From the NCBI RefSeq assembly GCF_009754915.1, contig NZ_WPIK01000008.1:124001-188000 (forward strand): DNA of 64,000 nt, written 5' to 3'. The notes beneath the pieces are model-generated. The model did not search any database and had not been told where the DNA came from. It worked only from the letters and a program-made list of their open reading frames with translations. Positions within the stretch are counted from its first letter, which is position 1; every line of letters starts with the position of its first letter. This document shows positions 1 to 64,000 of the stretch, in pieces. Source of the DNA: Mucilaginibacter arboris. GTDB taxonomy: Bacteria > Bacteroidota > Bacteroidia > Sphingobacteriales > Sphingobacteriaceae. Made by a program: the position numbers and the translations under genes.

Positions 1-721
1 TATGAAAACCACCGTTGATCTGAAAAACCATAAAACCGGGATGTGCTTTTAAAAAAGAAGCAACAGACCAGCCCATTGTTGCATCCCAAAGGTTTTGTGC
101 CTGGTAAACTTGCATTCCGCCCATAGAACTGTGTCCGCCCATGATAGCTTCAAACTTAGTCAGATAAGCACCTGTTGCGGTGTCAATTGGGAGCGGAGGA
201 AGATAAGATTTTCCAGTTGGTGTTAACTGATTTAAAGCATTTAAACCCATGCGGCTAACCATATTGGTATAACGGCCAGGTGCATTTGCGGCAATAACCG
301 GCAGATGATTAGCTTTAGAAAACTCAATCACAGGACGATAATCCTGATAATTCGGCCAGCAACGCGCATCTGTTACAAAATTCTTTTCGCGGATTAATCC
401 TGATAAATATTCGTTCAAAACGTTCTGGCAATCCGTTTCAAACATTTCCATAGATAAAGCAAGTTTCTGCGGATGTGCTTCGGCTAACTTTTTTAAAATG
501 TTTGCTTCTAATAAATGCCCTACAGAATCGTTGTGTTCTTCACCATAAAAAACAGCATCTGTTTTACTTAATGCTTTTACCAATTCATCAACGGTAATGG
601 TTTTTTGGGTAGCTGAATTATAGATTTTATAAAGTTTGGTATCTTGCGAATAACCGAAAACACTGATTATAAGTAGCGTAAGTAAAATAACAATGCTTCT
701 TTTATCGGGTAAAAATCTCAT
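1..721 (-). CDS. ChaN-like (DUF399) putative haem-binding secreted protein, partial
   Basis: This open reading frame starts with ATG at 721 on the minus strand and runs off the window edge, giving about 240 residues. It opens with a basic and hydrophobic signal segment ending near GYSQ. About 55 residues in comes FYGEEHNDSVGH, the signature of the ChaN/DUF399 family, followed by EMFETDC, RCWPNYQDYRPVIEF and AANAPGRY blocks and, near the edge, FQINGGFH. ChaN proteins are periplasmic or surface haem-binding proteins linked to iron acquisition. No iron gene is visible beside it, so that role is family knowledge only. Two copies of the dispersed core repeat fall in its codons (548-558 and 693-703, the second within the signal peptide as DKRSI). 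It is divergent from rpmH. Confidence 0.8.
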   Translation of the reverse strand, partial: MRFLPDKRSIVILLTLLIISVFGYSQDTKLYKIYNSATQKTITVDELVKALSKTDAVFYGEEHNDSVGHLLEANILKKLAEAHPQKLALSMEMFETDCQNVLNEYLSGLIREKNFVTDARCWPNYQDYRPVIEFSKANHLPVIAANAPGRYTNMVSRMGLNALNQLTPTGKSYLPPLPIDTATGAYLTKFEAIMGGHSSMGGMQVYQAQNLWDATMGWSVASFLKAHPGFMVFQINGGFH

Positions 722-762
722 TAAAAAAATAATAAACAGTAAAGAATAAAACCAATATAGCA

Positions 763-793
763 TTGGAATTTTGAAAAAACAACTCTATATTTG
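763..793 (+). promoter_or_regulatory. Bacteroidota-type promoter of rpmH
   Basis: TTG at 763-765 and TATATTTG at 786-793 are separated by 20 bases. This fits the Bacteroidota -33/-7 arrangement (TTTG, then TAnnTTTG). The rpmH start codon follows 36 bases later. Confidence 0.65.
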
Positions 794-829
794 CGCTCTT
801 GTTTTAAAAGCGTATAATACCACAAAGAT

Positions 830-988
830 ATGAAAAGAACGTTCCAGCCTTCACAGCGTAAGAGAAGAAATAAGCATGGTTTCCGCGAGCGGATGTCATC
901 AGCAAATGGCAGAAGAGTTTTAGCTGCAAGAAGAGCTAAAGGCAGACATAAGTTATCTGTATCTTCAGAGCCTCGCCATAAAGCATAA
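830..988 (+). CDS. rpmH: 50S ribosomal protein L34
   Basis: The product is a 52-residue, very basic protein beginning [18 protein letters not shown] and ending in SEPRHKA. It is a textbook L34, which sits in the large ribosomal subunit next to 23S rRNA. The [20 protein letters not shown] block is the conserved L34 centre. It is too short for most gene callers but is certain from sequence. It lies immediately upstream of rnpA, the near-universal bacterial order, and is probably cotranscribed with rnpA and yidD from the promoter at 763-793. Confidence 0.97.
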
Positions 989-1000
989 GCCACACTGCTT

Positions 1001-1059
1001 TTTCCTGTGATTTTTGCAGGAAATTCTGTTGACTGGTTTTGATTGAACAACAACCAGTT
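1001..1059 (+). promoter_or_regulatory. Two small hairpins between rpmH and rnpA
   Basis: The first hairpin pairs TTTCCTG (1001-1007) with CAGGAAA (1017-1023). The second pairs ACTGGTT (1032-1038) with AACCAGT (1053-1059). Neither has a clear T-tract, so they look like attenuation or processing structures that lower rnpA expression relative to rpmH. The function is inference. Confidence 0.4.
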
Positions 1060-1070
1060 CTATTACTTTC

Positions 1071-1454
1071 ATGAATACTTTACAAAAAGAAGAACGGTTA
1101 TCCGGTATTAAACTTGTTTCAGGTTTGTACCAAAACAGTTCTTCTTTTTTATGTTATCCATATAAAATCAGTTGGCAGCTTAGTCCTGTTTTGCAAAGTT
1201 TTCCGGCCAAAGTGTTATTTTCTGTTTCTAAAAAAAAGTATAAAAGGGCAGTTGACCGCAATTTATTAAAACGGAGAATGCGCGAAAGCTACCGGCTGCA
1301 AAAGCAGGATTTTTTGTATCAGCATTTAGAAAGGCTTGAAAAGCAGCTTGTTTTTTCTGTAAGTTACATCGGCAAAGAAATTAACGATACTGTTTTTATG
1401 GCAAAAAAAATGCAGAAAGTATTGCAGCAATTAACAGAAAAAGTAAGTTCATGA
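1071..1454 (+). CDS. rnpA: Ribonuclease P protein component
   Basis: RnpA is the protein subunit that binds the catalytic RNase P RNA and helps mature tRNA 5' ends. The 127-residue length is normal. The diagnostic RNR motif is present at residues 58-71 ([15 protein letters not shown]), within a strongly basic centre. The N-terminal 45 residues are less conserved, as usual. It follows rpmH, and its last bases overlap the yidD start in an ATGA junction, so the three genes are translationally linked. Confidence 0.95.
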
Positions 1455-1693
1455 GTTGGGTCAGTCAAATTTTAAGAACTGCAATTAGCCGTTTTTTTAT
1501 TTTGCTGATCCGTTTATACCAAATTTTGCTTTCGCCGATATTGGGCGCTTCCTGTCGTTTTACGCCAACCTGTTCGCAGTACGGACTGGAAGCGATCCGG
1601 AAATACGGGCCATTTAAAGGCGGATGGTTAACCTTAAAACGAATTGGCCGATGTAATCCCTGGGGCGGCCACGGGCACGATCCTGTTCCATAA
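1451..1693 (+). CDS. yidD: YidD, membrane protein insertion efficiency factor
   Basis: The product has 80 residues: an amphipathic or hydrophobic N-terminus followed by the conserved [15 protein letters not shown] block, GGW, and [13 protein letters not shown] at the C-terminus. YidD is a membrane-associated helper for YidC-dependent insertion. Conserved cysteines are at 35, 41 and 68. The rpmH-rnpA-yidD order is the classical one. The start overlaps the rnpA stop by four bases. The tsaB gene begins six bases after the stop. Confidence 0.95.
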
Positions 1694-1698
1694 ATATC

Positions 1699-2391
1699 AT
1701 GAGTTTAATCCTGCAAATAGAAACTGCTACCACTTCCTGTTCGGTTGCTTTGGCAAAAGATGGAAAGGTACTTTCTTCGAGAACCATCAATCAAAGGAAC
1801 ATTCATGCGGAAGTAATTACTGTTTTTATCGGTGAGATTTTAGCAGAAAACGGAATCGGATTTCAGGAACTGAACGCTGTTGCTGTAAGTTCTGGTCCCG
1901 GTTCTTACACCGGTTTGCGCATTGGTGTTTCCACGGCAAAGGGTTTGTGTTTTTCGCTGGATAAACCACTAATTGCAGTAGAAACATTACAGGCAATGGC
2001 AGCAGGATATTTAGCACGTTTTCCAAAACCAGCAGTAAATGAATTTTTGTTGTGCCCGATGATTGATGCGCGGCGGATGGAAGTTTATACGGCTTTGTTT
2101 GATCAGAATTTGAAGCAGATACAAGCAACTTCCGCAGCAATTATTAATCAGGAAAGTTTTAGTGAAATTTTAAACCAGCATCAAATTATCTTTTTTGGTG
2201 ACGGCGCGCCAAAATGTAAAACTATTCTGGGCACTCATCCCAATGCTGTTTTTATCGGTGATTTTTTTAATGATGCTGCCGACCTTACCCAAACAGCAGC
2301 AGCAAAATTTGAGCTGCAAGCTTTTGAAGATGTAGCTTATTTCGAACCGTTTTATTTAAAGGATTTTATTGCCGTCAAGATCAATTCTTAA
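1699..2391 (+). CDS. tsaB: tRNA threonylcarbamoyladenosine biosynthesis protein TsaB
   Basis: TsaB is the non-catalytic partner of TsaD in making t6A37 in ANN-decoding tRNAs. At 230 residues the length is typical. The N-terminal ASKHA fold is visible in LQIETATTSCSVAL, and the family block SGPGSYTGLRIGVSTAKG lies at residues 64-81. The gene ends a compact rpmH-rnpA-yidD-tsaB run. One exact core repeat (2243-2253, AC form) lies inside it, read as NAVFIG. A one-mismatch copy near 1818-1828 is read in the same frame. Confidence 0.93.
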   Translation: MSLILQIETATTSCSVALAKDGKVLSSRTINQRNIHAEVITVFIGEILAENGIGFQELNAVAVSSGPGSYTGLRIGVSTAKGLCFSLDKPLIAVETLQAMAAGYLARFPKPAVNEFLLCPMIDARRMEVYTALFDQNLKQIQATSAAIINQESFSEILNQHQIIFFGDGAPKCKTILGTHPNAVFIGDFFNDAADLTQTAAAKFELQAFEDVAYFEPFYLKDFIAVKINS

Positions 2392-2411
2392 TGTTTTGAT
2401 TTTTATGCGAT

Positions 2412-2422
2412 AAAAGAAGCAT
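2412..2422 (+). repeat. Dispersed core repeat (GA-C form) between convergent genes
   Basis: Exact AAAAGAAGCAT, preceded by TTTTTATGCGAT, which is the usual A/T tract and GAT spacer. It lies in the 55-base gap between tsaB and the next, convergent gene. Confidence 0.95.
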
Positions 2423-2446
2423 CAGGATTTGCAGTTTATTGGAGTT

Positions 2447-4033
2447 TTATAAAGCGCTCGAATCTCTTTTAATTTCATTTTGCTGGAGATAAAAGTTGGT
2501 ATAAAAGTTACTTTCTGAAGCCGTAAACTGCAAGGCAACTGCAAAATAATTTTTCCAACCGGAGTTTTTTTGATTGAATGTTTTACTGAATTCAGGTTGG
2601 AGCATGTTTTTTAAAAGCGGATAGGAGTTTGGCAAATGGACAAAAAACGACACGTTGCTTTGTTCGGCAAGCAATGTATTAAACGCGTAATACTGCTGGT
2701 CTTCATTTAAAAAATGCTGGTTATGGTAGTTTTGTAAGTAATTGTCAATAGCAGCTTGCGTATTTGCTAACAGCAGGTAATTATCAATCACTGTAAAATA
2801 AGGTTGTTTAAAGTGTAAAAAAGGTTCGCCTAAAAGGTAATAAGGCACATTTTGATACTTTAAATTGCTGCGGCTGCTATCCGGGTTAACGCTGATGTTG
2901 CGTAAAAAAGGTTCCAGTTCCGATCCGTTTTTTACTTTGATGATTGCTATTTTTTCATTTTCTGCAGTCGTAATTATCGCAAACTCATTTCCTAATTGTT
3001 GCCGGAAAGCGGTTTGGATAGCTACGCCTGTTTCCTGCCTGATCTGTTTAAACAAAGCTTTTGCCTGCTTATTTTGATGCAAACGGCTTTGCCATTGGTC
3101 TAACGCTTTTAAATAAGTTGCGGTGTTACCGTAAGCAAAACTAACCGCCAAAGCGGTATTGATTGGAAAAACGGATTGAATAGTGTTTTTTACAGGTTGC
3201 TGGTTTAAAAAAACATGGATATAAGTTGCAGCAGCAGTATCTGTTTTTGTATAGCCATTAAACAGCAACGCATCTTTTTTATAATTTAAACTAAGGGCAG
3301 AACTGGCCGGAAAATCGTTTAAAAACCTAAAAAAATCGTCCTGTCCATGTCGAAACAGTTGTTTAAACAAAACCGGGAATTGCTTATAGTTTACATACAG
3401 ATCTGCAATAGAATTCTTGTTTTGCTGCTCGGATAACTGAGTTAAATCTGAAACTTTATTTTCAGTTCTTTCATCCAAAAACTCCAACAATAAATCTTTA
3501 CTAAAACTACCAGCCAGAACATTTGCATTAATGGAAAGGTAGAATGCTTCTTTTAATGCGGGAAATGTTATTTTTTGAATGCTTTTATTTCCGATCCGTT
3601 CAGGTTCTATTGCGCCATCTGTTTTTTGCACCATTGCTTCCAATGCTTTTTGCAGGTTAATAATTCCATCAGCACTTGTAGTGAGCAGCATTTCAATTGT
3701 GCTGGAATTTATTTCAGGGTGAAGCGAAATAAAAATACTCTGGTTGCCAAAAGAAAGATTAGGTGCGGATTGTTTTAGCAAATAATTGTGGAGGTATTGC
3801 AGCTCGTCTGCCTTTTTTTGCCCGATAAAAGAAGTAAGCAGGCTGCTTTCTTTAAACAAATCGTAAAACTGAGGATCATTTTTAAACTCAAAAACCAAAG
3901 CTGCATCTTGCGGAATTTGGTCGATTACGTGGGTTGTATTTTGCCCGGGCAGCTTTATCCTGGAAAAATAGAATATCGTTACCGTTAATGCTGTTAGAAA
4001 TAGAAAAACCGTAATCAGGATAATTTTCCTCAT
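2447..4033 (-). CDS. Membrane-anchored protein of unknown function
   Basis: I chose ATG at 4033 (MRKIIL) over an upstream in-frame TTG, giving about 528 residues. The N-terminus is a single hydrophobic segment of about 20 residues (ITVFLFLTALTVTIFYF), suggesting an uncleaved anchor with a large periplasmic part. There follow alternating hydrophobic strands with blocks such as PQDAALVFEF and FAIITTAENEKIAIIKV. It resembles the large Bacteroidota proteins sometimes placed with DUF3352, but I cannot assign a family confidently. An exact core repeat (3544-3554, read ALKEAF) and a one-mismatch copy (3827-3837) lie inside. It is convergent with tsaB and divergent from the DUF423 gene. Confidence 0.7.
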   Translation of the reverse strand: MRKIILITVFLFLTALTVTIFYFSRIKLPGQNTTHVIDQIPQDAALVFEFKNDPQFYDLFKESSLLTSFIGQKKADELQYLHNYLLKQSAPNLSFGNQSIFISLHPEINSSTIEMLLTTSADGIINLQKALEAMVQKTDGAIEPERIGNKSIQKITFPALKEAFYLSINANVLAGSFSKDLLLEFLDERTENKVSDLTQLSEQQNKNSIADLYVNYKQFPVLFKQLFRHGQDDFFRFLNDFPASSALSLNYKKDALLFNGYTKTDTAAATYIHVFLNQQPVKNTIQSVFPINTALAVSFAYGNTATYLKALDQWQSRLHQNKQAKALFKQIRQETGVAIQTAFRQQLGNEFAIITTAENEKIAIIKVKNGSELEPFLRNISVNPDSSRSNLKYQNVPYYLLGEPFLHFKQPYFTVIDNYLLLANTQAAIDNYLQNYHNQHFLNEDQQYYAFNTLLAEQSNVSFFVHLPNSYPLLKNMLQPEFSKTFNQKNSGWKNYFAVALQFTASESNFYTNFYLQQNEIKRDSSAL

Positions 4034-4118
4034 CTCATTTATTTGCAACAAAAATAGCTTATTCCCTGTTGGCGTAGGAAGTAATTCTGATATTGTTTAT
4101 ATTAGAAGTATAACTACC

Positions 4119-4505
4119 ATGAACAAACAAATTATTATTACGGCTGCCATTTACGGCGTTTTGGCCGTTATTACCGGCGCTTTTGGTGCCCATGCTTTAA
4201 AAAGTAAATTAGAACCTGCACAATTAGAAGTTTGGCATACCGCCGTGCAATATCAGTTTTACCACGTTTTTGCCTTGCTGTTTTTATCGACCTTAAATCC
4301 GGCCGGCAACAATTTATTAGCGTGGAGCTATTACTTTTTTGCTTTGGGAATTTTATTGTTTTCCGGCTCGCTTTACTTATTGGCATGCCGCAATTTGTTG
4401 GGATTAGATTGGCTTCGTTTTCTTGGGCCGGTTACACCGCTTGGTGGTCTGTTTTTTATTTTGGGGTGGCTTACGCTTGGTTTAGGGGCAATTAAAAAAC
4501 TATGA
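4119..4505 (+). CDS. DUF423 family small membrane protein
   Basis: The product has 128 residues with four hydrophobic segments. The family features are the N-terminal GAFGAHALKSKL block, the WHTAVQYQFYHVFALL segment, and the C-terminal FLGPVTPLGGLFFILGW. DUF423 (YgdD-like) proteins are inner-membrane proteins of unknown function. The stop overlaps the priA start in an ATGATG junction, so it is cotranscribed with and coupled to priA. Confidence 0.9.
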   Translation: MNKQIIITAAIYGVLAVITGAFGAHALKSKLEPAQLEVWHTAVQYQFYHVFALLFLSTLNPAGNNLLAWSYYFFALGILLFSGSLYLLACRNLLGLDWLRFLGPVTPLGGLFFILGWLTLGLGAIKKL

Positions 4506-6991
4506 TGCTCGATTTATCGGATTCTGTTCATATCGAGAAAAAAACACTCTTTGCAGAAGTTGTCCTGCCGCTTCCAATCGCTAAAAATTATACTTACCGC
4601 GTACCGTTTGACCGTGCTGCAGATGTAAACGTTGGCAAAAGGGTAGTTGTGCAATTTGGCAAGAGTAAGCTTTATACCGGTGTAATTATTTCGCTTGGCG
4701 AAAAGGCTCCCGAAAAATACGAGGCCAAGTACCTGATGGATATTCTCGATGATGAGCCATTAATTACCCCGCAGCAGTTAGCTTTCTGGGATTGGATTTC
4801 CGGCTATTACCTCTGCAATCCCGGCGAAGTGATGAATGCTGCTTTGCCTGCTGCCTTAAAATTGGCCAGCGAAACCAGGATCAGCTTAAATACCGAATAT
4901 AATTTTGATAAAAGTGAACTGAATGACAAAGAGTTTCTCATCATTGACGCACTCGAAATACAAGCGGAACTAACAGTAAGTGAGGTAAGCAAACTGTTAG
5001 GACAAAAAACGGTAATGCCGGTACTGAAAATGCTTTTCAATAAAAACATTATTCATATTGCCGAAGAAGTAAACGAACGATACAAACCCAGAAAACGTTC
5101 TTTTTACGGCTTAAACCCGGTTTACCGTAACCAGGAGCAATTAAAAGAGCTTTTTGAAATATTGGAGAAAAGGGCGCCTAAACAATTGGATGCCGTTCTG
5201 GCCTTGCTGCAATTATCAAAACAAAAACAGCAGGTTACCAAAGCAGAGCTGGAAGAAGCTGCACAAGTAAGCACAGCAGTTTTAAAAGCTTTGGTAGAAA
5301 AAGAAATATTTTTGGTTGAAGAAAGAATAGTCAGCCGGTTTTCTAACAGTGAAGAAGATGCAGAAAGCACATTTGAACTGAATGAATATCAGGAAAAAGC
5401 ATTCAAGCAGATCAACCAGCAGTTTGAACAAAAAGACGTGGTTTTGCTACATGGCATCACATCTTCCGGCAAAACTCAAATTTATGTGCGGCTGATCGAA
5501 GCGGTAATTGAAAGCGGCAAACAAGTGCTGTTTTTACTGCCTGAAATTGCGTTGACTATACATATTATAGAACGGTTAAGGCAATATTTTGGAAATAAAA
5601 TTGGTGTTTACCATTCCCGTTTTAATGATAATGAAAGGGTAGAAGTTTGGAACAAAGTTTTAAGCGGAGAATACAAAGTTGTACTTGGCGCGCGCTCGTC
5701 TGTTTTTCTTCCTTTCAATAATCTTGGATTGATTGTAGTGGATGAAGAGCACGAAAACTCGTACAAGCAGTTTGATCCGGCACCGCGCTACCATGCCCGC
5801 GATGCTGCAATTTACCTCAGCACTTTATACAAGGCAAAAGTTCTGCTGGGTTCGGCAACACCGTCGCTTGAATCATATTACAATGCGCAGCAGCATAAGT
5901 ACGGTTTGGTGGAACTAAATTTTCGTTTTGGGGAAGCTGTTTTGCCTGAAATCCAGGTAATCAGCATTCCGGAGGAAACAAAAAACAAAACGATGCAATC
6001 TCATTTTTCCACTGTATTGATGCAGGACATCGAATCTGCCCTGGAAAAAAAGGAGCAGGCCATACTGTTTCAAAACCGCCGCGGCTACGTTCCTTTGCTT
6101 ATTTGTAAAACCTGTGGCTTCACGCCTAAATGTATTAATTGCGATGTAAGTTTAACGCTGCATAAAAGTACAGGTAAATTGCATTGTCATTATTGCGGTT
6201 ACAAGGAAGATGTTTACGCGGTTTGTCCGGCCTGCGGTTCTGTTCATCTGGAGCAAAAAGGTTACGGAACGGAGAAGATTGAAGATGAACTATCGTTGTT
6301 GCTTCCTTCTGCCCGCATTGTACGGATGGATTTGGATACTACACGAACCAAAATGGCTTTCCAAAATATTTTAAGTGACCTGGAAGACAAAAAAACAGAT
6401 ATTCTGGTTGGTACCCAAATGGTTGCTAAAGGTTTAGATTTTTCGGATGTTACCGTTATTGGTATTGTTAATGCAGATTCTTTATTAAAATTTCCTGACT
6501 TCAGGGCAAATGAACGAAGTTTTCAAATGCTGGCACAAGTAAGCGGCAGGGCAGGCCGGCGTGGCAAAAAAGGAAAAGTTGTGATCCAGACTTATGATCC
6601 GCATCATCGGGTAATCAGTCAGGTCATCCGGAATGATTATGCCGAAATGTACCAGATGGAAATGGCCGAGCGTCTGCAGTTTAAATATCCGCCTTTTTAT
6701 CGCATCATCCAATTAGATGTAAAACATAAAAATGCAGAAGCCTTGTTTCATCAGGCCGAATATCTGGGGAATGCTTTAAAAAAGCAGTTTGGCGACCGTG
6801 TACTTGGGCCAGAATTTCCGCTGATCAACCGCATCCGCAATTATTATATCAAAACCATCATCCTGAAAATCGAAAAAGAAGGGACTTCGATGGTCCGCGT
6901 AAAAAATATTTTGAAAGAAACGATTGTCCAATTTCAAACGGAAAAAATTAGTAAAGGCAATTTAATCAGGATTGATGTTGATCCGTATTGA
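4502..6991 (+). CDS. priA: Primosomal protein N' (replication restart helicase PriA)
   Basis: PriA is a 3'-to-5' superfamily 2 helicase that recognises abandoned forks and reloads the replisome. The 829-residue protein has the N-terminal DNA-binding region, Walker A GITSSGKT near residues 317-324, a DEEH box near 412, and paired CxxC zinc motifs (KTCG, INCD, HYCG, PACG) at roughly 535-580. GTQMVAKGLDF and QVSGRAGRRG are motifs V and VI. It starts in overlap with the DUF423 gene. Its 2.5 kb carry no copy of the dispersed repeat, one of the longest core-free stretches in the window. Confidence 0.96.
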   Translation: MMLDLSDSVHIEKKTLFAEVVLPLPIAKNYTYRVPFDRAADVNVGKRVVVQFGKSKLYTGVIISLGEKAPEKYEAKYLMDILDDEPLITPQQLAFWDWISGYYLCNPGEVMNAALPAALKLASETRISLNTEYNFDKSELNDKEFLIIDALEIQAELTVSEVSKLLGQKTVMPVLKMLFNKNIIHIAEEVNERYKPRKRSFYGLNPVYRNQEQLKELFEILEKRAPKQLDAVLALLQLSKQKQQVTKAELEEAAQVSTAVLKALVEKEIFLVEERIVSRFSNSEEDAESTFELNEYQEKAFKQINQQFEQKDVVLLHGITSSGKTQIYVRLIEAVIESGKQVLFLLPEIALTIHIIERLRQYFGNKIGVYHSRFNDNERVEVWNKVLSGEYKVVLGARSSVFLPFNNLGLIVVDEEHENSYKQFDPAPRYHARDAAIYLSTLYKAKVLLGSATPSLESYYNAQQHKYGLVELNFRFGEAVLPEIQVISIPEETKNKTMQSHFSTVLMQDIESALEKKEQAILFQNRRGYVPLLICKTCGFTPKCINCDVSLTLHKSTGKLHCHYCGYKEDVYAVCPACGSVHLEQKGYGTEKIEDELSLLLPSARIVRMDLDTTRTKMAFQNILSDLEDKKTDILVGTQMVAKGLDFSDVTVIGIVNADSLLKFPDFRANERSFQMLAQVSGRAGRRGKKGKVVIQTYDPHHRVISQVIRNDYAEMYQMEMAERLQFKYPPFYRIIQLDVKHKNAEALFHQAEYLGNALKKQFGDRVLGPEFPLINRIRNYYIKTIILKIEKEGTSMVRVKNILKETIVQFQTEKISKGNLIRIDVDPY

Positions 6992-6994
6992 TAG

Positions 6995-7024
6995 TTGTTT
7001 TATTGAGTTAAGTTAGTAAATTTG
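6995..7024 (+). promoter_or_regulatory. Promoter of the toxin-antitoxin pair
   Basis: TTG at 6995-6997, 19 bases, then TAAATTTG at 7017-7024 is an excellent Bacteroidota -33/-7 match. The ATG of the antitoxin begins three bases later (7028), so transcription would start at or just inside the start codon. That suggests a leaderless message. Confidence 0.6.
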
Positions 7025-7027
7025 GTT

Positions 7028-7258
7028 ATGGTTGCAATTGCAGGAACTTATCAGGATGGTTATGTGAAATTAGACAGGGAATTTTCATCAACAGAACCTG
7101 TTAAAGTTATCGTGACGTTTTTAGAAGATATTGAAATATCTTCTGATAAAAGATTAACCTTATCTGATTTTTCTTTTGCTAAAAGTCAAAAGATTTTAGA
7201 AGAGTATAAAGGCTCTTTAAGTGATGAAGTGATTGAGGAAAGACGAAGTGAAGTGTGA
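7028..7258 (+). CDS. Putative antitoxin of a PIN-type toxin-antitoxin pair
   Basis: This is a 76-residue protein from ATG 7028. The reading frame extends to a TTG at 7022, but that triplet lies inside the -7 element. The N-terminus (MVAIAGTYQDGYVKLD) is a short beta-rich segment resembling the small antitoxins that precede PIN toxins in Bacteroidota. The C-terminal half is acidic and helical, as expected for a toxin-wrapping tail. The strongest evidence is context: it overlaps a PIN-domain gene by 11 bases. No DNA-binding fold can be proved from the sequence alone. Confidence 0.7.
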   Translation: MVAIAGTYQDGYVKLDREFSSTEPVKVIVTFLEDIEISSDKRLTLSDFSFAKSQKILEEYKGSLSDEVIEERRSEV

Positions 7259-7694
7259 AGTTTTTTTAGACACTTCTTCTTTAGTCAAACTTTATCATCG
7301 AGAAGACGATACAGCTATTGTAGAAACTATTTTTAAAGAATTTGCCGTAAAAACAGTTTTTCTTTCTGAGCTTACTAAAATTGAATTCACTTCTACTATC
7401 TGGAAAAAAGTACGGGTTCAGCAAATAGGTGAACTAACAGCAAAAGAAATTATAGTAAATTTTGAATCAGATATTTCGAAGTTCACCTTTATTCCTATAC
7501 ATACGGCAATTGTTGAACAAGCGAGAAATTTAATAAACAGATATGGAATAAATGGTTTAAGAACTTTAGATAGTTTACAATTATCTACTGCTATCTATCT
7601 TAAAAATCAAGCTAATTTATTTGTAACTTCTGATAAATTATTAAATTCCTTTTTTGTAAACGAATCATTACCGACCTATAACCCTCTTTTTTAA
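7248..7694 (+). CDS. PIN-domain toxin (VapC-like ribonuclease)
   Basis: PIN toxins are magnesium-dependent RNases that cleave tRNA or rRNA when freed from antitoxin. The product is about 148 residues using GTG at 7248; an upstream in-frame TTG at 7233 would give 153. Acidic active-site positions are visible: the first Asp in VFLDTSSLVKLY, Glu in LTKIEF, Asp in LRTLDSLQLSTA, and Asp in FVTSDKLL. The gene overlaps the preceding antitoxin. A+T content is higher than in the flanking priA gene and it carries no core repeat, which would fit recent acquisition, though both are weak arguments. Confidence 0.85.
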   Translation: MKCEVFLDTSSLVKLYHREDDTAIVETIFKEFAVKTVFLSELTKIEFTSTIWKKVRVQQIGELTAKEIIVNFESDISKFTFIPIHTAIVEQARNLINRYGINGLRTLDSLQLSTAIYLKNQANLFVTSDKLLNSFFVNESLPTYNPLF

Positions 7695-7790
7695 AATCAA
7701 TTTTACAACTGCTTTTTTAGCCTTATTTTGTTACAAATTTCGGAAAAACCTTCCTTGGTTGTTGTAAAACAGTTTATACAAATAAGTATA

Positions 7791-7801
7791 ATGCTTCTTT
7801 T
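7791..7801 (-). repeat. Dispersed core repeat (GA-C form)
   Basis: Exact ATGCTTCTTTT on the + strand, followed by ACCACATCAATTT. It lies in the gap between the PIN toxin and the next gene, about 50 bases upstream of its start. Confidence 0.95.
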
Positions 7802-7849
7802 ACCACATCAATTTCTATATTTACCAAAACCAATTTCCCGATCTTCCTG

Positions 7850-8470
7850 ATGAAACCATTATTTCCAAAAATAACGTTGGCACTGCTTGCTGTTTTTACC
7901 ACTACTTTTTCTGCATCGGCACAATTAAACTCTGCTCAAAAATGGACAAAAGCCAATGCAGAAGTATGGTTTAAAAGCCGTGTTTGGGCAAACGGAATGA
8001 AACTGAATGTTTCTGAAACGGTAGATAAACAGGAATTTGCAAGGCAATATACCGCTAATAAACCTTATTGGGATAAAGCTTTTGCTTATTTTCGAGATAC
8101 AGATTTACCAAATGTTCAGGTTGGAAAACAGGTTTTAGATAGCGGACATGTTTCTGTTGCAATTACAGAAAACCCAACGAAACCATTGGAAGAAACAAAC
8201 TGGGAATCGCACGTTAAAAATATAGACGTACAATATGTAGCCGCAGGTGCAGAAAAAATGGGCGAGGTAAAAGTTCCGGATGCAAAGCTGATTGAACGGT
8301 ATAATCCTGCAAAAGATGTAGCACATTACGAAGCAGAAGGCAAGTTTTACGAAGCCAGGCCAGGAACTATTTTTATATTTTTTCCGAATGATGCACATCG
8401 GGTAAATGTAAAAGTAGATGGTATTGAGAAAGACAAAAAGATTGTTATCAAAATCAGTGCTGCACCCTGA
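7850..8470 (+). CDS. YhcH/YjgK/YiaL family (DUF386) protein, secreted
   Basis: The 206-residue protein has a clear signal peptide (LALLAVFTTTFSASAQ) and a DUF386 beta-sandwich. The family signature is IFFPNDAHRVNV near residues 175-187, whose histidine helps form a metal site. Relatives include TabA and YhcH, which are associated with sugar metabolism and biofilm control. A secreted version is common in Bacteroidota. The stop codon's last base is the first base of a core repeat. The next gene, an aldose epimerase, points to a carbohydrate context. Confidence 0.85.
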   Translation: MKPLFPKITLALLAVFTTTFSASAQLNSAQKWTKANAEVWFKSRVWANGMKLNVSETVDKQEFARQYTANKPYWDKAFAYFRDTDLPNVQVGKQVLDSGHVSVAITENPTKPLEETNWESHVKNIDVQYVAAGAEKMGEVKVPDAKLIERYNPAKDVAHYEAEGKFYEARPGTIFIFFPNDAHRVNVKVDGIEKDKKIVIKISAAP

Positions 8471-8480
8471 TGCTTCTTTT
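8470..8480 (-). repeat. Dispersed core repeat overlapping a stop codon
   Basis: Exact ATGCTTCTTTT whose first A is the last base of the preceding TGA. It is followed by AGCACCTAAAAATC, a full example of the extended motif with the A/T tract. Confidence 0.95.
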
Positions 8481-8585
8481 AGCACCTAAAAATCTTCATC
8501 CTAAAATTTCTGTCGGAAACAAACCGGATAATTATTAGGTTTAAGAAAAATAATTTCAACATCAAATCAAATACCGAAACTGTTT

Positions 8586-9458
8586 ATGATCTCGATAGAA
8601 AACGAATTTTTAACTGTATCTTTTCGTACCAAAGGGGCAGAAATGACCTCTTTTTTTAACAAAAAAACCAAGACCGAGCATTTATGGCAGGCTAATCCTG
8701 ATGTTTGGCCTTGGTATGCACCTAATTTATTTCCAATTGTTGGAGGGTTGTTTAACAATGAACTGCATGTAAACGGACAAACTTACCACATGACACGCCA
8801 TGGATTTACCAGAGAATCAGAATTTAAACTGGTTGACATTACGGAAACCCATGCAAAATTTTCACTGCCTTTTAGCGAAGCCACTTTAGCTGCTTATCCT
8901 TATCGTTTTGAATTTCAGGTGTTGTATGATTTGTTTGACCAGGATTTACGCGTTACTTACAAAGTAATTAATCAGGATGAGCAAACTGTTTATTTTTCTA
9001 TGGGTGCGCACCCTGCTTTTCATATTCCGTTTAAAGAGGATGAAAAATATGAAGATTATTACCTGGAGTTTGAAACATCACAACCTTTATTAACGCACCT
9101 GCTTTCGGCAAACGGATTAATGAGCGGCGAACGAGAAGTTGTCCCGACAGAAGATCAAAAACTTTGGCTAACTAAACATTTATTTGATCGTGATGCACTG
9201 GTTTTTAAAAGTATCACTTCCAAAAAAGTAACTATCCGAAGTAAAAACCATGAACATAGCTTGTTAATTAGCTTTGATAATTTTAAGGACCTGGGTATTT
9301 GGGCAAAGCCGGGCGCCCCCTTTGTTTGTATAGAACCGTGGTTAGGTTATTCGGATACGGAAGGAGAAGTTAATGATATTCAGCAAAAAGCAGGTATCGA
9401 AAGCGTAGGGCACGGGCATGTTTACGAAGCTACGTTTACCATCTCTGTTAACAGTTAA
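8586..9458 (+). CDS. Aldose 1-epimerase family protein
   Basis: The 290-residue galactose-mutarotase-fold protein has no signal peptide. Visible family blocks are the N-terminal ISIENEFLTVSF, the PNLFPIVGGL segment, MTRHGFTRESEF (general acid His region), MGAHPAFHIPF near residue 140, and CIEPWLGYSD near residue 245. Such enzymes interconvert sugar anomers; this branch (LacX/YeaD-like) often acts on phosphorylated or unusual sugars, so the substrate is open. It ends at a paired-repeat terminator and is convergent with the MBL hydrolase gene. Confidence 0.88.
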   Translation: MISIENEFLTVSFRTKGAEMTSFFNKKTKTEHLWQANPDVWPWYAPNLFPIVGGLFNNELHVNGQTYHMTRHGFTRESEFKLVDITETHAKFSLPFSEATLAAYPYRFEFQVLYDLFDQDLRVTYKVINQDEQTVYFSMGAHPAFHIPFKEDEKYEDYYLEFETSQPLLTHLLSANGLMSGEREVVPTEDQKLWLTKHLFDRDALVFKSITSKKVTIRSKNHEHSLLISFDNFKDLGIWAKPGAPFVCIEPWLGYSDTEGEVNDIQQKAGIESVGHGHVYEATFTISVNS

Positions 9459-9476
9459 ACACTTATTTTAATCGAT

Positions 9477-9512
9477 AAAAGAAGCATTCCTCTAAATTTA
9501 AATGCTTCTTTT
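9477..9512. terminator. Inverted pair of core repeats acting as bidirectional terminator
   Basis: A + oriented core (9477-9487) and a - oriented core (9502-9512) face each other across 14 bases. With flanking bases the arms CGATAAAAGAAGCAT and ATGCTTCTTTTACCG can pair, and a T-run follows. The pair lies exactly between two convergent genes. This is the same use that Haemophilus and Neisseria make of paired uptake sequences. Confidence 0.8.
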
Positions 9513-9528
9513 ACCGATGTTTTTTGGA

Positions 9529-10488
9529 CTACTTTTTATAAACTCCCACCACAACTGCAAATGCAATTAATGCAGCAGCGCCAATTAAACTTGCGGTAAT
9601 TACAGGATTATTTACAGCAGGCGGAACATATTTTACACCTTCTATATCGCTTTGTGCAGGTTCTTTTACATAGCGTCCATGTGCAGGAACAGCTTCTTCA
9701 GCAAAATTACGGCCTAAATGCTGTAAAGCATGCTTAAATTCTTTTCCAAACATTGGTTTACCGTGTCCGGTTGCTACAATTTGCGGATGCAGGCCGATTA
9801 ATTTCCGTACAGATACACCAGCTGCTTTCCAGTCGCTGGTAAAATATTTTGGCGGGCCGGAAATAATTTTTTTCTGCGTCATAACTGATATTGCTGATTC
9901 TTGTACCGTAGTTACAAAAGCATCACCGGCAATTAAAACATGATCGCTTTCGCGGAACAAAGAAATATGGCCCGGCGCATGGCCAGGTGTATGTACAATC
10001 CGCCAGCCTGGTAGTCCGGGCGTTCCTTCTTCCGGAAAAGCATGAACTTTATCACGTAAATTAAGGGGTTTATTAGGGAACAACCACGAAGTTAAACTCA
10101 TTAAACCACCACCAACAAATGGGTCTGCAGGTGGATAAGCAGAAAGGCCGGTTAAATAAGGAAGTTCAAGATAATGCGCATAGACAGGTACATCCCAGAT
10201 TTTCAACAGATCCTGTAAACTGCCCCTATGGTCGAAATGGCCGTGCGTTAAAATAATGTTTTCTGGTTTTGTTCCCGTTCCGAATAATTCTTCGGCCATT
10301 TCTTTTATTTTATTTGCAGAATGCGGCAAACCGGCATCTACCAATACCCATTTTTTACTATCAGGGCTGCCAGAGGCAATCATGTAAATGTTTACAAATA
10401 CAATTTTCATTCCCCAAACACCCGGGGCAACTTCAAAATAGCTGCTGCTTGTGTTTTTATTCTGATTGTTTACCTGTGTTTCGTCCAT
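9529..10488 (-). CDS. MBL-fold metallo-hydrolase with C-terminal membrane anchor
   Basis: The 319-residue protein has the metallo-beta-lactamase HxHxDH motif in LTHGHFDHRGSL near residue 100, VHTPGHAPGHISL near 167, LIAGDAFV near 190 and ATGHGKPM near 240. There is no signal peptide. A single hydrophobic helix at the C-terminus (IGAAALIAFAVVVGVY) ends in a Lys pair, so it is probably tail-anchored. MBL-fold members hydrolyse lactones, thioesters, glyoxalase-type substrates or phosphodiesters; the substrate cannot be told here. It is convergent with the aldose epimerase gene. Confidence 0.88.
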   Translation of the reverse strand: MDETQVNNQNKNTSSSYFEVAPGVWGMKIVFVNIYMIASGSPDSKKWVLVDAGLPHSANKIKEMAEELFGTGTKPENIILTHGHFDHRGSLQDLLKIWDVPVYAHYLELPYLTGLSAYPPADPFVGGGLMSLTSWLFPNKPLNLRDKVHAFPEEGTPGLPGWRIVHTPGHAPGHISLFRESDHVLIAGDAFVTTVQESAISVMTQKKIISGPPKYFTSDWKAAGVSVRKLIGLHPQIVATGHGKPMFGKEFKHALQHLGRNFAEEAVPAHGRYVKEPAQSDIEGVKYVPPAVNNPVITASLIGAAALIAFAVVVGVYKK

Positions 10489-10676
10489 AATTATTAAAGT
10501 TTATCTGAGTTTAGAAACAAGAACGGGCACTTTAAGTTTTCGAAGTTTAATCAATATGAAAAGCATCAAAAAACGCTTATTATTTTTGGATGACTGATTT
10601 TATTTTTATTCAATCTAAAACAATTTATTTGCGTATAATATTTATTCAATTCACATATACCGTAAACAGTTTTATT

Positions 10677-11003
10677 ATGAAAAAGAAAGTCTATTTATTA
10701 TCAACCGCGTTAGTGCTTGCGTTTTCTACAACGCAATTAAGTGCAGCTACTGTAATTACCGAACCAATTGCAAAAGAAGTTAGCCTGACAGATGCACAAA
10801 AAGAAGCAAAACTTGAGGCTATAAAAGCGCGTGTTGAAGAGATCAAGGCAATGGATAAATCTCAACTAAGCAAAGAGCAAAAGCAAGAAGTAAAAGCTGA
10901 GTTAAAAACCATGAAAGCTCAGGCCAGGGCCTTAGGCGGAGGTATCTACTTATCAGTGGGTGCAATTATTATCATCATACTTGTTTTAATCCTTATTTTA
11001 TAA
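10677..11003 (+). CDS. Small secreted or anchored Lys/Glu-rich protein of unknown function
   Basis: I chose ATG 10677 (MKKKVYLLSTALVLAFS) because it begins a signal peptide ending in LSAA; an upstream in-frame ATG at 10590 adds 29 unlikely residues. The 108-residue product has a charged helical middle rich in Lys, Glu and Ala, and a C-terminal hydrophobic segment (VGAIIIIILVLILIL) at the very end. The likely layout is a periplasmic coiled-coil tethered by its tail. No family is recognised; such small proteins are common in Sphingobacteriaceae. Confidence 0.7.
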   Translation: MKKKVYLLSTALVLAFSTTQLSAATVITEPIAKEVSLTDAQKEAKLEAIKARVEEIKAMDKSQLSKEQKQEVKAELKTMKAQARALGGGIYLSVGAIIIIILVLILIL

Positions 11004-11024
11004 GGAGCTAACTGGTTAACATAA

Positions 11025-11067
11025 AAACAAGAAAGCCCGGTGTAATTTACGCCAGGCTTTCTTGTTT
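11025..11067. terminator. Strong bidirectional terminator hairpin
   Basis: A perfect 13-bp stem pairs AAACAAGAAAGCC (11025-11037) with GGCTTTCTTGTTT (11055-11067). An inner stem pairs GGTGTAA with TTACGCC. It sits between two convergent genes and does not use the core repeat. Confidence 0.85.
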
Positions 11068-11103
11068 AAACAGTAGTTTAATGCTCTTTATCTTCCGTTT
11101 CTA

Positions 11104-11748
11104 TTAACCTTTGCCGCCACCTAAAGCTTTCAGGTCTTCAAAAGTAATTCTGTCGAAATCTGCCGGAATTGCAAAAGTTCCGGGTTTAACTTTTTCATCT
11201 GAGATAGATTTTAAGGTCACTTCAACAGGTTGTCCTCTTTGTATAGTGGTAAATTTTATAGGATAACCGCCCATATTGGTAAAAAATTTGGTTAAGTTAT
11301 TAGATGGGGCAGTTATATCATTGGTAATCCAGGCATCAAACGTCGAACCGCTTTTGCTATCTTTAACTTTTACCTTTTTACACTTGTAACCAGAAATAGT
11401 TTGTGTTTCTGTAGTTGGAGTGGAAGTGAAAGAAGGTTCCTGGTCTTTCATTTGTTCCAAGTCTGCAGGTGTTGCTACAGCAGCTTTTTTCATGGAAGCC
11501 ACAGGTACATCTATCAATACTACCATATAATTTCCTTTATCGTTAGATAATATACTAATGGTTGCAGGGCCTTGCTGCATTTTAGTAGCAGTAGAATCGT
11601 TTTTAAAATAAGTTTTGGACTCTGTTTGCTGGCCATTAGCGCTAACAGAATAAGTTATTACACCTTCAGTATAATTTTTTTGTGCATGGGCTGCAAAACA
11701 GATGGTGGTAAGCGCCAAACCCAAAGTTGCTTTTTTAATATTAATCAT
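11104..11748 (-). CDS. Secreted DUF4412-like protein
   Basis: The 214-residue protein has a signal peptide (GLALTTICFAAHA). The mature part begins with EGVITYSV and has a regular beta pattern, including TISGYKCKKVKVKD and FDAWITNDI, typical of the DUF4412/GLPGLI-like Bacteroidota periplasmic proteins of unknown function. It ends in a Gly-rich tail. It is followed downstream on the minus strand by the shared terminator at 11025-11067. It may be cotranscribed with nothing; comEC lies 74 bases upstream in the same orientation. Confidence 0.72.
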   Translation of the reverse strand: MINIKKATLGLALTTICFAAHAQKNYTEGVITYSVSANGQQTESKTYFKNDSTATKMQQGPATISILSNDKGNYMVVLIDVPVASMKKAAVATPADLEQMKDQEPSFTSTPTTETQTISGYKCKKVKVKDSKSGSTFDAWITNDITAPSNNLTKFFTNMGGYPIKFTTIQRGQPVEVTLKSISDEKVKPGTFAIPADFDRITFEDLKALGGGKG

Positions 11749-11822
11749 GTTTTTTATTTTTTTTTAAAGTAATCATTCTTTTTATAAAGATGCAAGCCTA
11801 ATTTAATAAATTATTTGCGTGG

Positions 11823-13943
11823 TTAATTGTTAAAGTTAGACTGAAGTTGGAAGGATTTGTTACGTTTTAAAATTTTTATTTTTCGTCCGTCCGATGCTGC
11901 ATCTTCTGTTAAATTTTTAATCTGGTAATCAGAGTTGCTGCCATCGATAATTAACAAGTCAAAAATAATATTTCCGGAAATCTGCGCTAAGTTTAAACGA
12001 GGGTTTCCGGTTATATACACTTCATCTACTTTTATTTTTTGTGGCAGCGTTTTGTTTTCAAATTTTTTATCCGCCACAAAAATTAAACGGTTTCCAAATT
12101 GTATTAAATTATTTTGCCTGCTAAAAACAGCATTCCTAAAGTTTTGCCCAGTTTGTAAAAGTTTAACCTGAACGCACTTACAACTATCTAAATAAGGTTG
12201 TACTGAGTATTGAAAGGTCTTGTCGGCCGGTTTTAAATCTGTTATCACCACAGCTTCATTGCCTTTTTTAAATATTAAGCCCGAATTTTTACGGAGGTTT
12301 AAAAAAACCATTTCATCCTGATTTGCGGCCTGATAGCGCTTATATGAAATACCTGCTAAAAAAAGTATGGTAAAAACAGCACCGGCTTTTAACCAAAGAG
12401 AATTGCGGTGGACCAGACAGGCGAAACCGGAGCAAATAATGGCATACAAAAGCAAATATTGGGGAACGGTGATCCAAAGTTTGTTCCAGTTGCCAAAAGG
12501 GATATTTTCTATCCGTGTTAAACCTTCGTTCATTAAAATAATGGTTTTTTCGAGTAAAAAGGCTATTAGTTTTGAAATATTAAAAACATCAGGAATTAAC
12601 AGAAATGCAATTCCAAAATACATAATCAGCATAGAAGGCAGCACAATAAAAAGGTTACTGATGAGGAAATAAACCGGAAACTGATGGAAATAAAAAATGC
12701 TAACCGGAAAAGTAATGAGTTGTGCCGCTAAAGAAACAGAGATCAACGACCAAAGCTTTTGAGCAATAAAATGTTTAAAATGAAACCAGTCTTCTATTAT
12801 CGGCTGTAAAATAATCAAACCAAAAACAGCTAAATAAGAAAGCTGAAAACCAACATCAGTAAGATAGAAAGGATTGTAAAGCAGCAGCATAAAAGCCGAA
12901 ACCAGCAAAATATTAAGCATGCTGATATGGCGGTTATAGGTTTTCCCGGCGATAACAAACGTAATCATTACGGCAGCACGGCAAACGGCAGGCGAAAAAC
13001 CGGTGATTAAAGCATATACCCAAATCAGCAGAACAGAGATCAGCGCTTTTAGTAAAACAGTGCTTCTTTTACGGTTTAAAAAACTTAGCAGCATGTTTAG
13101 AATGATGTAAACCAAAGCAACGTGCATGCCCGAAACGGAAAGCACGTGCATGGTCCCGGTTTTAGCATAAGCTTGCAAAACGTCCTGACTTAAATCTGCA
13201 CGATAACCCAAAATTAAAGTGGAAGCAACCGCAATAGCATCCGGATTGTGCAGGTATTTCTTCAGTTTTAAAACTAGGTTTTTTCTGATTTTAAGTGCGT
13301 AAGCAATTATTGGATTGTCACGATTAGTAGTTAGTAATTGGTACTCGTTTGGGTTGATAAAAGTCTGAAAGTAAATGTTTTGATGTTGAAGCCACAACTT
13401 GTAATTAAATTCTGCGGGATTAAAAGGTGCATCAACAGGTTTAAAATTACTGTTGATAAGCAGTTCATCACCATAATTTAAATTGACAGGTTGATTTGGA
13501 TCAATCTTTAAAGCAATTAGTAAACTTCCGCAAGCCGGAATAATTTTGCCATTAAAAGAAGTATGCGTAACAGAAGAATTAAAGTGGACAAGGTTTCCGG
13601 TTTGTTTAGGTTCCTGGATAATGCGGATGAGCAACGCATTAGATTTTTGTTTTGAAAAATGGTTTTGCTGGTTAATTTCTTTATTTCGCTCTGCAAATAA
13701 AATTCCTGCTAACAGCAATAAAATATGGACAAGAATTCCGCCAATCCAGGGTTTGCGGTAAATTTTTAATCGGGCATAACCAAAATTTAAAGTAGCAAAA
13801 AGCAAAGCAATTGCATAAATGCTGATGGTTAAGCAAAAAAACCAACTATCGAACGGAAAAATCACGCCTAAAAAAATACCCGATAAAAGAGGCATCAGCA
13901 GTTGTAAAAATGGGTTTTCGGGCATAAAAAAAGCGTTTTTCAT
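11823..13943 (-). CDS. comEC: ComEC/Rec2 inner-membrane DNA uptake channel
   Basis: ComEC carries single-stranded DNA across the inner membrane during natural transformation. The 706-residue protein has two or three N-terminal membrane segments, the DUF4131/OB-like region, and then the competence domain. Visible hallmarks are MHVLSVSGMHVALVYIILNM near residue 267 and ALITGFSPAVCRAAVM near 315, followed by about seven membrane helices. The C-terminal MBL-like part is short and lacks an HxHxDH motif, as in many Bacteroidota, so any nuclease step would need another protein. It starts three bases after the HhH/beta-barrel gene ends, in one operon. A core repeat at 13554-13564 is read HTSFNG. Confidence 0.93.
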   Translation of the reverse strand: MKNAFFMPENPFLQLLMPLLSGIFLGVIFPFDSWFFCLTISIYAIALLFATLNFGYARLKIYRKPWIGGILVHILLLLAGILFAERNKEINQQNHFSKQKSNALLIRIIQEPKQTGNLVHFNSSVTHTSFNGKIIPACGSLLIALKIDPNQPVNLNYGDELLINSNFKPVDAPFNPAEFNYKLWLQHQNIYFQTFINPNEYQLLTTNRDNPIIAYALKIRKNLVLKLKKYLHNPDAIAVASTLILGYRADLSQDVLQAYAKTGTMHVLSVSGMHVALVYIILNMLLSFLNRKRSTVLLKALISVLLIWVYALITGFSPAVCRAAVMITFVIAGKTYNRHISMLNILLVSAFMLLLYNPFYLTDVGFQLSYLAVFGLIILQPIIEDWFHFKHFIAQKLWSLISVSLAAQLITFPVSIFYFHQFPVYFLISNLFIVLPSMLIMYFGIAFLLIPDVFNISKLIAFLLEKTIILMNEGLTRIENIPFGNWNKLWITVPQYLLLYAIICSGFACLVHRNSLWLKAGAVFTILFLAGISYKRYQAANQDEMVFLNLRKNSGLIFKKGNEAVVITDLKPADKTFQYSVQPYLDSCKCVQVKLLQTGQNFRNAVFSRQNNLIQFGNRLIFVADKKFENKTLPQKIKVDEVYITGNPRLNLAQISGNIIFDLLIIDGSNSDYQIKNLTEDAASDGRKIKILKRNKSFQLQSNFNN

Positions 13944-13946
13944 CTT

Positions 13947-15992
13947 TTAAAACCGATAGCGTACTTGTATCCTGGCCTCAGATTTCTTGTTGCCTTCAAT
14001 TACATCCAAACCAGAACCAACTGTTTTTTCTCCCCGGTACAAATAAGCGCTGTACCTAAACCAAACATCGATTGCTTTTTTGAAATTATACTGCGCATTA
14101 AAGTAGGTGCGAAAGCCGGTATGCTGCAAGGGCAAAACCGTGTAACTGTACAAAACATCGTTCTCAAAAGAGTAAACCCGGGAATCGTAACTGGCTGTAT
14201 GAAACCAGGCCAAACGGCAATTGCCCGAAACCCTGCTGCTTTTAGGTTTATAAATTACATCCTGATAAGCCATAAAACCATATTCTGCTGCTGGTGCACC
14301 TTTTTGGTATTTTACAAGTTCTGCACGGTTTCTAAACGTGATATTTCTGGTAAAAGGATACGAAATATCCAGGTGCCAATCCTGGTAATTAACTTCATCC
14401 AAAGCTTTAATTTTTGCATTGTCGTTGTTTTGTTGCTTCTGTTTTAAGCGGTAATTGAGATAAGCAGACAGGCGGTTAGTTGGCGAGAAAGTTAATCTTC
14501 CTAAAAATTCATGTCCATAACTATTGGGTTGGCCCACCTGATATTTTAACCAGGGAAAACGGAAGAAATCAGCATAACCGGAAAAATTCCAGTAGTGTAA
14601 AAACTTCAGGTTTAAACCACTGTAAACACCTTTTTCATTTACCCCTTCTGTTGCTTCGGAAATGGCCTGATTGTAGAGCGAATGATAATTACGGCTGTAA
14701 TTCCGGTAGAGCAAGACCACCGAAACCGTTGAAGACAAGGAGGTTAATAAACCATTTACAGTGGCAGCGCCGCCTCCCAAACCTTTAGCTGTTTCTCCGA
14801 AGAAATATAAATTATGGTAGCTGTAATCATAATAGAACGAAAGGTTATCTAATTCCTTTCCGGCGAACTGGAACTCGTTATAAGTGTTTCGTTTACGCTG
14901 CACCGGAAATTGAAAATTGGTATTGTAAGCTGTTGCACCTGCTTTAAAATTTCGGTTAGTATAGTTGAGGTTTAAGCCATAAGTTAATTGTTCTGCTGCA
15001 TTTTTGTTAACTAATTCTGTGGGTGTGCGATGATAACCGGTTGTTCCGATAGAAGAAATATATTCAGGGTTTGCCGTGCTTTGAACGGTTGCATCAATTG
15101 GCTGATCTGAAACAAAAGGTGTAAATTCTACAGCTTTCCATTTAAACGTTGCTGCAACACCGCGGAAATAACTGACTTCATTGGTAGAAGAATAAGGCGT
15201 TAAACCGCGGCTAACTTTAGGCACCAAAGTAGCATCTGCATTTTTGCCAAATGCAAAACCGGTATATAAACCTAAACCCTGGCCAAACTGCAAAGAATAA
15301 TCACCAATAACCAGGCGGTTTACAAAACCAAAATTTTTAAAAGAAAGGCTGGCCGAATAAAAATCAAAACCCATACTGTTTTTACCGGCAAAAAATGGTT
15401 CTCCCGCATCTTTTTCCATATTTAAAGCAAGTTGGATGCGGTTTTGAAAATTAAATTTATAACGTCCTAAAAGTTTCTGTGCATTTCCGGTATAATGCGA
15501 AAGCTTAGAATCTTTTGGAATGAGAAAACCTTTTTGGGCTTGTAATACTTGTCCATATCGAAAGATGAAATCTTGTTTGCCGTAACGAAAAACGTTTGTA
15601 AGGTTAACAGCATTAAAATCAAAATCCGGACTGATTGTTACAAAAGGCAATAGTTTTTGAATGGTTTGCAGGTCGAAAAGATTGATACTTTGAAGTTCGA
15701 GCAGGTTAATTAGTTTCCCGTTAGTATGGATATGTTCCTGCAAAGCCGTGATTTGCAGGACAGACAGAAACAAAAGGTCTTGCAGTTGTGTGGTAGTTGC
15801 TTTGTTAAGGTTAAGCGGGTGCAGGCGATAATTATTAAGCTGGCCAATCAATTCAGAATAGTCGTAATCGTCCGGCAGGTTTTCGGCAGCAGCTTCAATA
15901 ATGGTTTCTATTTCGCGCTCATAAGAACTTTGGCCAAAAGCAGTTTTTGCAATACTTAGAAAGAAAAAAAGCAGTAAAAATTTGTACTGCAT
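13947..15992 (-). CDS. Secreted helix-hairpin-helix / putative outer-membrane beta-barrel protein
   Basis: I chose ATG 15992 (MQYKFLLLFFF); a TTG lies one codon upstream. The 681-residue protein has a signal peptide ending near AFGQ. Then comes a ComEA-like helix-hairpin-helix region, LNLNKATTTQLQDLLFLSVLQ and LINLLELQSINLFDLQTIQKL, at roughly residues 58-115. The rest consists of alternating aromatic strands (LQLALNMEKDAGEPFF, FRYSAYLYRG) ending in RIQVRYRF with a terminal Phe, the outer-membrane barrel signature. HhH motifs bind DNA non-specifically. With comEC three bases downstream, a role in DNA capture at the outer membrane is a reasonable inference but untested. Confidence 0.75.
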   Translation of the reverse strand: MQYKFLLLFFFLSIAKTAFGQSSYEREIETIIEAAAENLPDDYDYSELIGQLNNYRLHPLNLNKATTTQLQDLLFLSVLQITALQEHIHTNGKLINLLELQSINLFDLQTIQKLLPFVTISPDFDFNAVNLTNVFRYGKQDFIFRYGQVLQAQKGFLIPKDSKLSHYTGNAQKLLGRYKFNFQNRIQLALNMEKDAGEPFFAGKNSMGFDFYSASLSFKNFGFVNRLVIGDYSLQFGQGLGLYTGFAFGKNADATLVPKVSRGLTPYSSTNEVSYFRGVAATFKWKAVEFTPFVSDQPIDATVQSTANPEYISSIGTTGYHRTPTELVNKNAAEQLTYGLNLNYTNRNFKAGATAYNTNFQFPVQRKRNTYNEFQFAGKELDNLSFYYDYSYHNLYFFGETAKGLGGGAATVNGLLTSLSSTVSVVLLYRNYSRNYHSLYNQAISEATEGVNEKGVYSGLNLKFLHYWNFSGYADFFRFPWLKYQVGQPNSYGHEFLGRLTFSPTNRLSAYLNYRLKQKQQNNDNAKIKALDEVNYQDWHLDISYPFTRNITFRNRAELVKYQKGAPAAEYGFMAYQDVIYKPKSSRVSGNCRLAWFHTASYDSRVYSFENDVLYSYTVLPLQHTGFRTYFNAQYNFKKAIDVWFRYSAYLYRGEKTVGSGLDVIEGNKKSEARIQVRYRF

Positions 15993-16092
15993 CAAGTTAA
16001 AATAGAATCATTTATACTGCTTTTATTTTAACTCAATAATATTAAAATTAATTAATAATTAAATTAAAACAGAAATAAATATTTATACCGAT

Positions 16093-16103
16093 AAAAACAG
16101 CAT
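16093..16103 (+). repeat. Dispersed core repeat (AC-C form) overlapping a start codon
   Basis: Exact AAAAACAGCAT preceded by ATTTATACCGAT. Its last two bases are the first two of the ATG at 16102. Confidence 0.95.
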
Positions 16104-17145
16104 GATGCCCGATTCCGTTTTTGAAGTGATATTGGTTGGAGATTCCGGTAACATTTCCCGTTACAAGCCCGATCCTGTTCTGAGTTTGTTAACTAAACAC
16201 CTGGCTACGCCCAATCCTTCGGCAGTCATTTTTTTGGGTGATAATGTTTATCCGAACGGTTTACCAGAAAAAGGCGACCGGTTAAGGGCAGACGCAGAAT
16301 TAGTGCTGCAAAAACACCATGAAGCAGTAAAAAATTATTCAGGAAAAGTGATTTTTATCTCTGGCAACCACGATTGGAACAAAGGCAAAGACGATGGTTT
16401 TGATTACGTTATCCGCCAGGAAAAATACATCGAAAAATTATTTGGCGGAGAAAACGTTTACCTGCCATCCAGAGGTTGCCCGGGGCCGAAAGAAGTTTCT
16501 GTAAATGATGAGCTGACTATAGTGGCCATCAATACCCAATGGTGGATCCAGCGTGGTTTCCGGCCAATAGGCGCAAAAGATGGTTGCAGCGCCGGTTCTG
16601 AAGCGGAGTTTTTTACCTTATTAGAAGAAATGATCAACAGAAATAAGAACAAAAAAGTGCTGGTGGTTGGCCATTATCCTGTTTACAGTTATTCGTTGCA
16701 CGGCGGAAAATTTAAGTTTAAGCACCATTTGTTTCCGCTTACCATTTACCGTAAAAAGGCTTTTATGCCTTTGCCTGTTGTTGGTTCTTTGCTTCCTTTA
16801 TACCGCAAATATATTGGCGCACCGGAGGACCTTTCGCATTTGCGTTTCCGCACATTGAAAAAGAAACTGAAAACTATTTTTGCAAATCATCCAAACCTGA
16901 TCTATGCTGCCGGGCACGAGCATAATTTGCAGCATATTTATAAAAACCAGGTTAATTATATTATAAGTGGCGCAGCTTCCAAATCAACTTACGTCCGAAA
17001 AGGAAAATATGGCAAGTTTGCTTTAGCAGCAAAAGGTTTTTTTAAGCTGAAGTTTACATCAAACCAAAAAACAGTTGCCGAATCGTGGATTGTAGATGAA
17101 TTTGATGAAAACGGAAAAATGGTTTATCAAGCCGAATTAGACTAA
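16102..17145 (+). CDS. Calcineurin-like metallophosphoesterase
   Basis: The 347-residue protein shows the dimetal phosphoesterase motifs in order: LVGDSG (residues 11-16), LGDNVYPNG near 48, GNHDW near 92, GHYPVYSY near 193, and GHEHNLQ near 273. It lacks a signal peptide, so it is probably cytoplasmic or membrane-peripheral. It resembles the purple-acid-phosphatase-like branch common in Bacteroidota; the substrate is unknown. The start could be 16102 or the adjacent ATG at 16105. Its stop overlaps the 3' end of the convergent lipid-kinase-like gene by four bases. Confidence 0.88.
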   Translation: MMPDSVFEVILVGDSGNISRYKPDPVLSLLTKHLATPNPSAVIFLGDNVYPNGLPEKGDRLRADAELVLQKHHEAVKNYSGKVIFISGNHDWNKGKDDGFDYVIRQEKYIEKLFGGENVYLPSRGCPGPKEVSVNDELTIVAINTQWWIQRGFRPIGAKDGCSAGSEAEFFTLLEEMINRNKNKKVLVVGHYPVYSYSLHGGKFKFKHHLFPLTIYRKKAFMPLPVVGSLLPLYRKYIGAPEDLSHLRFRTLKKKLKTIFANHPNLIYAAGHEHNLQHIYKNQVNYIISGAASKSTYVRKGKYGKFALAAKGFFKLKFTSNQKTVAESWIVDEFDENGKMVYQAELD

Positions 17146-18038
17146 GAAACAGCCGGTAAAAGAAGCTTTAAAGCAAGCGGTGTAATGCTAATGTCGATAT
17201 GTTTTACTTGGCCAATTACTTCGCCGTCAACCTGCAATACAACACCTCTTTTGGTGGTGATGTGTGCTTTTTTACAACTAATCACTTCAAAATACTCACT
17301 GGTTTGCAAATTACCGCGGAACATCTTCCAGGTAAGCGAAAATATTTTCATCCACGGAAAGAGTTTCACAATACATAATTCAAACCGACCGTCATCAATT
17401 TTACCGGTTGGGTTGATAACTGCGCCAGTGCCATATTTAGAAGCATTGGCAAAAGTGATGGAAACGGCCCTGCGCCTGATAGATTTACCATCGTAACGGA
17501 TTTGGAAACTTTTGCTTCTGATCAAGAATATCTCGCGCCACAAATAACGGGCATAAGTGGAAAGTCCGCGCCTCGGGTCTTCCTCAAAACGTTTTACAAT
17601 CCGCGCATTTAAACCAACATCGGCTAAGTGGACACAAGTAGAATTATTAATGGTCAGCAGGTCAACCGGCTTAATTTTATAATTTTCCAGTACATCGTAA
17701 GCTGCTGTAATTTGGTTTGGGATGGCTAATTCCCGTGCCATTCCGTTTGCCGATCCGCAAGGTAAAATCATCACAGGCAATTGGTAATCGGGTGCTATTT
17801 TTGCAACAATATTTAAGGTGCCATCGCCACCGGCAGCAATCAATAAATCAGGATGGTAATCTTTAATTTCTTTTCTGATGTTTCCTTCACAATCCTGGTT
17901 TTCCATTTCGTAAACCCGGAACTCAAACTCATACTGTTTGCTTTTTTGCTCCAATAACTCCGCGAACTGTTCGTGTGTTTTGCCACCAGCACGTGCATTG
18001 TAAATTACCAAAACAGATGAACCTGCAGGCAGCCTCAT
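17142..18038 (-). CDS. Diacylglycerol kinase catalytic-domain protein (YegS/DgkB-like)
   Basis: This 298-residue protein phosphorylates a lipid alcohol, most likely diacylglycerol or a sphingoid base, recycling it into phospholipid. The N-terminal VIYNARAGGKT and the catalytic LIAAGGDGTLNIVAKI (near residues 65-80) and PCGSANGMAREL define the DAGK_cat family. The C-terminal half carries DDGRFELCIVK and VDGE blocks. The start overlaps the MerR gene by four bases, so the two are translationally coupled. A one-mismatch core repeat lies at its 3' end (about 17158-17168). Confidence 0.9.
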   Translation of the reverse strand: MRLPAGSSVLVIYNARAGGKTHEQFAELLEQKSKQYEFEFRVYEMENQDCEGNIRKEIKDYHPDLLIAAGGDGTLNIVAKIAPDYQLPVMILPCGSANGMARELAIPNQITAAYDVLENYKIKPVDLLTINNSTCVHLADVGLNARIVKRFEEDPRRGLSTYARYLWREIFLIRSKSFQIRYDGKSIRRRAVSITFANASKYGTGAVINPTGKIDDGRFELCIVKLFPWMKIFSLTWKMFRGNLQTSEYFEVISCKKAHITTKRGVVLQVDGEVIGQVKHIDISITPLALKLLLPAVS

Positions 18039-18370
18039 AATTGCTCTTTTACTTCCAGTAAAAATTTTTTCAGGTTTTCCAGCGCACTAATTACCTGCTG
18101 ACTTTCTTTCGCTTCGCTGCCGTTCTGCTTTAAATAATCGCGCGCGCCCTGTAACGTAAAGCCGCGTTCGTTAATTAAGTTGAAGATGATTTTCAGGTTA
18201 TCTACATCTTCCGGTGTAAAAAGCCGGTTTCCTTTTTTGTTTTTTTTAGGTTGAAGGATGTCAAATTCCTTCTCATAAAACCGGATCATCGATTGGTTTA
18301 CATTAAACATAGCCGAAACCTCGCCCATGGTATAATACATTTTATTGATGTCTCTTTCTTTGTAAGGCAT
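18035..18370 (-). CDS. MerR family transcriptional regulator
   Basis: The 111-residue protein has an N-terminal MerR winged helix: YYTMGEVSAMFNVNQSMIRFYEKEFDILQP (read in overlapping short blocks), then RLFTPEDVDNLKIIFNLINERGFTLQGAR. There is no C-terminal effector domain or metal-binding cysteine set, so it is a minimal, ligand-free-looking member. It is coupled to the diacylglycerol-kinase-like gene by a four-base overlap. Such MerR proteins occur in Sphingobacteriales next to this kinase or near alaS, but the target is unknown. Confidence 0.88.
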   Translation of the reverse strand: MPYKERDINKMYYTMGEVSAMFNVNQSMIRFYEKEFDILQPKKNKKGNRLFTPEDVDNLKIIFNLINERGFTLQGARDYLKQNGSEAKESQQVISALENLKKFLLEVKEQL

Positions 18371-18406
18371 GGCGTAAAGTTAAGAGTTTGACGGGAAGAT
18401 AAGAAC

Positions 18407-18417
18407 ATGCTTCTTTT
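18407..18417 (-). repeat. Dispersed core repeat (GA-C form)
   Basis: Exact ATGCTTCTTTT followed by ACCGGGTAAAAATT, one of the cleanest full-length examples, between the MerR gene start and the fold-back element. Confidence 0.95.
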
Positions 18418-18436
18418 ACCGGGTAAAAATTAGTTA

Positions 18437-18714
18437 CGTTCTTTTGTCTTGATACAAAAGAACCAAAAGATCAAGAATGCCCGATCGCCTCCGGGCGGCA
18501 TTCAACCCACCGCGCCTAGGTGGTTACCTTGCAAAGGTCTCTTCAAAGCGACTATTTGGTTTTGTTTAATACTTCTTTTATCAACCTTTTTTTGAATTTG
18601 CAGAGCCGCTTGCAAAGTATGTGCCGAGGTGCGGAAAGGCCAGACAAAACGCCCGGAGGGATCGGGTTTGTCTTGATTTTTTGGTTCTTTTTGATCAAGC
18701 AAAAAGAACAAAAG
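18437..18714. repeat. MITE-like fold-back element with long imperfect terminal inverted repeats
   Basis: The outer arms 18437-18475 and 18672-18714 are reverse complements over about 40 bases with few mismatches (TTTTGTCTTGATACAAAAG against CTTTTTGATCAAGCAAAAAG). Pairing continues inward: CCCGATCGCCTCCGGGCG (from 18479) with CGCCCGGAGGGATCGGG (18651-18667), and CCGCGCCTAGG with CCGAGGTGCGG. There is no transposase and no believable coding sequence. Similar AAGAACCAAAAGATCAAG-type elements are, from memory, frequent between Bacteroidota genes. An exact core repeat (18569-18579) sits at the very centre, in the loop. Confidence 0.75.
18569..18579 (-). repeat. Dispersed core repeat (GA-T form) in the fold-back loop
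   Basis: Exact ATACTTCTTTT followed by ATCAACCTTTTTTT. The midpoint of the fold-back element is about 18575. Confidence 0.95.
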
Positions 18715-18751
18715 AAAGGGCTAAAAGCCCGATTGGATAATTATGTAGCAT

Positions 18752-18762
18752 AAAAGAAGCAT
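18752..18762 (+). repeat. Dispersed core repeat (GA-C form)
   Basis: Exact AAAAGAAGCAT preceded by ATTATGTAGCAT, between the fold-back element and alaS. Confidence 0.95.
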
Positions 18763-18818
18763 GTGATTTAGAAGTTGAAATGACATTGCTTAGCTTCTCT
18801 AAAAAAAATTCAAAATCC

Positions 18819-18826
18819 TATCTTTG
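18819..18826 (+). promoter_or_regulatory. -7 promoter element of alaS
   Basis: TATCTTTG matches TAnnTTTG exactly. No convincing -33 TTG lies at 19-21 bases upstream. An in-frame TTG inside this element is therefore not the alaS start; ATG 18863 is. Confidence 0.6.
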
Positions 18827-18846
18827 CCACATAATTTTTATACGAT

Positions 18847-18857
18847 AAAAACAGCAT
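18847..18857 (+). repeat. Dispersed core repeat (AC-C form) in the alaS leader
   Basis: Exact AAAAACAGCAT preceded by AATTTTTATACGAT. It ends five bases before the alaS ATG. Confidence 0.95.
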
Positions 18858-18862
18858 TCCAA

Positions 18863-21838
18863 ATGTTAACCGCTTCCCAGATACGCCAGCAATTTTTAGA
18901 TTTTTTTGCATCGAAACAACATCAGATCGTTCCATCAGCGCCAATTGTGGTAAAGAACGACCCGACACTGATGTTCACCAATGCCGGAATGAACCAGTTT
19001 AAAAGCATTTTTTTAGGTGAAGAAACAGCAAAATTTCCAAGAGTTGCCGATACTCAGCGTTGTCTGCGTGTTTCCGGCAAGCACAACGATCTGGAGGAAG
19101 TTGGCATCGATACCTATCACCACACGATGTTCGAGATGTTAGGCAACTGGAGCTTCGGGGATTATTTTAAAAAAGAAGCGATAGCATGGAGCTGGGAATT
19201 GCTGACGGAAGTTTATAAAATAGACAAAGACCGGCTGTACGTAACTTATTTTGAAGGCGACGAAAAGGAAGGACTGGAAAAAGACCAGGAAGCCTACGAT
19301 TTGTGGAAGCAGTTTTTGCCAGAAGATCACATCCTCCCCGGGAATAAAAAAGACAACTTTTGGGAAATGGGCGAAACTGGCCCTTGCGGACCATGTTCCG
19401 AAATTCATTATGATAACAGGAGCGAGGAAGAAAGAGGAGCGAGGAGCGGAGCGGAACTGGTTAATGCTGATGATCCGCAGGTAATTGAAATCTGGAACAA
19501 TGTTTTTATGCAGTTTAACCGGTTAAAAGATGGTTCGCTGCAGCCGCTGCCCAACAAACATGTAGATACCGGAATGGGTTTCGAGCGTTTGGTGCGTGTT
19601 TTACAAGGTAAAAGTTCTAATTACGATACGGATGTTTTTCAGCCGCTGATTCAGTTTATTGCGGAGAAAAGCGGAAAAGCTTATGTTGGAAGCGCAGGTT
19701 CAAGTAGCGAAGGTTGGAACGAAGCTGTTGCGATGCGTGTAATGGCAGATCATATTCGTGCGATTAGTTTTGCAATTGCTGATGGACAATTGCCTTCCAA
19801 TAACAAAGCTGGTTATGTTATCCGCCGGATTTTAAGAAGGGCGGTTCGTTACACTTATCAATACCTCAACTTTAAAGAACCTTTTTTAAATACTTTAGTA
19901 CTTCTTTTAGCAGAACAGTTTAAAGATGTGTTTCCTAATTTGTATGAGCAGAAGGATTTTGTGCAGAAGGTTGTTTTAGAGGAGGAGGTTTCGTTTTTAA
20001 GAACTTTGGAGAATGGAATGCAAATCTTTGACCATACAATTATTGATAGGTGGGCAGAAGCTAATAATCAGATATTTGGAGTAAATAAAATTATACAAGA
20101 TGCCATACAGACAAATCAAGGTATACAAAAGGTAATAGAAGCAAGTAATGCATTTCAAGCACTTGGAGTAATACAAGATTCGATGCAAGCAAGTAGGAAA
20201 ATGCAAGAGATGTTTCAGGCAGGAAGAAAAATGCAAGATGCGTTACAAGCAAATACAAAAATTCAAAACGCAATAGATGCAGCTCAAAAATTAACGTCTG
20301 TATTTCAAAACAATTCTTTTTTAAAATTTCAAAACAGTCTAAGTCCATTTTTCGAAGCAGCAAGCAGATTAGAATCCAATCCGTTAAAAATTCCTGGCGA
20401 TGTTGTATTTAAGCTACAAGATACTTATGGTTTTCCAAAAGATTTAACGGAATTGATGGCTCGTGAAACAGGTTCAACTATAGATACTACTGGTTATGAA
20501 AATGCCCTCCAAGAACAAAAAAACCGTTCCCGTGCAGCAACAGCCATCGATACCGGCGATTGGATCAGCCTAAAAGAAGATGATACCGTAGAATTTACCG
20601 GTTACACCGAAACAGAAACGATTGCGCATATCATCAAATATCGGAAAGTTAAAGCCAAAGGAAAAGAACAATTTCAATTGGTTTTAGATAAAACACCTTT
20701 TTATGCGGAAAGCGGCGGGCAGGTAGGAGATACAGGCGACCTGATTTTTCCGGATGGAGAAATTATCCCGGTTACGGATACCAAAAAAGAAAACGGATTA
20801 ATCGTACATTTTGTAGATAAAATGCCGGAAGATCCTTCTGATATTGTTACGGCTTATGTTGACCCGGAAAGAAGGTTAAGCATCGAAAATAACCACTCGG
20901 CAACGCATTTGCTCCATGCTGCTTTGAAAGAAGTTTTGGGCAGCCATGTCAATCAAAAAGGTTCGCTGGTTAGTCCGGATTATTTACGTTTTGATTTTTC
21001 GCATTTTGCCAAAGTAAGCGATGAGGAAATTTCGAGCATTGAAGCTGTGGTCAATCGAAAGATTAGGGAAAATGTAGGTGTCATAATTCAAACCATGTCT
21101 TTTGCAGAAGCCTCACAAACTGGCGCAATGGCTTTGTTTGGAGAAAAATACGGGGATGTTGTCCGTGTGGTAACAATGGATGAAAAATTTTCTATTGAGC
21201 TTTGTGGTGGGACCCATGTGAAAGCAACCGGACAAATTGGTTTCTTCAAAATAGTTGCAGAAAGTGCAGTTGCAGCAGGTGTTCGCCGAATTGAAGCCAT
21301 AACTAGCGTCAAATCCGAAGAATTTATCCATCAGCAAAATGAAGAAATTAAGGCGTTAAAAGAACTGCTGAAAAACCCGAAAGATTTAACCAAAAGCCTG
21401 GAACAATTGTTGGAAGAAAATGCTTCGCTCAAAAAAGAAGCAGAAAAAGCGGTTCTGGATAAGGTTTCTGCCATGAAAAAAGAACTGGCTGCCAGGCATG
21501 CTTCTTTTAACGGTATAAATTTTATCTCGGAAGAAGTTGATCTGCCAAATGCAGAAGCTGTAAAGAGTTTAGCTTATCAAACCAAAGATATTTTGACAAA
21601 CCTGGTTTTAGTTTTAGGTGCCACTATCGAAGGAAAACCAAATTTAACGGTAATGATTTCCGAAAACTTAGTCAAAGAAAAAGGTTTGGATGCCCGTACA
21701 TTTATCAAAGAACTGGCTAAAGAAATTCAGGGCGGCGGCGGCGGCCAGCCTTTTTACGCTACAGCAGGCGGTAAAAATGCTGCCGGATTAAAAACGGCTA
21801 TCGAAAAAGCAAAGCTGTTTATTCACACCCAGGTATAA
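18863..21838 (+). CDS. alaS: Alanyl-tRNA synthetase with a large in-frame insertion
   Basis: AlaRS charges tRNA-Ala and edits mischarged Ser or Gly. Starting at ATG 18863 the protein is 991 residues, over 100 longer than the usual 870-880. The class II core is intact (MFTNAGMNQFKSIFLG, MLGNWSFGDYF, CGPCSEIHYD). So are the editing and zinc residues (NNHSATHLLHAAL, LCGGTHVKATG) and the C-terminal GGGGGQPFYATAGG. The extra length lies at about residues 388-508, between LRTLENGMQIF and PGDVVFKLQDTYGFPKDL. It is a Gln/Asn/Ala-rich run of roughly ten-residue repeats (MQASRKMQEM, FQAGRKMQDA, LQANTKIQNA). A core repeat at 21498-21508 is read HASFNG. Confidence 0.95.
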   Translation: MLTASQIRQQFLDFFASKQHQIVPSAPIVVKNDPTLMFTNAGMNQFKSIFLGEETAKFPRVADTQRCLRVSGKHNDLEEVGIDTYHHTMFEMLGNWSFGDYFKKEAIAWSWELLTEVYKIDKDRLYVTYFEGDEKEGLEKDQEAYDLWKQFLPEDHILPGNKKDNFWEMGETGPCGPCSEIHYDNRSEEERGARSGAELVNADDPQVIEIWNNVFMQFNRLKDGSLQPLPNKHVDTGMGFERLVRVLQGKSSNYDTDVFQPLIQFIAEKSGKAYVGSAGSSSEGWNEAVAMRVMADHIRAISFAIADGQLPSNNKAGYVIRRILRRAVRYTYQYLNFKEPFLNTLVLLLAEQFKDVFPNLYEQKDFVQKVVLEEEVSFLRTLENGMQIFDHTIIDRWAEANNQIFGVNKIIQDAIQTNQGIQKVIEASNAFQALGVIQDSMQASRKMQEMFQAGRKMQDALQANTKIQNAIDAAQKLTSVFQNNSFLKFQNSLSPFFEAASRLESNPLKIPGDVVFKLQDTYGFPKDLTELMARETGSTIDTTGYENALQEQKNRSRAATAIDTGDWISLKEDDTVEFTGYTETETIAHIIKYRKVKAKGKEQFQLVLDKTPFYAESGGQVGDTGDLIFPDGEIIPVTDTKKENGLIVHFVDKMPEDPSDIVTAYVDPERRLSIENNHSATHLLHAALKEVLGSHVNQKGSLVSPDYLRFDFSHFAKVSDEEISSIEAVVNRKIRENVGVIIQTMSFAEASQTGAMALFGEKYGDVVRVVTMDEKFSIELCGGTHVKATGQIGFFKIVAESAVAAGVRRIEAITSVKSEEFIHQQNEEIKALKELLKNPKDLTKSLEQLLEENASLKKEAEKAVLDKVSAMKKELAARHASFNGINFISEEVDLPNAEAVKSLAYQTKDILTNLVLVLGATIEGKPNLTVMISENLVKEKGLDARTFIKELAKEIQGGGGGQPFYATAGGKNAAGLKTAIEKAKLFIHTQV
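20030..20385 (+). repeat. Degenerate ten-codon repeats inside alaS
   Basis: About seven imperfect 30-base units encode the pattern [FML]QA..KMQ[DE][AM]. The stretch is more A/T-rich and uses more ATA, AAT and CAA codons than the flanking alaS sequence, suggesting it is foreign to the gene. It keeps the reading frame and contains no stop. Confidence 0.75.
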
Positions 21839-21847
21839 AAAATGCAG

Positions 21848-21890
21848 GCATAAAAAAAGCACGCTATTAACCAGCGTGCTTTTTTTATGC
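21848..21890. terminator. Bidirectional terminator between alaS and a convergent gene
   Basis: A perfect 18-bp stem pairs 21848-21865 with 21873-21890 around a seven-base loop. The A7 and T7 tracts in the arms give intrinsic terminators in both directions. Confidence 0.92.
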
Positions 21891-21907
21891 ACTAAAATTT
21901 TTTTTTA

Positions 21908-22528
21908 TTAATGATGGCCATGATCTTCATGTCCGCCGCCGCCATGCTGGTCGTTGCTTTGTTGATGGCCGCCATCAAATTGCCCATGTCCCATTTGGTT
22001 TGGTTGTCCACCCTGGTGATTCATATTATATGGCCGGTTCATGCCTCCACCATGGTTTACGTTACCATTATATCCAGGCCGGTTCATGTTACCATTTCCC
22101 GGACGGTTTCTGCCATTTCCAAAATGGTTTCCATTGTCCCTGTGTTCACGTAACATTGCTTGATGCGGGCCACTCCAGTTTTTATATCTTCCATAAGTAA
22201 CACGGTCCCTCGAAAAATTTAAATAAGGTTTTGGGCGGTTAACCACTACTTTATAACCGGAATACAAATCGTAGCCGCGGTAACGCGGAGGCAGGCTATT
22301 AGCAAATATCCATCTGCCGCCATCCTGGTAAATATATTGTCCTGTTGATACATCGTAGTAAGACTCTATATCCGGCAGGTAATAATAATCCACATGGTTA
22401 TAACCAGTTGGGCCCCAGGCTGGCTGACGGCCAATATTAATACTCAGGCTTAATTGTGCTTGTGCGCCGGCATGTAAAGAAAAAACAAGGGCAGTGCCTA
22501 ATATTGTTCTTAAAATTACTTTTTTCAT
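21908..22528 (-). CDS. Secreted protein with His/Gly/Asn-rich tail
   Basis: The 206-residue protein has a signal peptide (ALVFSLHAGAQAQ). Residues 25-130 form a Tyr- and Trp-rich folded part (NHVDYYYLPDIESYYDV, PPRYRGYDLYSGYKVVV) seen in many Sphingobacteriaceae secreted proteins. The C-terminal 75 residues are low complexity, with GNGRNRPGNGNMNRPG-type repeats and a terminus with many histidines (GGGHEDHGHH). The tail may bind metal, but this is inference; no enzyme motif is visible. It shares the strong terminator with alaS. Confidence 0.72.
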   Translation of the reverse strand: MKKVILRTILGTALVFSLHAGAQAQLSLSINIGRQPAWGPTGYNHVDYYYLPDIESYYDVSTGQYIYQDGGRWIFANSLPPRYRGYDLYSGYKVVVNRPKPYLNFSRDRVTYGRYKNWSGPHQAMLREHRDNGNHFGNGRNRPGNGNMNRPGYNGNVNHGGGMNRPYNMNHQGGQPNQMGHGQFDGGHQQSNDQHGGGGHEDHGHH

Positions 22529-22706
22529 GATTTGTTTACGTTAGTATAATAGTTAAACGGGAATAGCAGTACAGGGTTTAGTTATTGTTCAGTAACAAAT
22601 TATTGCTGCATTTTTAAAGCAGTCCATTGTTAATACTTAAATCCGCTGGAATTTTATTCTCGGATGTCTAACATAAACTCATCAATCAGAAAAACGTTTT
22701 GGCCGC

Positions 22707-23825
22707 TTACAATTCTCCCGTCACAAATAAGTTTTCTTCTTGTGCATTATTCTTCAAGAGCGTATAATGAGAGCGTAATGCTTTATATAATGAAAAAGCT
22801 TGATAGGGAAGATTGTAATTTTTAGCATATTTACGGATAATTGGGGTAATTGCCGGGTAATAAGTATGTGCAACTGTTGGAAACAAATGATGTGCAACAT
22901 GATGGTTAAAACCACCAAACAGAAAATTAGCCAGTTTGCTTTCGGTACTAAAGTCTTGTGTTACTGTAATTTGGTACATAGACCAGGTAATGTCCATTTT
23001 TCCATCAGCAGGAGACATCGGAAAAACAGAATCTTCATTAACGTGTGTAGAAAGCAAAGCCATTACACCAAAAGCACTTGCTGATAAGTGCATCACCAGA
23101 AAAGCATACAGCACCATGTACCAAGGCTGTGCAAGTACCAGCATGGGCACAATTATCATGTAAAAAATATTAAACAGCTTTACGGCTACCAGCTTTGCTG
23201 CTTCGTATTTAGGAATGGTAACTACACGTTTTAGGTAATTATCACGAGTGCCGAAAATGTCTTTAAAATCCCGGACAAAAATCCAATTTAAACTGTAAAA
23301 AAAGTATAAAAACCACATGTAAATGTGCTGGTAACGATGTATGTTTAACCAGGTACTGCCCGGAAAAAGCCTTACCAAATCACTTTGTTTAATGTCTATA
23401 TCCCAATTTTGCATATTTGGATAGGGATGGTGCAGCAACAGGTGCCGTTTCTTCCAGATAAAATTACTGCTGCCAAATAATTCGAGGATGTAAGTGAACC
23501 AGTTGTTATGTTTCCTCTTTTTAAAAATAGCACCATGGGCTGCATCATGGAAACCATTTAAAAAAACAAGGATCATGGTAAAACCCGTTAAAACATAAAA
23601 CGCGAACAGCAAGGGTGTTTGGTTGCCAAAAATTAGGATACAACTGTAAAATAAAAAGTATAAAACAATTAAAGAGAGTGATTTGAAAACAATTAGCTGC
23701 TGAAGGCTTTTATTGGCAAGTACTTGTTCGTTTACTTCTTTTTGTAGAGTTCTTAGAAAATCGTCATTTCCGGCTTTCTTAAAAACCGGTTTATTAATGG
23801 TTGGATTATTCATCTTTTTGATCAT
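22707..23825 (-). CDS. Membrane fatty acid desaturase
   Basis: This is a 372-residue integral membrane di-iron desaturase that introduces double bonds into acyl chains for membrane fluidity. The three histidine boxes are visible: HDAAH near residue 93, HLLLHH near 128, and HHVAHH near 308. Four hydrophobic segments lie between them in the usual pairing. The start could be 23825 or the ATG four codons later. A 233-base divergent gap separates it from gatB and holds a possible minus-strand -7 element (TATTTTTG) but no core repeat. Confidence 0.9.
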   Translation of the reverse strand: MIKKMNNPTINKPVFKKAGNDDFLRTLQKEVNEQVLANKSLQQLIVFKSLSLIVLYFLFYSCILIFGNQTPLLFAFYVLTGFTMILVFLNGFHDAAHGAIFKKRKHNNWFTYILELFGSSNFIWKKRHLLLHHPYPNMQNWDIDIKQSDLVRLFPGSTWLNIHRYQHIYMWFLYFFYSLNWIFVRDFKDIFGTRDNYLKRVVTIPKYEAAKLVAVKLFNIFYMIIVPMLVLAQPWYMVLYAFLVMHLSASAFGVMALLSTHVNEDSVFPMSPADGKMDITWSMYQITVTQDFSTESKLANFLFGGFNHHVAHHLFPTVAHTYYPAITPIIRKYAKNYNLPYQAFSLYKALRSHYTLLKNNAQEENLFVTGEL

Positions 23826-24058
23826 AAATAAGCTTTAAGAATAAAACGGCTTAAATAAATCAGAAAAGTATCTGTTTTAACACGTATCGGATACAAAAAT
23901 AAACTGCATTTTTTAGGTTTGGTTTACAGTTTCAATTTTTTTTGCAGAAATCTGATAATCGGTTTTACGTTGCTAAAGGCCAAAAAAAATGGTTTCGTGG
24001 TGTAATCCAAAATATTTAATAGTTTTACAGCTCTTATCAACAAGTACAAATATCCGTA

Positions 24059-25522
24059 ATGACGATAGAATTAGACCAGGTACAAACCGGATATGAAGTG
24101 GTTATCGGCCTGGAAGTACACGCGCAATTAGCAACAGAAAGCAAAGCTTTTTGTTCAGATCCGGCAGCTTTTGGTGCAAAACCTAACCGGCATATTAGTC
24201 CGGTTTCATTAGGCCATCCCGGCACACTTCCTTTTATCAATAAAAAACATATTGAATTTGCCGCTAAGTTAGGTTTGGCAACGCATTGCCAGATCAGGCA
24301 ATATAATTACTTCGACCGTAAAAATTATTTTTATGCCGATTTGCCCAAAGGTTACCAGATCACCCAAGATTCTGCAGCTATTTGTTATGATGGTTTTATC
24401 CGCATAAAAACAGCATCAGGTAATAAAGATATTCGGCTGAACCGTATTCACATGGAAGAAGATGCGGGCAAAAGCATACACGATCAGGACGACGAAAACA
24501 CCTTAATTGATTTAAACCGTGCAGGCGTTCCGCTGCTGGAAATTGTATCAGAACCAGATTTGCGAAGCGGTGAAGAAGCAAATGCTTACCTTTCAGAAAT
24601 CCGGCGCTTAGTCCGTTTTTTAGGGATTTGCGACGGGAATATGGAAGAAGGGAGTTTGCGTTGCGATGCCAATATTTCTGTCCGTAAAAAAGGCACAACA
24701 GGATATGGAACGCGTTGCGAAGTAAAAAACCTCAACTCCATTAAAAATGTACAAAAAGCAATTGAGTTTGAAGCAGCCAGACAGATAGAACTAATTGAAA
24801 AAGGTGAAAAAATTGAACAAAATACTTTAAACTTTGATGCTGATTCTGGTACAACTTCTGTTTTAAGGAGCAAAGAAATGGCAAACGATTACCGCTATTT
24901 CCCCGAGCCAGATTTGCCGCCCATTATTTTAAGTGAAGCTTATATTGAAGAAATCAGGAAAATCTTGCCTGCTTTACCGGAAGAACTTTACGAAAAATAC
25001 ACGCAGCAATTAGGCTTAAGCGAGTATGAAGCCAATGTAATTACGGCTGACTACGAACTGGTGCAGTATTTTGAAGAACTGATTAAAGAAACCGCCAACT
25101 ATAAAGCTGCTGCACACTGGCTGATGGGCAGTATTAAATCCTATTTAAATACACATACTGTTTTTATCGGTAGTTTTTTGGTAAGGCCGAAAACCATTGC
25201 CGAAATGATTGCTATGATTGATGCCGGCAAAATTAGTCATACCATTGCTGCGCAACAGCTTTTTCATGAATTGATCCGTCATCCGGAAAAAACAGCAACA
25301 GAAACGGCAACTGCTTTAAACCTGTTTATTGATAAAAATGAAGAAAAACTGGATTTGATTATCGATCAGGTTTTGCAATTGCATCCGCAGAAAGTATCTG
25401 AATATAAAAAAGGTAAAAAAGGCATTATTGGCATGTTTATGGGCGAAGTAATGAAGCTTTCTAAAGGAAAAATAGACCCGAAAGCAGCAAACCGTGTACT
25501 TGCCGAAAAATTAGAAAAATAA
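24059..25522 (+). CDS. gatB: Aspartyl/glutamyl-tRNA amidotransferase subunit B
   Basis: GatB is the kinase and tRNA-binding subunit of the GatCAB complex, which turns Glu-tRNA-Gln (or Asp-tRNA-Asn) into the correct amide. The 487-residue protein has the hallmark VIGLEVHAQL at residues 12-21, NYFDRKNYFYADLPKGYQI near 82-100, LNRAGVPLLEIVSEPD near 145, and the C-terminal YqeY-like domain. GatA and GatC are not adjacent. Two core repeats lie inside: 24406-24416 (read RIKTAS) and 25155-25165 (read HTVFIG). One base separates it from the next gene, so they are cotranscribed. Confidence 0.96.
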   Translation: MTIELDQVQTGYEVVIGLEVHAQLATESKAFCSDPAAFGAKPNRHISPVSLGHPGTLPFINKKHIEFAAKLGLATHCQIRQYNYFDRKNYFYADLPKGYQITQDSAAICYDGFIRIKTASGNKDIRLNRIHMEEDAGKSIHDQDDENTLIDLNRAGVPLLEIVSEPDLRSGEEANAYLSEIRRLVRFLGICDGNMEEGSLRCDANISVRKKGTTGYGTRCEVKNLNSIKNVQKAIEFEAARQIELIEKGEKIEQNTLNFDADSGTTSVLRSKEMANDYRYFPEPDLPPIILSEAYIEEIRKILPALPEELYEKYTQQLGLSEYEANVITADYELVQYFEELIKETANYKAAAHWLMGSIKSYLNTHTVFIGSFLVRPKTIAEMIAMIDAGKISHTIAAQQLFHELIRHPEKTATETATALNLFIDKNEEKLDLIIDQVLQLHPQKVSEYKKGKKGIIGMFMGEVMKLSKGKIDPKAANRVLAEKLEK

Positions 25523-25523
25523 G

Positions 25524-26633
25524 ATGAAGAAATTAATGGTTCCTGCACTTTTTGCTGTTGCGGCTTTAACTTCCTGCAAGGATAAAAATACGTTTAAAAT
25601 TGAAGGCAAAATTGAGCATCCGGCACAACAAAAAGTGTATTTGCTGGAGGCAGATTCTACCAATGTGCGTGTAATTGATTCTACCCAGTTAAGCGAACAA
25701 AACGAGTTTGTATTTAAAAAATCTGCTCCTTTTGCTAACTTGTACAAGATTAAAAACGGCGACCAGGAGTTCGATTTGATTGCCGAAAACGGGAACGGCA
25801 TCAGCTTTAAAACCGATTTGGCCGATCCTGCTCATAATTATACAACCAGTGGTTCAGAAGATTCTGAAAAAATCAGAGAGTACAATAGGATCAGCAATAT
25901 TTATAGTGCTAAAAACAGCAAGCTGGCTAACGAATACCAGGAAGCAGCGGCGGCAAAAGGCGCAAACCAGGATTCTGTTTTAAAAAAATACCTGCCACAG
26001 TTTGAACAGAACATGGCTTCTTTATCAAACGAAATCTTAAAATTTGTTAATGAAAATAAAAATTCGCTTGCCAGTTTTTATGCTGCTATGTCGCTCGATC
26101 AGATGAAATACGAAAAAGAACTGGTTGCCTACGCGGATGAGCTAAAGGGGAAATTTCCGGGAAATCAGGCGGTAATGCAGTTTGAAAAACACATGGAACT
26201 GGTAAAACCTGTTTCGGTTGGACATCAGGCACCAGATTTTTCTATTCCTGGCATCGACGGAAAACCCGTTAAATTAGCTGATTACAAAGGAAAATATGTA
26301 ATGCTTGATTTCTGGGCTTCCTGGTGCGCACCATGCCGCAAAGAAAACCCGAACGTGGTAAAGTTGTACCAGCAATATCATCCAAAAGGATTAAATATTG
26401 TGGGTATTTCTTTGGATGAAGACAAAAATGCCTGGCAAAAAGCCGTCAACGACGATCATTTAACCTGGACACATGGCGGTGAATTAAAAAATTTTAACGG
26501 GCCAACAGTAGCCAGCTATCAGGTGCAGGCCATTCCGTCTAACTTTATTTTAGATCCTTCCGGCAAAATTATTGCTAAAAATATTACCGGAAATGATCTG
26601 GCTGTTTTTTTTGCAAAAATTTTTGGCAGGTAA
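25524..26633 (+). CDS. TlpA-like thioredoxin lipoprotein with DUF4369 domain
   Basis: The 369-residue protein has a lipobox (AALTSC) at residues 11-17, marking it as a periplasm-facing lipoprotein. Residues 20-120 form the DUF4369 beta domain, followed by a helical linker. The C-terminal thioredoxin fold carries FWASWCAPCRKENP near residue 261. It likely reduces disulfides of periplasmic proteins, possibly cytochrome c apoproteins. The closing TAA is part of a core repeat (26632-26642), and a one-mismatch copy lies at 25911-25921. Confidence 0.9.
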   Translation: MKKLMVPALFAVAALTSCKDKNTFKIEGKIEHPAQQKVYLLEADSTNVRVIDSTQLSEQNEFVFKKSAPFANLYKIKNGDQEFDLIAENGNGISFKTDLADPAHNYTTSGSEDSEKIREYNRISNIYSAKNSKLANEYQEAAAAKGANQDSVLKKYLPQFEQNMASLSNEILKFVNENKNSLASFYAAMSLDQMKYEKELVAYADELKGKFPGNQAVMQFEKHMELVKPVSVGHQAPDFSIPGIDGKPVKLADYKGKYVMLDFWASWCAPCRKENPNVVKLYQQYHPKGLNIVGISLDEDKNAWQKAVNDDHLTWTHGGELKNFNGPTVASYQVQAIPSNFILDPSGKIIAKNITGNDLAVFFAKIFGR

Positions 26634-26642
26634 AAGAAGCAT
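26632..26642 (+). repeat. Dispersed core repeat overlapping a stop codon
   Basis: Exact AAAAGAAGCAT whose first two As complete the TAA of the preceding gene. AAAAATTTTTGGCAGGT precedes it. Confidence 0.95.
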
Positions 26643-26716
26643 TCTTCATAATTACTTAATAGAAATTTAACACCAGGATCCTTTTTTAGCCGCTACATTT
26701 ACATAAAATTAAGAAA

Positions 26717-27406
26717 ATGAGTAATTCCAAACAAAAGATCCTGATTGTTGACGATGAACCGGATATTTTGGAGCTGATTGAATACAACCTGAACAAAGAA
26801 GGTTACCAGGTTTTTGTAGCGCATAACGGACAGGAAGCCGTAGTAGAAGCAAAAAAAGTATTGCCCGACCTGATTATTTTAGATGTAATGATGCCAAAAA
26901 TGGACGGCATTGAAGCTTGCCGCATTATGCGCACTATGCCGGAGTTTAAAACAACTTTTATGGTGTTTTTAACAGCAAGGAGCGAAGAATACTCAGAAAT
27001 TGCAGGTTTTAATGTTGGTGCCGATGATTACATTGCCAAACCTATTAAGCCGCGTGCTTTGGTTAGCCGTATCAATGCTATTTTAAGAAGGAACCAGCCT
27101 TCGGATGAAACACCAGACAATAAACTGGAAATTGGCGATTTGGTAATTGACCGGGAAGCATTTATGGTTTTTCAGGGCGGAGAAAAAGTAGTACTCGCCA
27201 AAAAAGAATTCGAACTGCTTTATTTGCTTGCTTCAAAACCTGGTAAAGTTTATACACGCGAATCTATTTTAAAAAATATTTGGGAAGATTCTGTTGTGGT
27301 AACCAATCGGACTATTGATGTACACATCAGGAAAATACGGGAAAAACTTGGCGAAAAATATGTTTCTACAGTAAAAGGAGTAGGTTACAAATTTGAGTTG
27401 CTGTAA
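26717..27406 (+). CDS. OmpR/PhoB-family response regulator, without adjacent kinase
   Basis: The 229-residue protein has a receiver domain: acidic pair DDEPD at 11-15, phospho-acceptor Asp in LIILDVMMPKMDG near residue 55, and Lys in YIAKPIKPRAL near 106. A C-terminal winged helix follows (VLAKKEFELLYLLASKPGKV, RTIDVHIRKIREKLG, VKGVGYKF). It binds DNA as a phosphorylated dimer. No histidine kinase lies beside it in this window, which is slightly unusual for the PhoB type. A weak -7 (TACATTTA) lies about 20 bases upstream. Confidence 0.92.
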   Translation: MSNSKQKILIVDDEPDILELIEYNLNKEGYQVFVAHNGQEAVVEAKKVLPDLIILDVMMPKMDGIEACRIMRTMPEFKTTFMVFLTARSEEYSEIAGFNVGADDYIAKPIKPRALVSRINAILRRNQPSDETPDNKLEIGDLVIDREAFMVFQGGEKVVLAKKEFELLYLLASKPGKVYTRESILKNIWEDSVVVTNRTIDVHIRKIREKLGEKYVSTVKGVGYKFELL

Positions 27407-27436
27407 AACGCCGTAAATCTGCGATATTTGCCGCAG

Positions 27437-28156
27437 ATGAAAATTCCTAAATTTCAGGACCTGGTCCTGTTTGAAAATGATGATGTAATTGTTGTAAACA
27501 AGCCACCTTTTTTAAGCTCGTTGGATGAAAGGGAAGGAGGCGATATCAATTTGCTCCGTTTAGCAAAAAATTACTGGGCAGATGCACAAATTTGCCACAG
27601 GTTAGATAAAGAAACTTCAGGCGCATTAATAATCGCCAAAAACCCCGAAGCCTACCGCTCTGTTTCTATGCAGTTTGAAAAAAGGCAGGTAAAAAAAGTA
27701 TATCACGCCATAATTGATGGAACGCACGTTTTTGAAAACCTATTGATTGATTTACCAATCTTAAATGTAGGAAAAGGCAATGTTACCATTAGCAGGCAGG
27801 AAGGCAAACGCGCCGAAACCTGGTTTAATTCCCTTCGTTATTTTAAACATTATACATTGGTAGAATGCCGGCCGGTAACAGGGCGAATGCACCAGATCCG
27901 CATCCATTTAGCAACACAACGGGCTTCGATTGCTGGTGATGAAATGTATAAAGGAAAACCTGTATTTCTATCAGAACTAAAAAGAAATTACCGGTTAAGC
28001 AAGGAGCAGGAGGAACTGCCAATTATGAAACGTTTTGCCTTGCATGCCTTCGAAATCAGCTTTAAAATTAATCCTGAAGAAGAAATTACAGTACAAGCCC
28101 CTTATCCTAAAGATTTTGAAACATTGCTAAAACTGCTGGAAAAGTTTGACCAGTAA
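27437..28156 (+). CDS. RluA-family 23S rRNA/tRNA pseudouridine synthase
   Basis: I chose ATG 27437 (MKIPKFQDLVLFENDD); an upstream TTG at 27428 is in frame but unlikely. The roughly 239-residue enzyme converts specific uridines to pseudouridine. Catalytic motif II, ICHRLDKETSGALIIAK, with the nucleophilic Asp lies near residue 55. The motif III region RPVTGRMHQIRIHLA follows at about 155. There is no S4 domain. It is close behind the response regulator, though with no functional link evident. Confidence 0.9.
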   Translation: MKIPKFQDLVLFENDDVIVVNKPPFLSSLDEREGGDINLLRLAKNYWADAQICHRLDKETSGALIIAKNPEAYRSVSMQFEKRQVKKVYHAIIDGTHVFENLLIDLPILNVGKGNVTISRQEGKRAETWFNSLRYFKHYTLVECRPVTGRMHQIRIHLATQRASIAGDEMYKGKPVFLSELKRNYRLSKEQEELPIMKRFALHAFEISFKINPEEEITVQAPYPKDFETLLKLLEKFDQ

Positions 28157-28187
28157 AATAATCCTGATTGGATGATACAAGTTTAAC

Positions 28188-28198
28188 ATACTTCTTTT
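28188..28198 (-). repeat. Dispersed core repeat (GA-T form)
   Basis: Exact ATACTTCTTTT with the extended motif ATCAGCATAAAATT, 32 bases after the pseudouridine synthase stop. Confidence 0.95.
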
Positions 28199-28400
28199 AT
28201 CAGCATAAAATTCGCATGTAACCTCTCTATTTATAATGACGTAAAGGTGACTGACCCAAAGCTTTTTCAGAAAATATAATGTATAGGTACAACGTTTAAA
28301 TGGTGTACTAAAAAAAATACATAATATATTCTATTTGTCAAATAATGTTTAGAAATGAAAACATTATTGGGCAAGTATCGTTAGTCAGAAGAAAGAATGG

Positions 28401-28408
28401 TATCTTTG
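28401..28408 (+). promoter_or_regulatory. -7 promoter element of rpoD
   Basis: TATCTTTG is an exact TAnnTTTG match. Only a weak TTA is found 17 bases upstream as a -33 candidate. The predicted leader is about 75 bases. Confidence 0.55.
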
Positions 28409-28486
28409 CAACTTTATTTTTAAAGTTTTAACCCTACCGTTAATTTTTTTAAAGCTAACATTCTGTTAAGCTAAGTTTTATAAATT

Positions 28487-29344
28487 ATGAGACAACTCAA
28501 AATATCACAGTCTATTACCAACCGCGAATCACAATCGCTGGATAAATATCTTACAGAGATCGGAAAGGTAGATCTCATCACTGCCCAGGAAGAAGTTATT
28601 CTTACCCAAAAAATAAGAGAAGGGGACCAGGCTGCTTTAGAACGTTTAACTAAAGCAAATTTACGATTTGTAGTTTCTGTAGCCAAACAATATCAAAACC
28701 AAGGGCTTACATTAGGCGATTTAATTAATGAAGGAAACCTGGGTTTAATAAAAGCAGCCAAACGTTTTGATGAAACCAAAGGCTTTAAATTTATTTCTTA
28801 TGCTGTTTGGTGGATCCGTCAATCTATTTTATCTGCTGTTGCAGAACAGTCACGTATTGTACGTTTGCCTTTAAACCAGGTTGGTTCTTTAAGCAAGATA
28901 AGGAAAGCCTATTCCCGTTTGGAACAGGAATTTGAACGTGAGCCAACACCGGCAGAATTAGCTGTTGATCTGGAAACAACAGAAGAAAGGATTGCAGATT
29001 CTTTAAACAATTCCGGCCGTCATGTTTCTATGGATGCGCCTTTTGTTCAGGGAGAAGAAAATACCTTGCTGGATGTTTTACAACATGGCGACCCTGCAAC
29101 AGATAACAGCATGATCCAGGAATCACTTTCTATGGAAGTAATGCGTTCGCTTTCCTCTTTACCAGAACGCGACAGAGAAGTAATCATTTTATTCTTTGGT
29201 TTAGGATCAGGGACACCGCAATCTTTAGAAGAAATTGGTGAGCGTTTTATGATTACCAGAGAACGCGTTCGCCAGTTAAAAGATAAAGCATTACAACGTT
29301 TAAGGCATACCTCACGTAACAACGTTTTGGAATCTTATCTGTAA
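28487..29344 (+). CDS. rpoD: Primary RNA polymerase sigma factor, Bacteroidota type
   Basis: The 285-residue sigma-70 lacks region 1.1 and the long non-conserved region, the typical form of the Bacteroidota housekeeping sigma that reads TTTG/TAnnTTTG promoters. Visible regions are 1.2 ([16 protein letters not shown]), 2.1-2.4 ([38 protein letters not shown]), region 3 ([14 protein letters not shown]), and 4.1-4.2 ([35 protein letters not shown]). Its presence agrees with the promoter elements noted elsewhere in the window. Confidence 0.96.
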
Positions 29345-29356
29345 TAAATTTAACAC

Positions 29357-29367
29357 ATACTGTTTTT
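29357..29367 (-). repeat. Dispersed core repeat (AC-T form)
   Basis: Exact ATACTGTTTTT followed by ATCAGCATAAAATAAG, between rpoD and the small membrane protein. Its tail is nearly identical to that of the copy at 28188, upstream of rpoD. Confidence 0.95.
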
Positions 29368-29389
29368 ATCAGCATAAAATAAGAAGCCA

Positions 29390-29494
29390 ATGGCAGAACA
29401 GGAAAAAAAAGCAGGCTCAAAAATTGTCGGCATTGGTATTGTTTTATTAATACTTCTTGTTCTGGCACTAATTATTATATGGGTAACCAGGTAA
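29390..29494 (+). CDS. 34-residue single-pass membrane peptide
   Basis: ATG 29390 to TAA 29494 encodes MAEQEKKAGSK followed by a hydrophobic segment (IVGIGIVLLILLVLALIIIW) and VTR. The charged N-terminus plus one transmembrane helix is a credible small membrane protein. It lies 45 bases after rpoD and just before a good terminator, so it would be the last cistron of the rpoD transcript. No family is recognised. Confidence 0.6.
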   Translation: MAEQEKKAGSKIVGIGIVLLILLVLALIIIWVTR

Positions 29495-29520
29495 TCCCGG
29501 AATTTTAAAGTACAATTTCT

Positions 29521-29557
29521 AAAAATGCCCTTATCTTTTGGTAAGGGCATTTTTTAT
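29521..29557 (+). terminator. Intrinsic terminator after rpoD and the small ORF
   Basis: AAAAATGCCCTTA (29521-29533) pairs with TAAGGGCATTTTT (29542-29554), followed by more Ts. The stem is 13 bp with an eight-base loop. Confidence 0.88.
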
Positions 29558-29578
29558 AGATTAAAATTTTATGCCGAT

Positions 29579-29589
29579 AAAAGAAGCAT
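29579..29589 (+). repeat. Dispersed core repeat (GA-C form) between convergent genes
   Basis: Exact AAAAGAAGCAT preceded by AAAATTTTATGCCGAT, a full extended motif. It touches the 3' end of the convergent gene at 29589. Confidence 0.95.
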
Positions 29590-29894
29590 TACAAAGCATC
29601 TTTAACATCGTTTAAATCAATTCGGCCAGCATTTGGTTTTAAAATTTTACTTAGGTTGTAATGGAATTTGCCCTCGTAACTTTCAGCTTTAATCAAACCC
29701 TGATCGTATAAATTTTTCAGGATTTTTTCTGCTTCAGCATCGGTAATCTTTTCATCCGTATTTGCTTGTTTTAGTTTGATAACTACCTCTTCTGCAGTTG
29801 CTTCTCCTAATTGTCCTAAAGCAAAAATTACCTTTTGTTCTGCCGCGTCCTGTTCATTGTAACAGTACGGCACATGTATCGGTTCGAAGGTCAT
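29589..29894 (-). CDS. Small protein with a predicted winged-helix-like fold
   Basis: The 101-residue acidic protein has no signal or membrane segment. The central block ATAEEVVIKLKQAN followed by KILKNLYDQGLIKAESYEG and FHYNLSKIL has the helix-helix-wing spacing of a small winged-helix domain. DNA binding is therefore possible but unproven. No named family is recognised. It stands alone on the minus strand between the rpoD unit and rpe, and its upstream region holds a core repeat at 29966-29976. Confidence 0.65.
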   Translation of the reverse strand: MTFEPIHVPYCYNEQDAAEQKVIFALGQLGEATAEEVVIKLKQANTDEKITDAEAEKILKNLYDQGLIKAESYEGKFHYNLSKILKPNAGRIDLNDVKDAL

Positions 29895-29965
29895 AGATCG
29901 TTTTTTCCAATAAACCTGTTAACTGTATTATTGTTCTGCTGCAAACTCCTATATTTTACCCTGGT

Positions 29966-29976
29966 AAAAGAAGCAT
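29966..29976 (+). repeat. Dispersed core repeat (GA-C form)
   Basis: Exact AAAAGAAGCAT preceded by ATATTTTACCCTGGT, in the divergent gap upstream of rpe. Confidence 0.95.
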
Positions 29977-30055
29977 CAATACTTTTATTAAGCAAGTCGG
30001 CATCTGCAAAACTAAACCATAGCTGTAGTTTTGTACATATCTTTATATTTGAAGC

Positions 30056-30706
30056 ATGGAACATCTGATTGCGCCGTCTATTCTTTCGGCAAATTTTGGC
30101 AATTTACAACAGGATATAGAAATGCTGAACAGAAGCGAAGCCGACTGGATACATTTTGATGTGATGGATGGTGTTTTTGTTCCGAATATTTCTTTTGGTT
30201 TCCCAATTCTAAAAGCTGTTAAACCTTTAACCACAAAACCAATCGATGTTCATCTGATGATTATTAACCCGGATTCGTATATCGAGGAATTTGCAAAAGC
30301 CGGTGCTTCCAATATTACCGTTCATTACGAAGCTTGCACTCATTTAAACCGGACGATACAAGCCATAAAAAGTGCAGGTTGTACTGCTGGTGTTGCTCTA
30401 AACCCACATACACCTGTTAATTTTCTGGAAGATATTATTACAGATTTAGACCTCGTACTGATCATGTCTGTTAATCCTGGTTTTGGCGGACAAAAATTTA
30501 TCCAGAACACTTATAAAAAACTATACGATTTAAAAGAGCTTAGCAGAAACAGGAACCCAAAATTAAAAATAGAGGTTGACGGAGGCATTAGCAATGAAAA
30601 CTGTAAAGATTTATTGCAGGCAGGGGCAAACGTTCTGGTTGCAGGCAGCTCGGTTTTTGCTGCTGCTGATCCTGCCCAGGCTATCTTCCAATTAAAACAT
30701 CCTTAA
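30056..30706 (+). CDS. rpe: Ribulose-phosphate 3-epimerase
   Basis: Rpe interconverts ribulose-5-phosphate and xylulose-5-phosphate in the pentose phosphate pathway. The 216-residue TIM barrel shows IAPSILSANFGNL at the N-terminus, WIHFDVMDGVFVPNISFG near residues 32-49 (metal His and Asp), DVHLMI near 64, LIMSVNPGFGGQKFI near 137, and EVDGGISNENC near 173. A TATATTTG -7 element ends only four bases before the ATG, so its transcript may be leaderless. No TTG lies at the right distance. Confidence 0.96.
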   Translation: MEHLIAPSILSANFGNLQQDIEMLNRSEADWIHFDVMDGVFVPNISFGFPILKAVKPLTTKPIDVHLMIINPDSYIEEFAKAGASNITVHYEACTHLNRTIQAIKSAGCTAGVALNPHTPVNFLEDIITDLDLVLIMSVNPGFGGQKFIQNTYKKLYDLKELSRNRNPKLKIEVDGGISNENCKDLLQAGANVLVAGSSVFAAADPAQAIFQLKHP

Positions 30707-30860
30707 AAGAAGTAGCAAATTGCTGCTTAGGATGAAAATTATTTCTACTGTTTGTTAAAATATCCGCAAAAAACTTCTTTCACTAATTCTAAATATCTAA
30801 ATTAGCCCCGCCGGTGTTTCCTAAATCATTTCTTGTTTTCCGGCTAAATAAATTAAACAC

Positions 30861-31928
30861 ATGAAGCATAATTTTGGTGCAGGTCCGGGTATTTTACCAC
30901 ACGAGGTACTTAAACAATCCGCAGAAGCAGTTCTTGATTTAAATGGAACAGGCTTATCATTATTAGAAATTTCGCATCGGTCGCCAGAGTTCGAAGCCGT
31001 GCTGAACGAAGCCGTAAGCCTGGTTAAAGAATTACTGAACGTACCGGAAGGTTATTCCGTTCTGTTTTTACAAGGTGGCGCAAGTTTGCAATTTGCCATG
31101 GTGCCTTATAATTTGTTGCCGCAAGATAAAAAGGCAGCTTATTTAGAAACAGGTGTTTGGGCAAACAAAGCTATTAAAGAAGCTAAGTTTTTTGGAACGC
31201 CTGTAGTAGTTGCTACGGATAAAGAAAACAATTTTAAACAAATCCCTAAAAATTATGAAGTGCCTTCGGATGCGGTTTACTTTCATGTAACGTCTAACAA
31301 TACCATTTATGGTACACAGTTACATGAATTTCCAAAATCAGAAGTTCCTATGGTTTGCGATATGTCGTCAGATATTTTCAGCCGTGAAATTAATGTTGCT
31401 GACTTTGGGTTGATTTATGCCGGTGCACAAAAAAACATGGGACCGGCAGGAGCAACCCTGGTGATTGTAAAAAATGATTTGTTAGGAAAAGCCGAACGTC
31501 AAATCCCTTCTATGCTGAATTACCAAATGCATATTGATAACGGCTCGATGTACAATACGCCTCCGGTTTTTGCTATTTATGTTTCTATGCTTACTTTACG
31601 CTGGATCAAAGCAAAAGGCGGCGTTGCAGCAATTGCCAAAGCAAACGAAGCCAAAGCAAAATTGCTTTATGAAGAGATAGACCGTAACCCTTTATTTAAA
31701 GGTGTTTGCGTTCCGGAAGACCGTTCTGTAATGAATGTTTGCTTCGTAATGGAAAAACCAGAACTGGAGAAACCATTTTTAAAATTCGCCGAAGAACGTG
31801 GCCTGGTTGGTATTAAAGGCCACCGCAGTGCGGGCGGTTTCCGTGCTTCTATTTACAATGCCTTGCCAATTAGCAGCATTCAGGCTTTGGTTGAGGTGAT
31901 GCAGGAGTTTGCCGAGAAAAATAAATAA
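30861..31928 (+). CDS. serC: Phosphoserine aminotransferase
   Basis: SerC is the PLP enzyme converting 3-phosphohydroxypyruvate to phosphoserine, the second step of serine synthesis. The 355-residue product has [11 protein letters not shown] at the start, [11 protein letters not shown] near residue 36, [18 protein letters not shown] near 69, and the PLP-lysine region [14 protein letters not shown] near 183. The final [17 protein letters not shown] block is diagnostic. It is followed by serA 31 bases downstream, with a core repeat between them, so the two form a serine operon. Confidence 0.96.
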
Positions 31929-31931
31929 CAG

Positions 31932-31942
31932 ATACTTCTTTT
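31932..31942 (-). repeat. Dispersed core repeat (GA-T form) between serC and serA
   Basis: Exact ATACTTCTTTT followed by ATCAACATAAAATATT. It fills most of the 31-base gap and ends 17 bases before the serA ATG. Confidence 0.95.
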
Positions 31943-31959
31943 ATCAACATAAAATATTA

Positions 31960-32910
31960 ATGATCAGGATATTAGCAAATGACGGGATTGACCCCGCAGG
32001 AAAAGCATTGTTGGAAGCGGTTGGTTTTATTGTAGAAACCGAGCATATTCCGCAAGAACTTTTGCCGCAGCAACTAAACAACTTTGATGCAATTACGGTA
32101 AGAAGTGCTACCAAAGTACGCCAGGCTTTAATAGATGCCTGTCCAAATTTAAAATTGATTGGCCGCGGCGGCGTAGGAATGGATAATATTGATGTAGAAT
32201 ACGCACGTTCTAAAGGTGTTGCAGTAGTAAATACACCTGCATCTTCTTCGCTTTCTGTTGCCGAACTGGTTTTTGCACACCTGTTTACCGGTATCCGTTT
32301 TTTGCAAGACAGCAACCGCAAAATGCCGGCAGAAGGCAATACCAAATTTAATGAGCTAAAAAAAGCATACGCAAAAGGCATTGAACTGCGCGGCAAAACA
32401 ATTGGTATTTTAGGCTTTGGACGGATTGGCCGCGAAGTAGCAAAAGTAGCTATGGGGCTTGGAATGAAAGTTCTGGCTTACGATTTATACTCTTTTGAAC
32501 CGGAAATTGCCATTGAGCTGGGCGATGGGCAATTGGTAAAAGTAACGGTAAAAGCAGCATCCAAAGAAGAAGTGATCGCGCAAAGCGATTTCATCAGTTT
32601 GCATACGCCCTTCAGCGAAAAACCAATTTTAGGCACTGAAGAATTTGCGGCAATGAAAAAAGGTGCTGCGGTAGTAAATGCTTCACGCGGCGGAACAATT
32701 GATGAAGATGCTTTACTGGAAGCTTTAAACAGCGGAAAATTAGCTTTTGCCGGACTGGATGTTTTTGATAATGAACCAACCCCACGTCAGGACCTTTTAA
32801 CTCACCCTAAAATTTCTTTAACCCCACACATCGGCGCATCAACCAACGAAGCGCAGGAAAGAATAGGCGTGGAGCTTGCTAATTTGATTGTTCAGTTTTT
32901 TAATAAATAA
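31960..32910 (+). CDS. serA: D-3-phosphoglycerate dehydrogenase, short form
   Basis: I chose ATG 31960 (MIRILANDGIDPAG), since the frame extends upstream into serC without a sensible start. The 316-residue enzyme oxidises 3-phosphoglycerate to 3-phosphohydroxypyruvate, the first step of serine synthesis. Motifs: NVDNIDVEYA-type GRGGVGMDNIDV near 75, Rossmann GILGFGRIGREVA near 147, SLHTPFSEK near 208, ASRGGTIDEDALLEAL near 240, and HIGASTNEAQ near 290. It lacks the C-terminal ACT domain, so feedback control by serine is not expected through that route. Confidence 0.93.
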   Translation: MIRILANDGIDPAGKALLEAVGFIVETEHIPQELLPQQLNNFDAITVRSATKVRQALIDACPNLKLIGRGGVGMDNIDVEYARSKGVAVVNTPASSSLSVAELVFAHLFTGIRFLQDSNRKMPAEGNTKFNELKKAYAKGIELRGKTIGILGFGRIGREVAKVAMGLGMKVLAYDLYSFEPEIAIELGDGQLVKVTVKAASKEEVIAQSDFISLHTPFSEKPILGTEEFAAMKKGAAVVNASRGGTIDEDALLEALNSGKLAFAGLDVFDNEPTPRQDLLTHPKISLTPHIGASTNEAQERIGVELANLIVQFFNK

Positions 32911-32927
32911 ACAGCTAATAATAGCAC

Positions 32928-32965
32928 AAATGGCATCCTGAAATAATTTCAGGATGCCATTTTTT
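32928..32965. terminator. Bidirectional terminator after serA
   Basis: AAATGGCATCCTGAAA (32928-32943) pairs perfectly with TTTCAGGATGCCATTT (32947-32962) around a three-base loop, with T and A tracts on either side. It serves serA and the convergent lipoprotein gene. Confidence 0.92.
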
Positions 32966-33497
32966 ATTTTGTAATACTAAAAGTGCCGCTTACATAAATA
33001 GAATCTGTTGGAATGAAAACAGAATCATATAAATAATAGGCAAAACTTCCGCTGGTTGTATTAGCAGCAGCATTGAGCTGATTTACCTTAAATTTAGCAT
33101 TTCCGGAAGGGTTACTTGTTGTGTAAGTTACGTTATTGTAATTAACCTGCGAGGTGCTAAGAATATAGTTACCTGCATGAACGCTGTCAGCATTGAAATT
33201 AATAATGCAATCAAGTGGATTAGTTGGGCTTCCATCACTACCTGCAATACCATATTGCTGAGATAGGTTATTTCCCGAACCTGGTGTAATGTTGGTAAAA
33301 TAAACAAAGCCGGGATTTTCGTTTCTTATGGTATAAGCTTTATTTCTGATGTTTAAAACAATAACGCTACCATTTATTGCTTTAGACCGGGGAACTAAAA
33401 TCGGCATTTCTTCTGTACACGATTGCAAAAAAATACCGCATAAAAGAAGCATGGCAAGTGCAATAATTGCCCTGCGAAAGGTTAAATTTTTATTCAT
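32964..33497 (-). CDS. Lipoprotein of unknown function
   Basis: The 177-residue protein has a type II signal peptide with lipobox FLQSC at residues 23-27, so it is probably anchored in the outer or inner membrane facing the periplasm. The mature part is Asn/Ser/Thr-rich with beta-strand spacing (GSVIVLNIRNKAYTIRNE, SVFIPTDSIYVSGTFSITK) and no known motif. A core repeat (33442-33452) lies in the signal peptide, where it is read MLLLCG. The repeat is thus tolerated where sequence constraint is loose. Confidence 0.75.
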   Translation of the reverse strand: MNKNLTFRRAIIALAMLLLCGIFLQSCTEEMPILVPRSKAINGSVIVLNIRNKAYTIRNENPGFVYFTNITPGSGNNLSQQYGIAGSDGSPTNPLDCIINFNADSVHAGNYILSTSQVNYNNVTYTTSNPSGNAKFKVNQLNAAANTTSGSFAYYLYDSVFIPTDSIYVSGTFSITK

Positions 33498-33523
33498 ATA
33501 TAGTTTTTTTATACAAAAAGTAT

Positions 33524-34927
33524 CTACAATTGGTATGCAACCCCCTTTTTTGCAGCCGTTACTTGATAACCATCTTCGGTTAAAGTATCAGCCAAAGCTT
33601 GCATACTCGTTGTTTCCCCGTGTACGAGAAAAACCTGTTTAAGTTGTGTTGAATCTATTTGTTTTACAGTATTTACCAAGTCATCATGGTCGCCATGAGC
33701 GCTGAACAAATCGGTTTGCTTAATGGTTGCATAAACAGCCAGGTCGCGGTCTTTGATATGAACAATCGGGTCTCCGCGAAGCAAACGGAAACCTAAAGTT
33801 CCTTTCGCACAATAACCGATAAATAAAATGGTACAATAATAATTCTGGATATTGTGAAATAAATGGTCCTGGATACGGCCGCCTTCGAGCATTCCTGCAG
33901 ACGAAATAATGATGCAAGGCTCAAAATAATTAGAAACCTGTCGGCTGTCTTTCAAATTTTCCACATAAACCAGGTTATCAAACTCGAACTGGTCTCCGGA
34001 TTTTCGATAAAATTCCTGCGATTCTTCACTCAGCAGATCATGATGTTTTCTAAATATTCCGGTAGATGAATTTGCCATCGGACTATCTACAAAAACCTTG
34101 ATTGGAGGAAGCAAGCCTTTAGAAAATATTTTATTAAGTGAAAAAACCAAAGCCTGTGTACGGCCAATACTAAACGCCGGAATAATTAGCCGGCCTGCTT
34201 CTTTTACACAACATTTTTCTATGGTTTCTGTCAGAACTTCTTCAACTGTTTTTCCTTTGGAATGATTACGTCCGCCATAAGTAGATTCGGAAACCAGGTA
34301 ATTTGTTGGGGGAAGCGTTTGCGGATCGCGTAAGGTTGGGTAATTTTTTCTGCCAATATCTCCTGTGAATGTGATGGTTTTTTCTTCGCCGTTCTCAGTG
34401 ATTTTAAAAGCAGCGGCAGCAGCGCCAAGCAAATGCCCAACCGGAATAAAAGTTAACTCGATGCTGTTATTAATGCGAAAAGGCTTGTTAAAACCAATCG
34501 TTACAAAACGGTCAATCGTTTCTGAAACGTGTTTTTGTAAGTATAAAGGCTGCATTGTTCTGCTGCCGTCACGTCTTTTATGTCCGCGATGTTTCCTGTT
34601 TTTTTGTGCTTTGTGCATAAAAATATTAACAGAATCCATCAGCAGTAATTCTGCTAATTCTGCAGTTGGCGGTGTACATAAAATTTGTCCTTCAAAACCC
34701 ATCCTTACCAAAGTTGGTAAATTGCCAGAGTGGTCAATGTGTGCATGGGTTAAAATCACCAGATCAATTTCGCCGGGATTAAAAGGAAAATCTTCGTTTA
34801 ATTGTACGTTGTGGTCGCGCTCATAATCTAAACCACAATCTATTAAAATCTTATAATTATCTTCAGTAGTCAATAGGTGCATACTTCCGGTAACCTGTTC
34901 GGCTGCACCCCAAATCGTTAATTTCAT
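33524..34927 (-). CDS. MBL-fold/beta-CASP ribonuclease-like protein
   Basis: The 467-residue protein combines a metallo-beta-lactamase domain with a beta-CASP insertion, the architecture of CPSF73-like RNA endo/exonucleases. The MBL motif is LTHAHIDHSGNLP near residue 59. The following blocks are GHLLGAAAAAFKI near 163, FTGDIGRKN near 188, SESTYGGRNH near 212, SAGMLEGGRIQDHL near 345, and the C-terminal FSAHGDHDDLV and VHGE metal histidines. It likely acts in RNA processing or decay. It stands alone in its orientation, 72 bases from the ABC exporter gene. Confidence 0.9.
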   Translation of the reverse strand: MKLTIWGAAEQVTGSMHLLTTEDNYKILIDCGLDYERDHNVQLNEDFPFNPGEIDLVILTHAHIDHSGNLPTLVRMGFEGQILCTPPTAELAELLLMDSVNIFMHKAQKNRKHRGHKRRDGSRTMQPLYLQKHVSETIDRFVTIGFNKPFRINNSIELTFIPVGHLLGAAAAAFKITENGEEKTITFTGDIGRKNYPTLRDPQTLPPTNYLVSESTYGGRNHSKGKTVEEVLTETIEKCCVKEAGRLIIPAFSIGRTQALVFSLNKIFSKGLLPPIKVFVDSPMANSSTGIFRKHHDLLSEESQEFYRKSGDQFEFDNLVYVENLKDSRQVSNYFEPCIIISSAGMLEGGRIQDHLFHNIQNYYCTILFIGYCAKGTLGFRLLRGDPIVHIKDRDLAVYATIKQTDLFSAHGDHDDLVNTVKQIDSTQLKQVFLVHGETTSMQALADTLTEDGYQVTAAKKGVAYQL

Positions 34928-34969
34928 TCAGTATCTTTCTGCGCATATAGGCGCTGTTTTTTTATCGGT

Positions 34970-34980
34970 AAAAGAAGCAT
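34970..34980 (+). repeat. Dispersed core repeat (GA-C form)
   Basis: Exact AAAAGAAGCAT preceded by GCTGTTTTTTTATCGGT. That upstream tract itself resembles an inverted AC-form half-copy, so this may be a degenerate inverted pair. It lies between the ABC exporter and the beta-CASP gene. Confidence 0.93.
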
Positions 34981-34998
34981 GCCGGTTAAAACTCCGGC

Positions 34999-36822
34999 TT
35001 AAACTTCAAACTGCAAGCTGCTAAGATAACGATAAAGGCCGCTTTTGTGCATCATCAGTTCTTCGTGTGTACCGCTTTCTTTCACTTTTCCTTTTTCCAG
35101 TACAATAATTTTATCTGCTTCGCGGATGGTAGATAAACGATGCGCAATGATGATGGAAGTACGGTTTTTCATCAGTTCTTCCAGTGCTTCCTGCACCAAA
35201 CGTTCTGATTCTGAATCTAATGAAGATGTTGCTTCATCCAAAATCAAAATGGAAGGGTTCTTTAATAAAGCTCTTGCAATTGCAATCCGTTGCCGTTGTC
35301 CGCCTGATAATTTAACACCGCGTTCGCCAACAATGGTATCATAACCTTCGGGAAAAGAAGCAATAAATTGATGCGCATTTGCCCGTTGTGCTGCTTTTAC
35401 AATTTCTTCTTCGGTAGAACTTAACTTTCCGTAAGCAATGTTTTCGCGTATTGTTCCTCCAAAAAGCAAAACATCCTGGGGAACAATGGCAACCTGGTTA
35501 CGAATATCTGTAAGCGAATAGGAGGAAGACGGCTTGCCATCAAACAAAATGGAACCTTTTTGCGGGTGGTAAAACTGAAGGATTAAACCGGCAATGGTAG
35601 ATTTTCCGGCTCCGCTTGGGCCAACAATAGCAATTCTTTCGCCCGAACCTGCACTGAATGATACTTCGTTTAGCACCGTAATTTCTGCACGCGAAGGATA
35701 AGCAAAAACAACCTTATCAAAATTAAGATTTCCGGTTATAGATTGATTAATAGCGTTATCGGCAATTTTAATGGAAATAGCTTCGCCTTGTTCGCCTAAA
35801 ATTTCTAAAACGCGCTCGCTTGCACCAACTGCTTTTTGCAATCCGGCGTACAGTTCCGGGAAACTTCCCATCGCTGCACCAACAAAAATGGAATACAAAA
35901 TAAAAGTAGTGAGGTTGCCGACAGACATTTCGCCACGGCTAACCAAAACCGATCCGTACCAAATTACTGCTACAATTGCACCGAACAAACAAAACACAAT
36001 AAAAGACGCAAACAAACCGCGAAATTTAGCGCCCCGAACTGCAATTCCGGCAACTTCCCGTATTTTTTTCTCATATCTTCCGGCTTCAAATGCTTCGTTT
36101 ACAAATGCTTTTACGTTAGAAATCCCCTGTAAAGTTTCTTCTACAATGGTGTTTGATTCTGCTAATTTATCCTGCGCCTGCCGGGAAATCTTCCGGATAA
36201 ACCTTCCGAAAAAAACGGCAACCACAATTAGCACGGGCAAAATCAGCAGTAAGGTTAACGTTAGTTTGATGGAAAAAATGGCTAATAGAATTACGCCGCC
36301 GATCATCAGGACCAGTTGCCTAATCATTTCGGCTAAAGTTGTAGTAATCGCATCCTGAATTTGAGAAAGATCAGCAGAAATCCGACTGTTCAATTCTCCT
36401 ACACGACGATTATTGAAGAAATTCATCGGAAGCGTAATCAGCTTAAAATAAGTATCCCGGCGAATATCTGCTAATGCGTTTTCGGCAACCTGTACAAACC
36501 AAATTACCCGGAAGTATGAAACCAGGGCCTGTACAAACAGTACAATAAAAGCGAGGGAACCGATGGCATTAACAGTTGGCGGAAGGAAAGCGTAACGTTG
36601 TTTGCCTTGTGCGGCATCTATTAAAGCGCCCAAAAAAGACGGAAACGCCAAACCGGTTAAACTGGTTAAAAAAAGGAAAACCAAAGCTGAGAAAAATTTT
36701 CCGCGGTAAGGCTTTAAGTAAACCAGTAGTTTTGTTATTTTTTCAAGGCTTTCCCGGTTTATTTTTGCTTTTGGCAAATCTTGTTCCTGGGTATTGCCAC
36801 TATTTAATCGCGCTCTGGCCAT
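34999..36822 (-). CDS. MsbA-like ABC exporter (fused membrane and ATPase domains)
   Basis: The 607-residue half-transporter has six membrane helices (residues about 40-330) followed by an ATPase domain. Visible ATPase motifs are Walker A VGPSGAGKST near residue 398, Q-loop AIVPQDVLLFGG, signature VKLSGGQRQRIAIARALL near 500, and Walker B ILILDEATSSLDSESE. It would work as a homodimer exporting a lipid or drug; lipid A core or another amphiphile is likely but not provable. The cytoplasmic N-terminus is short and has no peptidase domain. A one-mismatch core lies at 35353-35363. Confidence 0.93.
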   Translation of the reverse strand: MARARLNSGNTQEQDLPKAKINRESLEKITKLLVYLKPYRGKFFSALVFLFLTSLTGLAFPSFLGALIDAAQGKQRYAFLPPTVNAIGSLAFIVLFVQALVSYFRVIWFVQVAENALADIRRDTYFKLITLPMNFFNNRRVGELNSRISADLSQIQDAITTTLAEMIRQLVLMIGGVILLAIFSIKLTLTLLLILPVLIVVAVFFGRFIRKISRQAQDKLAESNTIVEETLQGISNVKAFVNEAFEAGRYEKKIREVAGIAVRGAKFRGLFASFIVFCLFGAIVAVIWYGSVLVSRGEMSVGNLTTFILYSIFVGAAMGSFPELYAGLQKAVGASERVLEILGEQGEAISIKIADNAINQSITGNLNFDKVVFAYPSRAEITVLNEVSFSAGSGERIAIVGPSGAGKSTIAGLILQFYHPQKGSILFDGKPSSSYSLTDIRNQVAIVPQDVLLFGGTIRENIAYGKLSSTEEEIVKAAQRANAHQFIASFPEGYDTIVGERGVKLSGGQRQRIAIARALLKNPSILILDEATSSLDSESERLVQEALEELMKNRTSIIIAHRLSTIREADKIIVLEKGKVKESGTHEELMMHKSGLYRYLSSLQFEV

Positions 36823-36880
36823 TTTTTAATTAATTCTGGTAAAAGCAACGAGTTTATTAAAAATGTTTGGCTCTGGCAAT

Positions 36881-37396
36881 TCAGCGGCGTTTACTTGACT
36901 TAATCCTGATGATTAAAAAAGTAAGGAGCAAAATAAGCGCGGCTGCAACAAACAGTAATTTTTTTAAATTTTCTGCCTCTTTGTGGTATTGTTCGGCTTC
37001 TGCCTGCAATTTTTCGGTCTGGTTACGCAACTTATTAATAGTGCCCATAAAAGAAGTATTGCGGTTTTCCGATTCTTTGGAACGGTCTAATACCTGGCTT
37101 TGAACGGTGGTACGATAATCCAACAATATTTTTAACTCCTTAAAAACAGCATTGTCTGTTTGAACAATGTCCATCAAAATTTCATTAGACCGGCGGATGT
37201 CTTTCTTAGTTTGCAAACCAAAAATACCAGTGTGCATATCCAAACTTTGAAAATATTGATTGAACTTGATGCTTCTTTTACCTAATAAATTATTGACTTT
37301 TTTACGCTGAAGCTGGTATGCCAGTGAATCTGTTTGCTGGGCAAATGTTGCCAAGCCGATAAAAAGCAGGCATAAAAGAAGTATCAGTTTTTTCAT
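36881..37396 (-). CDS. Signal-anchored coiled-coil protein of unknown function
   Basis: The 171-residue protein has a signal peptide (LILLLCLLFIGLATFAQ), a helical charged middle (residues 25-140, with INKLRNQTEKLQAEAEQ predicting coiled coil), and one C-terminal membrane helix followed by KSSKRR. The likely layout is periplasmic rod plus inner-membrane anchor. No family is recognised. It carries four exact core repeats (37049, 37142, 37269, 37374), read NTSFM, NAVFK, GKRSI and ILLLC. This is by far the densest gene in the window. Confidence 0.75.
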   Translation of the reverse strand: MKKLILLLCLLFIGLATFAQQTDSLAYQLQRKKVNNLLGKRSIKFNQYFQSLDMHTGIFGLQTKKDIRRSNEILMDIVQTDNAVFKELKILLDYRTTVQSQVLDRSKESENRNTSFMGTINKLRNQTEKLQAEAEQYHKEAENLKKLLFVAAALILLLTFLIIRIKSSKRR

Positions 37397-37514
37397 CGGT
37401 AAAAGAAGTAGTTTTAGATGATGGTTGATAGATAATAGTTCATGGATAATAGGTAATAGATAAGATTATTGTTGATGGTTATTTTGCTGATACCTCAAAC
37501 CTGAAAGTTGCTTC

Positions 37515-38291
37515 CTACAAAAACTCAATCCGCACAATATCGCCTACATTTAAACCTAATAAACCGCTTGCGTTTCCTTTGTTAATGGCAATTTCCAAAT
37601 GGTTACTAATGCCAAACAAACACAACTTTTCGCCTTCCGGCACTTCGTTATAATGCCAGCTTAGTTTATTGATCGATTCGTTTCGTTTAAAATACAGCAC
37701 AAACTGCCGTCCGTTTTGTACTTCGGTAAAAAGGTCTTTGGTGATGTTGGTAATTACATTTTGAAAGGAATCGATATAAATTACGCTTCCTTTAACAACG
37801 TTTTGATCTACAACCGGTTGCAGCGTCATCTTTTTTTCCAGCCGGATAATTGGTATGCCAATAGCTGTCAGTTTTCCTTTTTTTGCCAGATGGCAGGCAG
37901 CTTTTACAAAAATATCAGCCAAAGGAAAATGAAGAAATTTTAAATCCTGCAAAATATTGATCTCCACAATTTCATCCGGGATACGATCAAACATCAGCGA
38001 AAATATTCCGTTATCTGCGCCAACAAAATAATGGTTTTGGTACCTGATAGCGATGTACCGCGTTTCTTCGTTGTAAACAGTATCAATACCGATGAGATGA
38101 ACGGTATGTTCCGGGAAGTAATGATAACTGTTTTTGAGAATAAATGCAGCCTGAGGAACATTAAAGGCTGAAACAGAGTGTGTTATATCTACAATAGTAA
38201 CATCTGGCAAAAGCTTTAAAATACTACCTTTCAGAGCAGCCTGATAGATGTCCTTATCGCCCAAATCTGTAGTTAAAGTTATAATTGCCAT
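37515..38291 (-). CDS. SAM hydroxide adenosyltransferase (DUF62 family)
   Basis: The 258-residue enzyme hydrolyses S-adenosylmethionine to adenosine and methionine; the family also includes fluorinase and chlorinase. It begins with the signature ITLTTDLGDKDIYQAALKG and continues with VDITHSV and FVGADNGIFSLMF near residue 88. The C-terminal beta-barrel has FGISNHLEIAINKGNASGLL near 225. The 118-base gap before it (37397-37514) holds a one-mismatch core and an imperfect run of GATAATAG-like units at about 37425-37465. Confidence 0.9.
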   Translation of the reverse strand: MAIITLTTDLGDKDIYQAALKGSILKLLPDVTIVDITHSVSAFNVPQAAFILKNSYHYFPEHTVHLIGIDTVYNEETRYIAIRYQNHYFVGADNGIFSLMFDRIPDEIVEINILQDLKFLHFPLADIFVKAACHLAKKGKLTAIGIPIIRLEKKMTLQPVVDQNVVKGSVIYIDSFQNVITNITKDLFTEVQNGRQFVLYFKRNESINKLSWHYNEVPEGEKLCLFGISNHLEIAINKGNASGLLGLNVGDIVRIEFL

Positions 38292-38391
38292 TAAAATTCT
38301 AAATATTTATTACTAATCTTGTGGATAGGTATAAACTGCTGCAAATATTAAATTTTTAAGCATAAAAAATGATAACTAAAATTCTTAAAGC

Positions 38392-39354
38392 TTGAACGAA
38401 TTAAATTTAACGATCGACGCCATTAATCCTGCTATGTTGTGGGGGTCTAAAAATGATCATTATGAGATTATAAAAAAGCAATATCCAAAGTTAAAAATTG
38501 TTGCCCGGGGCAACGAGGTTAAAGTTTTGGGTGATGAAGCAGAGATTAAAAACTTTGAAGAAAAATTAAACCAGCTGATTGTACACATAGAAAAATTTCA
38601 GAACCTGAACCTGAACGATGTTGAACGTATTTTAAGCACGAAAGGTTCAGTTCAGGCTGCTTCCCCTGAGCAAAACGGGCAGGATAAAGGCCAGGGCGAG
38701 GTAATTGTATTTGGTACCAACGGCCTGATGATTAAAGCCCGTACAGCTAACCAGCAGCGCATGGTCAACAGCATCAGTAAAAACGATGTGCTTTTTGCAA
38801 TTGGCCCGGCAGGTACAGGGAAAACTTATACTGCGGTTGCACTGGCTGTAAGGGCACTTAAAAATAAAGAGATCAAGCGGATAATTTTAACGAGGCCAGC
38901 AGTAGAAGCCGGCGAGAACCTGGGTTTTTTACCAGGTGATTTGAAAGAGAAAATAGACCCTTATTTACGCCCATTATACGATGCACTGGATGATATGATC
39001 CCGGCAGAGCGTTTAAAAGCATACCTGGAAAACCGCACCATAGAAATTGCGCCGCTTGCTTTTATGCGTGGCCGTACTTTGGATAACTGTTTTGTAATTT
39101 TAGATGAAGCACAAAACGCTACTGATATGCAGTTAAAAATGTTTTTAACAAGGATGGGGCCAACTGCAAAATTTATTGTTACCGGAGATGTTACCCAGAT
39201 CGATCTTCCCCGAAAACAGCAATCCGGTTTGCATACAGCTTTGCGTATTTTGGCAGATATAAAAGGCATTGATATTATTTACCTTACGGGAGATGATGTG
39301 GTAAGGCATAAACTGGTAAGGCGCATCCTGGAAGCTTACGGAGATATTCAATAG
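38392..39354 (+). CDS. phoH: PhoH-family ATPase
   Basis: The start is a TTG at 38392 (MNELNLTIDAINPAMLWG), which matches the usual N-terminus of Bacteroidota PhoH. The 320-residue protein has an N-terminal KH-like region followed by the PhoH NTPase: Walker A AIGPAGTGKTYTAVALAVRAL near residue 138, TRPAVEAGENLGFLPGD near 167, FVILDEAQNAT (Walker B) near 233, and TGDVTQIDLP near 266. PhoH proteins are linked to RNA metabolism, often with YbeY. It is 110 bases from purC. Confidence 0.92.
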   Translation: MNELNLTIDAINPAMLWGSKNDHYEIIKKQYPKLKIVARGNEVKVLGDEAEIKNFEEKLNQLIVHIEKFQNLNLNDVERILSTKGSVQAASPEQNGQDKGQGEVIVFGTNGLMIKARTANQQRMVNSISKNDVLFAIGPAGTGKTYTAVALAVRALKNKEIKRIILTRPAVEAGENLGFLPGDLKEKIDPYLRPLYDALDDMIPAERLKAYLENRTIEIAPLAFMRGRTLDNCFVILDEAQNATDMQLKMFLTRMGPTAKFIVTGDVTQIDLPRKQQSGLHTALRILADIKGIDIIYLTGDDVVRHKLVRRILEAYGDIQ

Positions 39355-39464
39355 TTTTTAAAGTAGCAAATATTTAGCATAAAGATTAATCTTATCATCA
39401 ATTCTTTATTAAATTAAATACAATTTCTTGCTACTTTATACTAAATACTTGTTACTACTACTTA

Positions 39465-40412
39465 ATGAACGCAATTAAAGAAACTAATTTTAATTTTCCC
39501 GGCCAGACTAATTTTTACAGGGGCAAGGTAAGGGATGTTTATACCATTAAAGATAAATATTTAGTAATGGTAGCAACAGATCGTATTTCTGCTTTTGATG
39601 TAGTGCTGCCCGAACCAATACCGTATAAAGGACAAGTACTTAACCTGATTGCGGCCGGTTTCTTAAAAGCAACAGATGATATTGTGCCCAATTGGGTTAT
39701 CGCTGTTCCCGATCCAAGTGTAACTATTGGCCGCATTTGCAAACCCTTTAAAGTAGAAATGGTTATCCGTGGTTATCTGGCCGGCCATGCCTGGCGCGAA
39801 TATTTTGCCGGTAAAAGAAGCATCTGTGGTGTGAACCTGCCAGATGGTTTAAAAGAAAATGACCGGTTGCCGGAACCTATTATTACGCCGACTACAAAAG
39901 CCGCTGTTGGCCATGATGAAGATATATCCAGAGAAGCTATTTTAGCAAAAGGTATAGTGGCAGAAGCAGATTATATTCAGTTAGAAAAATTTACACAAGC
40001 CTTATTTCAGCGCGGTATAGAAATTGCCGCAGAACGAGGTTTAATACTGGTAGACACTAAATACGAATTTGGCAAAGCAGACGGAAAGATATTTTTAATT
40101 GATGAAATACATACACCAGATTCGTCAAGGTATTTTTACAAAGATGGTTATGCAGAACGGCAACAAAAAGGCGGGCCACAAAAACAGTTGTCAAAAGAGT
40201 TTGTTCGACAATGGTTGTTAGATCATCAGTTTTCGGGGAAGGAAGGGCAGCAGATACCTGAAATGAGTATCGAAATAGTAAAATCTATTTCAGAACGTTA
40301 CATCGAATTGTATGAATACATTAGTGGGAACCCTTTTGAGAAATCTGAGGATCAGAATATTAGTACGAGGATTGAAAAAAATATTAACGATGCACTCATT
40401 CTTTTACCCTGA
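39465..40412 (+). CDS. purC: Phosphoribosylaminoimidazole-succinocarboxamide synthase
   Basis: PurC joins CAIR with aspartate in purine synthesis. The 315-residue product shows [12 protein letters not shown] near residue 18, [20 protein letters not shown] near 38, [13 protein letters not shown] near 102, and [11 protein letters not shown] with [10 protein letters not shown] near 195-225. It is the longer SAICAR synthase form, close to the yeast-type length. A core repeat at 39813-39823 is read AGKRSI inside an otherwise conserved block. It begins after an A/T-rich gap holding an AGTAGCAA...TTGCTACT inverted repeat. Confidence 0.95.
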
Positions 40413-40467
40413 ATACTTTTATTTCTACACGAAATTATTCTATCTTTAACTATTAATATTAAATTAT

Positions 40468-40845
40468 ATGAAATTTACGGTAGATAAACATGAAAAATAT
40501 GTTCTGATTAAGTTAAACGAATCAAAACTTAACTCTTTGATTTCACCGCAGCTTAAATCTGAGTTGATTTTGATGAATACGGACGGGCAACGCAATATTA
40601 TTCTTGACTTATCAATGGTTAAATTTGCAGATTCATCCGGCTTGAGTAGCCTGTTAGTTGGCCATCGTATCTGTAAAAATGCTGATGGAGGTTTTATATT
40701 AACAGGTTTAAGTGAGTCTGTTGCACGTTTAATCTCTATTTCTCAGTTAGAAAATGTGCTCTCTATCGTAAATACACCGGAAGAAGCAATTGATTTGGTT
40801 TTTATGGAAGAAATTGAAAAAGACCTTAAAAAAGAAATAAAATAA
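40468..40845 (+). CDS. STAS-domain anti-sigma factor antagonist
   Basis: The 125-residue protein is a single STAS domain. The LDLSMVKFADSSGLSSLLVGHR block (residues 47-68) has the Asp-Ser-Ser-Gly phospho-site of SpoIIAA-like anti-anti-sigma factors. It would be regulated by a partner serine kinase, which is not in this window. The C-terminus is acidic and helical. A gap of 18 bases separates it from rnz, so they are probably cotranscribed. Confidence 0.88.
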   Translation: MKFTVDKHEKYVLIKLNESKLNSLISPQLKSELILMNTDGQRNIILDLSMVKFADSSGLSSLLVGHRICKNADGGFILTGLSESVARLISISQLENVLSIVNTPEEAIDLVFMEEIEKDLKKEIK

Positions 40846-40863
40846 TCGGTTTCCGCCTGCGAA

Positions 40864-41775
40864 ATGAGATTTGATGTAACGATATTAGGTAGCAGCTCTG
40901 CAACACCTATTTATAACAGAAATCCAACTTCACAAGCATTAAACATCAACGAACGGTTTTATTTAATTGACTGCGGCGAAGGTACCCAGCAACAAATGCT
41001 GCGTTTTGATGTAAAGCCGGGTAAAATAGACCATATTTTTATCAGCCATTTACACGGCGACCATTACCTCGGTTTAATCGGGCTGCTTTCATCCATGCAT
41101 TTAAACGGACGTAAAAAACCAATGCATATTTTTGGGCCGCCAGACCTAAAAAAGATTATCGATATAAATTTAGAATGTTCGTGGACCAAGCTGAACTACG
41201 AACTGATTTTTCATCCGTTGAAAAACACGGAAACAGAAGTTATTTTCGAAAACAAGGATATCATTGTTCAAACCATCATTCTAAATCATCGAATTCCTTG
41301 TACCGGATTTTTATTTAGTCAAAAAAAAAACCTCCTAAAACTGAATGCAACCCAATTAGAACACTATCAGGTTGGACGTAACCAGTTTTTAAAGCTGAAA
41401 CAAGGAGAAGATTTTGTAAACGAAAATGGCGAAAGGGTTCCTAATTCTGTATTAACAATTAAACCGGAAGACCCTAAAAGTTATGCCTATTGTTCTGATA
41501 CGTTAGCTGGGGAAGCTTATCTGCCGCAAATTGAGGATGTTGATTTACTTTATCATGAAGCTACTTTTATGCACGATTTATTAGCAAGGGCACAAGAAAC
41601 TTATCATACAACAGCATTACAAGCCGGTGAAATTGCGTTTAAAACAGGTGTAAAAAAGCTCTTAATAGGCCATTTTTCTGCCCGCTATAAAACGTTAGAT
41701 GGTTTACTGGAAGAAGCCAGGTCCGTTTTTAAAGAAACCGACCTGGCCATAGAAGGTAAAGTATTTACGATCTGA
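40864..41775 (+). CDS. rnz: Ribonuclease Z
   Basis: RNase Z is the endonuclease that removes the 3' trailer of tRNA precursors. The 303-residue short form has TILGSSSATP at the start, FLIDCGEGTQQQM near residue 34, and the metal motif ISHLHGDHYLGLIGLL near 60. The exosite loop and YCSDT near 205, HEATFMHDLL near 224 and GHFSARY near 264 follow. The stop codon's last base is the first base of a core repeat that fills the whole gap before the convergent MCE gene. Confidence 0.95.
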   Translation: MRFDVTILGSSSATPIYNRNPTSQALNINERFYLIDCGEGTQQQMLRFDVKPGKIDHIFISHLHGDHYLGLIGLLSSMHLNGRKKPMHIFGPPDLKKIIDINLECSWTKLNYELIFHPLKNTETEVIFENKDIIVQTIILNHRIPCTGFLFSQKKNLLKLNATQLEHYQVGRNQFLKLKQGEDFVNENGERVPNSVLTIKPEDPKSYAYCSDTLAGEAYLPQIEDVDLLYHEATFMHDLLARAQETYHTTALQAGEIAFKTGVKKLLIGHFSARYKTLDGLLEEARSVFKETDLAIEGKVFTI

Positions 41776-41785
41776 TACTTCTTTT
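41775..41785 (-). repeat. Dispersed core repeat filling a convergent intergenic gap
   Basis: Exact ATACTTCTTTT. Its first A closes the rnz TGA and it ends one base before the 3' end of the convergent MCE gene, so the 11-base gap is essentially the core itself. Confidence 0.95.
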
Positions 41786-41786
41786 A

Positions 41787-42734
41787 TCAATCATTTTTCT
41801 TTCCGCCAAATATCGAAAAGCTTACGTATCTTTTAGGATTGGCTTTCAGGTCCTGCATTAATTTATCCAGATCGGCAGCAGAATTATTTAAATTGTTATA
41901 TAGCTTGTCATCATTCAATAATAAGCTAATTGAACCCTTACCAGTATTTATTTTATTGATAGCCACTTGCAAATCGCTTATCGCTTTGTTGGCATTGGTT
42001 AAAGTTTCCTGGATATTTGTTTTGGCAACCTGGTTACTTAATTGATCGAAATTAGAAACGATGTGCGAAATATGTTCATTGTTATTACGGAGGTTATTAG
42101 AGATAGACTCGAAATTAGCCAGGATTTTGCCAATACGTCCGCCTTCAGAACCAACCAGCCCATCAACTTTTTTTGTAGTCCCCTCAATTGTTGCCAACGT
42201 ATTAGCAATGCTTTTAAAAGAGCGATCAACGTTTTTTTGGAAAGATGGGTTCAGGATAGTGTTTACAGAAGTTAAAAGCGAATCCATTTTAGCAATAATA
42301 TTCTCTGCTTTTTTCTGTACCGGCTGTACTGTTTCGGCTAAGCTTCTTTCTACGTTAGACCTTAAAGTATCCTTGTTTTCAGCATAAACGGCACTGTTGC
42401 CTAATTCAAACTCAATCGCTTTATTTCCTAATAAATCTGTACTCATTAAACGGGCAACAGAGTTTTGCGGAATAGGATAGTCTTTATTAATCTTAAATTC
42501 AACAACTGTTCTGCCGCTTGGCTGCAACTTCATATCAGAAACACGGCCAATCTGAAAACCATTTACCAGCACCGGTTTTGAAATATTTAAGCCATCAACA
42601 TGGCTATAGGTAGCATAAAATTTTTGTTCCCTGGACAGGATATCATTGCCACGCAAAAAATTATAGCCTAAAACAAGTACAGTAATAGCAACGGCCGTAA
42701 GTGCGCCAATTTTGGTTTCGTTAGATACTTTCAA
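41787..42734 (-). CDS. MCE-domain (MlaD-like) lipid transport protein
   Basis: The 315-residue protein has an N-terminal membrane helix (IGALTAVAITVLVLGYNFL) and an MCE domain (residues 38-115, with LNISKPVLVNGFQIGRVSDM). A long helical tail (residues 130-300) follows. MlaD-type proteins form hexameric rings that carry phospholipids between membranes. The partner MlaE/MlaF genes are not in this window. It is in the same orientation as the amidase gene 32 bases upstream, and both lie beside lptD, an envelope-biogenesis neighbourhood. Confidence 0.9.
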   Translation of the reverse strand: MKVSNETKIGALTAVAITVLVLGYNFLRGNDILSREQKFYATYSHVDGLNISKPVLVNGFQIGRVSDMKLQPSGRTVVEFKINKDYPIPQNSVARLMSTDLLGNKAIEFELGNSAVYAENKDTLRSNVERSLAETVQPVQKKAENIIAKMDSLLTSVNTILNPSFQKNVDRSFKSIANTLATIEGTTKKVDGLVGSEGGRIGKILANFESISNNLRNNNEHISHIVSNFDQLSNQVAKTNIQETLTNANKAISDLQVAINKINTGKGSISLLLNDDKLYNNLNNSAADLDKLMQDLKANPKRYVSFSIFGGKKND

Positions 42735-42766
42735 AATGTAATGTTTAAATTAATTCTATTTAATAG

Positions 42767-43615
42767 TTATTCATTTTCCTTTCGGTACTTAACAATTGCA
42801 CGAACAATAGAATTTACTATTTCTTCCTGTCCTGCTTCAGAGTTCAAATATTTTTCGTCTTCAGGATTGTTAATAAAACCGGTTTCAATTAATACAGATG
42901 GCATAGCGCTATGACATAAAACCAAAACGCCCTGTTCAATTACACCGCCGCTTGGCCGGCCATCTGTTTGTACAAATTCATTATTAACCAAATCAGCAAA
43001 ACGGATACTTTGTTTACGATATTTATTTTTATATGCGTTTAACAAAATCATCGAGGTAGGGTCATTGGGGTCAAAACCGCTGTTCATTTCCTTGGCTTCC
43101 TTATCATCAAGTAAGTTTTCCCTTATGGCTTTTTCTTCTTCCTTTGTGCGGTGAAACCCGTAAACCAATACTAAAACACCACGGCTGGAACGGTCCGGCA
43201 CTCTTGTCCTTTTTCCACGTACGGTAACAACTTTATCGGGCAAAGAGTTGCAATGTATGGAAATAAAAAGGTTGCCCTTGTTTTCGTTTGCAATGTCTGA
43301 TCTTTTCTGCCATTCCACATCCTCGCCGTTGGTCCGTGTCATCACCACTTTAATATCGCTCATTTCCTTTTGTATCGCTTTTTGTAACTTAAATGCGATG
43401 GCAAGCGTTACATCTTTTTCGAGAGAAAAAGAACCGGCAGCACCGGCCCTGCGGCCGCCGTGCCCGGCATCAACAACAATTGTTTTTAGTTTAAACCGGC
43501 GATTTTCGGTAGTGTCTTTTTTTACCGGTTTTTCCTCTATAAAAGAAGTAGTAGTAATAAAAAGTATTAAAATTGGGAAACAATAAATGAGCCTTTTCAA
43601 TGTTCTATTTTTCAT
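42767..43615 (-). CDS. N-acetylmuramoyl-L-alanine amidase
   Basis: I chose ATG 43615 (MKNRTLKRLIYCFPIL), which directly begins the signal segment; an upstream in-frame start at 43639 adds eight residues. The 282-residue enzyme cuts the amide between muramic acid and the stem peptide. Amidase_3 motifs are VVDAGHGGRRAGA (zinc His) near residue 48, the conserved Glu in SLEKDVTLAIAFKL, FISIHCNSLPDK near 115, and the catalytic Glu in SVLIETGFINNPED near 247. It lies beside the MCE gene and divergent from lptD. Confidence 0.92.
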   Translation of the reverse strand: MKNRTLKRLIYCFPILILFITTTSFIEEKPVKKDTTENRRFKLKTIVVDAGHGGRRAGAAGSFSLEKDVTLAIAFKLQKAIQKEMSDIKVVMTRTNGEDVEWQKRSDIANENKGNLFISIHCNSLPDKVVTVRGKRTRVPDRSSRGVLVLVYGFHRTKEEEKAIRENLLDDKEAKEMNSGFDPNDPTSMILLNAYKNKYRKQSIRFADLVNNEFVQTDGRPSGGVIEQGVLVLCHSAMPSVLIETGFINNPEDEKYLNSEAGQEEIVNSIVRAIVKYRKENE

Positions 43616-43669
43616 TAATTTTGAGACCGTAAACAACATAATTTACAAAAATAATATTCAAAATCGATT

Positions 43670-46435
43670 TTGAGATTTATAAAGCTTCTTTTTCCTTTAC
43701 TACTCGTCACAATTTGTTTTTTTTCAGCTTTTTCTTTCTCAGTTACCCGGATAGCCAAAAAATATAAGTTACTGATAAACGATACCATTATCCACCTGGA
43801 TTCATCAAGAAGGCAGGACAGGGTACTTCTACAGCATGACACTACCGTTCGGGCAATAGGAAAAGTGAAAGGAAAAACGACTGCAAAAAAAACAGGTGTA
43901 AAAACAGCATCTAAAGCAGATACCACTTCAAAATCGAAAAATGGGTTAGGTTCTACCGTTAAATACGCTGCTGAAGATTCTATCATTACAGATCATAAAA
44001 ATAATATTGTTTATTTATATGGCCGCGCCCGCATTACTTATGAAGATGCTGCCCTTGATGCAGATTACATCAAATTAGATCAAAAAAACCATTTAGCTTA
44101 TGCTAAAGGTATTGTTAACCCCAAAACTAAACGTTATGCCGGCAGGCCAATTCTGAAGCAAAAAAATGAAAGCCCTGTTACGGCTGATTCTTTGGTTTTT
44201 GATTATACTACTAAAAAAGCAAAAATTTACCAGGCTTATTCTGAACAAGAAGGCAACTATATCTCGGGCGGACAGGCAAAAAAACTGAACGAAACAGAAA
44301 TTGCCTACCGTAATATACTTTTTAGCACTTGCGACCTGCCTTATCCGGATACACATTTTGGTATTGTCATAACAAAAGGTATTGCCGAAAAGAACCAGAT
44401 CATTTCCGGTCCAGCTTATTTGGAAATTGAAGGTGTGCCTCTTCCAATTGCCATTCCTTTCGGGTTTTTCCCCAAACCTGATAAAAGGACTTCAGGTATT
44501 ATTTTACCAACTTTCGGGGAAGATGCAACGCTTGGCTTTAACCTGCGCAACTTTGGTTATTATATGGGTTTTGGCGATAAGTTTGATTTAACCAATTACG
44601 GCTCCATTTATTCCAAAGGTTCTTTTGAATTAAGCAGCGATGCGCGATATTTTGACCGTTATAAATATTCGGGCAACTTGGTTTTGAGTTATGGTTACCA
44701 CAAATATGGCTTGGCAACAGATCCGGCAGCAAAAGATTTTAACATCCGCTGGTCGCACACGCAAAACCCAAATGCAAATCCCGGAACTACTTTCAGCGCT
44801 TCTGTTAATGCAGGTACATCTACCTATTATACCAATAATGCCAGTACAGTTAATTATAATTTAACTGCTTTAACACAAAATAATTTACGTTCCAGTATTG
44901 CCTACAGTAAAACCTGGGCAGGCACGCCTTTTAACTTTACCGCAAGTGCCAACCATAGCCAGGAATTATCTTCCAAAACCATTACTTTAGATTTGCCCAG
45001 CTTTACCTTTAATATGGCCAGCATCAATCCGTTTGATTCTAAGAACCGTGTAGGCGAGCAGAAATGGTACCAAAGGATCAACGTTCAATATACCTTAACA
45101 GGCGATAATCGCGTTACTGCAATTCCAGAATCTCAGTTTTTAACTAAAACCATTTTTAAAAGGTTTCAAAATGGTTTTCAGCAAAATATTCCGGTTAGTT
45201 TAAGCCTGAATGTTCTCAAATACTTTCAATTTAGTTCGAGTGTAAATTATTCTGAGGTAGATTATTTACAAACGATCAGGCAGCGTTATACAAGAGGTAA
45301 TACTTCTGGCGTTGATTCTTTAGTAACAGATACTGTTCCCGGGTTCAGGCGTGCAGGGACTTACAATCTAAGCACAGGTTTATCTACCAAATTATACGGA
45401 ACGGTAAATTTTAAGGGAGGAAGATTGAAAGCAATCCGCCATACCATGACACCTTCGCTCAGTTTCCAGTACCGGCCGGATTATAACAATAATTCTTACG
45501 GCTATTACCAAAATGTGGTGAGCAACCCGGCCATCCCTTATCCTTATTCTTTAACGAGGTATTCTATTTTTGCTAATTCGCTTTATCAGGGCCCGTCTGG
45601 AGGAAGATCAGCTGGGTTAGCTTTAAGCGTTGATAATACAATTGAAGCAAAAGTAAGGGCAAAAAGTACCGATACAACCAATACCGACCGAAAGGTTCCT
45701 ATTTTACAAGGGCTTTCTTTTTCAACCTTTTATAATTTCGTTGCCGATTCCATGAAGCTTTCGCCCATTAGTGTTTCCGGCCGTACCGCTTTGTTCAATC
45801 AAAAACTCGGAATCAATTTTAGCGGAATATTTGATCCTTATACCACTATCATTAAAGATTCAATTAGTAATGGCCAAATTGTTAAATATGCCAGGCGGAT
45901 AAATCAATATACATTAGAATCAGGCAAATTGCCGCGTTTAACCGCTTTTTCGCTTTCAACAAACTTCAGCCTTAACTCAAACACCATTAAAAACCAAAGC
46001 CAGCAACATGCACAAAATACTGCCAATACCTTGCAGGGCATGAACCAGCAACAGGCCGGCCAGCTTGCCATGATCAACCGGGACCCAAATGCATTTGTTG
46101 ATTTTAATATTCCCTGGAATGTTTCCTTTAACTATAACTTTACTTACACTAACAGCGGTATATCTACAACCGTTAACAATGCCGTAAATATTAACGGCGA
46201 TTTTAACGTAACACCTAAATGGAAATTGCAATACACTTCTGGTTACGATTTTCGCTTAAACAAAATCAGCACAACATCCTTGTCCATTTACCGCGATTTG
46301 CATTGCTGGGATTTAGCTTTTCAATGGATTCCGTTTGGTTATTACAAGTATTATAGTGTTGATTTGAGGGTTAAAGCAAGCATTTTGCAAACGCTGAAGC
46401 TGAACAAGCGGAAGGATTACTACAACAACTATTAA
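43670..46435 (+). CDS. lptD: LptD-like outer-membrane LPS assembly protein
   Basis: The start is TTG at 43670 (MRFIKLLFPLLLVTI), beginning a signal peptide. The 921-residue protein has a Ser/Lys/Thr-rich linker, an OstA/LptD N-terminal beta-jellyroll (AAEDSIITDHKNNIVYLYG, ALDADYIKLDQKNHLAYAKG), and a large C-terminal barrel with many aromatic strands. LptD inserts LPS into the outer leaflet with LptE. It follows the amidase divergently and is followed after two bases by cinA. A core repeat at 43900-43910, in the linker, is read VKTAS; the remaining 2.5 kb carry none. Confidence 0.9.
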   Translation: MRFIKLLFPLLLVTICFFSAFSFSVTRIAKKYKLLINDTIIHLDSSRRQDRVLLQHDTTVRAIGKVKGKTTAKKTGVKTASKADTTSKSKNGLGSTVKYAAEDSIITDHKNNIVYLYGRARITYEDAALDADYIKLDQKNHLAYAKGIVNPKTKRYAGRPILKQKNESPVTADSLVFDYTTKKAKIYQAYSEQEGNYISGGQAKKLNETEIAYRNILFSTCDLPYPDTHFGIVITKGIAEKNQIISGPAYLEIEGVPLPIAIPFGFFPKPDKRTSGIILPTFGEDATLGFNLRNFGYYMGFGDKFDLTNYGSIYSKGSFELSSDARYFDRYKYSGNLVLSYGYHKYGLATDPAAKDFNIRWSHTQNPNANPGTTFSASVNAGTSTYYTNNASTVNYNLTALTQNNLRSSIAYSKTWAGTPFNFTASANHSQELSSKTITLDLPSFTFNMASINPFDSKNRVGEQKWYQRINVQYTLTGDNRVTAIPESQFLTKTIFKRFQNGFQQNIPVSLSLNVLKYFQFSSSVNYSEVDYLQTIRQRYTRGNTSGVDSLVTDTVPGFRRAGTYNLSTGLSTKLYGTVNFKGGRLKAIRHTMTPSLSFQYRPDYNNNSYGYYQNVVSNPAIPYPYSLTRYSIFANSLYQGPSGGRSAGLALSVDNTIEAKVRAKSTDTTNTDRKVPILQGLSFSTFYNFVADSMKLSPISVSGRTALFNQKLGINFSGIFDPYTTIIKDSISNGQIVKYARRINQYTLESGKLPRLTAFSLSTNFSLNSNTIKNQSQQHAQNTANTLQGMNQQQAGQLAMINRDPNAFVDFNIPWNVSFNYNFTYTNSGISTTVNNAVNINGDFNVTPKWKLQYTSGYDFRLNKISTTSLSIYRDLHCWDLAFQWIPFGYYKYYSVDLRVKASILQTLKLNKRKDYYNNY

Positions 46436-46437
46436 AA

Positions 46438-47685
46438 ATGTTAGCAGAAATTATCACGATTGGAGATGAAATCCTGATCGGACAAATTATAGATAGCAAT
46501 TCGGCCTGGATGGCACAACAATTAAACGCTGCCGGAATCCGTGTTAAACAAATTTCATCGGTTTCTGATAACCGCAAACATATTTTAACTGCCATAAAAG
46601 AAGCATCCGAAAGGGCAGATGTAATTTTAATTACCGGCGGACTTGGACCAACGAAAGACGATATTACCAAAACTACTTTGGCCGAATATTTTAAGGTTGG
46701 GATGAAGCGCGACCAGGAAACGCTGGACAATGTTGCCCGTATTTTTGCCCGTTTCAATCGTCCTTTATTAGATGTAAATATTCGCCAGGCTGACGTTCCG
46801 GAAAACTGCGAGGTTTTGCTGAACAAAAACGGAACAGCGCCCGGCATGTGGTTTCAGGAAAACGGAAAGGTTTATGTTTCGATGCCCGGCGTACCGCACG
46901 AGATGATGTATTTGATGGAAGACCTGGTATTGCCAAAACTGAAAGCTTCTTTTAACCTGCCAAAAATTTGGCATCAAACAATATTAACCGTTGGCGAAGG
47001 CGAATCTTTTTTAGCCGAACGGATTGCAGACATTGAAGACCAGCTTCCGCCACAAATCAAATTAGCTTACCTGCCAAAATTAGGAACAGTACGTTTGCGT
47101 TTAAGTGCTTATGGAGATGACGAAGAAAAAATGCAGCAGGAACTTGCTCTTCAAACTAAAAAACTCACAGAACGATTAGGTTCTACCGTAGCTGCAACAG
47201 AAGATATCCCGCTGGAAAAAGCCATACTTCTTTTAATGGCAAAAAATAAGCAAACCTTATCTTTAGCCGAAAGCTGTACCGGCGGTTATATTGCCCATTT
47301 ATTTACCAGTCAGCCCGGCGCTTCCAGTGTTTTTGTGGGCGGTGCAGTTTCTTATTCGTATGAGATGAAAGAAAAAATGTTAGGCGTAAACAGCGATACC
47401 TTGTGGGAAACAGGCGCGGTAAGTGAAGAAACCGTACGCGAAATGGTAGAAGGTGCTTTAAGAAATTTTTCTTCGGATTATGCCATTGCTGTAACCGGAA
47501 TTGCCGGCCCGGATGGCGGAACACCCGAAAAACCAGTTGGTACAGTTTGGATTGGCGTGGCCAGAAAAGATAAAACAATTGCTAAAAAATATGTTTTCGG
47601 TAATAAACGCATCCAGAATATCGAGCGCACGGCAATAACAGCCATGGGAGATTTGCTTAAACTGCTGCGCGAACCAATTGCATAA
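46438..47685 (+). CDS. cinA: CinA family nucleotide/NMN deamidase protein
   Basis: The 415-residue protein joins a MoaB/MogA-like domain (AEIITIGDEILIGQIIDSNS at the start, ITGGLGPTKDD near residue 65) to a C-terminal CinA domain (SLAESCTGGYIAHLFTSQPG near 278, AVTGIAGPDGG near 350). Family members have pyridine-nucleotide recycling activity, and the name comes from competence-induced expression in streptococci. Two core repeats lie inside: 46596-46606 (read AIKEAS) and 47224-47234 (read ILLLM). A one-mismatch copy is at 46943-46953. Confidence 0.93.
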   Translation: MLAEIITIGDEILIGQIIDSNSAWMAQQLNAAGIRVKQISSVSDNRKHILTAIKEASERADVILITGGLGPTKDDITKTTLAEYFKVGMKRDQETLDNVARIFARFNRPLLDVNIRQADVPENCEVLLNKNGTAPGMWFQENGKVYVSMPGVPHEMMYLMEDLVLPKLKASFNLPKIWHQTILTVGEGESFLAERIADIEDQLPPQIKLAYLPKLGTVRLRLSAYGDDEEKMQQELALQTKKLTERLGSTVAATEDIPLEKAILLLMAKNKQTLSLAESCTGGYIAHLFTSQPGASSVFVGGAVSYSYEMKEKMLGVNSDTLWETGAVSEETVREMVEGALRNFSSDYAIAVTGIAGPDGGTPEKPVGTVWIGVARKDKTIAKKYVFGNKRIQNIERTAITAMGDLLKLLREPIA

Positions 47686-47725
47686 CCAACAATAAAACGT
47701 AATTTTATCCGACCAAATACAAATA

Positions 47726-49090
47726 ATGGCTTTATACGAATTACTACTGCCGAGAATGGGCGAAAGCGTTGCAGAAGCTACCATCATTAAATGGCTGAAA
47801 GTACCTGGCGAAATGATTGAGCCGGATGATGCCGTGGTAGAAATTGCAACAGATAAAGTTGATTCTGAAGTTTCTTCGCCCGTAAAAGGGAAACTATCCG
47901 AGTTATTATTTAAAGAAGATGAAGTTGCGCAGGTAGGATCGGTAATTGCACTGATAGAAACTGAAGTTGAAAAAAGTACAACCGTTGCAGCACAACCGGC
48001 AACGCCGCCGGTAACCGCACAACCAGAAAAAACACCGGTAAAAGAAGCATTGCCGCAAGCAATTCCGGGATTAGAAATTTTACAGCCAAAACCCGCAACA
48101 CCAACACCTGTAAAAGATAGTATTCGTTTTTATTCGCCTTTGGTCAGGAGTATTGCCGGGCAGGAAGGCATCAGTCAGGAAGAATTGGACCAAATTCCGG
48201 GCAGCGGTTCCGAAGGAAGGTTAACCAAAGACGACCTGCTGGATTATCTTCAAAACAAAAAATCAGCACCACAATCAACAGATCAGTCTGAAAAATCTGC
48301 GCCTGCAAATCCGGCTTCCACCACAAAACCTATTGAAAGGCCGCAAGCAGAAAGTAAATCAACTCATGCTGCTGTTTCTGCAGGGGATGAAATTTTCGAA
48401 ATGGACAGAATGCGTAAGTTGATTGCAGACCACATGGTCATCAGCAAGCAAACTTCGCCGCATGTAACTTCTTTTATTGAAGCTGATGTAACCAATTTAG
48501 TGCAATGGCGCGAAAAATACAAAGCTGCTTTTGAAAAGCGCGAAGGCGAGAAAATTACTTTTACACCAATTTTTGTGGAAGCTGTTGCCAAAGCTTTAAA
48601 AGATATGCCGATGGTAAATGTATCGGTAAACGGAACGCAGATCATCCGAAAAAAAAATATTAACATTGGTATGGCTACTGCTTTGCCAAACGGAAATTTG
48701 ATTGTTCCGGTGATTAAAAATGCAGATACACTGAATCTTTTAGGGCTAACCAAAGCTGTAAATCATCTTGCCCAACGTGCCCGGAACAATAAACTACAGC
48801 CTGATGAGGTGAAAGACGGCACCTTCACCATTACCAATATTGGTTCTTTCGGAAACATTATGGGTACGCCAATTATTAACCAGCCGCAGGCAGCAATCCT
48901 GGCTATTGGCGTAATCAAGAAAAAACCGGCAGTTATCGAAACCGGATCTGGCGATATGATTGCAATCCGGCACCTGATGTATTTATCGCTCTCTTACGAT
49001 CACCGGATTGTTGATGGCGCACTTGGCGGTATGTTCCTTAAAAAAGTATCGGATTATTTAGAGAATTGGGATGGTAAAAGAAGTATATAA
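47726..49090 (+). CDS. Dihydrolipoamide acyltransferase (E2) of a 2-oxo acid dehydrogenase
   Basis: This 454-residue E2 subunit carries acyl groups on lipoyl-lysine to coenzyme A. The lipoyl domain (EIATDKVDSEVSSP, Lys near residue 43) is followed by a Pro/Ala/Thr-rich linker, the E1/E3-binding domain (VRSIAGQEGISQEELDQI), a second linker, and the catalytic domain ending with SLSYDHRIVDGALGG. It could serve branched-chain or 2-oxoglutarate dehydrogenase; the branched-chain type is common in Bacteroidota. Core repeats are at 48040-48050 (PVKEAL, in the linker) and 49076-49086 (GKRSI at the terminus). Confidence 0.92.
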   Translation: MALYELLLPRMGESVAEATIIKWLKVPGEMIEPDDAVVEIATDKVDSEVSSPVKGKLSELLFKEDEVAQVGSVIALIETEVEKSTTVAAQPATPPVTAQPEKTPVKEALPQAIPGLEILQPKPATPTPVKDSIRFYSPLVRSIAGQEGISQEELDQIPGSGSEGRLTKDDLLDYLQNKKSAPQSTDQSEKSAPANPASTTKPIERPQAESKSTHAAVSAGDEIFEMDRMRKLIADHMVISKQTSPHVTSFIEADVTNLVQWREKYKAAFEKREGEKITFTPIFVEAVAKALKDMPMVNVSVNGTQIIRKKNINIGMATALPNGNLIVPVIKNADTLNLLGLTKAVNHLAQRARNNKLQPDEVKDGTFTITNIGSFGNIMGTPIINQPQAAILAIGVIKKKPAVIETGSGDMIAIRHLMYLSLSYDHRIVDGALGGMFLKKVSDYLENWDGKRSI

Positions 49091-49104
49091 TGCTTTTTTT
49101 ACCG
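49071..49104. terminator. Inverted core pair forming a terminator at the 3' end of the E2 gene
   Basis: GGTAAAAGAAGTAT (49073-49086) faces ATGCTTTTTTTACC (49090-49103). With G:U pairs it makes a 14-bp stem with a three-base loop. The first copy is an exact core and encodes the last residues of the E2 protein; the second has one mismatch. It is the second paired-repeat terminator in the window. Confidence 0.8.
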
Positions 49105-49177
49105 GCAAAAAATTTGCTGCTTTCCTAATCAGTACCATCAGTAAATATAGATGTGCAATAACCTGAACGGAAGCAAT

Positions 49178-49807
49178 TCAGCCGACATCTTCCTTTGCTA
49201 CATCAATTAATATTTTGCTCATGATGTTATTGCCCGAGAAAAAGATGTAAAAAATCAGTGCACATGTCATAAAAAACAAGCTTATATAAACGCTGATAAA
49301 ACAAGTCACTGCTGCAAGCACATAACAAACAGGGCCTATAATAGCCGTTTTAATAACTGAACGATATACTTCTTTCGTAAGTGCTTCATGTTTTAAAGTT
49401 TCATTTTTGATGATATATTCCAGGATGCTGAAATTCAGCATCGATATTGTAAATAAGGTTCCGGTATAAAGTAAAATGGTACTCGTTAAAAAAAAGTTGT
49501 CTGCCAGGATAGAAGCCGGAAACGGAACCAGCGCAATAAACATCAGGTAAAGAATGTTCAGCCAAAGCAATGGTGTATTTACTACTTTTACAAAACTAAA
49601 AATCCGGTGATGGGCAACCCAAAAAACACCAATTACCAAAAAACTAAACCCAAAACTTAGCAGTTTTGGTGCAGCAGAAATAAGGATATGGTTTAGTTGC
49701 CCGTTATTAATATTCTGTTTATCGGGTACTTTTACATTTAAGATCAGCAGGGTAATGGCAATGGCAAATACGCCGTCAGAAAAAGCTTCGAGCCTGTTTT
49801 TGTTCAT
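49178..49807 (-). CDS. TMEM175-family (DUF1211) potassium channel
   Basis: The 209-residue protein has six hydrophobic segments. It opens with RLEAFSDGVFAIAITLLILNV, the signature FSDG...TLL helix that lines the pore in TMEM175 channels. Bacterial members form tetrameric, weakly potassium-selective leak channels. The HHRIFSFVK segment between helices and PFPASILADN later are typical. It is convergent with the E2 gene. Only a one-mismatch core (49366-49376) lies inside. Confidence 0.92.
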   Translation of the reverse strand: MNKNRLEAFSDGVFAIAITLLILNVKVPDKQNINNGQLNHILISAAPKLLSFGFSFLVIGVFWVAHHRIFSFVKVVNTPLLWLNILYLMFIALVPFPASILADNFFLTSTILLYTGTLFTISMLNFSILEYIIKNETLKHEALTKEVYRSVIKTAIIGPVCYVLAAVTCFISVYISLFFMTCALIFYIFFSGNNIMSKILIDVAKEDVG

Positions 49808-49878
49808 CTAATATTTTTTCAGCCTAACAGCGGCAACAAATATTTGTTTAAACACGAAACATAAAAACAGCAGCAGGT

Positions 49879-50007
49879 TTAATGTTTTTGGGGAACATCG
49901 TGCGGATAATGCTTACTTCTGGCGCGATACTGTTGCTTAGAACACCCGGCTGCGGTAAAAGCAATCAACATAATAGCAACTATTGTTTTCTGGAATAAAC
50001 GGCACAT
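49879..50007 (-). CDS. 42-residue small lipoprotein
   Basis: ATG at 50007 to a stop at 49879-49881 encodes a basic N-terminus, a hydrophobic run (TIVAIMLIAFTAAGC) with lipobox TAAGC near residues 18-22, and a short polar tail (SKQQYRARSKHYPHDVPQKH). This is a complete type II signal with a 20-residue mature part. It lies alone between the TMEM175 gene and a winged-helix-like gene. No family name is recognised, but the lipobox makes it credible. Confidence 0.62.
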   Translation of the reverse strand: MCRLFQKTIVAIMLIAFTAAGCSKQQYRARSKHYPHDVPQKH

Positions 50008-50117
50008 CCTATTACTTTTAAAATCTCTTTATAAAAGTAAGAATTGTGAAGGAAAAGAAAGTAAATTTCTACAGAGGGCTTAAATAATCAAAAAAGCCAT
50101 CTATTACTATTTTAAAA

Positions 50118-50150
50118 TCAAAAATAGTATTTAAACTATTTATACCTTTG
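50118..50150 (+). promoter_or_regulatory. Promoter and inverted repeat upstream of the 50170 gene
   Basis: TACCTTTG at 50143-50150 matches TAnnTTTG. Just upstream AAATAGT and ACTATTT form an inverted repeat (about 50122-50141), a candidate operator. The ACTATTT word recurs at 50105-50111 and 50156-50162. Confidence 0.5.
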
Positions 50151-50169
50151 TTTTAACTATTTTGCTAGT

Positions 50170-50901
50170 ATGCCTAAAAATTTAAACTATCCTTTAGCTT
50201 CATTTCAAAAAGCTTTTACATTAGCAGATGCTGTAGATGCTTTGGGGGGAAGTTGTTCTGTTGAAAATTGCGCACAAAAAATGCAGCGGAAGGTAAGCGG
50301 CGGTTTTATGGTGATTATATCTTCTGCTCAAAAATTTCAGCTGGTAAGTTTTGAAAAAGGTATTATTACTACCTCGTCGGAATATAAACTAATCAAGCAT
50401 TCTTATACCAATAGTGAGCGACTGGCTTTATTGAGAAAAGCTTTTTTAGTGCCGCAGGTATTTTCTATCCTTTTTGAAAGGTTTAAAGGGCGGGAATTAC
50501 CAACCGAAATGCTGGATAAAATACTGATCCGTGAATTTGGGGTAGAAGAAAATACTGCTGGGCGTGTTGCCGGTTATTTTATAGAAGGCTTAAAAGCGTA
50601 TGGTTTATTAAACGGTAATGTGGTTGTTGAAGAAGACCAGGAAGTTACCCCCAATAAAACTTCTTCCGAAACTGTTAATAATGTGGAACCTGTTGTTCTT
50701 TCGAAGCCTGTTGAAAAGGATGAAAAACCCGATAGCGCTGATGCTTCTTTTATCACCCTAAAATCTGACAGGTATGAAATACAATTATCCGGGCCGGGAA
50801 TTAACGGCAAATTTATTATTGAAGATGAAGAAGGCCTGCTAATTGCAGAGGCGATACTTAAAAAAATAAAAAAAGTAATAAAAGGAGGTAGTAAAGTATA
50901 G
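50170..50901 (+). CDS. Protein of unknown function with winged-helix-like N-terminus (DUF5343-like)
   Basis: The 243-residue protein begins with an YPLASFQKAFTLADAVDALGG segment and continues with two helical, winged-helix-like stretches up to about residue 145. A Glu/Thr/Pro/Ser-rich linker (150-190) and a short beta domain (ITLKSDRYEIQLSGPG) ending in an amphipathic basic helix (AILKKIKKVIKGG) follow. The first part resembles DUF5343, a family of predicted DNA-binding proteins, but I am not certain. ACTATTT words upstream and downstream would fit autoregulation. A core repeat at 50741-50751 is read DASFI. Confidence 0.6.
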   Translation: MPKNLNYPLASFQKAFTLADAVDALGGSCSVENCAQKMQRKVSGGFMVIISSAQKFQLVSFEKGIITTSSEYKLIKHSYTNSERLALLRKAFLVPQVFSILFERFKGRELPTEMLDKILIREFGVEENTAGRVAGYFIEGLKAYGLLNGNVVVEEDQEVTPNKTSSETVNNVEPVVLSKPVEKDEKPDSADASFITLKSDRYEIQLSGPGINGKFIIEDEEGLLIAEAILKKIKKVIKGGSKV

Positions 50902-50948
50902 ATAGTAATAAACTATTTTCTGGTCGATTAAAAAAGTTTTATTACTAT
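50902..50948. terminator. Inverted repeat between convergent genes
   Basis: ATAGTAATAAACT (50902-50914) pairs with AGTTTTATTACTAT (50935-50948), with a one-base bulge, just after the stop of the 50170 gene. It overlaps the end of the convergent deacetylase gene, so it may be terminator, operator or both. Confidence 0.6.
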
Positions 50949-51721
50949 TTTATTGTTTTTACAAATTCTTCTGTTGTCCCAAATAAATAGTTTTTACTTT
51001 TTGCCCATGCAATAAAATTAGAAATTCTGTCTGCAAAATGATTGCCTGTATTTTTCATCACGTAGCTGGGGAAATTAAAGCGTTCCGGTTGGTTTAAATT
51101 AGTAAATTCCCAGGGATGAAAATACAAGTTTAAATAACCATCTTTTTTATAAGTACGGTTACACATCCATTTAATTAAACCAAGCGGCAGGTTATGAAAA
51201 GTTAGCCAAAATAAAGGAAAGCGTACGGTAGGTGTAACAGAAGATGGCAGTTGTAAAACCTTGTCCTGATAAAACCAGGTACGCGGTTTTTTTAAATTGT
51301 TGTACCTGCCGGGAAGGAACGTTGGATTGATAGACGAATTGTAAACATATCCTGCCTGAAAAATTTCTTTTTCATCTACCGGCATCATCCGTGCCATTCG
51401 GTATCCTGAAACTTTTTTGCCTGTTAACTGCTCCAATACTTCTTTTGACTGCCTTAAATGTTCAACCTTAAAATCTGAATGGTAATAGCCATGCGAAGCA
51501 ATTTCATGTCCGTTGGCTACTATTTCCGCAATTATATCAGGTTTATTTAAAGCGTAATTAGCGGTACAGTAAAAGGTAGCTTTAATTTGATGCTGTTTTA
51601 ACAGGGATAAAATTTTTCCGGTCCCCTCGGTAGAAATTGATAACTGGTCTTCAAAAGAAATGGTTTTGCCATATTCAAAAGGCATATCAAATTCTTCAAT
51701 GTCAAAGCTTAACAGGATCAT
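50945..51721 (-). CDS. Polysaccharide deacetylase family protein
   Basis: The 258-residue NodB-fold protein shows LLSFDIEEFDMPFEYG at the start (catalytic Asp pair) and EIASHGYYHSDF near residues 73-84 (zinc His). Substrates are N-acetylated glycans or a polyprenyl-linked sugar. Its start overlaps the glycosyltransferase gene by 20 bases, and the third gene overlaps by four, forming a three-gene glycan cluster. A glycolipid-modifying role is inferred from the neighbours. A core repeat at 51436-51446 is read SKEVL. Confidence 0.88.
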   Translation of the reverse strand: MILLSFDIEEFDMPFEYGKTISFEDQLSISTEGTGKILSLLKQHQIKATFYCTANYALNKPDIIAEIVANGHEIASHGYYHSDFKVEHLRQSKEVLEQLTGKKVSGYRMARMMPVDEKEIFQAGYVYNSSINPTFLPGRYNNLKKPRTWFYQDKVLQLPSSVTPTVRFPLFWLTFHNLPLGLIKWMCNRTYKKDGYLNLYFHPWEFTNLNQPERFNFPSYVMKNTGNHFADRISNFIAWAKSKNYLFGTTEEFVKTIK

Positions 51722-52655
51722 GGTTTAGTTTTACTAAGTTAGAAGAACGTACAATATAATTAGGACGCTGTTTGGCTTGCATAAACAATTTACCCAAATA
51801 CAAGCCGATAATGCCTAAAACCATCAGTTGTACACCGCCAAAAAATACAACTGTAGCTAATAAAGAAGCCCAGCCGGAAACCACATGACCTGAAAAATAA
51901 CTGATTAAAATATACGGAATATACAAAATGGCAGCCATAGCAAAAAACAACCCGATGCCAATAGCAATATTTAAAGGCCTGACACTGAATGCTGTTACAC
52001 CTTCAACAGCAAAATGGACCATGCGTTTAAAGGTGTATTTACTTTTACCGGAAAAACGAGGGTCGCAAACATAATTGATAGCAAACTGACGAAAGCCCAG
52101 CCAACGGATCAACCCGCGCATAAATAAGCCATTTTCCGGCATTTGGGCAAGTACATTTACCACTTTGCGGTCAATTAAACGAAAATCAGCCATGCCCTTT
52201 TCCAGCTTTGTATCTGATATGGAATTGATGATACGGTAATAAATATCAGAAGTTTTACGCTTAAAAAAAGTAGCTTCATCAGCATATTCCCGTGTGGTAT
52301 AAACCACATCGTAACCTTCTTCCCACTTTTCCAAAAACTGAGGGATCAGTTCTGGAGGATGTTGCAAATCGCTGTCCATGCATATTACACAATCGCCGGA
52401 AGCATGGTCATAACCGGCTTTTAAAGCATTTTGATGACCAAAATTGCGGGAAAGTTCTAAGTAAAAAAAATGATTGCCAATGCTGGAAAGTTTTTTTAGT
52501 TTATTTAAAGTATGATCTGAACTGCCATCATCTACAAAAATCACTTCAAACTGATAAGGTAGGTTTTCAAAAACAGAAATCAGGCGCATGGCCAGCGTTT
52601 CAACATTTCCTTCCTCATTAAAAGAAGGGACTACGATAGAAACTAATCTCTTCAT
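51702..52655 (-). CDS. GT2 family glycosyltransferase (GtrB/DPM1-like)
   Basis: The 317-residue protein transfers a sugar to a polyprenyl phosphate. It begins LVSIVVPSFNEEGNVE, followed by VIFVDDGSSDHTL near residue 38 and CVICMDSDLQHPPELIP (DxD) near 90. Two C-terminal membrane helices (residues about 235-290) are typical of GtrB-type flippase partners. It is embedded between the deacetylase and the GT87-like membrane protein with overlaps on both sides. No core repeat occurs in it. Confidence 0.92.
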   Translation of the reverse strand: MKRLVSIVVPSFNEEGNVETLAMRLISVFENLPYQFEVIFVDDGSSDHTLNKLKKLSSIGNHFFYLELSRNFGHQNALKAGYDHASGDCVICMDSDLQHPPELIPQFLEKWEEGYDVVYTTREYADEATFFKRKTSDIYYRIINSISDTKLEKGMADFRLIDRKVVNVLAQMPENGLFMRGLIRWLGFRQFAINYVCDPRFSGKSKYTFKRMVHFAVEGVTAFSVRPLNIAIGIGLFFAMAAILYIPYILISYFSGHVVSGWASLLATVVFFGGVQLMVLGIIGLYLGKLFMQAKQRPNYIVRSSNLVKLNHDPVKL

Positions 52656-53824
52656 ACTGCTAATTCTGTTTTTTCTGTTTGATCTTTCATGTTTCTTGTC
52701 CAGGTTTCATAAATAACAGTTAACCAAACCAATAAACAGGGCAACGCTTTTAGGGAATATTTTACGATATATTCGTTTTTTATGCTTTTCGGAAAAATAT
52801 CAGAAGGTGATAAACTGGTTAGGATAAATGCAAAAACCAATAAAGCAATCTGCAAAGGTGTTACAGGTTTTGGCAAATTAACAAACCAAATAGCAACACC
52901 TGCAAAAGCAATTATGTAAGTCGGAGATTCGGAACCGGAACTAAATAAAACCGTGAATAACAGTGTAGAACTTAGGATAAGTAACTGGTATGGCAGTTCG
53001 TTATATTTTTTAATGAAAAGATAAGAAGAGCCAAAAACAGCTAAAGCAGGAAGCAGAACAATGCCGTCAGAAATTTTAGGCAGATGAAATATACGGCGTA
53101 TTAAGCCCATTACAGAAATATCCTGCATAACTGATGCTGCGTTTTCGGCATCTTTTTCTATAAGCACTTTTAGCCAATCACGATAAGTTTGAATAATGAA
53201 AGCAGGTGAAGACAGGAGCATTGGCAAAACGAAAAATGCCACCGACCAGAAAATTAAACTCAAAATCAGTTTTAATTTATGATCTGAAAAAAAGAAAAAG
53301 GCAAGCCCGACAATGCCATAAAGTTTAATAAACGTTCCTAAAATAATCAGGCAGGCCGCCCAGAAATCTTTTTTCTGCCTGATCAGAATAAAGCTTAACA
53401 AAATAATAGCAGCCATACATGGATTAAACTGCACGCTAAAAGAAGCAGTCATTAACTCGTGGGCGCAAAGCAATAAGATGATAATTTTATGTTGATTAAC
53501 TAAAGGAAGATGATTAATAGCTACAAATAATATATAAGCATTAAACATCACCCATAACACTACAGCAACCGGATCTGGAAGCCAGACAAATGGCGCAATA
53601 AATAAGGCGAAAAGAGGGCCGTAATGGTTTACATCTAAAAAATGTTCTGGTTGTGGCAGATATAAATTATGCTGATGGATTACATTAAAAAAGGTAAATT
53701 TATAAATGAGGTAATTATTATAATGGTGGCTGAATGCCTGTTTTATTACTGCAAAAAAACTTAAGCCGAACCACAAAAACAGGGCGGTTTTTTTTTGTAA
53801 AAGGAAGTTTAACACAGAGGGCAT
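52652..53824 (-). CDS. GT87-like (DUF2029) membrane glycosyltransferase
   Basis: The 390-residue polytopic protein has about ten hydrophobic segments. The DUF2029 features are the periplasmic loop near residue 65 (DVNHYGPLFALFIAPF), VQFNPCMAAIIL near 130, and LIILGTFIKLYGIVGL near 155. Members are polyprenyl-phosphomannose-type glycosyltransferases facing the periplasm. Together with the GtrB-like enzyme and the deacetylase it probably decorates a cell-surface glycan or glycolipid. It is the first gene of the three-gene overlapping operon. Confidence 0.85.
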   Translation of the reverse strand: MPSVLNFLLQKKTALFLWFGLSFFAVIKQAFSHHYNNYLIYKFTFFNVIHQHNLYLPQPEHFLDVNHYGPLFALFIAPFVWLPDPVAVVLWVMFNAYILFVAINHLPLVNQHKIIILLLCAHELMTASFSVQFNPCMAAIILLSFILIRQKKDFWAACLIILGTFIKLYGIVGLAFFFFSDHKLKLILSLIFWSVAFFVLPMLLSSPAFIIQTYRDWLKVLIEKDAENAASVMQDISVMGLIRRIFHLPKISDGIVLLPALAVFGSSYLFIKKYNELPYQLLILSSTLLFTVLFSSGSESPTYIIAFAGVAIWFVNLPKPVTPLQIALLVFAFILTSLSPSDIFPKSIKNEYIVKYSLKALPCLLVWLTVIYETWTRNMKDQTEKTELAV

Positions 53825-53902
53825 GTATTGCTATAAGTAATGCTATTGTTACAAACATAAAAAAAATGTTGAACATTTTAACGCTTAGCCTATAGCCAAG
53901 GC

Positions 53903-53938
53903 TAAAAAAAAGAAGGCCCTGACCAGGGGCCCTCTTTT
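53903..53938 (-). terminator. Intrinsic terminator after hom
   Basis: On the minus strand AAGAGGGCCC pairs with GGGCCTTCTT (one G:U), followed by a run of eight Ts. It ends the methionine operon before the glycan operon begins. Confidence 0.88.
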
Positions 53939-53996
53939 AAACTGATAAAAGAAATCTACTACAAAACTTGTATCAGCGCTTTTAATGCAATGTTAT

Positions 53997-55196
53997 TTAC
54001 CTGGAAGAAACCCTCGGGTTATTAACTGCTATAAAAGCTTTGTTTTGAGATATACGATGCTGGTTAACAATCAGATTTTTTAATTTGATTGTTCCTGTAA
54101 TAAATTTAAAACGGTCTGAATAAAATCTTTCGGCAACATGTTCAAAGTTCAATTCCTTAATGAGATCTTCATTATGGTAACGCATGTAAATGTCTAATTC
54201 AATATCATTGGTAAATTGTAAACCATCTGTTGCTGCTGCTTTTTTATATTCATAATGATAATCGTAACGCAAGGCCGTAATATCGGAAAGCACGGCCGAA
54301 CCAGTAGGATGTCCACCTGCACCTTTGCCAAAAAAGAATTGCTGATCTGCAAAAGCAGCCTGGACAATCACCCCGTTATATTCGTAATCAACATTATAAA
54401 GCAACTCTTTTTTATCAATGAAACGGGGAAGTACATACAGGGCAACCTGTTGGTTATTTAACTTTTTTGCATAAGGTACAAGCTTGATTTTCAATTCCTT
54501 CTCTTTAGCATATTGAATATCTTGTACAGATAAGTTTTCGATGCCCAAATTAAAAACTTCTTCCGGTTTTACCACAATTCCATACGCATGATATGCTGCA
54601 ATCACTAATTTGAATTTGGCATCAAAACCACCAACATCCATCGTTGGGTCTGTTTCTGCAAAACCTAATTCCTGCGCCTGTTTTAAAGCGGTAGGATAAT
54701 CCAGGCCATCGTTAAACCCTTTGGAAAGGATGTAGTTGGATGAACCATTAAAAATACCGTAAATAGAATGCAGCAACTCATTGTCATAATATTCTTCCAG
54801 GTTACGTATAATCGGAATACTTCCGCAAACCGCGCCTTCGTAAAGCAAGGAAGTACCGTACTGATGCTGCAGGTCGATCAGTTCTGATAAGTGCAGGGCA
54901 ATCATTTTTTTACTGGCCGAAACCACATTTTTTCCGGCCTTGAGGGCAGCAGAAACGATCTCAAAAGCTGCTTCCGTATCGTTAATTAACTCTACTACTG
55001 TATTAATTTCGGGGTTTTGAAGAATGCTGTTTTTATCGGTAGAAAAAAGTTCTTGCGGTAACGAACGTTTTTTATTCGGATTTTTAATTACAAAACGAAC
55101 AATTTCCAGGTTAAGGTTTTTGGTTTTGATAATATCATATAATCCCTGGCCAACTACACCAAAGCCAAACAGGCCAATATTTATTTTTTTACTCAT
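53997..55196 (-). CDS. hom: Homoserine dehydrogenase
   Basis: The 399-residue monofunctional enzyme reduces aspartate semialdehyde to homoserine. It begins INIGLFGFGVVGQGLYDII (Rossmann), continues with VSASKKMIALHL near residue 92 and YEGAVCGSIPIIRNLEEY near 118, and has the catalytic block GIFNGSSNYILS near 145 with ETDPTMDVGGFDAKFKL near 180. The C-terminal ACT domain is reduced. It is the third gene of the metY-metX-hom unit, five bases after metX. A core repeat at 55024-55034 is read DKNSIL. Confidence 0.93.
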   Translation of the reverse strand: MSKKINIGLFGFGVVGQGLYDIIKTKNLNLEIVRFVIKNPNKKRSLPQELFSTDKNSILQNPEINTVVELINDTEAAFEIVSAALKAGKNVVSASKKMIALHLSELIDLQHQYGTSLLYEGAVCGSIPIIRNLEEYYDNELLHSIYGIFNGSSNYILSKGFNDGLDYPTALKQAQELGFAETDPTMDVGGFDAKFKLVIAAYHAYGIVVKPEEVFNLGIENLSVQDIQYAKEKELKIKLVPYAKKLNNQQVALYVLPRFIDKKELLYNVDYEYNGVIVQAAFADQQFFFGKGAGGHPTGSAVLSDITALRYDYHYEYKKAAATDGLQFTNDIELDIYMRYHNEDLIKELNFEHVAERFYSDRFKFITGTIKLKNLIVNQHRISQNKAFIAVNNPRVSSR

Positions 55197-55200
55197 GTTA

Positions 55201-56256
55201 TCAAGCCGTACGAAATGGCGTAGTCAATTTTTCTGTAACTTGTTGTATTAAAAAAGATTTAATAATCTTACTTAAAGCTTCTGTTTCTATTAAAAAGCCA
55301 TCATGGCCAAAAAGGGATTCTACCTCAGCAAAAGAAGCATCCGGAATATGCCTCGAAAGAAACCGTTGTTCTTCTGGTGGAAATAAAATATCTGAAGCGA
55401 TAGCAATAATCAGGCTGCGTGCTTTAACCCTGCCTAAAGCATTTTCTAAACTTACGCGGTTTCGAGCTACATTATGGCTGTCCATTGCCTTGGTTAAATA
55501 CCAGTAACTGTAAGCGTTAAAACGGTTAACCAATTTTTGGCCCTGGTAATTCTGATAGGATGCGGCATTGAAAGACCCTTTTTTCTGCAGATCATCTTCT
55601 GATTGTGTTACAGCATAAGTTTTATAACTACGGTAGGATAGCAATGCCAAACTCCGTGCTGCTTTTAGCCCTGCATTTCCGCCGTTTGGCTGACTTTTAT
55701 AAAATGTAGGGTCCGCAGTTAAACACAAACGCTGCGATTCATTAAACGCAATTCCCCAGGGAGAATGCCTGGCATTGCTGGCCAGAATAATTAACTGGTT
55801 TATTTTTTCCGGTTCAGAAACAGCCCATTCTAAAGCTTGTTGTCCGCCCAATGATCCGCCTATCAGTACATCTATCTGATCAATTTTTAAATGTGCAGCA
55901 AGCAGTTGATGGGCCTTAACCATATCACGAATAGTAATTTCCGGAAAAGAAAGATAGTATGGTTCGTCATTTTTAGCGTCAATGCTTAATGGGTTGGTTG
56001 TTCCATAAGCAGAACCTACAATATTTGCGCAAATAATAAAATGCTCTTCCGGGTTAAATATCGCTTTTTCTCCAAATAAACCCGGCCACCAATCTATAAC
56101 ATCCGAATTTGCTGTGAGGGCATGACAAACCCATACAATATTATTTTTATATGTACTCCGGTTTCCAAAAGTATGATAAGCAATTTCTAAAGCAGGCAGC
56201 TTTTTACCGGATTCCAGATAAAACAAATCAGTATGAATAAATTTTTTTAAGCTCAT
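55201..56256 (-). CDS. metX: Homoserine O-acetyltransferase
   Basis: I chose ATG 56256 (MSLKKFIHTDLFYLESG); a GTG lies four codons upstream. The 351-residue alpha/beta hydrolase activates homoserine with acetyl-CoA for methionine synthesis. It shows YHTFGNRSTYKNNIVWVCHALT near residue 26, the nucleophile region IGGSLGGQQALEWAVSEP near 138, and the catalytic Asp and His regions ASDILFPPEEQ and FGHDGFLIE near the end. It lies between metY and hom. A core repeat at 55330-55340 is read DASFAE. Confidence 0.94.
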   Translation of the reverse strand: MSLKKFIHTDLFYLESGKKLPALEIAYHTFGNRSTYKNNIVWVCHALTANSDVIDWWPGLFGEKAIFNPEEHFIICANIVGSAYGTTNPLSIDAKNDEPYYLSFPEITIRDMVKAHQLLAAHLKIDQIDVLIGGSLGGQQALEWAVSEPEKINQLIILASNARHSPWGIAFNESQRLCLTADPTFYKSQPNGGNAGLKAARSLALLSYRSYKTYAVTQSEDDLQKKGSFNAASYQNYQGQKLVNRFNAYSYWYLTKAMDSHNVARNRVSLENALGRVKARSLIIAIASDILFPPEEQRFLSRHIPDASFAEVESLFGHDGFLIETEALSKIIKSFLIQQVTEKLTTPFRTA

Positions 56257-56334
56257 CAGCAAGACCACATCGGCTTTAACAAATAGAAAAAATAAAGATC
56301 AGCAGTAGCCATAGAAACTGCTGATCTGAAAGCT

Positions 56335-57681
<1,347 letters not shown>

Positions 57682-57879
57682 TTAATGATGAATAAATAGC
57701 TGCTAAATTAGCTGTAATTAAATGTTGTTGAAGTAGTATATAGGTTGCTTTAACAACACCTATACATACAAAAAACATCAGCGCAAAAACCAATTTGGTT
57801 ATTTATAAGATTACTTTGAAAAGGGGAACAAAAGCTTTTTTTATACATATTATTAAAAATTTATATTTCCCGGGGTTAT

Positions 57880-57975
57880 TTTCCGGGCCAGGAATTGGCA
57901 CCTTCTCCAATAAAGGAGGGTTGCCAGTGGGTTTCAGAGCCTGATCTCTCGCCACTTCTTTATAAACCAAAGCCT
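57880..57975 (-). ncRNA. SAM-I (S-box) riboswitch
   Basis: Read on the minus strand, the segment contains GTGGCGAGAGATCAGGCTC, then TGAAACCCAC, TGGCAACC, a hairpin CTCCTTTATTGGAG and GGTGCCAATTCC. The ordered GGCAACC and GGTGCcAATTCC boxes are the S-box core. It lies upstream of metY-metX-hom, the expected target. A short CCCGG...CCGGG stem follows; the expression platform is not obvious. Confidence 0.87.
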
Positions 57976-58018
57976 GTAAAAGGTTTGATTAAGCAGGTAT
58001 CGCTACCAAATAATGTTT

Positions 58019-58051
58019 CAAATATAGGAGCAGAAAAGTAATTTTTCCAAA
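58019..58051 (-). promoter_or_regulatory. Promoter of the met operon
   Basis: On the minus strand TTTG (58051-58048), 21 bases, then TATATTTG (58026-58019) is a very good Bacteroidota promoter. It lies just upstream of the riboswitch, giving a leader of about 350 bases. Confidence 0.75.
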
Positions 58052-58063
58052 TTTTATTCCTTT

Positions 58064-59191
58064 TTAGTTTGATATTGGTTGAAGTGCAGCTGCTAAATCC
58101 TCTATCAAATCATCTGCGTTTTCTAATCCAACAGATACACGCAGCAGGTTCTGGGGCGTTTTGCTATCAGGTCCTTCTACTGAAGCACGGTGTTCAATTA
58201 AGCTTTCCACGCCACCTAAACTGGTTGCCTGCGTAAAAATTTTCACCTGGTTTACTACATCCCGCGTTGTTTGTGCATTACCTTTTACCAGAAATGACAG
58301 CATTCCGCCACCGGCAAACATTTGCTTTTTTACAATTTCGTGTTGAGGATGAGAGGCAAACCCAGGATAAAAAACCCGCTCAACCATTGGATGGCTTTCC
58401 AGAAAAGCAGCCAGTTTTGTTGCATTTTCTACATGTCCTTTCATGCGGTACGGAAGCGTTTTAATCCCTCTAACTGTCATATAACAATCAAAAGGAGAGG
58501 GGATTGCACCGCCCATTTCTTGTATTTGTTTTAGTTTTAACCACCATTCGTCGGCTTCACGGGCAATTAATGCCCCACCTAAAACATCGCTGTGCCCGCC
58601 CAGGTATTTTGTTGTAGAGTGCATAACCAGATCTGCGCCTAAATCCAGCGGCCTTTGTAAAATTGGTGTGGCAAAGGTATTATCGCATACTGTTTTTACC
58701 GATGTTTTTTTGGCAATGGCTACAATAGCTGTTAGATCAGTTATTTTTAAAAGCGGATTGGATGGTGTTTCTATCCAGATCAGTTTTGTATTTGGTTTGA
58801 TGCTTGCTGCAACAAGATCTAAATTACCCAGATCAATAAAATCAAATTCTAATGTCTTATTAAAAACCTGCTTTAACTGATTGCGCAAACCATGGTACAT
58901 ATCATCCGGACAAATAAGATGGCTGCCGGGTTCAAGCGATTGGAAAACAGTCATCCCGGCTGCATTGCCTGCTGAAAAAGCAGCAGCGGCAGCCCCATTT
59001 TCTAATTTTGCCAGAACATTTTCCAGTGAGTTCCTGTTCGGGTTATTGCTTCTGCTATAAATATATCCCGAAGGATAAGAACCATCTTCAGCCCGTTCAA
59101 AAGTTGTAGATAAAGTAATTGGCTGGATTACAGCTTTGTTTCCCTCATCAATCTGGTTACCTGCGTGGATGGCAATGGTTTCGATCTTCAT
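58064..59191 (-). CDS. Cystathionine gamma-synthase/lyase-type PLP enzyme
   Basis: The 375-residue Cys/Met metabolism PLP enzyme begins IETIAIHAGNQIDEGNKAVI. YIYSRSNNPNRNSLENVLAKLENG lies near residue 43, ETPSNPLLKITDL near 142, and the PLP-lysine block VMHSTTKYLGGHSDVLGG near 190. The C-terminal LGGVESLIEHRASVEG is typical. It could make cystathionine or cleave it; the sequence alone does not decide. It lies upstream of the riboswitch promoter and so is not under it. Core repeats lie inside (58687-58697) and over its start codon (59190-59200). Confidence 0.93.
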   Translation of the reverse strand: MKIETIAIHAGNQIDEGNKAVIQPITLSTTFERAEDGSYPSGYIYSRSNNPNRNSLENVLAKLENGAAAAAFSAGNAAGMTVFQSLEPGSHLICPDDMYHGLRNQLKQVFNKTLEFDFIDLGNLDLVAASIKPNTKLIWIETPSNPLLKITDLTAIVAIAKKTSVKTVCDNTFATPILQRPLDLGADLVMHSTTKYLGGHSDVLGGALIAREADEWWLKLKQIQEMGGAIPSPFDCYMTVRGIKTLPYRMKGHVENATKLAAFLESHPMVERVFYPGFASHPQHEIVKKQMFAGGGMLSFLVKGNAQTTRDVVNQVKIFTQATSLGGVESLIEHRASVEGPDSKTPQNLLRVSVGLENADDLIEDLAAALQPISN

Positions 59192-59200
59192 GCTTCTTTT
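59190..59200 (-). repeat. Dispersed core repeat overlapping a start codon
   Basis: Exact ATGCTTCTTTT on the + strand, followed by ATCACCTAAAAAAC. Its first two bases overlap the minus-strand ATG at 59191-59189. Confidence 0.95.
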
Positions 59201-59321
59201 ATCACCTAAAAAACTATAAATGCAAACATGTAAATATTAAAACAAATAGCAGTTAATTTATAAATAATTTGATATGTTTTTTCCATTCCTGTTTCTATCA
59301 ACCTGATGTAAAAACAGGCAT

Positions 59322-59332
59322 AAAAGAAGCAT
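59322..59332 (+). repeat. Dispersed core repeat (GA-C form) upstream of mqnE
   Basis: Exact AAAAGAAGCAT directly preceded by TAAAAACAGGCAT, which looks like a near-copy of the AC form, in the divergent gap before mqnE. Confidence 0.93.
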
Positions 59333-59382
59333 GTTGCAACTTACATTAGTTTTGCATGGCAAACAGTTAATAGTTTTTATAG

Positions 59383-59390
59383 TATTTTTG
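59383..59390 (+). promoter_or_regulatory. -7 promoter element of mqnE
   Basis: TATTTTTG fits TAnnTTTG, 17 bases before the mqnE ATG. The nearest TTTG is 28 bases upstream, longer than ideal. Confidence 0.45.
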
Positions 59391-59407
59391 CAGAAATAAT
59401 TACTGTT

Positions 59408-60595
59408 ATGCCTGATTCTATAGAAGGTTTGTTAAACAACCCGGGGCTTTCTCCACAACATCAACAAATTGCTGCAAAAATTCTTCAAAATGAACGCATT
59501 ACGTTTGAAGAGGGCGTTTTTTTATACGAATATGGCGAGTTGCCTTATCTGGGCATGCTGGCCAATTATATCCGTGAAAAACGGCATGGCGATAAAACTT
59601 TTTTTAATCGTAATTTTCATATTGAACCTACTAATCTTTGTGTTTACGACTGTAAATTCTGTTCTTATTCCCGCTTGTTAAAACAGCGTTCGGAAGGCTG
59701 GGAATATACGATGGACGAAATGTTTGACATCGTTAAAAAATACGATAATCAACCAGTTACAGAAGTTCATATTGTTGGTGGCGTTTTGCCTCAATACGAC
59801 GTTCCGTTTTATGTTGAACTGTTCCAGCGGATTAGAAATCACAGGCCGGATCTCCATATTAAAGCGTTAACACCGGTAGAATATCATTATATCTTCAAAA
59901 AAGCAAAAATAAGTTATGCTGAAGGAATGAAACTGATGATGGAAGCTGGCTTGCAATCTATTCCAGGAGGTGGCGCAGAAATTTTTCATCCGAAAGTACG
60001 TGAACTGATTGCGAAAGATAAATGCACGGCAGACCAATGGCTTGCAATTCATGAAGAATGGCACAAACTGGGCGGAAAATCAAACGCTACAATGCTTTAC
60101 GGACATATTGAGAAGTTCTGGCACAGAGTTGACCACATGGAAAGGTTAAGGCAGTTGCAGGATAAAACTGGTGGTTTTCAGACTTTTATTCCGCTCAAAT
60201 TCCGTAACCAGGACAACCAAATGTCTAACGTTCCTGAATCCACCGTGATTGAAGACCTTCGGAATTATGCTATTGCCCGTATTTACTTAGATAATTTCGA
60301 TCATATTAAAGCTTACTGGGCGATGATCAGCCGGAATACAGCACAACTTTCCTTAAATTTTGGTGTGGATGATATTGACGGAACTTTGGATGACACTACC
60401 AAAATTTATTCTATGGCAGGTGCAGAAGAAAAGCACCCGGGTATGAGTACTAAGGAACTGGTGGAGCTGATTAAACAAGTTGGCCGCGAACCAATTGAAC
60501 GGGATACATTATATAATGTGGTAACCAATTATCAGGATTACCAGTTTGAGGAAGATGTAAAGCCAAAATTTTATAAATTGCCGGTCTTGAATTAA
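59408..60595 (+). CDS. mqnE: Aminofutalosine synthase MqnE (radical SAM)
   Basis: The 395-residue radical SAM enzyme joins 3-enolpyruvyl-benzoate to adenosine in the futalosine route to menaquinone. The 4Fe-4S cluster motif CVYDCKFCSY lies near residues 78-87. TEVHIVGGVLPQYD near 118, GLQSIPGGGAEIF near 181 and PLKFRNQDNQMS near 258 are conserved. It is the first of three plus-strand genes; mqnA follows after a histidine phosphatase gene. MqnC and MqnD are not in the window. Confidence 0.9.
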   Translation: MPDSIEGLLNNPGLSPQHQQIAAKILQNERITFEEGVFLYEYGELPYLGMLANYIREKRHGDKTFFNRNFHIEPTNLCVYDCKFCSYSRLLKQRSEGWEYTMDEMFDIVKKYDNQPVTEVHIVGGVLPQYDVPFYVELFQRIRNHRPDLHIKALTPVEYHYIFKKAKISYAEGMKLMMEAGLQSIPGGGAEIFHPKVRELIAKDKCTADQWLAIHEEWHKLGGKSNATMLYGHIEKFWHRVDHMERLRQLQDKTGGFQTFIPLKFRNQDNQMSNVPESTVIEDLRNYAIARIYLDNFDHIKAYWAMISRNTAQLSLNFGVDDIDGTLDDTTKIYSMAGAEEKHPGMSTKELVELIKQVGREPIERDTLYNVVTNYQDYQFEEDVKPKFYKLPVLN

Positions 60596-60629
60596 GCTAA
60601 GCCGCTTAAACAAAAACCGCTTTCTACAT

Positions 60630-60640
60630 ATACTTCTTTT
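60630..60640 (-). repeat. Dispersed core repeat (GA-T form) just before a start codon
   Basis: Exact ATACTTCTTTT followed by AATGACTAAAAAAAC. It ends one base before the ATG of the histidine phosphatase gene. Confidence 0.95.
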
Positions 60641-60641
60641 A

Positions 60642-61265
60642 ATGACTAAAAAAACACTTTACATCATCCGGCATGGTGAAACCGACCTGAACAAAGCAGG
60701 AATTGTACAAGGCCGTGGCATGAATACTGATTTAAACGATACGGGCCGGAAACAGGGCGAAGCATTTTACAAGGCTTACAAAAACGTTCCTTTCGATAAA
60801 ATTTATACATCTACCTTAAAACGCACCAACCAAACTGTTAAACATTTTATAGATAGTGGTATTCCCTGGCAGCAGTTGGCCGGTTTGGATGAAATGGCTT
60901 GGGGCGATTATGAAGGCAAAGCGGTAAGCGAAGAAACCCGCGGCAGGTTTAAAAAAATTATGCAAAGCTGGAAAGATGGTGACCTGGACGTGCGTTTTGA
61001 GAATGGCGAAAGCCCCAACGAGGTGCAGGAAAGGCAAAAAGAAGCTATGAAAGAAATTATGGGCCATCCGGAAGAAACGACAGTATTAATTTGCATGCAC
61101 GGCAGGGCAATGCGCCTTTTGCTTTGTCTTTTAAATAATCGTCCATTAACCGAGATGGATAATTATCCTCACCGGAACACTACTTTATACCGCGTTAATT
61201 TTGATGGCGAAAAATTCCATATTGAGGATTTTAACAACACCGACCACTTAAAATACTTATTGTAA
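60642..61265 (+). CDS. Histidine phosphatase superfamily protein
   Basis: The 207-residue protein is of the phosphoglycerate mutase-like type. The catalytic RHG lies in LYIIRHGETDLNKAG near residue 10, YTSTLKRTNQTVKHF near 55, WGDYEGKAV near 88, and the second catalytic histidine in ICMHGRAMRLLLCLL near 149. Its physiological substrate is unknown. It sits between mqnE and mqnA on the same strand and is likely cotranscribed, but no menaquinone role is established. Confidence 0.9.
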   Translation: MTKKTLYIIRHGETDLNKAGIVQGRGMNTDLNDTGRKQGEAFYKAYKNVPFDKIYTSTLKRTNQTVKHFIDSGIPWQQLAGLDEMAWGDYEGKAVSEETRGRFKKIMQSWKDGDLDVRFENGESPNEVQERQKEAMKEIMGHPEETTVLICMHGRAMRLLLCLLNNRPLTEMDNYPHRNTTLYRVNFDGEKFHIEDFNNTDHLKYLL

Positions 61266-61353
61266 CACACTGAATTTACCCTTATTATTTTTGAGTGTTA
61301 TTTTATAAATATTATTTATCAGGGCAATTTCTTCTATCATAATTAATTATATT

Positions 61354-62100
61354 TTGACTTCCCGTATTCGCGTTTCCGCAGTTAGTTATACCAATACCAA
61401 GCCCTTTATTTACGGTTTACAACACAACCCAATCCAAAATCAAATAGATTTAAGCTTAGATACTCCTTCAGATTGCGCACAAAAACTAATTGATAATAAG
61501 GTAGATATAGGATTAATACCAGTTGCCGCGATCTTAAACTTGCCATATTGGCAGATTGTTTCTGATTATTGTATCGGAGCCATAGGCGCAGTAAATTCTG
61601 TATTTATTTTTAGTAATTGTCCGATAGAAGAAGCAAATATTATTCAGTTAGACCCAGAGTCCAGGTCATCAAATAACCTGGCAAAAGTGCTGCTGAAAAA
61701 CTATTGGAAAGTTAATCCGCAACAAATTATCAATGCTGCTGATTATGCTAAATCTATCGATATAAAAACAGCATTTGTACAAATTGGCGACCGCACTTTC
61801 GGTAAGAAGAACCAGTTTCCTTACGTTTATGACCTGGCTGAAACCTGGCAAAAATTAACAGGTTTACCTTTTGTGTTTGCAGCCTGGATTGCCAATAAAC
61901 CAATCAATCCGGAATTTATGAAAGCATTTAATACAGCCTTAAAAGCAGGTTTGGATGCAAGGGAAAATGTTCTTGCAGAACTTCCTTCGTATGCCGGTTT
62001 TGATTTGCGCGATTATCTTTATCATAAGTTAGATTTTAATTTAACAGATGATAAAAAGGAAGCTTTAAACCGATTTTTGGAATATATCAAAGAGTTATAG
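61354..62100 (+). CDS. mqnA: Chorismate dehydratase MqnA
   Basis: The start is TTG at 61354 (MTSRIRVSAVSYTNTKPF). The 248-residue protein has the periplasmic-binding-like fold and converts chorismate to 3-enolpyruvyl-benzoate, the first futalosine-route step. AVSYTNTKPFIYGL near residue 8, DIGLIPVAAI near 50, DPESRSSNNLAKVLL near 98 and GDRTFGKKNQFPYVYDLAE near 140 support the assignment. A core repeat at 61764-61774 is read DIKTAF. It ends at a stem-loop shared with the convergent cytochrome gene. Confidence 0.9.
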   Translation: MTSRIRVSAVSYTNTKPFIYGLQHNPIQNQIDLSLDTPSDCAQKLIDNKVDIGLIPVAAILNLPYWQIVSDYCIGAIGAVNSVFIFSNCPIEEANIIQLDPESRSSNNLAKVLLKNYWKVNPQQIINAADYAKSIDIKTAFVQIGDRTFGKKNQFPYVYDLAETWQKLTGLPFVFAAWIANKPINPEFMKAFNTALKAGLDARENVLAELPSYAGFDLRDYLYHKLDFNLTDDKKEALNRFLEYIKEL

Positions 62101-62103
62101 TCT

Positions 62104-62143
62104 GAAAGGATAAAAGTTAATTTTTACCTGCTTTTATCCTTTC
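62104..62143. terminator. Terminator between mqnA and the cytochrome c gene
   Basis: GAAAGGATAAAAG (62104-62116) pairs perfectly with CTTTTATCCTTTC (62131-62143), 13 bp, with T and A tracts. It contains the GATAAAAG half of the core repeat on each arm but not the AAGCAT end. Confidence 0.85.
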
Positions 62144-62151
62144 ATCAGAAA

Positions 62152-63126
62152 TTACTCTGCCTTAGTTACAACCATTCTTTCTGTTGGGTGATTAACTGCT
62201 TTAACAGTTCTCAAATACTGGTAAATTGCTTTTAAATCTGTTGTATCCATTCCGGCAAACCTGGTCCAGGGCATTGGTGTTTTCATCTCACCTGCGCCTA
62301 CCCGGCGAGGAGGATGTGTAGCAGGGTCATACGATTTAAATTTGCTTACAAATTGCTGTTCGGTCCAGTTACCAATTCCTGTTGTTTTATCAGGCGTAAT
62401 ATTAGCAGATTGGATAGTTACATCCGGAAATTGAAATTTCATTCCGCCGGCATAAGTCATTCCTTCAATTTGTTTACCTTTTTCCTGTGGCGTGTGGCAG
62501 TCAGTACAAGCGGCAGCAGTTATCAGGTAACGGCCGTAAGCTACTGTATCTGTTTTGGCAGGTTTGGTAGTAAAACTTGCTTTCTGCGGAATAGTGTTGA
62601 TGATTAAGCTCATCGGAAAATCACTTTTGGAAGCAGGCTGTTCGCTATCAATTGGTTTAAGTGTCCGGATGTACGCAATCACATCATAAATATCTTCCCG
62701 GTCGATCTTTCCATAAGCCAAGTAGGGCATTACCGGGAAAAGTGCTTTACCGTATTTGTTAACACCGGTAGTTAACGTTCTGAAAATTTCACCATCTGTC
62801 CAACTACTTAAATGTTTTGGGGTAATATTAGGTGAAATATATTCACCGGGAAAACCAAACTGATGGTCAAATCTTTCTCCGCCTTTACCTTCTGTGCCCG
62901 GTATTACTGGCGCAGCATATAAATCAATATTTCGTGTAGAATGGCAATCCGTACAAAGCATTACATGATTTGTCAGGTATTTGCCCCGCTCGATCCGTTC
63001 AGGTGTTGCGGTAATTTTAAGATCGGAAACAGGCTCTGCATATGGTAATGCAAATTTTAAATAACTAAAACCTGCTATGCCGGCAACAACCAAAAATAGC
63101 AGTAAAAAAAGAAGGAACTTTTTCAT
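62152..63126 (-). CDS. Di-heme cytochrome c-type protein
   Basis: The 324-residue protein has an N-terminal membrane or signal segment (FLLFLLLFLVVAGIAGFSYL) and two CxxCH heme-binding motifs: CTDCHSTRN near residue 58 and CTDCHTPQEKG near 210. Axial Met candidates are FPVMPYLAYG near 132 and MPWTRFAGM near 285. Its two tandem cytochrome c domains would carry electrons in the periplasm. The partner oxidase or dehydrogenase is not in this window. It is convergent with mqnA. Confidence 0.92.
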   Translation of the reverse strand: MKKFLLFLLLFLVVAGIAGFSYLKFALPYAEPVSDLKITATPERIERGKYLTNHVMLCTDCHSTRNIDLYAAPVIPGTEGKGGERFDHQFGFPGEYISPNITPKHLSSWTDGEIFRTLTTGVNKYGKALFPVMPYLAYGKIDREDIYDVIAYIRTLKPIDSEQPASKSDFPMSLIINTIPQKASFTTKPAKTDTVAYGRYLITAAACTDCHTPQEKGKQIEGMTYAGGMKFQFPDVTIQSANITPDKTTGIGNWTEQQFVSKFKSYDPATHPPRRVGAGEMKTPMPWTRFAGMDTTDLKAIYQYLRTVKAVNHPTERMVVTKAE

Positions 63127-63313
63127 AAAGCAATAAGGTTTAAGGTTATACTAAAATAAATAATTACAAATAAAAGCGCAAAAAATATTTTAAATAATAT
63201 TATAAAATTTAAACTATAAGTAGTGGTAACAGAAAATGGATTTTTACAAGTAAGATTATTGCCGAATTAAAGAACCCTGTAAGCTTAAATCAGTATAAGT
63301 AAGATAAAACTAA

Positions 63314-63820
63314 ATGATGTTTTATAAAGGAGTTACTATCGGATTAGATTTTGACGGAACTGTGGTTACACACGAATTTCCGAAAATTGGTAAAGATATA
63401 CCATATTGCATTGAAACATTAAAACGGGTTACTAACGAGGGTGGAAAAATTGTTTTAATTACGATGAGAACTGGAAAGCGTTTAGCTGAAGCGGTAGCTT
63501 ACTTAAACTGTCATGATATTCCGCTATTTGGTGTAAACAGTAATCCGAGGCAGTACTTACATTCTAAATCTCCTAAAATTTATGCAAATATTTATATTGA
63601 TGATGCCGCTTTGGGTTGCCCATTAATGAACAGTGAGTTGAGCAGCAGGGCATACGTTGATTGGGAACAAGTGCAAAAATATCTTTTTCCAAAAGTTGGA
63701 GAAGAAATGATTAAAAGTACTTTAATGGAAGCACCAGTATATGATACAGTGGTTGATATGCATCCAAATAAGTTTGTTAATTTTTTTACGAATATGTTTT
63801 CTAAGTTTGATTTTTCTTAA
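63314..63820 (+). CDS. HAD-like hydrolase (BT0820-like)
   Basis: The 168-residue protein begins with TIGLDFDGTVVTHEFPKIG, the HAD nucleophile motif DFDGT. The second motif IVLITMRTGKR lies near residue 50 and the acidic motif YIDDAALGCPL near 95. It belongs to small HAD proteins without a cap domain, seen in Bacteroides (BT0820), with nucleotide or sugar phosphatase activity. The last 45 residues form an extra helical tail. It is alone on its strand, after a 187-base A/T-rich gap. Confidence 0.82.
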   Translation: MMFYKGVTIGLDFDGTVVTHEFPKIGKDIPYCIETLKRVTNEGGKIVLITMRTGKRLAEAVAYLNCHDIPLFGVNSNPRQYLHSKSPKIYANIYIDDAALGCPLMNSELSSRAYVDWEQVQKYLFPKVGEEMIKSTLMEAPVYDTVVDMHPNKFVNFFTNMFSKFDFS

Positions 63821-63887
63821 TTAAATCCGGATGAAGTTGTCTAAACAAAAAAACTTATAGGAAACCGGAAGCTTTTTTTATGCCGGT

Positions 63888-63898
63888 AAAAGAAGTAT
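63888..63898 (+). repeat. Dispersed core repeat (GA-T form)
   Basis: Exact AAAAGAAGTAT preceded by AAGCTTTTTTTATGCCGGT, a full extended motif, between the HAD gene and the last partial gene. Confidence 0.95.
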
Positions 63899-63925
63899 GT
63901 TTAGCAAACCAAAGAGGAAGCTGTT

Positions 63926-64000
63926 ATGAAAATTTTATCACTCATACTGTTTTTACTGCCTGTATTTTGCTTTGCCCAAAGGCCTCCGGATGGTAGTTTC
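63926..64000 (+). CDS. Start of a secreted protein gene, partial
   Basis: ATG 63926 opens a signal peptide (MKILSLILFLLPVFCFAQ) followed by RPPDGSF before the window ends. The product is unknown. The signal peptide contains an exact core repeat (63944-63954, AC-T form), read ILFLL. Confidence 0.7.
   Translation, partial: MKILSLILFLLPVFCFAQRPPDGSF

Follow-up and report, generated by a model that had tools for sequence, protein, structure and literature searches.

Two copies of an abundant uptake-type motif face each other between two convergent genes in the window (the whole stretch of 64,000 nucleotides of Mucilaginibacter arboris DNA that was analysed), and we consider it probable that the two copies form a two-way transcription terminator and that the motif itself marks self-DNA for sequence-preferring uptake. 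The motif is a more important finding than the pair and is a strong candidate for an uptake signal in Bacteroidota.

The facing pair between two convergent genes

The 12-mer AAAAGAAGCATT was found at 9477-9488 on the plus strand and its reverse complement, AATGCTTCTTTT, at 9501-9512, an exact match in which the two cores face each other. The spacer measures 12 nt between the facing 12-mers and 14 nt between the 11-mers AAAAGAAGCAT, and the inverted repeat around the cores reaches 9471-9518, with 17 of 18 pairs complementary. The genes on both sides are convergent and the gap between them is 70 bp, leaving 17 bp from stop to core on the epimerase side and 15 bp on the hydrolase side. A preliminary description of this DNA had reported two exact facing cores with a 14-base spacer in a 70-base convergent gap, and this was confirmed, the 14 nt being the distance between the 11-mers. 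The features of the region are as follows.

8586 to 9458, plus strand: aldose 1-epimerase-like gene (PF01263, E 2.8e-23), ending 17 bp before the left core
9463 to 9468, plus strand: AT tract belonging to the left copy, roughly one helical turn upstream of its core (positions -14 to -9, all A/T; fits the extended consensus)
9471 to 9518, no strand: the whole inverted repeat, a predicted bidirectional intrinsic terminator (17/18 complementary; folding energies below)
9476 to 9487, plus strand: left motif copy with core TAAAAGAAGCAT (exact match; the same core in the same place in two sister species)
9489 to 9500, no strand: 12-nt spacer, the loop of the hairpin (fully diverged among three species, arms exact)
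9502 to 9513, minus strand: right motif copy, whose core reads TAAAAGAAGCAT on the minus strand and ATGCTTCTTTTA on the plus strand (exact match; conserved in sister species)
9520 to 9525, minus strand: AT tract of the right copy, TTTTTT on the plus strand (sequence compared with the consensus)
9529 to 10488, minus strand: metallo-beta-lactamase-fold hydrolase gene (PF00753, E 5.7e-34), ending 15 bp beyond the right core

The facing arrangement of the cores is not due to chance; with a gap of 4-26 nt, exact facing pairs of the 12-mer occur six times in the genome, versus none for the reversed pattern. When folded as RNA, the pair yielded -17.8 kcal/mol on the plus strand and -23.3 kcal/mol on the minus strand (z -7.0 and -7.6, respectively), and 0 of 200 shuffles folded as well as the hairpin of the pair. 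UUUU closes the stem, and a run of six U comes 7 nt later on the plus strand. The stem is GC-poor, and a pair of this build, with just three G-C pairs in the stem core and a loop of 12 nt, was not listed by a standard terminator consensus scan. No other strong hairpin was evident in the 70-bp gap.

The pair is kept in the same convergent gap in two sister species, G002 and G027, where the orthologous pairs fold too, and across the three species the arms are exact and the spacers unrelated. Four further facing pairs had an alignable interval in G027, and three of them were kept there with nearly equal gaps (17/17, 9/10 and 1/1). In the fourth, at C1:116897, both arms changed together in G027, from GAAGC..GCTTC to AAAGC..GCTTT, a change by which the core was lost and the hairpin kept. 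Arm covariation was not decisive as proof of selection on the hairpin, since the arms of diverging and tandem pairs match too.

Of the features of intrinsic terminators, the pair shows a stable hairpin and a place just after stop codons; of the typical GC-rich stem, short loop and following U run it has the U run, but with a GC-poor stem and a 12-nt loop. Judged on its sequence, the facing pair at 9471-9518 is most likely a bidirectional intrinsic terminator, a reading that its anatomy, its position and its conservation across species support. A transcript from either convergent gene would form a hairpin whose 3' side is rich in U, and RNA polymerase coming from the epimerase gene (plus) or the hydrolase gene (minus) would meet this hairpin 10-17 nt past the stop codon and terminate. 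One element would insulate both convergent genes.

Abundance, origin and spread of the motif

The core 10-mer AAAAGAAGCA occurs 30 times in the window, versus 0.24 copies expected from base composition. Over the 4.16-Mb genome, TAAAAGAAGCAT has 965+982 = 1,947 copies, versus 0+1 for the reversed pattern. Aligned copies gave the extended consensus aATTTTTnnGgtGATAAAAGAAGCATc, which can be written out as WWTTTTTW-nn-GGT-GRT-AAAA(GA or AC)AG(C or T)AT, where the AT tract precedes the core by about one helical turn and the core takes four common (accepted) forms, AAAA(GA or AC)AG(C or T)AT. Counted together as TAAAA(GA or AC)AG(C or T)A, the four cores number 1,152 in 1.24 Mb, or about 930 per Mb, with a density of 881 per Mb in a later 320-kb sample and an extrapolated genome total of about 3,800. 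Positions 5-6 of AAAAGAAGCAT behave as a coupled dinucleotide, GA or AC; single-step intermediates are rare, and the proportions vary between species (own genome and G027).

About a third of the AAAAGAAGCA copies lie within genes, on both strands, as judged with a simple hexamer-based gene caller. In coding copies the AT tract persists at positions -14 to -9, with the codons deciding between A and T. No replication-strand bias of the motif was found along the contigs. An origin in a protein motif or in codons (Lys-Glu-Ala) was rejected; the copies occur in both orientations and in several frames, and intergenic copies carry the same flank.

Judging from alignment with orthologues, coding copies arose by substitution, not insertion, because gaps at these copies were in no significant excess (3/95 versus a background of 1.1% in a sister species, and 4/36 versus 11.1% in another genus). 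As accepted cores, 78 of the 97 coding copies are kept in G027, versus 11% identity for random 11-mers in the same genes and codon phase, and intergenic arrangements of the motif are also conserved there. Exact 12-mers number 2,114 and 1,118 in two sister species. Only chance numbers were found in 198 genomes of 24 other Sphingobacteriaceae genera and in genomes sampled from about 57 further families of the class; among the genomes compared, the motif is confined to one genus (three genomes). The genomes are probably all assembled from metagenomes. No comparable k-mer that could be a dialect was seen in 20-kb samples from other genera of the family. The largest motif-free stretch, 12 kb at 148235-160389 of contig C12 in G000, has a GC content of 35%, carries a type III restriction-modification system, an AAA ATPase and a phage-type integrase, and is likely an acquired island, though the lengths of motif-to-motif gaps are, as a whole, near random.

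In most computable respects the motif matches the uptake sequences USS and DUS, and from this match we infer a function in DNA uptake. The motif is strongly over-represented (about 1 per kb), it lies within and between genes in both orientations without replication-strand bias, its coding copies go back to point substitutions and not to mobile elements (two genomes compared), and it is a lineage-specific dialect (three genomes, one genus only). Its role would most likely be to mark self-DNA for an uptake system that prefers certain sequences. Such biased uptake, with recombination, would fill the genome with motif copies, and copies that came to face each other by chance behind genes would be retained as a terminator.

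Facing pairs along the genome and rival explanations

The analysis read about 1.56 Mb of the 4.16-Mb genome in stretches and counted the remainder by pattern alone. Facing pairs are a small minority (36 in 1.56 Mb), and their gaps pile up at 15-18 bp (17/36, p = 6e-7). When the gap is at most 30 bp, 19 of 28 facing pairs (68%) have a facing stop codon no more than 50 bp away, versus 16% for random intergenic positions, 29% for diverging pairs near 70 bp and 50% for lone intergenic copies; compared with lone copies, the excess falls short of significance (p = 0.11). The claim of the preliminary description that the inverted pair is a terminator stands in part: the hairpin, its position and conservation, the preferred gaps and the nearness to stops support it, but lone copies are also near stops. 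The expectation that facing pairs would exceed other spacings in a genome search fared similarly; they do show the peak at 15-18 bp and lie near stops, but diverging pairs match them in number when gaps of at most 40 bp are counted (33 versus 31 facing).

Facing pairs are not the general terminator of this organism, because 7 of 76 short convergent gaps have one. The commonest close arrangement is that of diverging pairs near 70 bp, mostly because these lie within a repeat element. Lone copies were rejected as half-terminators, as they show no orientation bias near stops (60 versus 51). Close pairs have preferred gaps of 6, about 20 and about 34 bp when diverging, about 44 bp in tandem and 16-17 bp when facing, and several of these values recur in G027 and in the later 320-kb sample.

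The facing pair could be an uptake-type motif that was duplicated in permissive intergenic space, its hairpin being a by-product and the genes ending elsewhere or being read through. We regard this as rather unlikely. Lone intergenic copies that are, within error, as near to stops as facing pairs speak for a by-product, as do the equal frequency of short-range diverging pairs and the poverty of the stem in G-C pairs. However, the preference of facing gaps for 15-18 bp, the retention of the pair at its locus in three species despite a diverged spacer, the joint change of both arms at C1:116897 and the 70-bp gap in which no second strong hairpin is evident argue against it and leave the terminator as the preferred reading of the pair.

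Two other explanations concern the motif itself. An origin in a mobile repeat (REP/REPIN or MITE), with lone copies as insertion relics and the facing pair as one arrangement, appears most improbable to us. It is true that the diverging pairs of about 70 bp are related members of a repeat family, with 67 of 88 falling into one cluster, and that one diverging pair is an insertion whose orthologous site in G027 is empty, but coding copies align with their orthologues without an insertion, their AT tract follows codon need in its choice of A or T, and copies hold fixed places across species. As the source of all copies, a mobile repeat was rejected for coding and facing copies (the gap test largely refuted it for lone and facing ones), and it stands for the diverging pairs of about 70 bp only. 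One of these 88 pairs is found at 74505-74790 of contig C1 in G000, and the pair with the empty orthologous site is a MITE-like insertion of about 165 bp with inverted ends GGGCCTGTTTAA that holds two motif copies. A role of the motif in chromosome maintenance (as Chi, KOPS, or a site for a nucleoid or segregation protein) or as a self-mark for restriction or defence is unlikely, too; under such a role, facing pairs may still terminate. Its density, genus restriction and conservation would also fit a genus-specific DNA-binding protein, but polarity of the Chi or KOPS type was rejected because no strand bias was seen along the contigs, a bipartite motif of about 25 bp that includes an AT tract does not resemble sites for restriction or defence, and depletion in the integrase island fits uptake.

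Uptake machinery and comparison with known systems

Under the preferred reading, an uptake signal, two neighbouring genes of the window are of interest.

11823 to 13943, minus strand: comEC, the inner-membrane DNA channel of natural transformation (PF03772, E 1.4e-54), 2.3 kb from the facing pair
13947 to 15992, minus strand: a 681-aa gene directly next to comEC that matches no Pfam or NCBIfam family

comEC was found in the window and in 8 of 8 genomes tested. No type II/IV secretion ATPase (PF00437, T2SSE) scored above cut-off in the genus, and a pilus-type uptake receptor is therefore unlikely; the uptake machine of the genus is unlikely to be of the Haemophilus/Neisseria type. The 681-aa gene adjoins comEC also in sister species (78-81% identity) and in another genus (42%). 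Judged by eye, its product may be an outer-membrane barrel whose start resembles a helix-hairpin-helix, and the protein is a candidate for the outer-membrane DNA uptake protein. A search for a Riemerella-type DUF5689 receptor found none in the genus; in a relative, the single hit that was inspected adjoins a SusD-like gene and is uninformative. A protein of about 715-770 aa with one strong HHH_3 match occurs in eight other genomes of the family and is missing from G000, G002 and G027.

On balance, we favour the view that this genus of the Sphingobacteriaceae evolved a true DNA uptake signal independently of the Pasteurellaceae and Neisseriaceae, with a bipartite motif, a receptor that is not of the type IV pilus and facing copies co-opted as terminators. 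In the literature searched, uptake sequences are established in two proteobacterial families only, where the known or predicted receptors are parts of the type IV pilus; an established uptake sequence in Bacteroidota was not found in that literature, in which most subscription papers and preprints were not covered. If the view is true, the marking of self-DNA has evolved more than once, using different machines, and a testable prediction follows about the receptor for DNA in the outer membrane of Bacteroidota. In the facing pair, the same secondary use as a terminator would have arisen again, so that both the self-DNA mark and its second use would have evolved convergently.

The preliminary description had likened the pair to the inverted uptake sequences of Haemophilus and Neisseria, and the likeness holds insofar as the cores belong to a dispersed motif resembling uptake sequences, but the host is a member of the Sphingobacteriaceae and the analogy runs across phyla. 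As in the USS of Pasteurellaceae (Hin type AAGTGCGGT, Apl type ACAAGCGGT), there is about one copy per kb, the core is short and lineage-specific with an AT-rich flank about one helical turn away, and copies lie on both strands, within and between genes, without strand bias (PMC1626085). Unlike in the USS, the core is unrelated, only one AT tract is clear and it lies on the opposite side of the core, the host belongs to Bacteroidota, no type IV pilus ATPase scored above cut-off in the genus, and uptake is deduced here from sequence. The motif shares with the DUS of Neisseriaceae its thousands of copies and lineage dialects, and close inverted pairs of DUS after genes have been read as rho-independent terminators (PMC2397512, PMC3630211). 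In contrast to the DUS, which lack an AT flank, the motif here has one, its facing copies usually stand 15-18 bp apart and make up a small minority, and the phylum is different.

Within Bacteroidota, natural transformation of the distantly related Riemerella (Flavobacteriaceae) relies on ComEC, DprA and ComF together with further unknown proteins, and R. columbina shows a preference for its own DNA, in which no clear uptake motif is evident (PMC8459023, PMC7965970). The present genus resembles Riemerella as a Bacteroidota host with comEC. The candidate uptake k-mers of Riemerella are of low complexity and weakly enriched (AAAAATAAAA, 301 versus 56 expected), whereas the motif described here stands at 1,947 copies versus 1 for the reversed control.

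Follow-up and report, generated by a model that had tools for sequence, protein, structure and literature searches.

A helix-hairpin-helix beta-barrel protein encoded beside comEC in Mucilaginibacter arboris and its relatives, a candidate outer-membrane channel for DNA

One related DNA uptake system is that of Riemerella anatipestifer, in which a genetic screen uncovered a transformation machinery unlike any known (PMC8459023). Among its parts are RA0C_RS04915, an outer-membrane barrel needed for transformation and reported only from Flavobacteriaceae, and RA0C_RS02645, which is likewise essential (PMC8459023). Natural transformation is also the standard genetic method for Chlorobaculum tepidum (PMC3842273). 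Riemerella columbina favours its own DNA, the k-mers given there being of low complexity only (PMC7965970), and this was the one paper on uptake sequences in Bacteroidota that our literature search found. Another known barrel, the wide SprA, binds PorV (PMC8754138). We found no literature describing a barrel fused to a helix-hairpin-helix (HhH) domain.

Here we analysed a 64,000-nucleotide window of the Mucilaginibacter arboris genome, in which the open reading frame (ORF) list contains two minus-strand genes separated by only three bases (13944-13946). The upstream gene (13947-15992, within an ORF at 13947-15995, with its ATG at 15992) encodes the 681-residue protein that was used for modelling and family searches. 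Its N-terminus, MQYKFLLLFFFLSIAKTAFGQ, resembles a signal peptide (residues 1-21; 15930-15992, minus strand), with a hydrophobic run up to TAFGQ, and its C-terminus is RYRF. The original prediction of a putative secreted protein, ending in Phe and with its stop three bases before comEC, is thus borne out, and this protein has no NCBIfam match. The downstream gene, comEC (11823-13943, minus strand; 706 residues), was identified from its ORF together with Pfam and NCBIfam. It matches the Competence channel domain PF03772 (1.4e-54; residues 243-510, 12414-13217) and DUF4131 PF13567 (8.8e-24; residues 39-200, 13344-13829), and scores 111 bits against TIGR00361, under the cut-off of 190. Pfam recognises no Lactamase_B nuclease domain in the C-terminal part (11826-12413), a domain that is missing from many known ComEC proteins (PMC6299819). 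Pfam and locus comparison place three neighbours around the pair, a conserved DUF4412 gene downstream (11104-11748, minus strand), a divergent metallophosphatase gene (16102-17145, plus strand) and a conserved MerR-type regulator gene (18035-18370, minus strand).

AlphaFold2, run on an alignment of 63 relatives, returned a confident model of the 681-residue protein (pLDDT 86.5, pTM 0.84), with a periplasmic HhH-like helical domain followed by a barrel (residues 139-681; 13950-15578, minus strand). The secondary structure of the model contains exactly 24 barrel strands of at least 8 residues, so that the barrel, which the original prediction had proposed to check by structure prediction, is predicted to be a true one. 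The modelled protein has 214 residues in long outer loops against 37 in short periplasmic turns, as in an outer-membrane barrel whose N- and C-termini both face the periplasm. Foldseek placed MtrB and the FimD usher as the top PDB matches at a TM-score of only ~0.38, suggesting a similar width class and giving no indication of homology. Searched with the single sequence, Pfam gave only a weak HhH match, to HHH_3 over residues 59-119 (E=0.019; 15.5 bits, where the cut-off is 27). However, the profile of the 63 relatives has ComEA 8dss as its first PDB match (E=0.00097, profile positions 56-116), and this match, together with the helices of the model, shows that the paired HhH fold is present. 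In our preferred reading, the protein belongs to an old, undescribed family of wide, 24-strand outer-membrane barrels with a periplasmic, HhH-derived N-terminal domain.

The ComEA hairpins read PGIGP and TGIGEKT, and the same columns in the barrel family read FLSPLQI and xGFDxET. In the present protein, the degenerate domain (residues 58-121; 15630-15821, minus strand) has FLSVLQI and NLFDLQT in place of the GIG hairpins. No GxG occurs at either hairpin in any of the 63 family sequences. The net charge over residues 24-125 is about -10, and it is positive in none of the 63 sequences; for the HhH part alone it is -1, and positive in 2 of them. The barrel part, by a count made for the barrel family only, is basic in 63/63 sequences with a mean of +19. 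Because the phosphate-binding hairpins have been lost, this ComEA-like fold would better fit a plug or docking domain than a DNA receptor. The ComEA-like region originally proposed is therefore upheld as a fold, but not as a means of binding DNA. The genome encodes a second HhH protein of 306 residues (L120, 6597-7517). It has a hydrophobic segment at its N-terminus and contains three HhH domains, of which one keeps the canonical hairpin RGIGPAFA; leaving the hydrophobic segment aside, its net charge is about +12. Judged by its sequence features, this three-HhH protein is the better ComEA analogue. Moreover, its architecture, which was compared as such and not by sequence alignment, matches that of RA0C_RS02645.

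The search for a pilin that accompanied the original prediction was carried out over the whole genome, and no type IV pilin with an N-methyl motif was matched at E<=1, whilst positive controls were detected. For the secretin PilQ the genome gave a single match, which at 13.5 bits falls short of the 27.5-bit cut-off. Given these results, any DNA uptake by these cells would call for a different route across the outer membrane. We put at about even the chances that the barrel forms a wide channel of an undescribed type in the outer membrane, through which DNA probably enters upstream of ComEC and without sequence specificity. The pilin and secretin results, the ComEA-fold N-terminus and the basic barrel part support such a conduit, as do its 24 strands and the wide barrels among its best PDB matches. 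The missing DNA-binding hairpins and the acidic N-terminal domain weaken it.

Gene order supports it as well. The barrel and comEC genes are adjacent on the same strand in ~73 of 80 named loci, despite a barrel identity of only 37-47%; the pairing is therefore far from chance, and its retention over this divergence argues for a DNA conduit. The pairing is a trait of Sphingobacteriaceae, since comEC was not found beside the barrel, within 1.5 kb flanks, in 25 loci of other families. The expectation that the pair would recur in other Bacteroidota hence holds across this family and fails for those 25 loci. The ancestral block in Sphingobacteriaceae comprises alaS, MerR, (DAGK, metallophosphatase), a PorV-like gene, the barrel, comEC and DUF4412. 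The PorV/PorQ-family gene (NF033709, a match below cut-off) lies directly 5′ of the barrel in most relatives. It is missing from 3/3 genomes of the genus that carries the dispersed repeat described below, and also from certain other Sphingobacteriaceae genomes; the repeat-bearing genus has lost the PorV-like member of an ancestral unit of PorV-like, HhH-barrel and comEC. One further group, g14, has lost both the barrel and the PorV-like gene, with alaS-MerR-comEC-DUF4412 intact. In other families the partner that the barrel keeps is the PorV-like gene, not comEC, and in several other classes the type IX secretion gene porD adjoins this pair divergently.

This last arrangement weakens the conduit reading and favours one in which the barrel and its PorV-like partner form a translocon for protein export or surface attachment, following the type IX logic of SprA and PorV, with comEC a chance operon neighbour. 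The PorV/PorQ-family gene directly 5′ of the barrel, the divergent porD and the precedent of SprA as a wide, PorV-binding barrel (PMC8754138) all point the same way. We nevertheless consider a translocon unlikely, given that the link to comEC persists over many genera, that the repeat-bearing genus retains the barrel without the PorV-like gene, and that the barrel and the type IX marker PorD are distributed differently over the phylum. Among 296 genomes of the phylum we matched the barrel in 241 (a minority being weak matches to the HhH part only), ComEC in 288 and PorD in 228, and there are families with either barrel or PorD and not the other. The barrel is present and PorD absent in two groups, f11 and f17, the latter being Chlorobiaceae by the chlorosome protein PF02043 (8/8 tested). 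Conversely, PorD and ComEC are present and the barrel absent in f3, f4 and g14. A role as a type IX component is weakened accordingly.

The same distribution bears on the conduit reading from both sides. It is supported by Chlorobiaceae, the family of the transformable Chlorobaculum tepidum, which has the barrel without PorD, and by f37 (7 genomes), the only clade of the phylum sample without ComEC, which, as a single clade, also has no strong barrel match although PorD is present. Against it, ComEC occurs in many genomes that have no barrel (f3, f4 and g14). The size, number and lpxB-surE-comEC gene order of f3 and f4 suggest that these are Weeksellaceae and Flavobacteriaceae. If so, the barrel is missing just where the Riemerella barrel RS04915 has been reported, which would be a pattern of replacement; its absence from the groups in which Riemerella transformation needs RA0C_RS04915 would count in favour of a conduit. 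Inspection by eye recognised no Riemerella-type barrel next to comEC in f3, f4 or g14.

A general outer-membrane transporter, for nutrients or polysaccharide, that stays near comEC through slow turnover of gene order is in our view improbable. It draws on the old neighbour block, whose alaS, MerR, DAGK, metallophosphatase and DUF4412 genes share no pathway, and on the housekeeping genes found beside the barrel in other families. However, among the 80 named loci the barrel and comEC stay together though other neighbours vary, and a ComEA-fold domain fused to the barrel would be unexpected for a nutrient transporter.

Lastly, we considered the relation of the barrel to the repeat ATRCTKYTTTTAYC, of which the 4.16-Mb genome holds 1045 and 1042 copies on its two strands (2,087 exact) against 0 and 2 for the reversed pattern. 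Copies thus occur on both strands and well over chance, as expected of an uptake-signal genome. The repeat is abundant in 3 of 151 Sphingobacteriaceae genomes, all members of one genus (1616-2467 copies), and the other 148 contain 0-14. In a 464-kb sample the extended consensus is ~25 bp with an A/T tract 3′ of the core, 44% of copies lie in coding sequence where 82% of the sequence is coding, 21 of 25 close pairs are inverted and the spacing is more even than random. Taken as a sequence pattern, these features are like those of an uptake signal. Within the locus, one copy, ATACTTCTTTTA, lies inside comEC (13553-13564, minus strand) at the same place in 3/3 genus members, and another lies inside the barrel gene (15373-15395, plus strand), where it was not found in the other two. 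Pattern search identified two more upstream of the barrel gene, a weak copy ATACTGCTTTTA (16014-16025, plus strand) and ATGCTGTTTTTA (16092-16103, minus strand). A k-mer scan of the relatives' flanks of the pair, with the top k-mers partly inspected singly, gave no other dispersed repeat dialect that was clearly alike; a Pedobacter signal was rejected as a local 28-bp tandem palindrome array found at one place only.

The original prediction tied the 681-residue protein to this repeat, a link that the sequences contradict. The protein is matched in 129/151 family genomes, 118 of them strongly by our count, and ~115 of these strong homologues are in repeat-free genomes. On the sequence side, this is the outcome that the original prediction had named as refuting it. 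The residues specific to the genus are few, namely the outer-loop residues Y243, T244, Y275 and N490, five residues in strands, and Q51 on the N-terminal side of the HhH domain. The protein therefore does not set repeat-bearing genomes apart, and we reject it as the specificity factor. That it is a sequence-specific receptor for the repeat is very improbable: the repeat and the barrel-comEC pair occur together in 3/3 genus members and the outer loops have sufficient length for DNA binding, but besides this distribution and the scarcity of genus-specific residues, those loops are conserved to the same degree as the strands across the family, unlike those of a diverging receptor. The barrel is general and the repeat genus-specific, hence the reader of the repeat must be sought elsewhere.

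We return to a non-specific DNA conduit as the preferred reading. ComEC alone is no proof of competence. In the mechanism that we propose, the barrel would let DNA through to the periplasm independently of type IV pili and secretins, with the HhH-derived domain closing it from the periplasmic side or serving to dock, and with a PorV-like protein aiding it in most relatives. The three-HhH protein would hold the periplasmic DNA as receptor and hand it over to ComEC, which is encoded in one operon with the barrel. The barrel would handle DNA generally and would not read the repeat of the genus. More tentatively, and with less than even odds, we hypothesise that the HhH-barrel is the door by which DNA crosses the outer membrane in Bacteroidota and Chlorobiota that have no pili, that it is a channel of 24 strands plugged by the HhH-derived domain and capped by the PorV-like protein, that an unrelated barrel replaces it in Flavobacteriaceae, and that the present genus uses it with a separate reader of a 25-bp uptake signal. 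Such a group of barrels, spread over most of the phylum and linked to comEC within Sphingobacteriaceae, offers a well-defined and testable candidate for the step at which DNA crosses the outer membrane in ComEC-bearing bacteria without pilus or secretin. Moreover, should the conduit reading fail, the barrel would still be an uncharacterised wide outer-membrane translocon. The two things that the original prediction joined are now separate.

Comparison with known systems places the barrel apart from each of them. In Neisseria, PilQ and ComP would fill the same steps, namely passage of the outer membrane and recognition of the signal, whereas in the present genome neither an N-methyl pilin nor a secretin scoring over the cut-off was detected. 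The FimD/PapC ushers and MtrB share its 24-26 strands and are its top fold matches, but at a TM-score of ~0.38 and ~10% identity, and with no usher accessory domains in the barrel, there is no sign of homology. SprA-PorV is alike in setting a wide barrel beside a PorV-family protein, as seen in most relatives; however, the present barrel has 24 strands and not 36, belongs to a protein of 681 residues, and does not follow PorD in its distribution. The likeness to ComEA extends over the 61 residues of the HhH domain that align with 8dss, but here that domain is fused to a 24-strand barrel, the GIG hairpins are replaced and the N-terminal domain is acidic. The Riemerella barrel RS04915 differs in having a carboxypeptidase-regulatory domain and no HhH, and RS04920, its DUF5689 surface protein partner, has no match in this genome. 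Nevertheless, the machinery of R. anatipestifer (PMC8459023) resembles the present set in combining ComEC, a secreted barrel and an HhH protein, the last of these having its architectural match in the three-HhH protein of this genome.

The M. arboris genome carries 2,087 exact core copies of a repeat with the consensus ATRCTKYTTTTAYCRSCNAAAAAT, examples of which lie in the window at 693, 2422, 7791 and 9487-9502. Core positions 6-7 occur as TC or GT, the two bases switching together as one unit. The repeat is genus-restricted and uptake-signal-like. The PorV-like gene that directly precedes the gene for the secreted HhH-barrel protein in most relatives is absent upstream of it in some lineages, including the repeat-bearing genus (stretches L001-L003).

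In the phylum sample (296 genomes), ComEC frames are mostly about 590-735 aa in the window's class, compared with about 800-900 aa in other classes, and thus the C-terminal nuclease domain seems to be missing from the former. No match to ComEC was found in seven genomes of clade f37 of this sample (G312, G352, G359, G390, G402, G413 and G421), and no strong match to the barrel protein was found in the same seven.

Elsewhere in the window, the alaS frame (18824-21838, 1004 aa) appears to contain, ahead of the VFKLQDTYGFP motif, an inserted segment of >100 residues whose sequence is repetitive and helical; its g14 homologues likewise appear long (942-974 aa).

In several Pedobacter (L048, L050, L058, L063, L069, L077, L082), the palindrome TTATCGGCTAATTAGCCGATA forms a 28-bp tandem array (about 19.2-19.6 kb of those stretches). 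Its position, roughly 7 kb downstream of the barrel gene, is conserved, and the array looks like a multi-operator. Lastly, a 306-aa protein of M. arboris (L120 6597-7517; G000:C34, about 226.6-227.5 kb) combines an N-terminal hydrophobic stretch with three HhH domains and is the better ComEA analogue in the genome.
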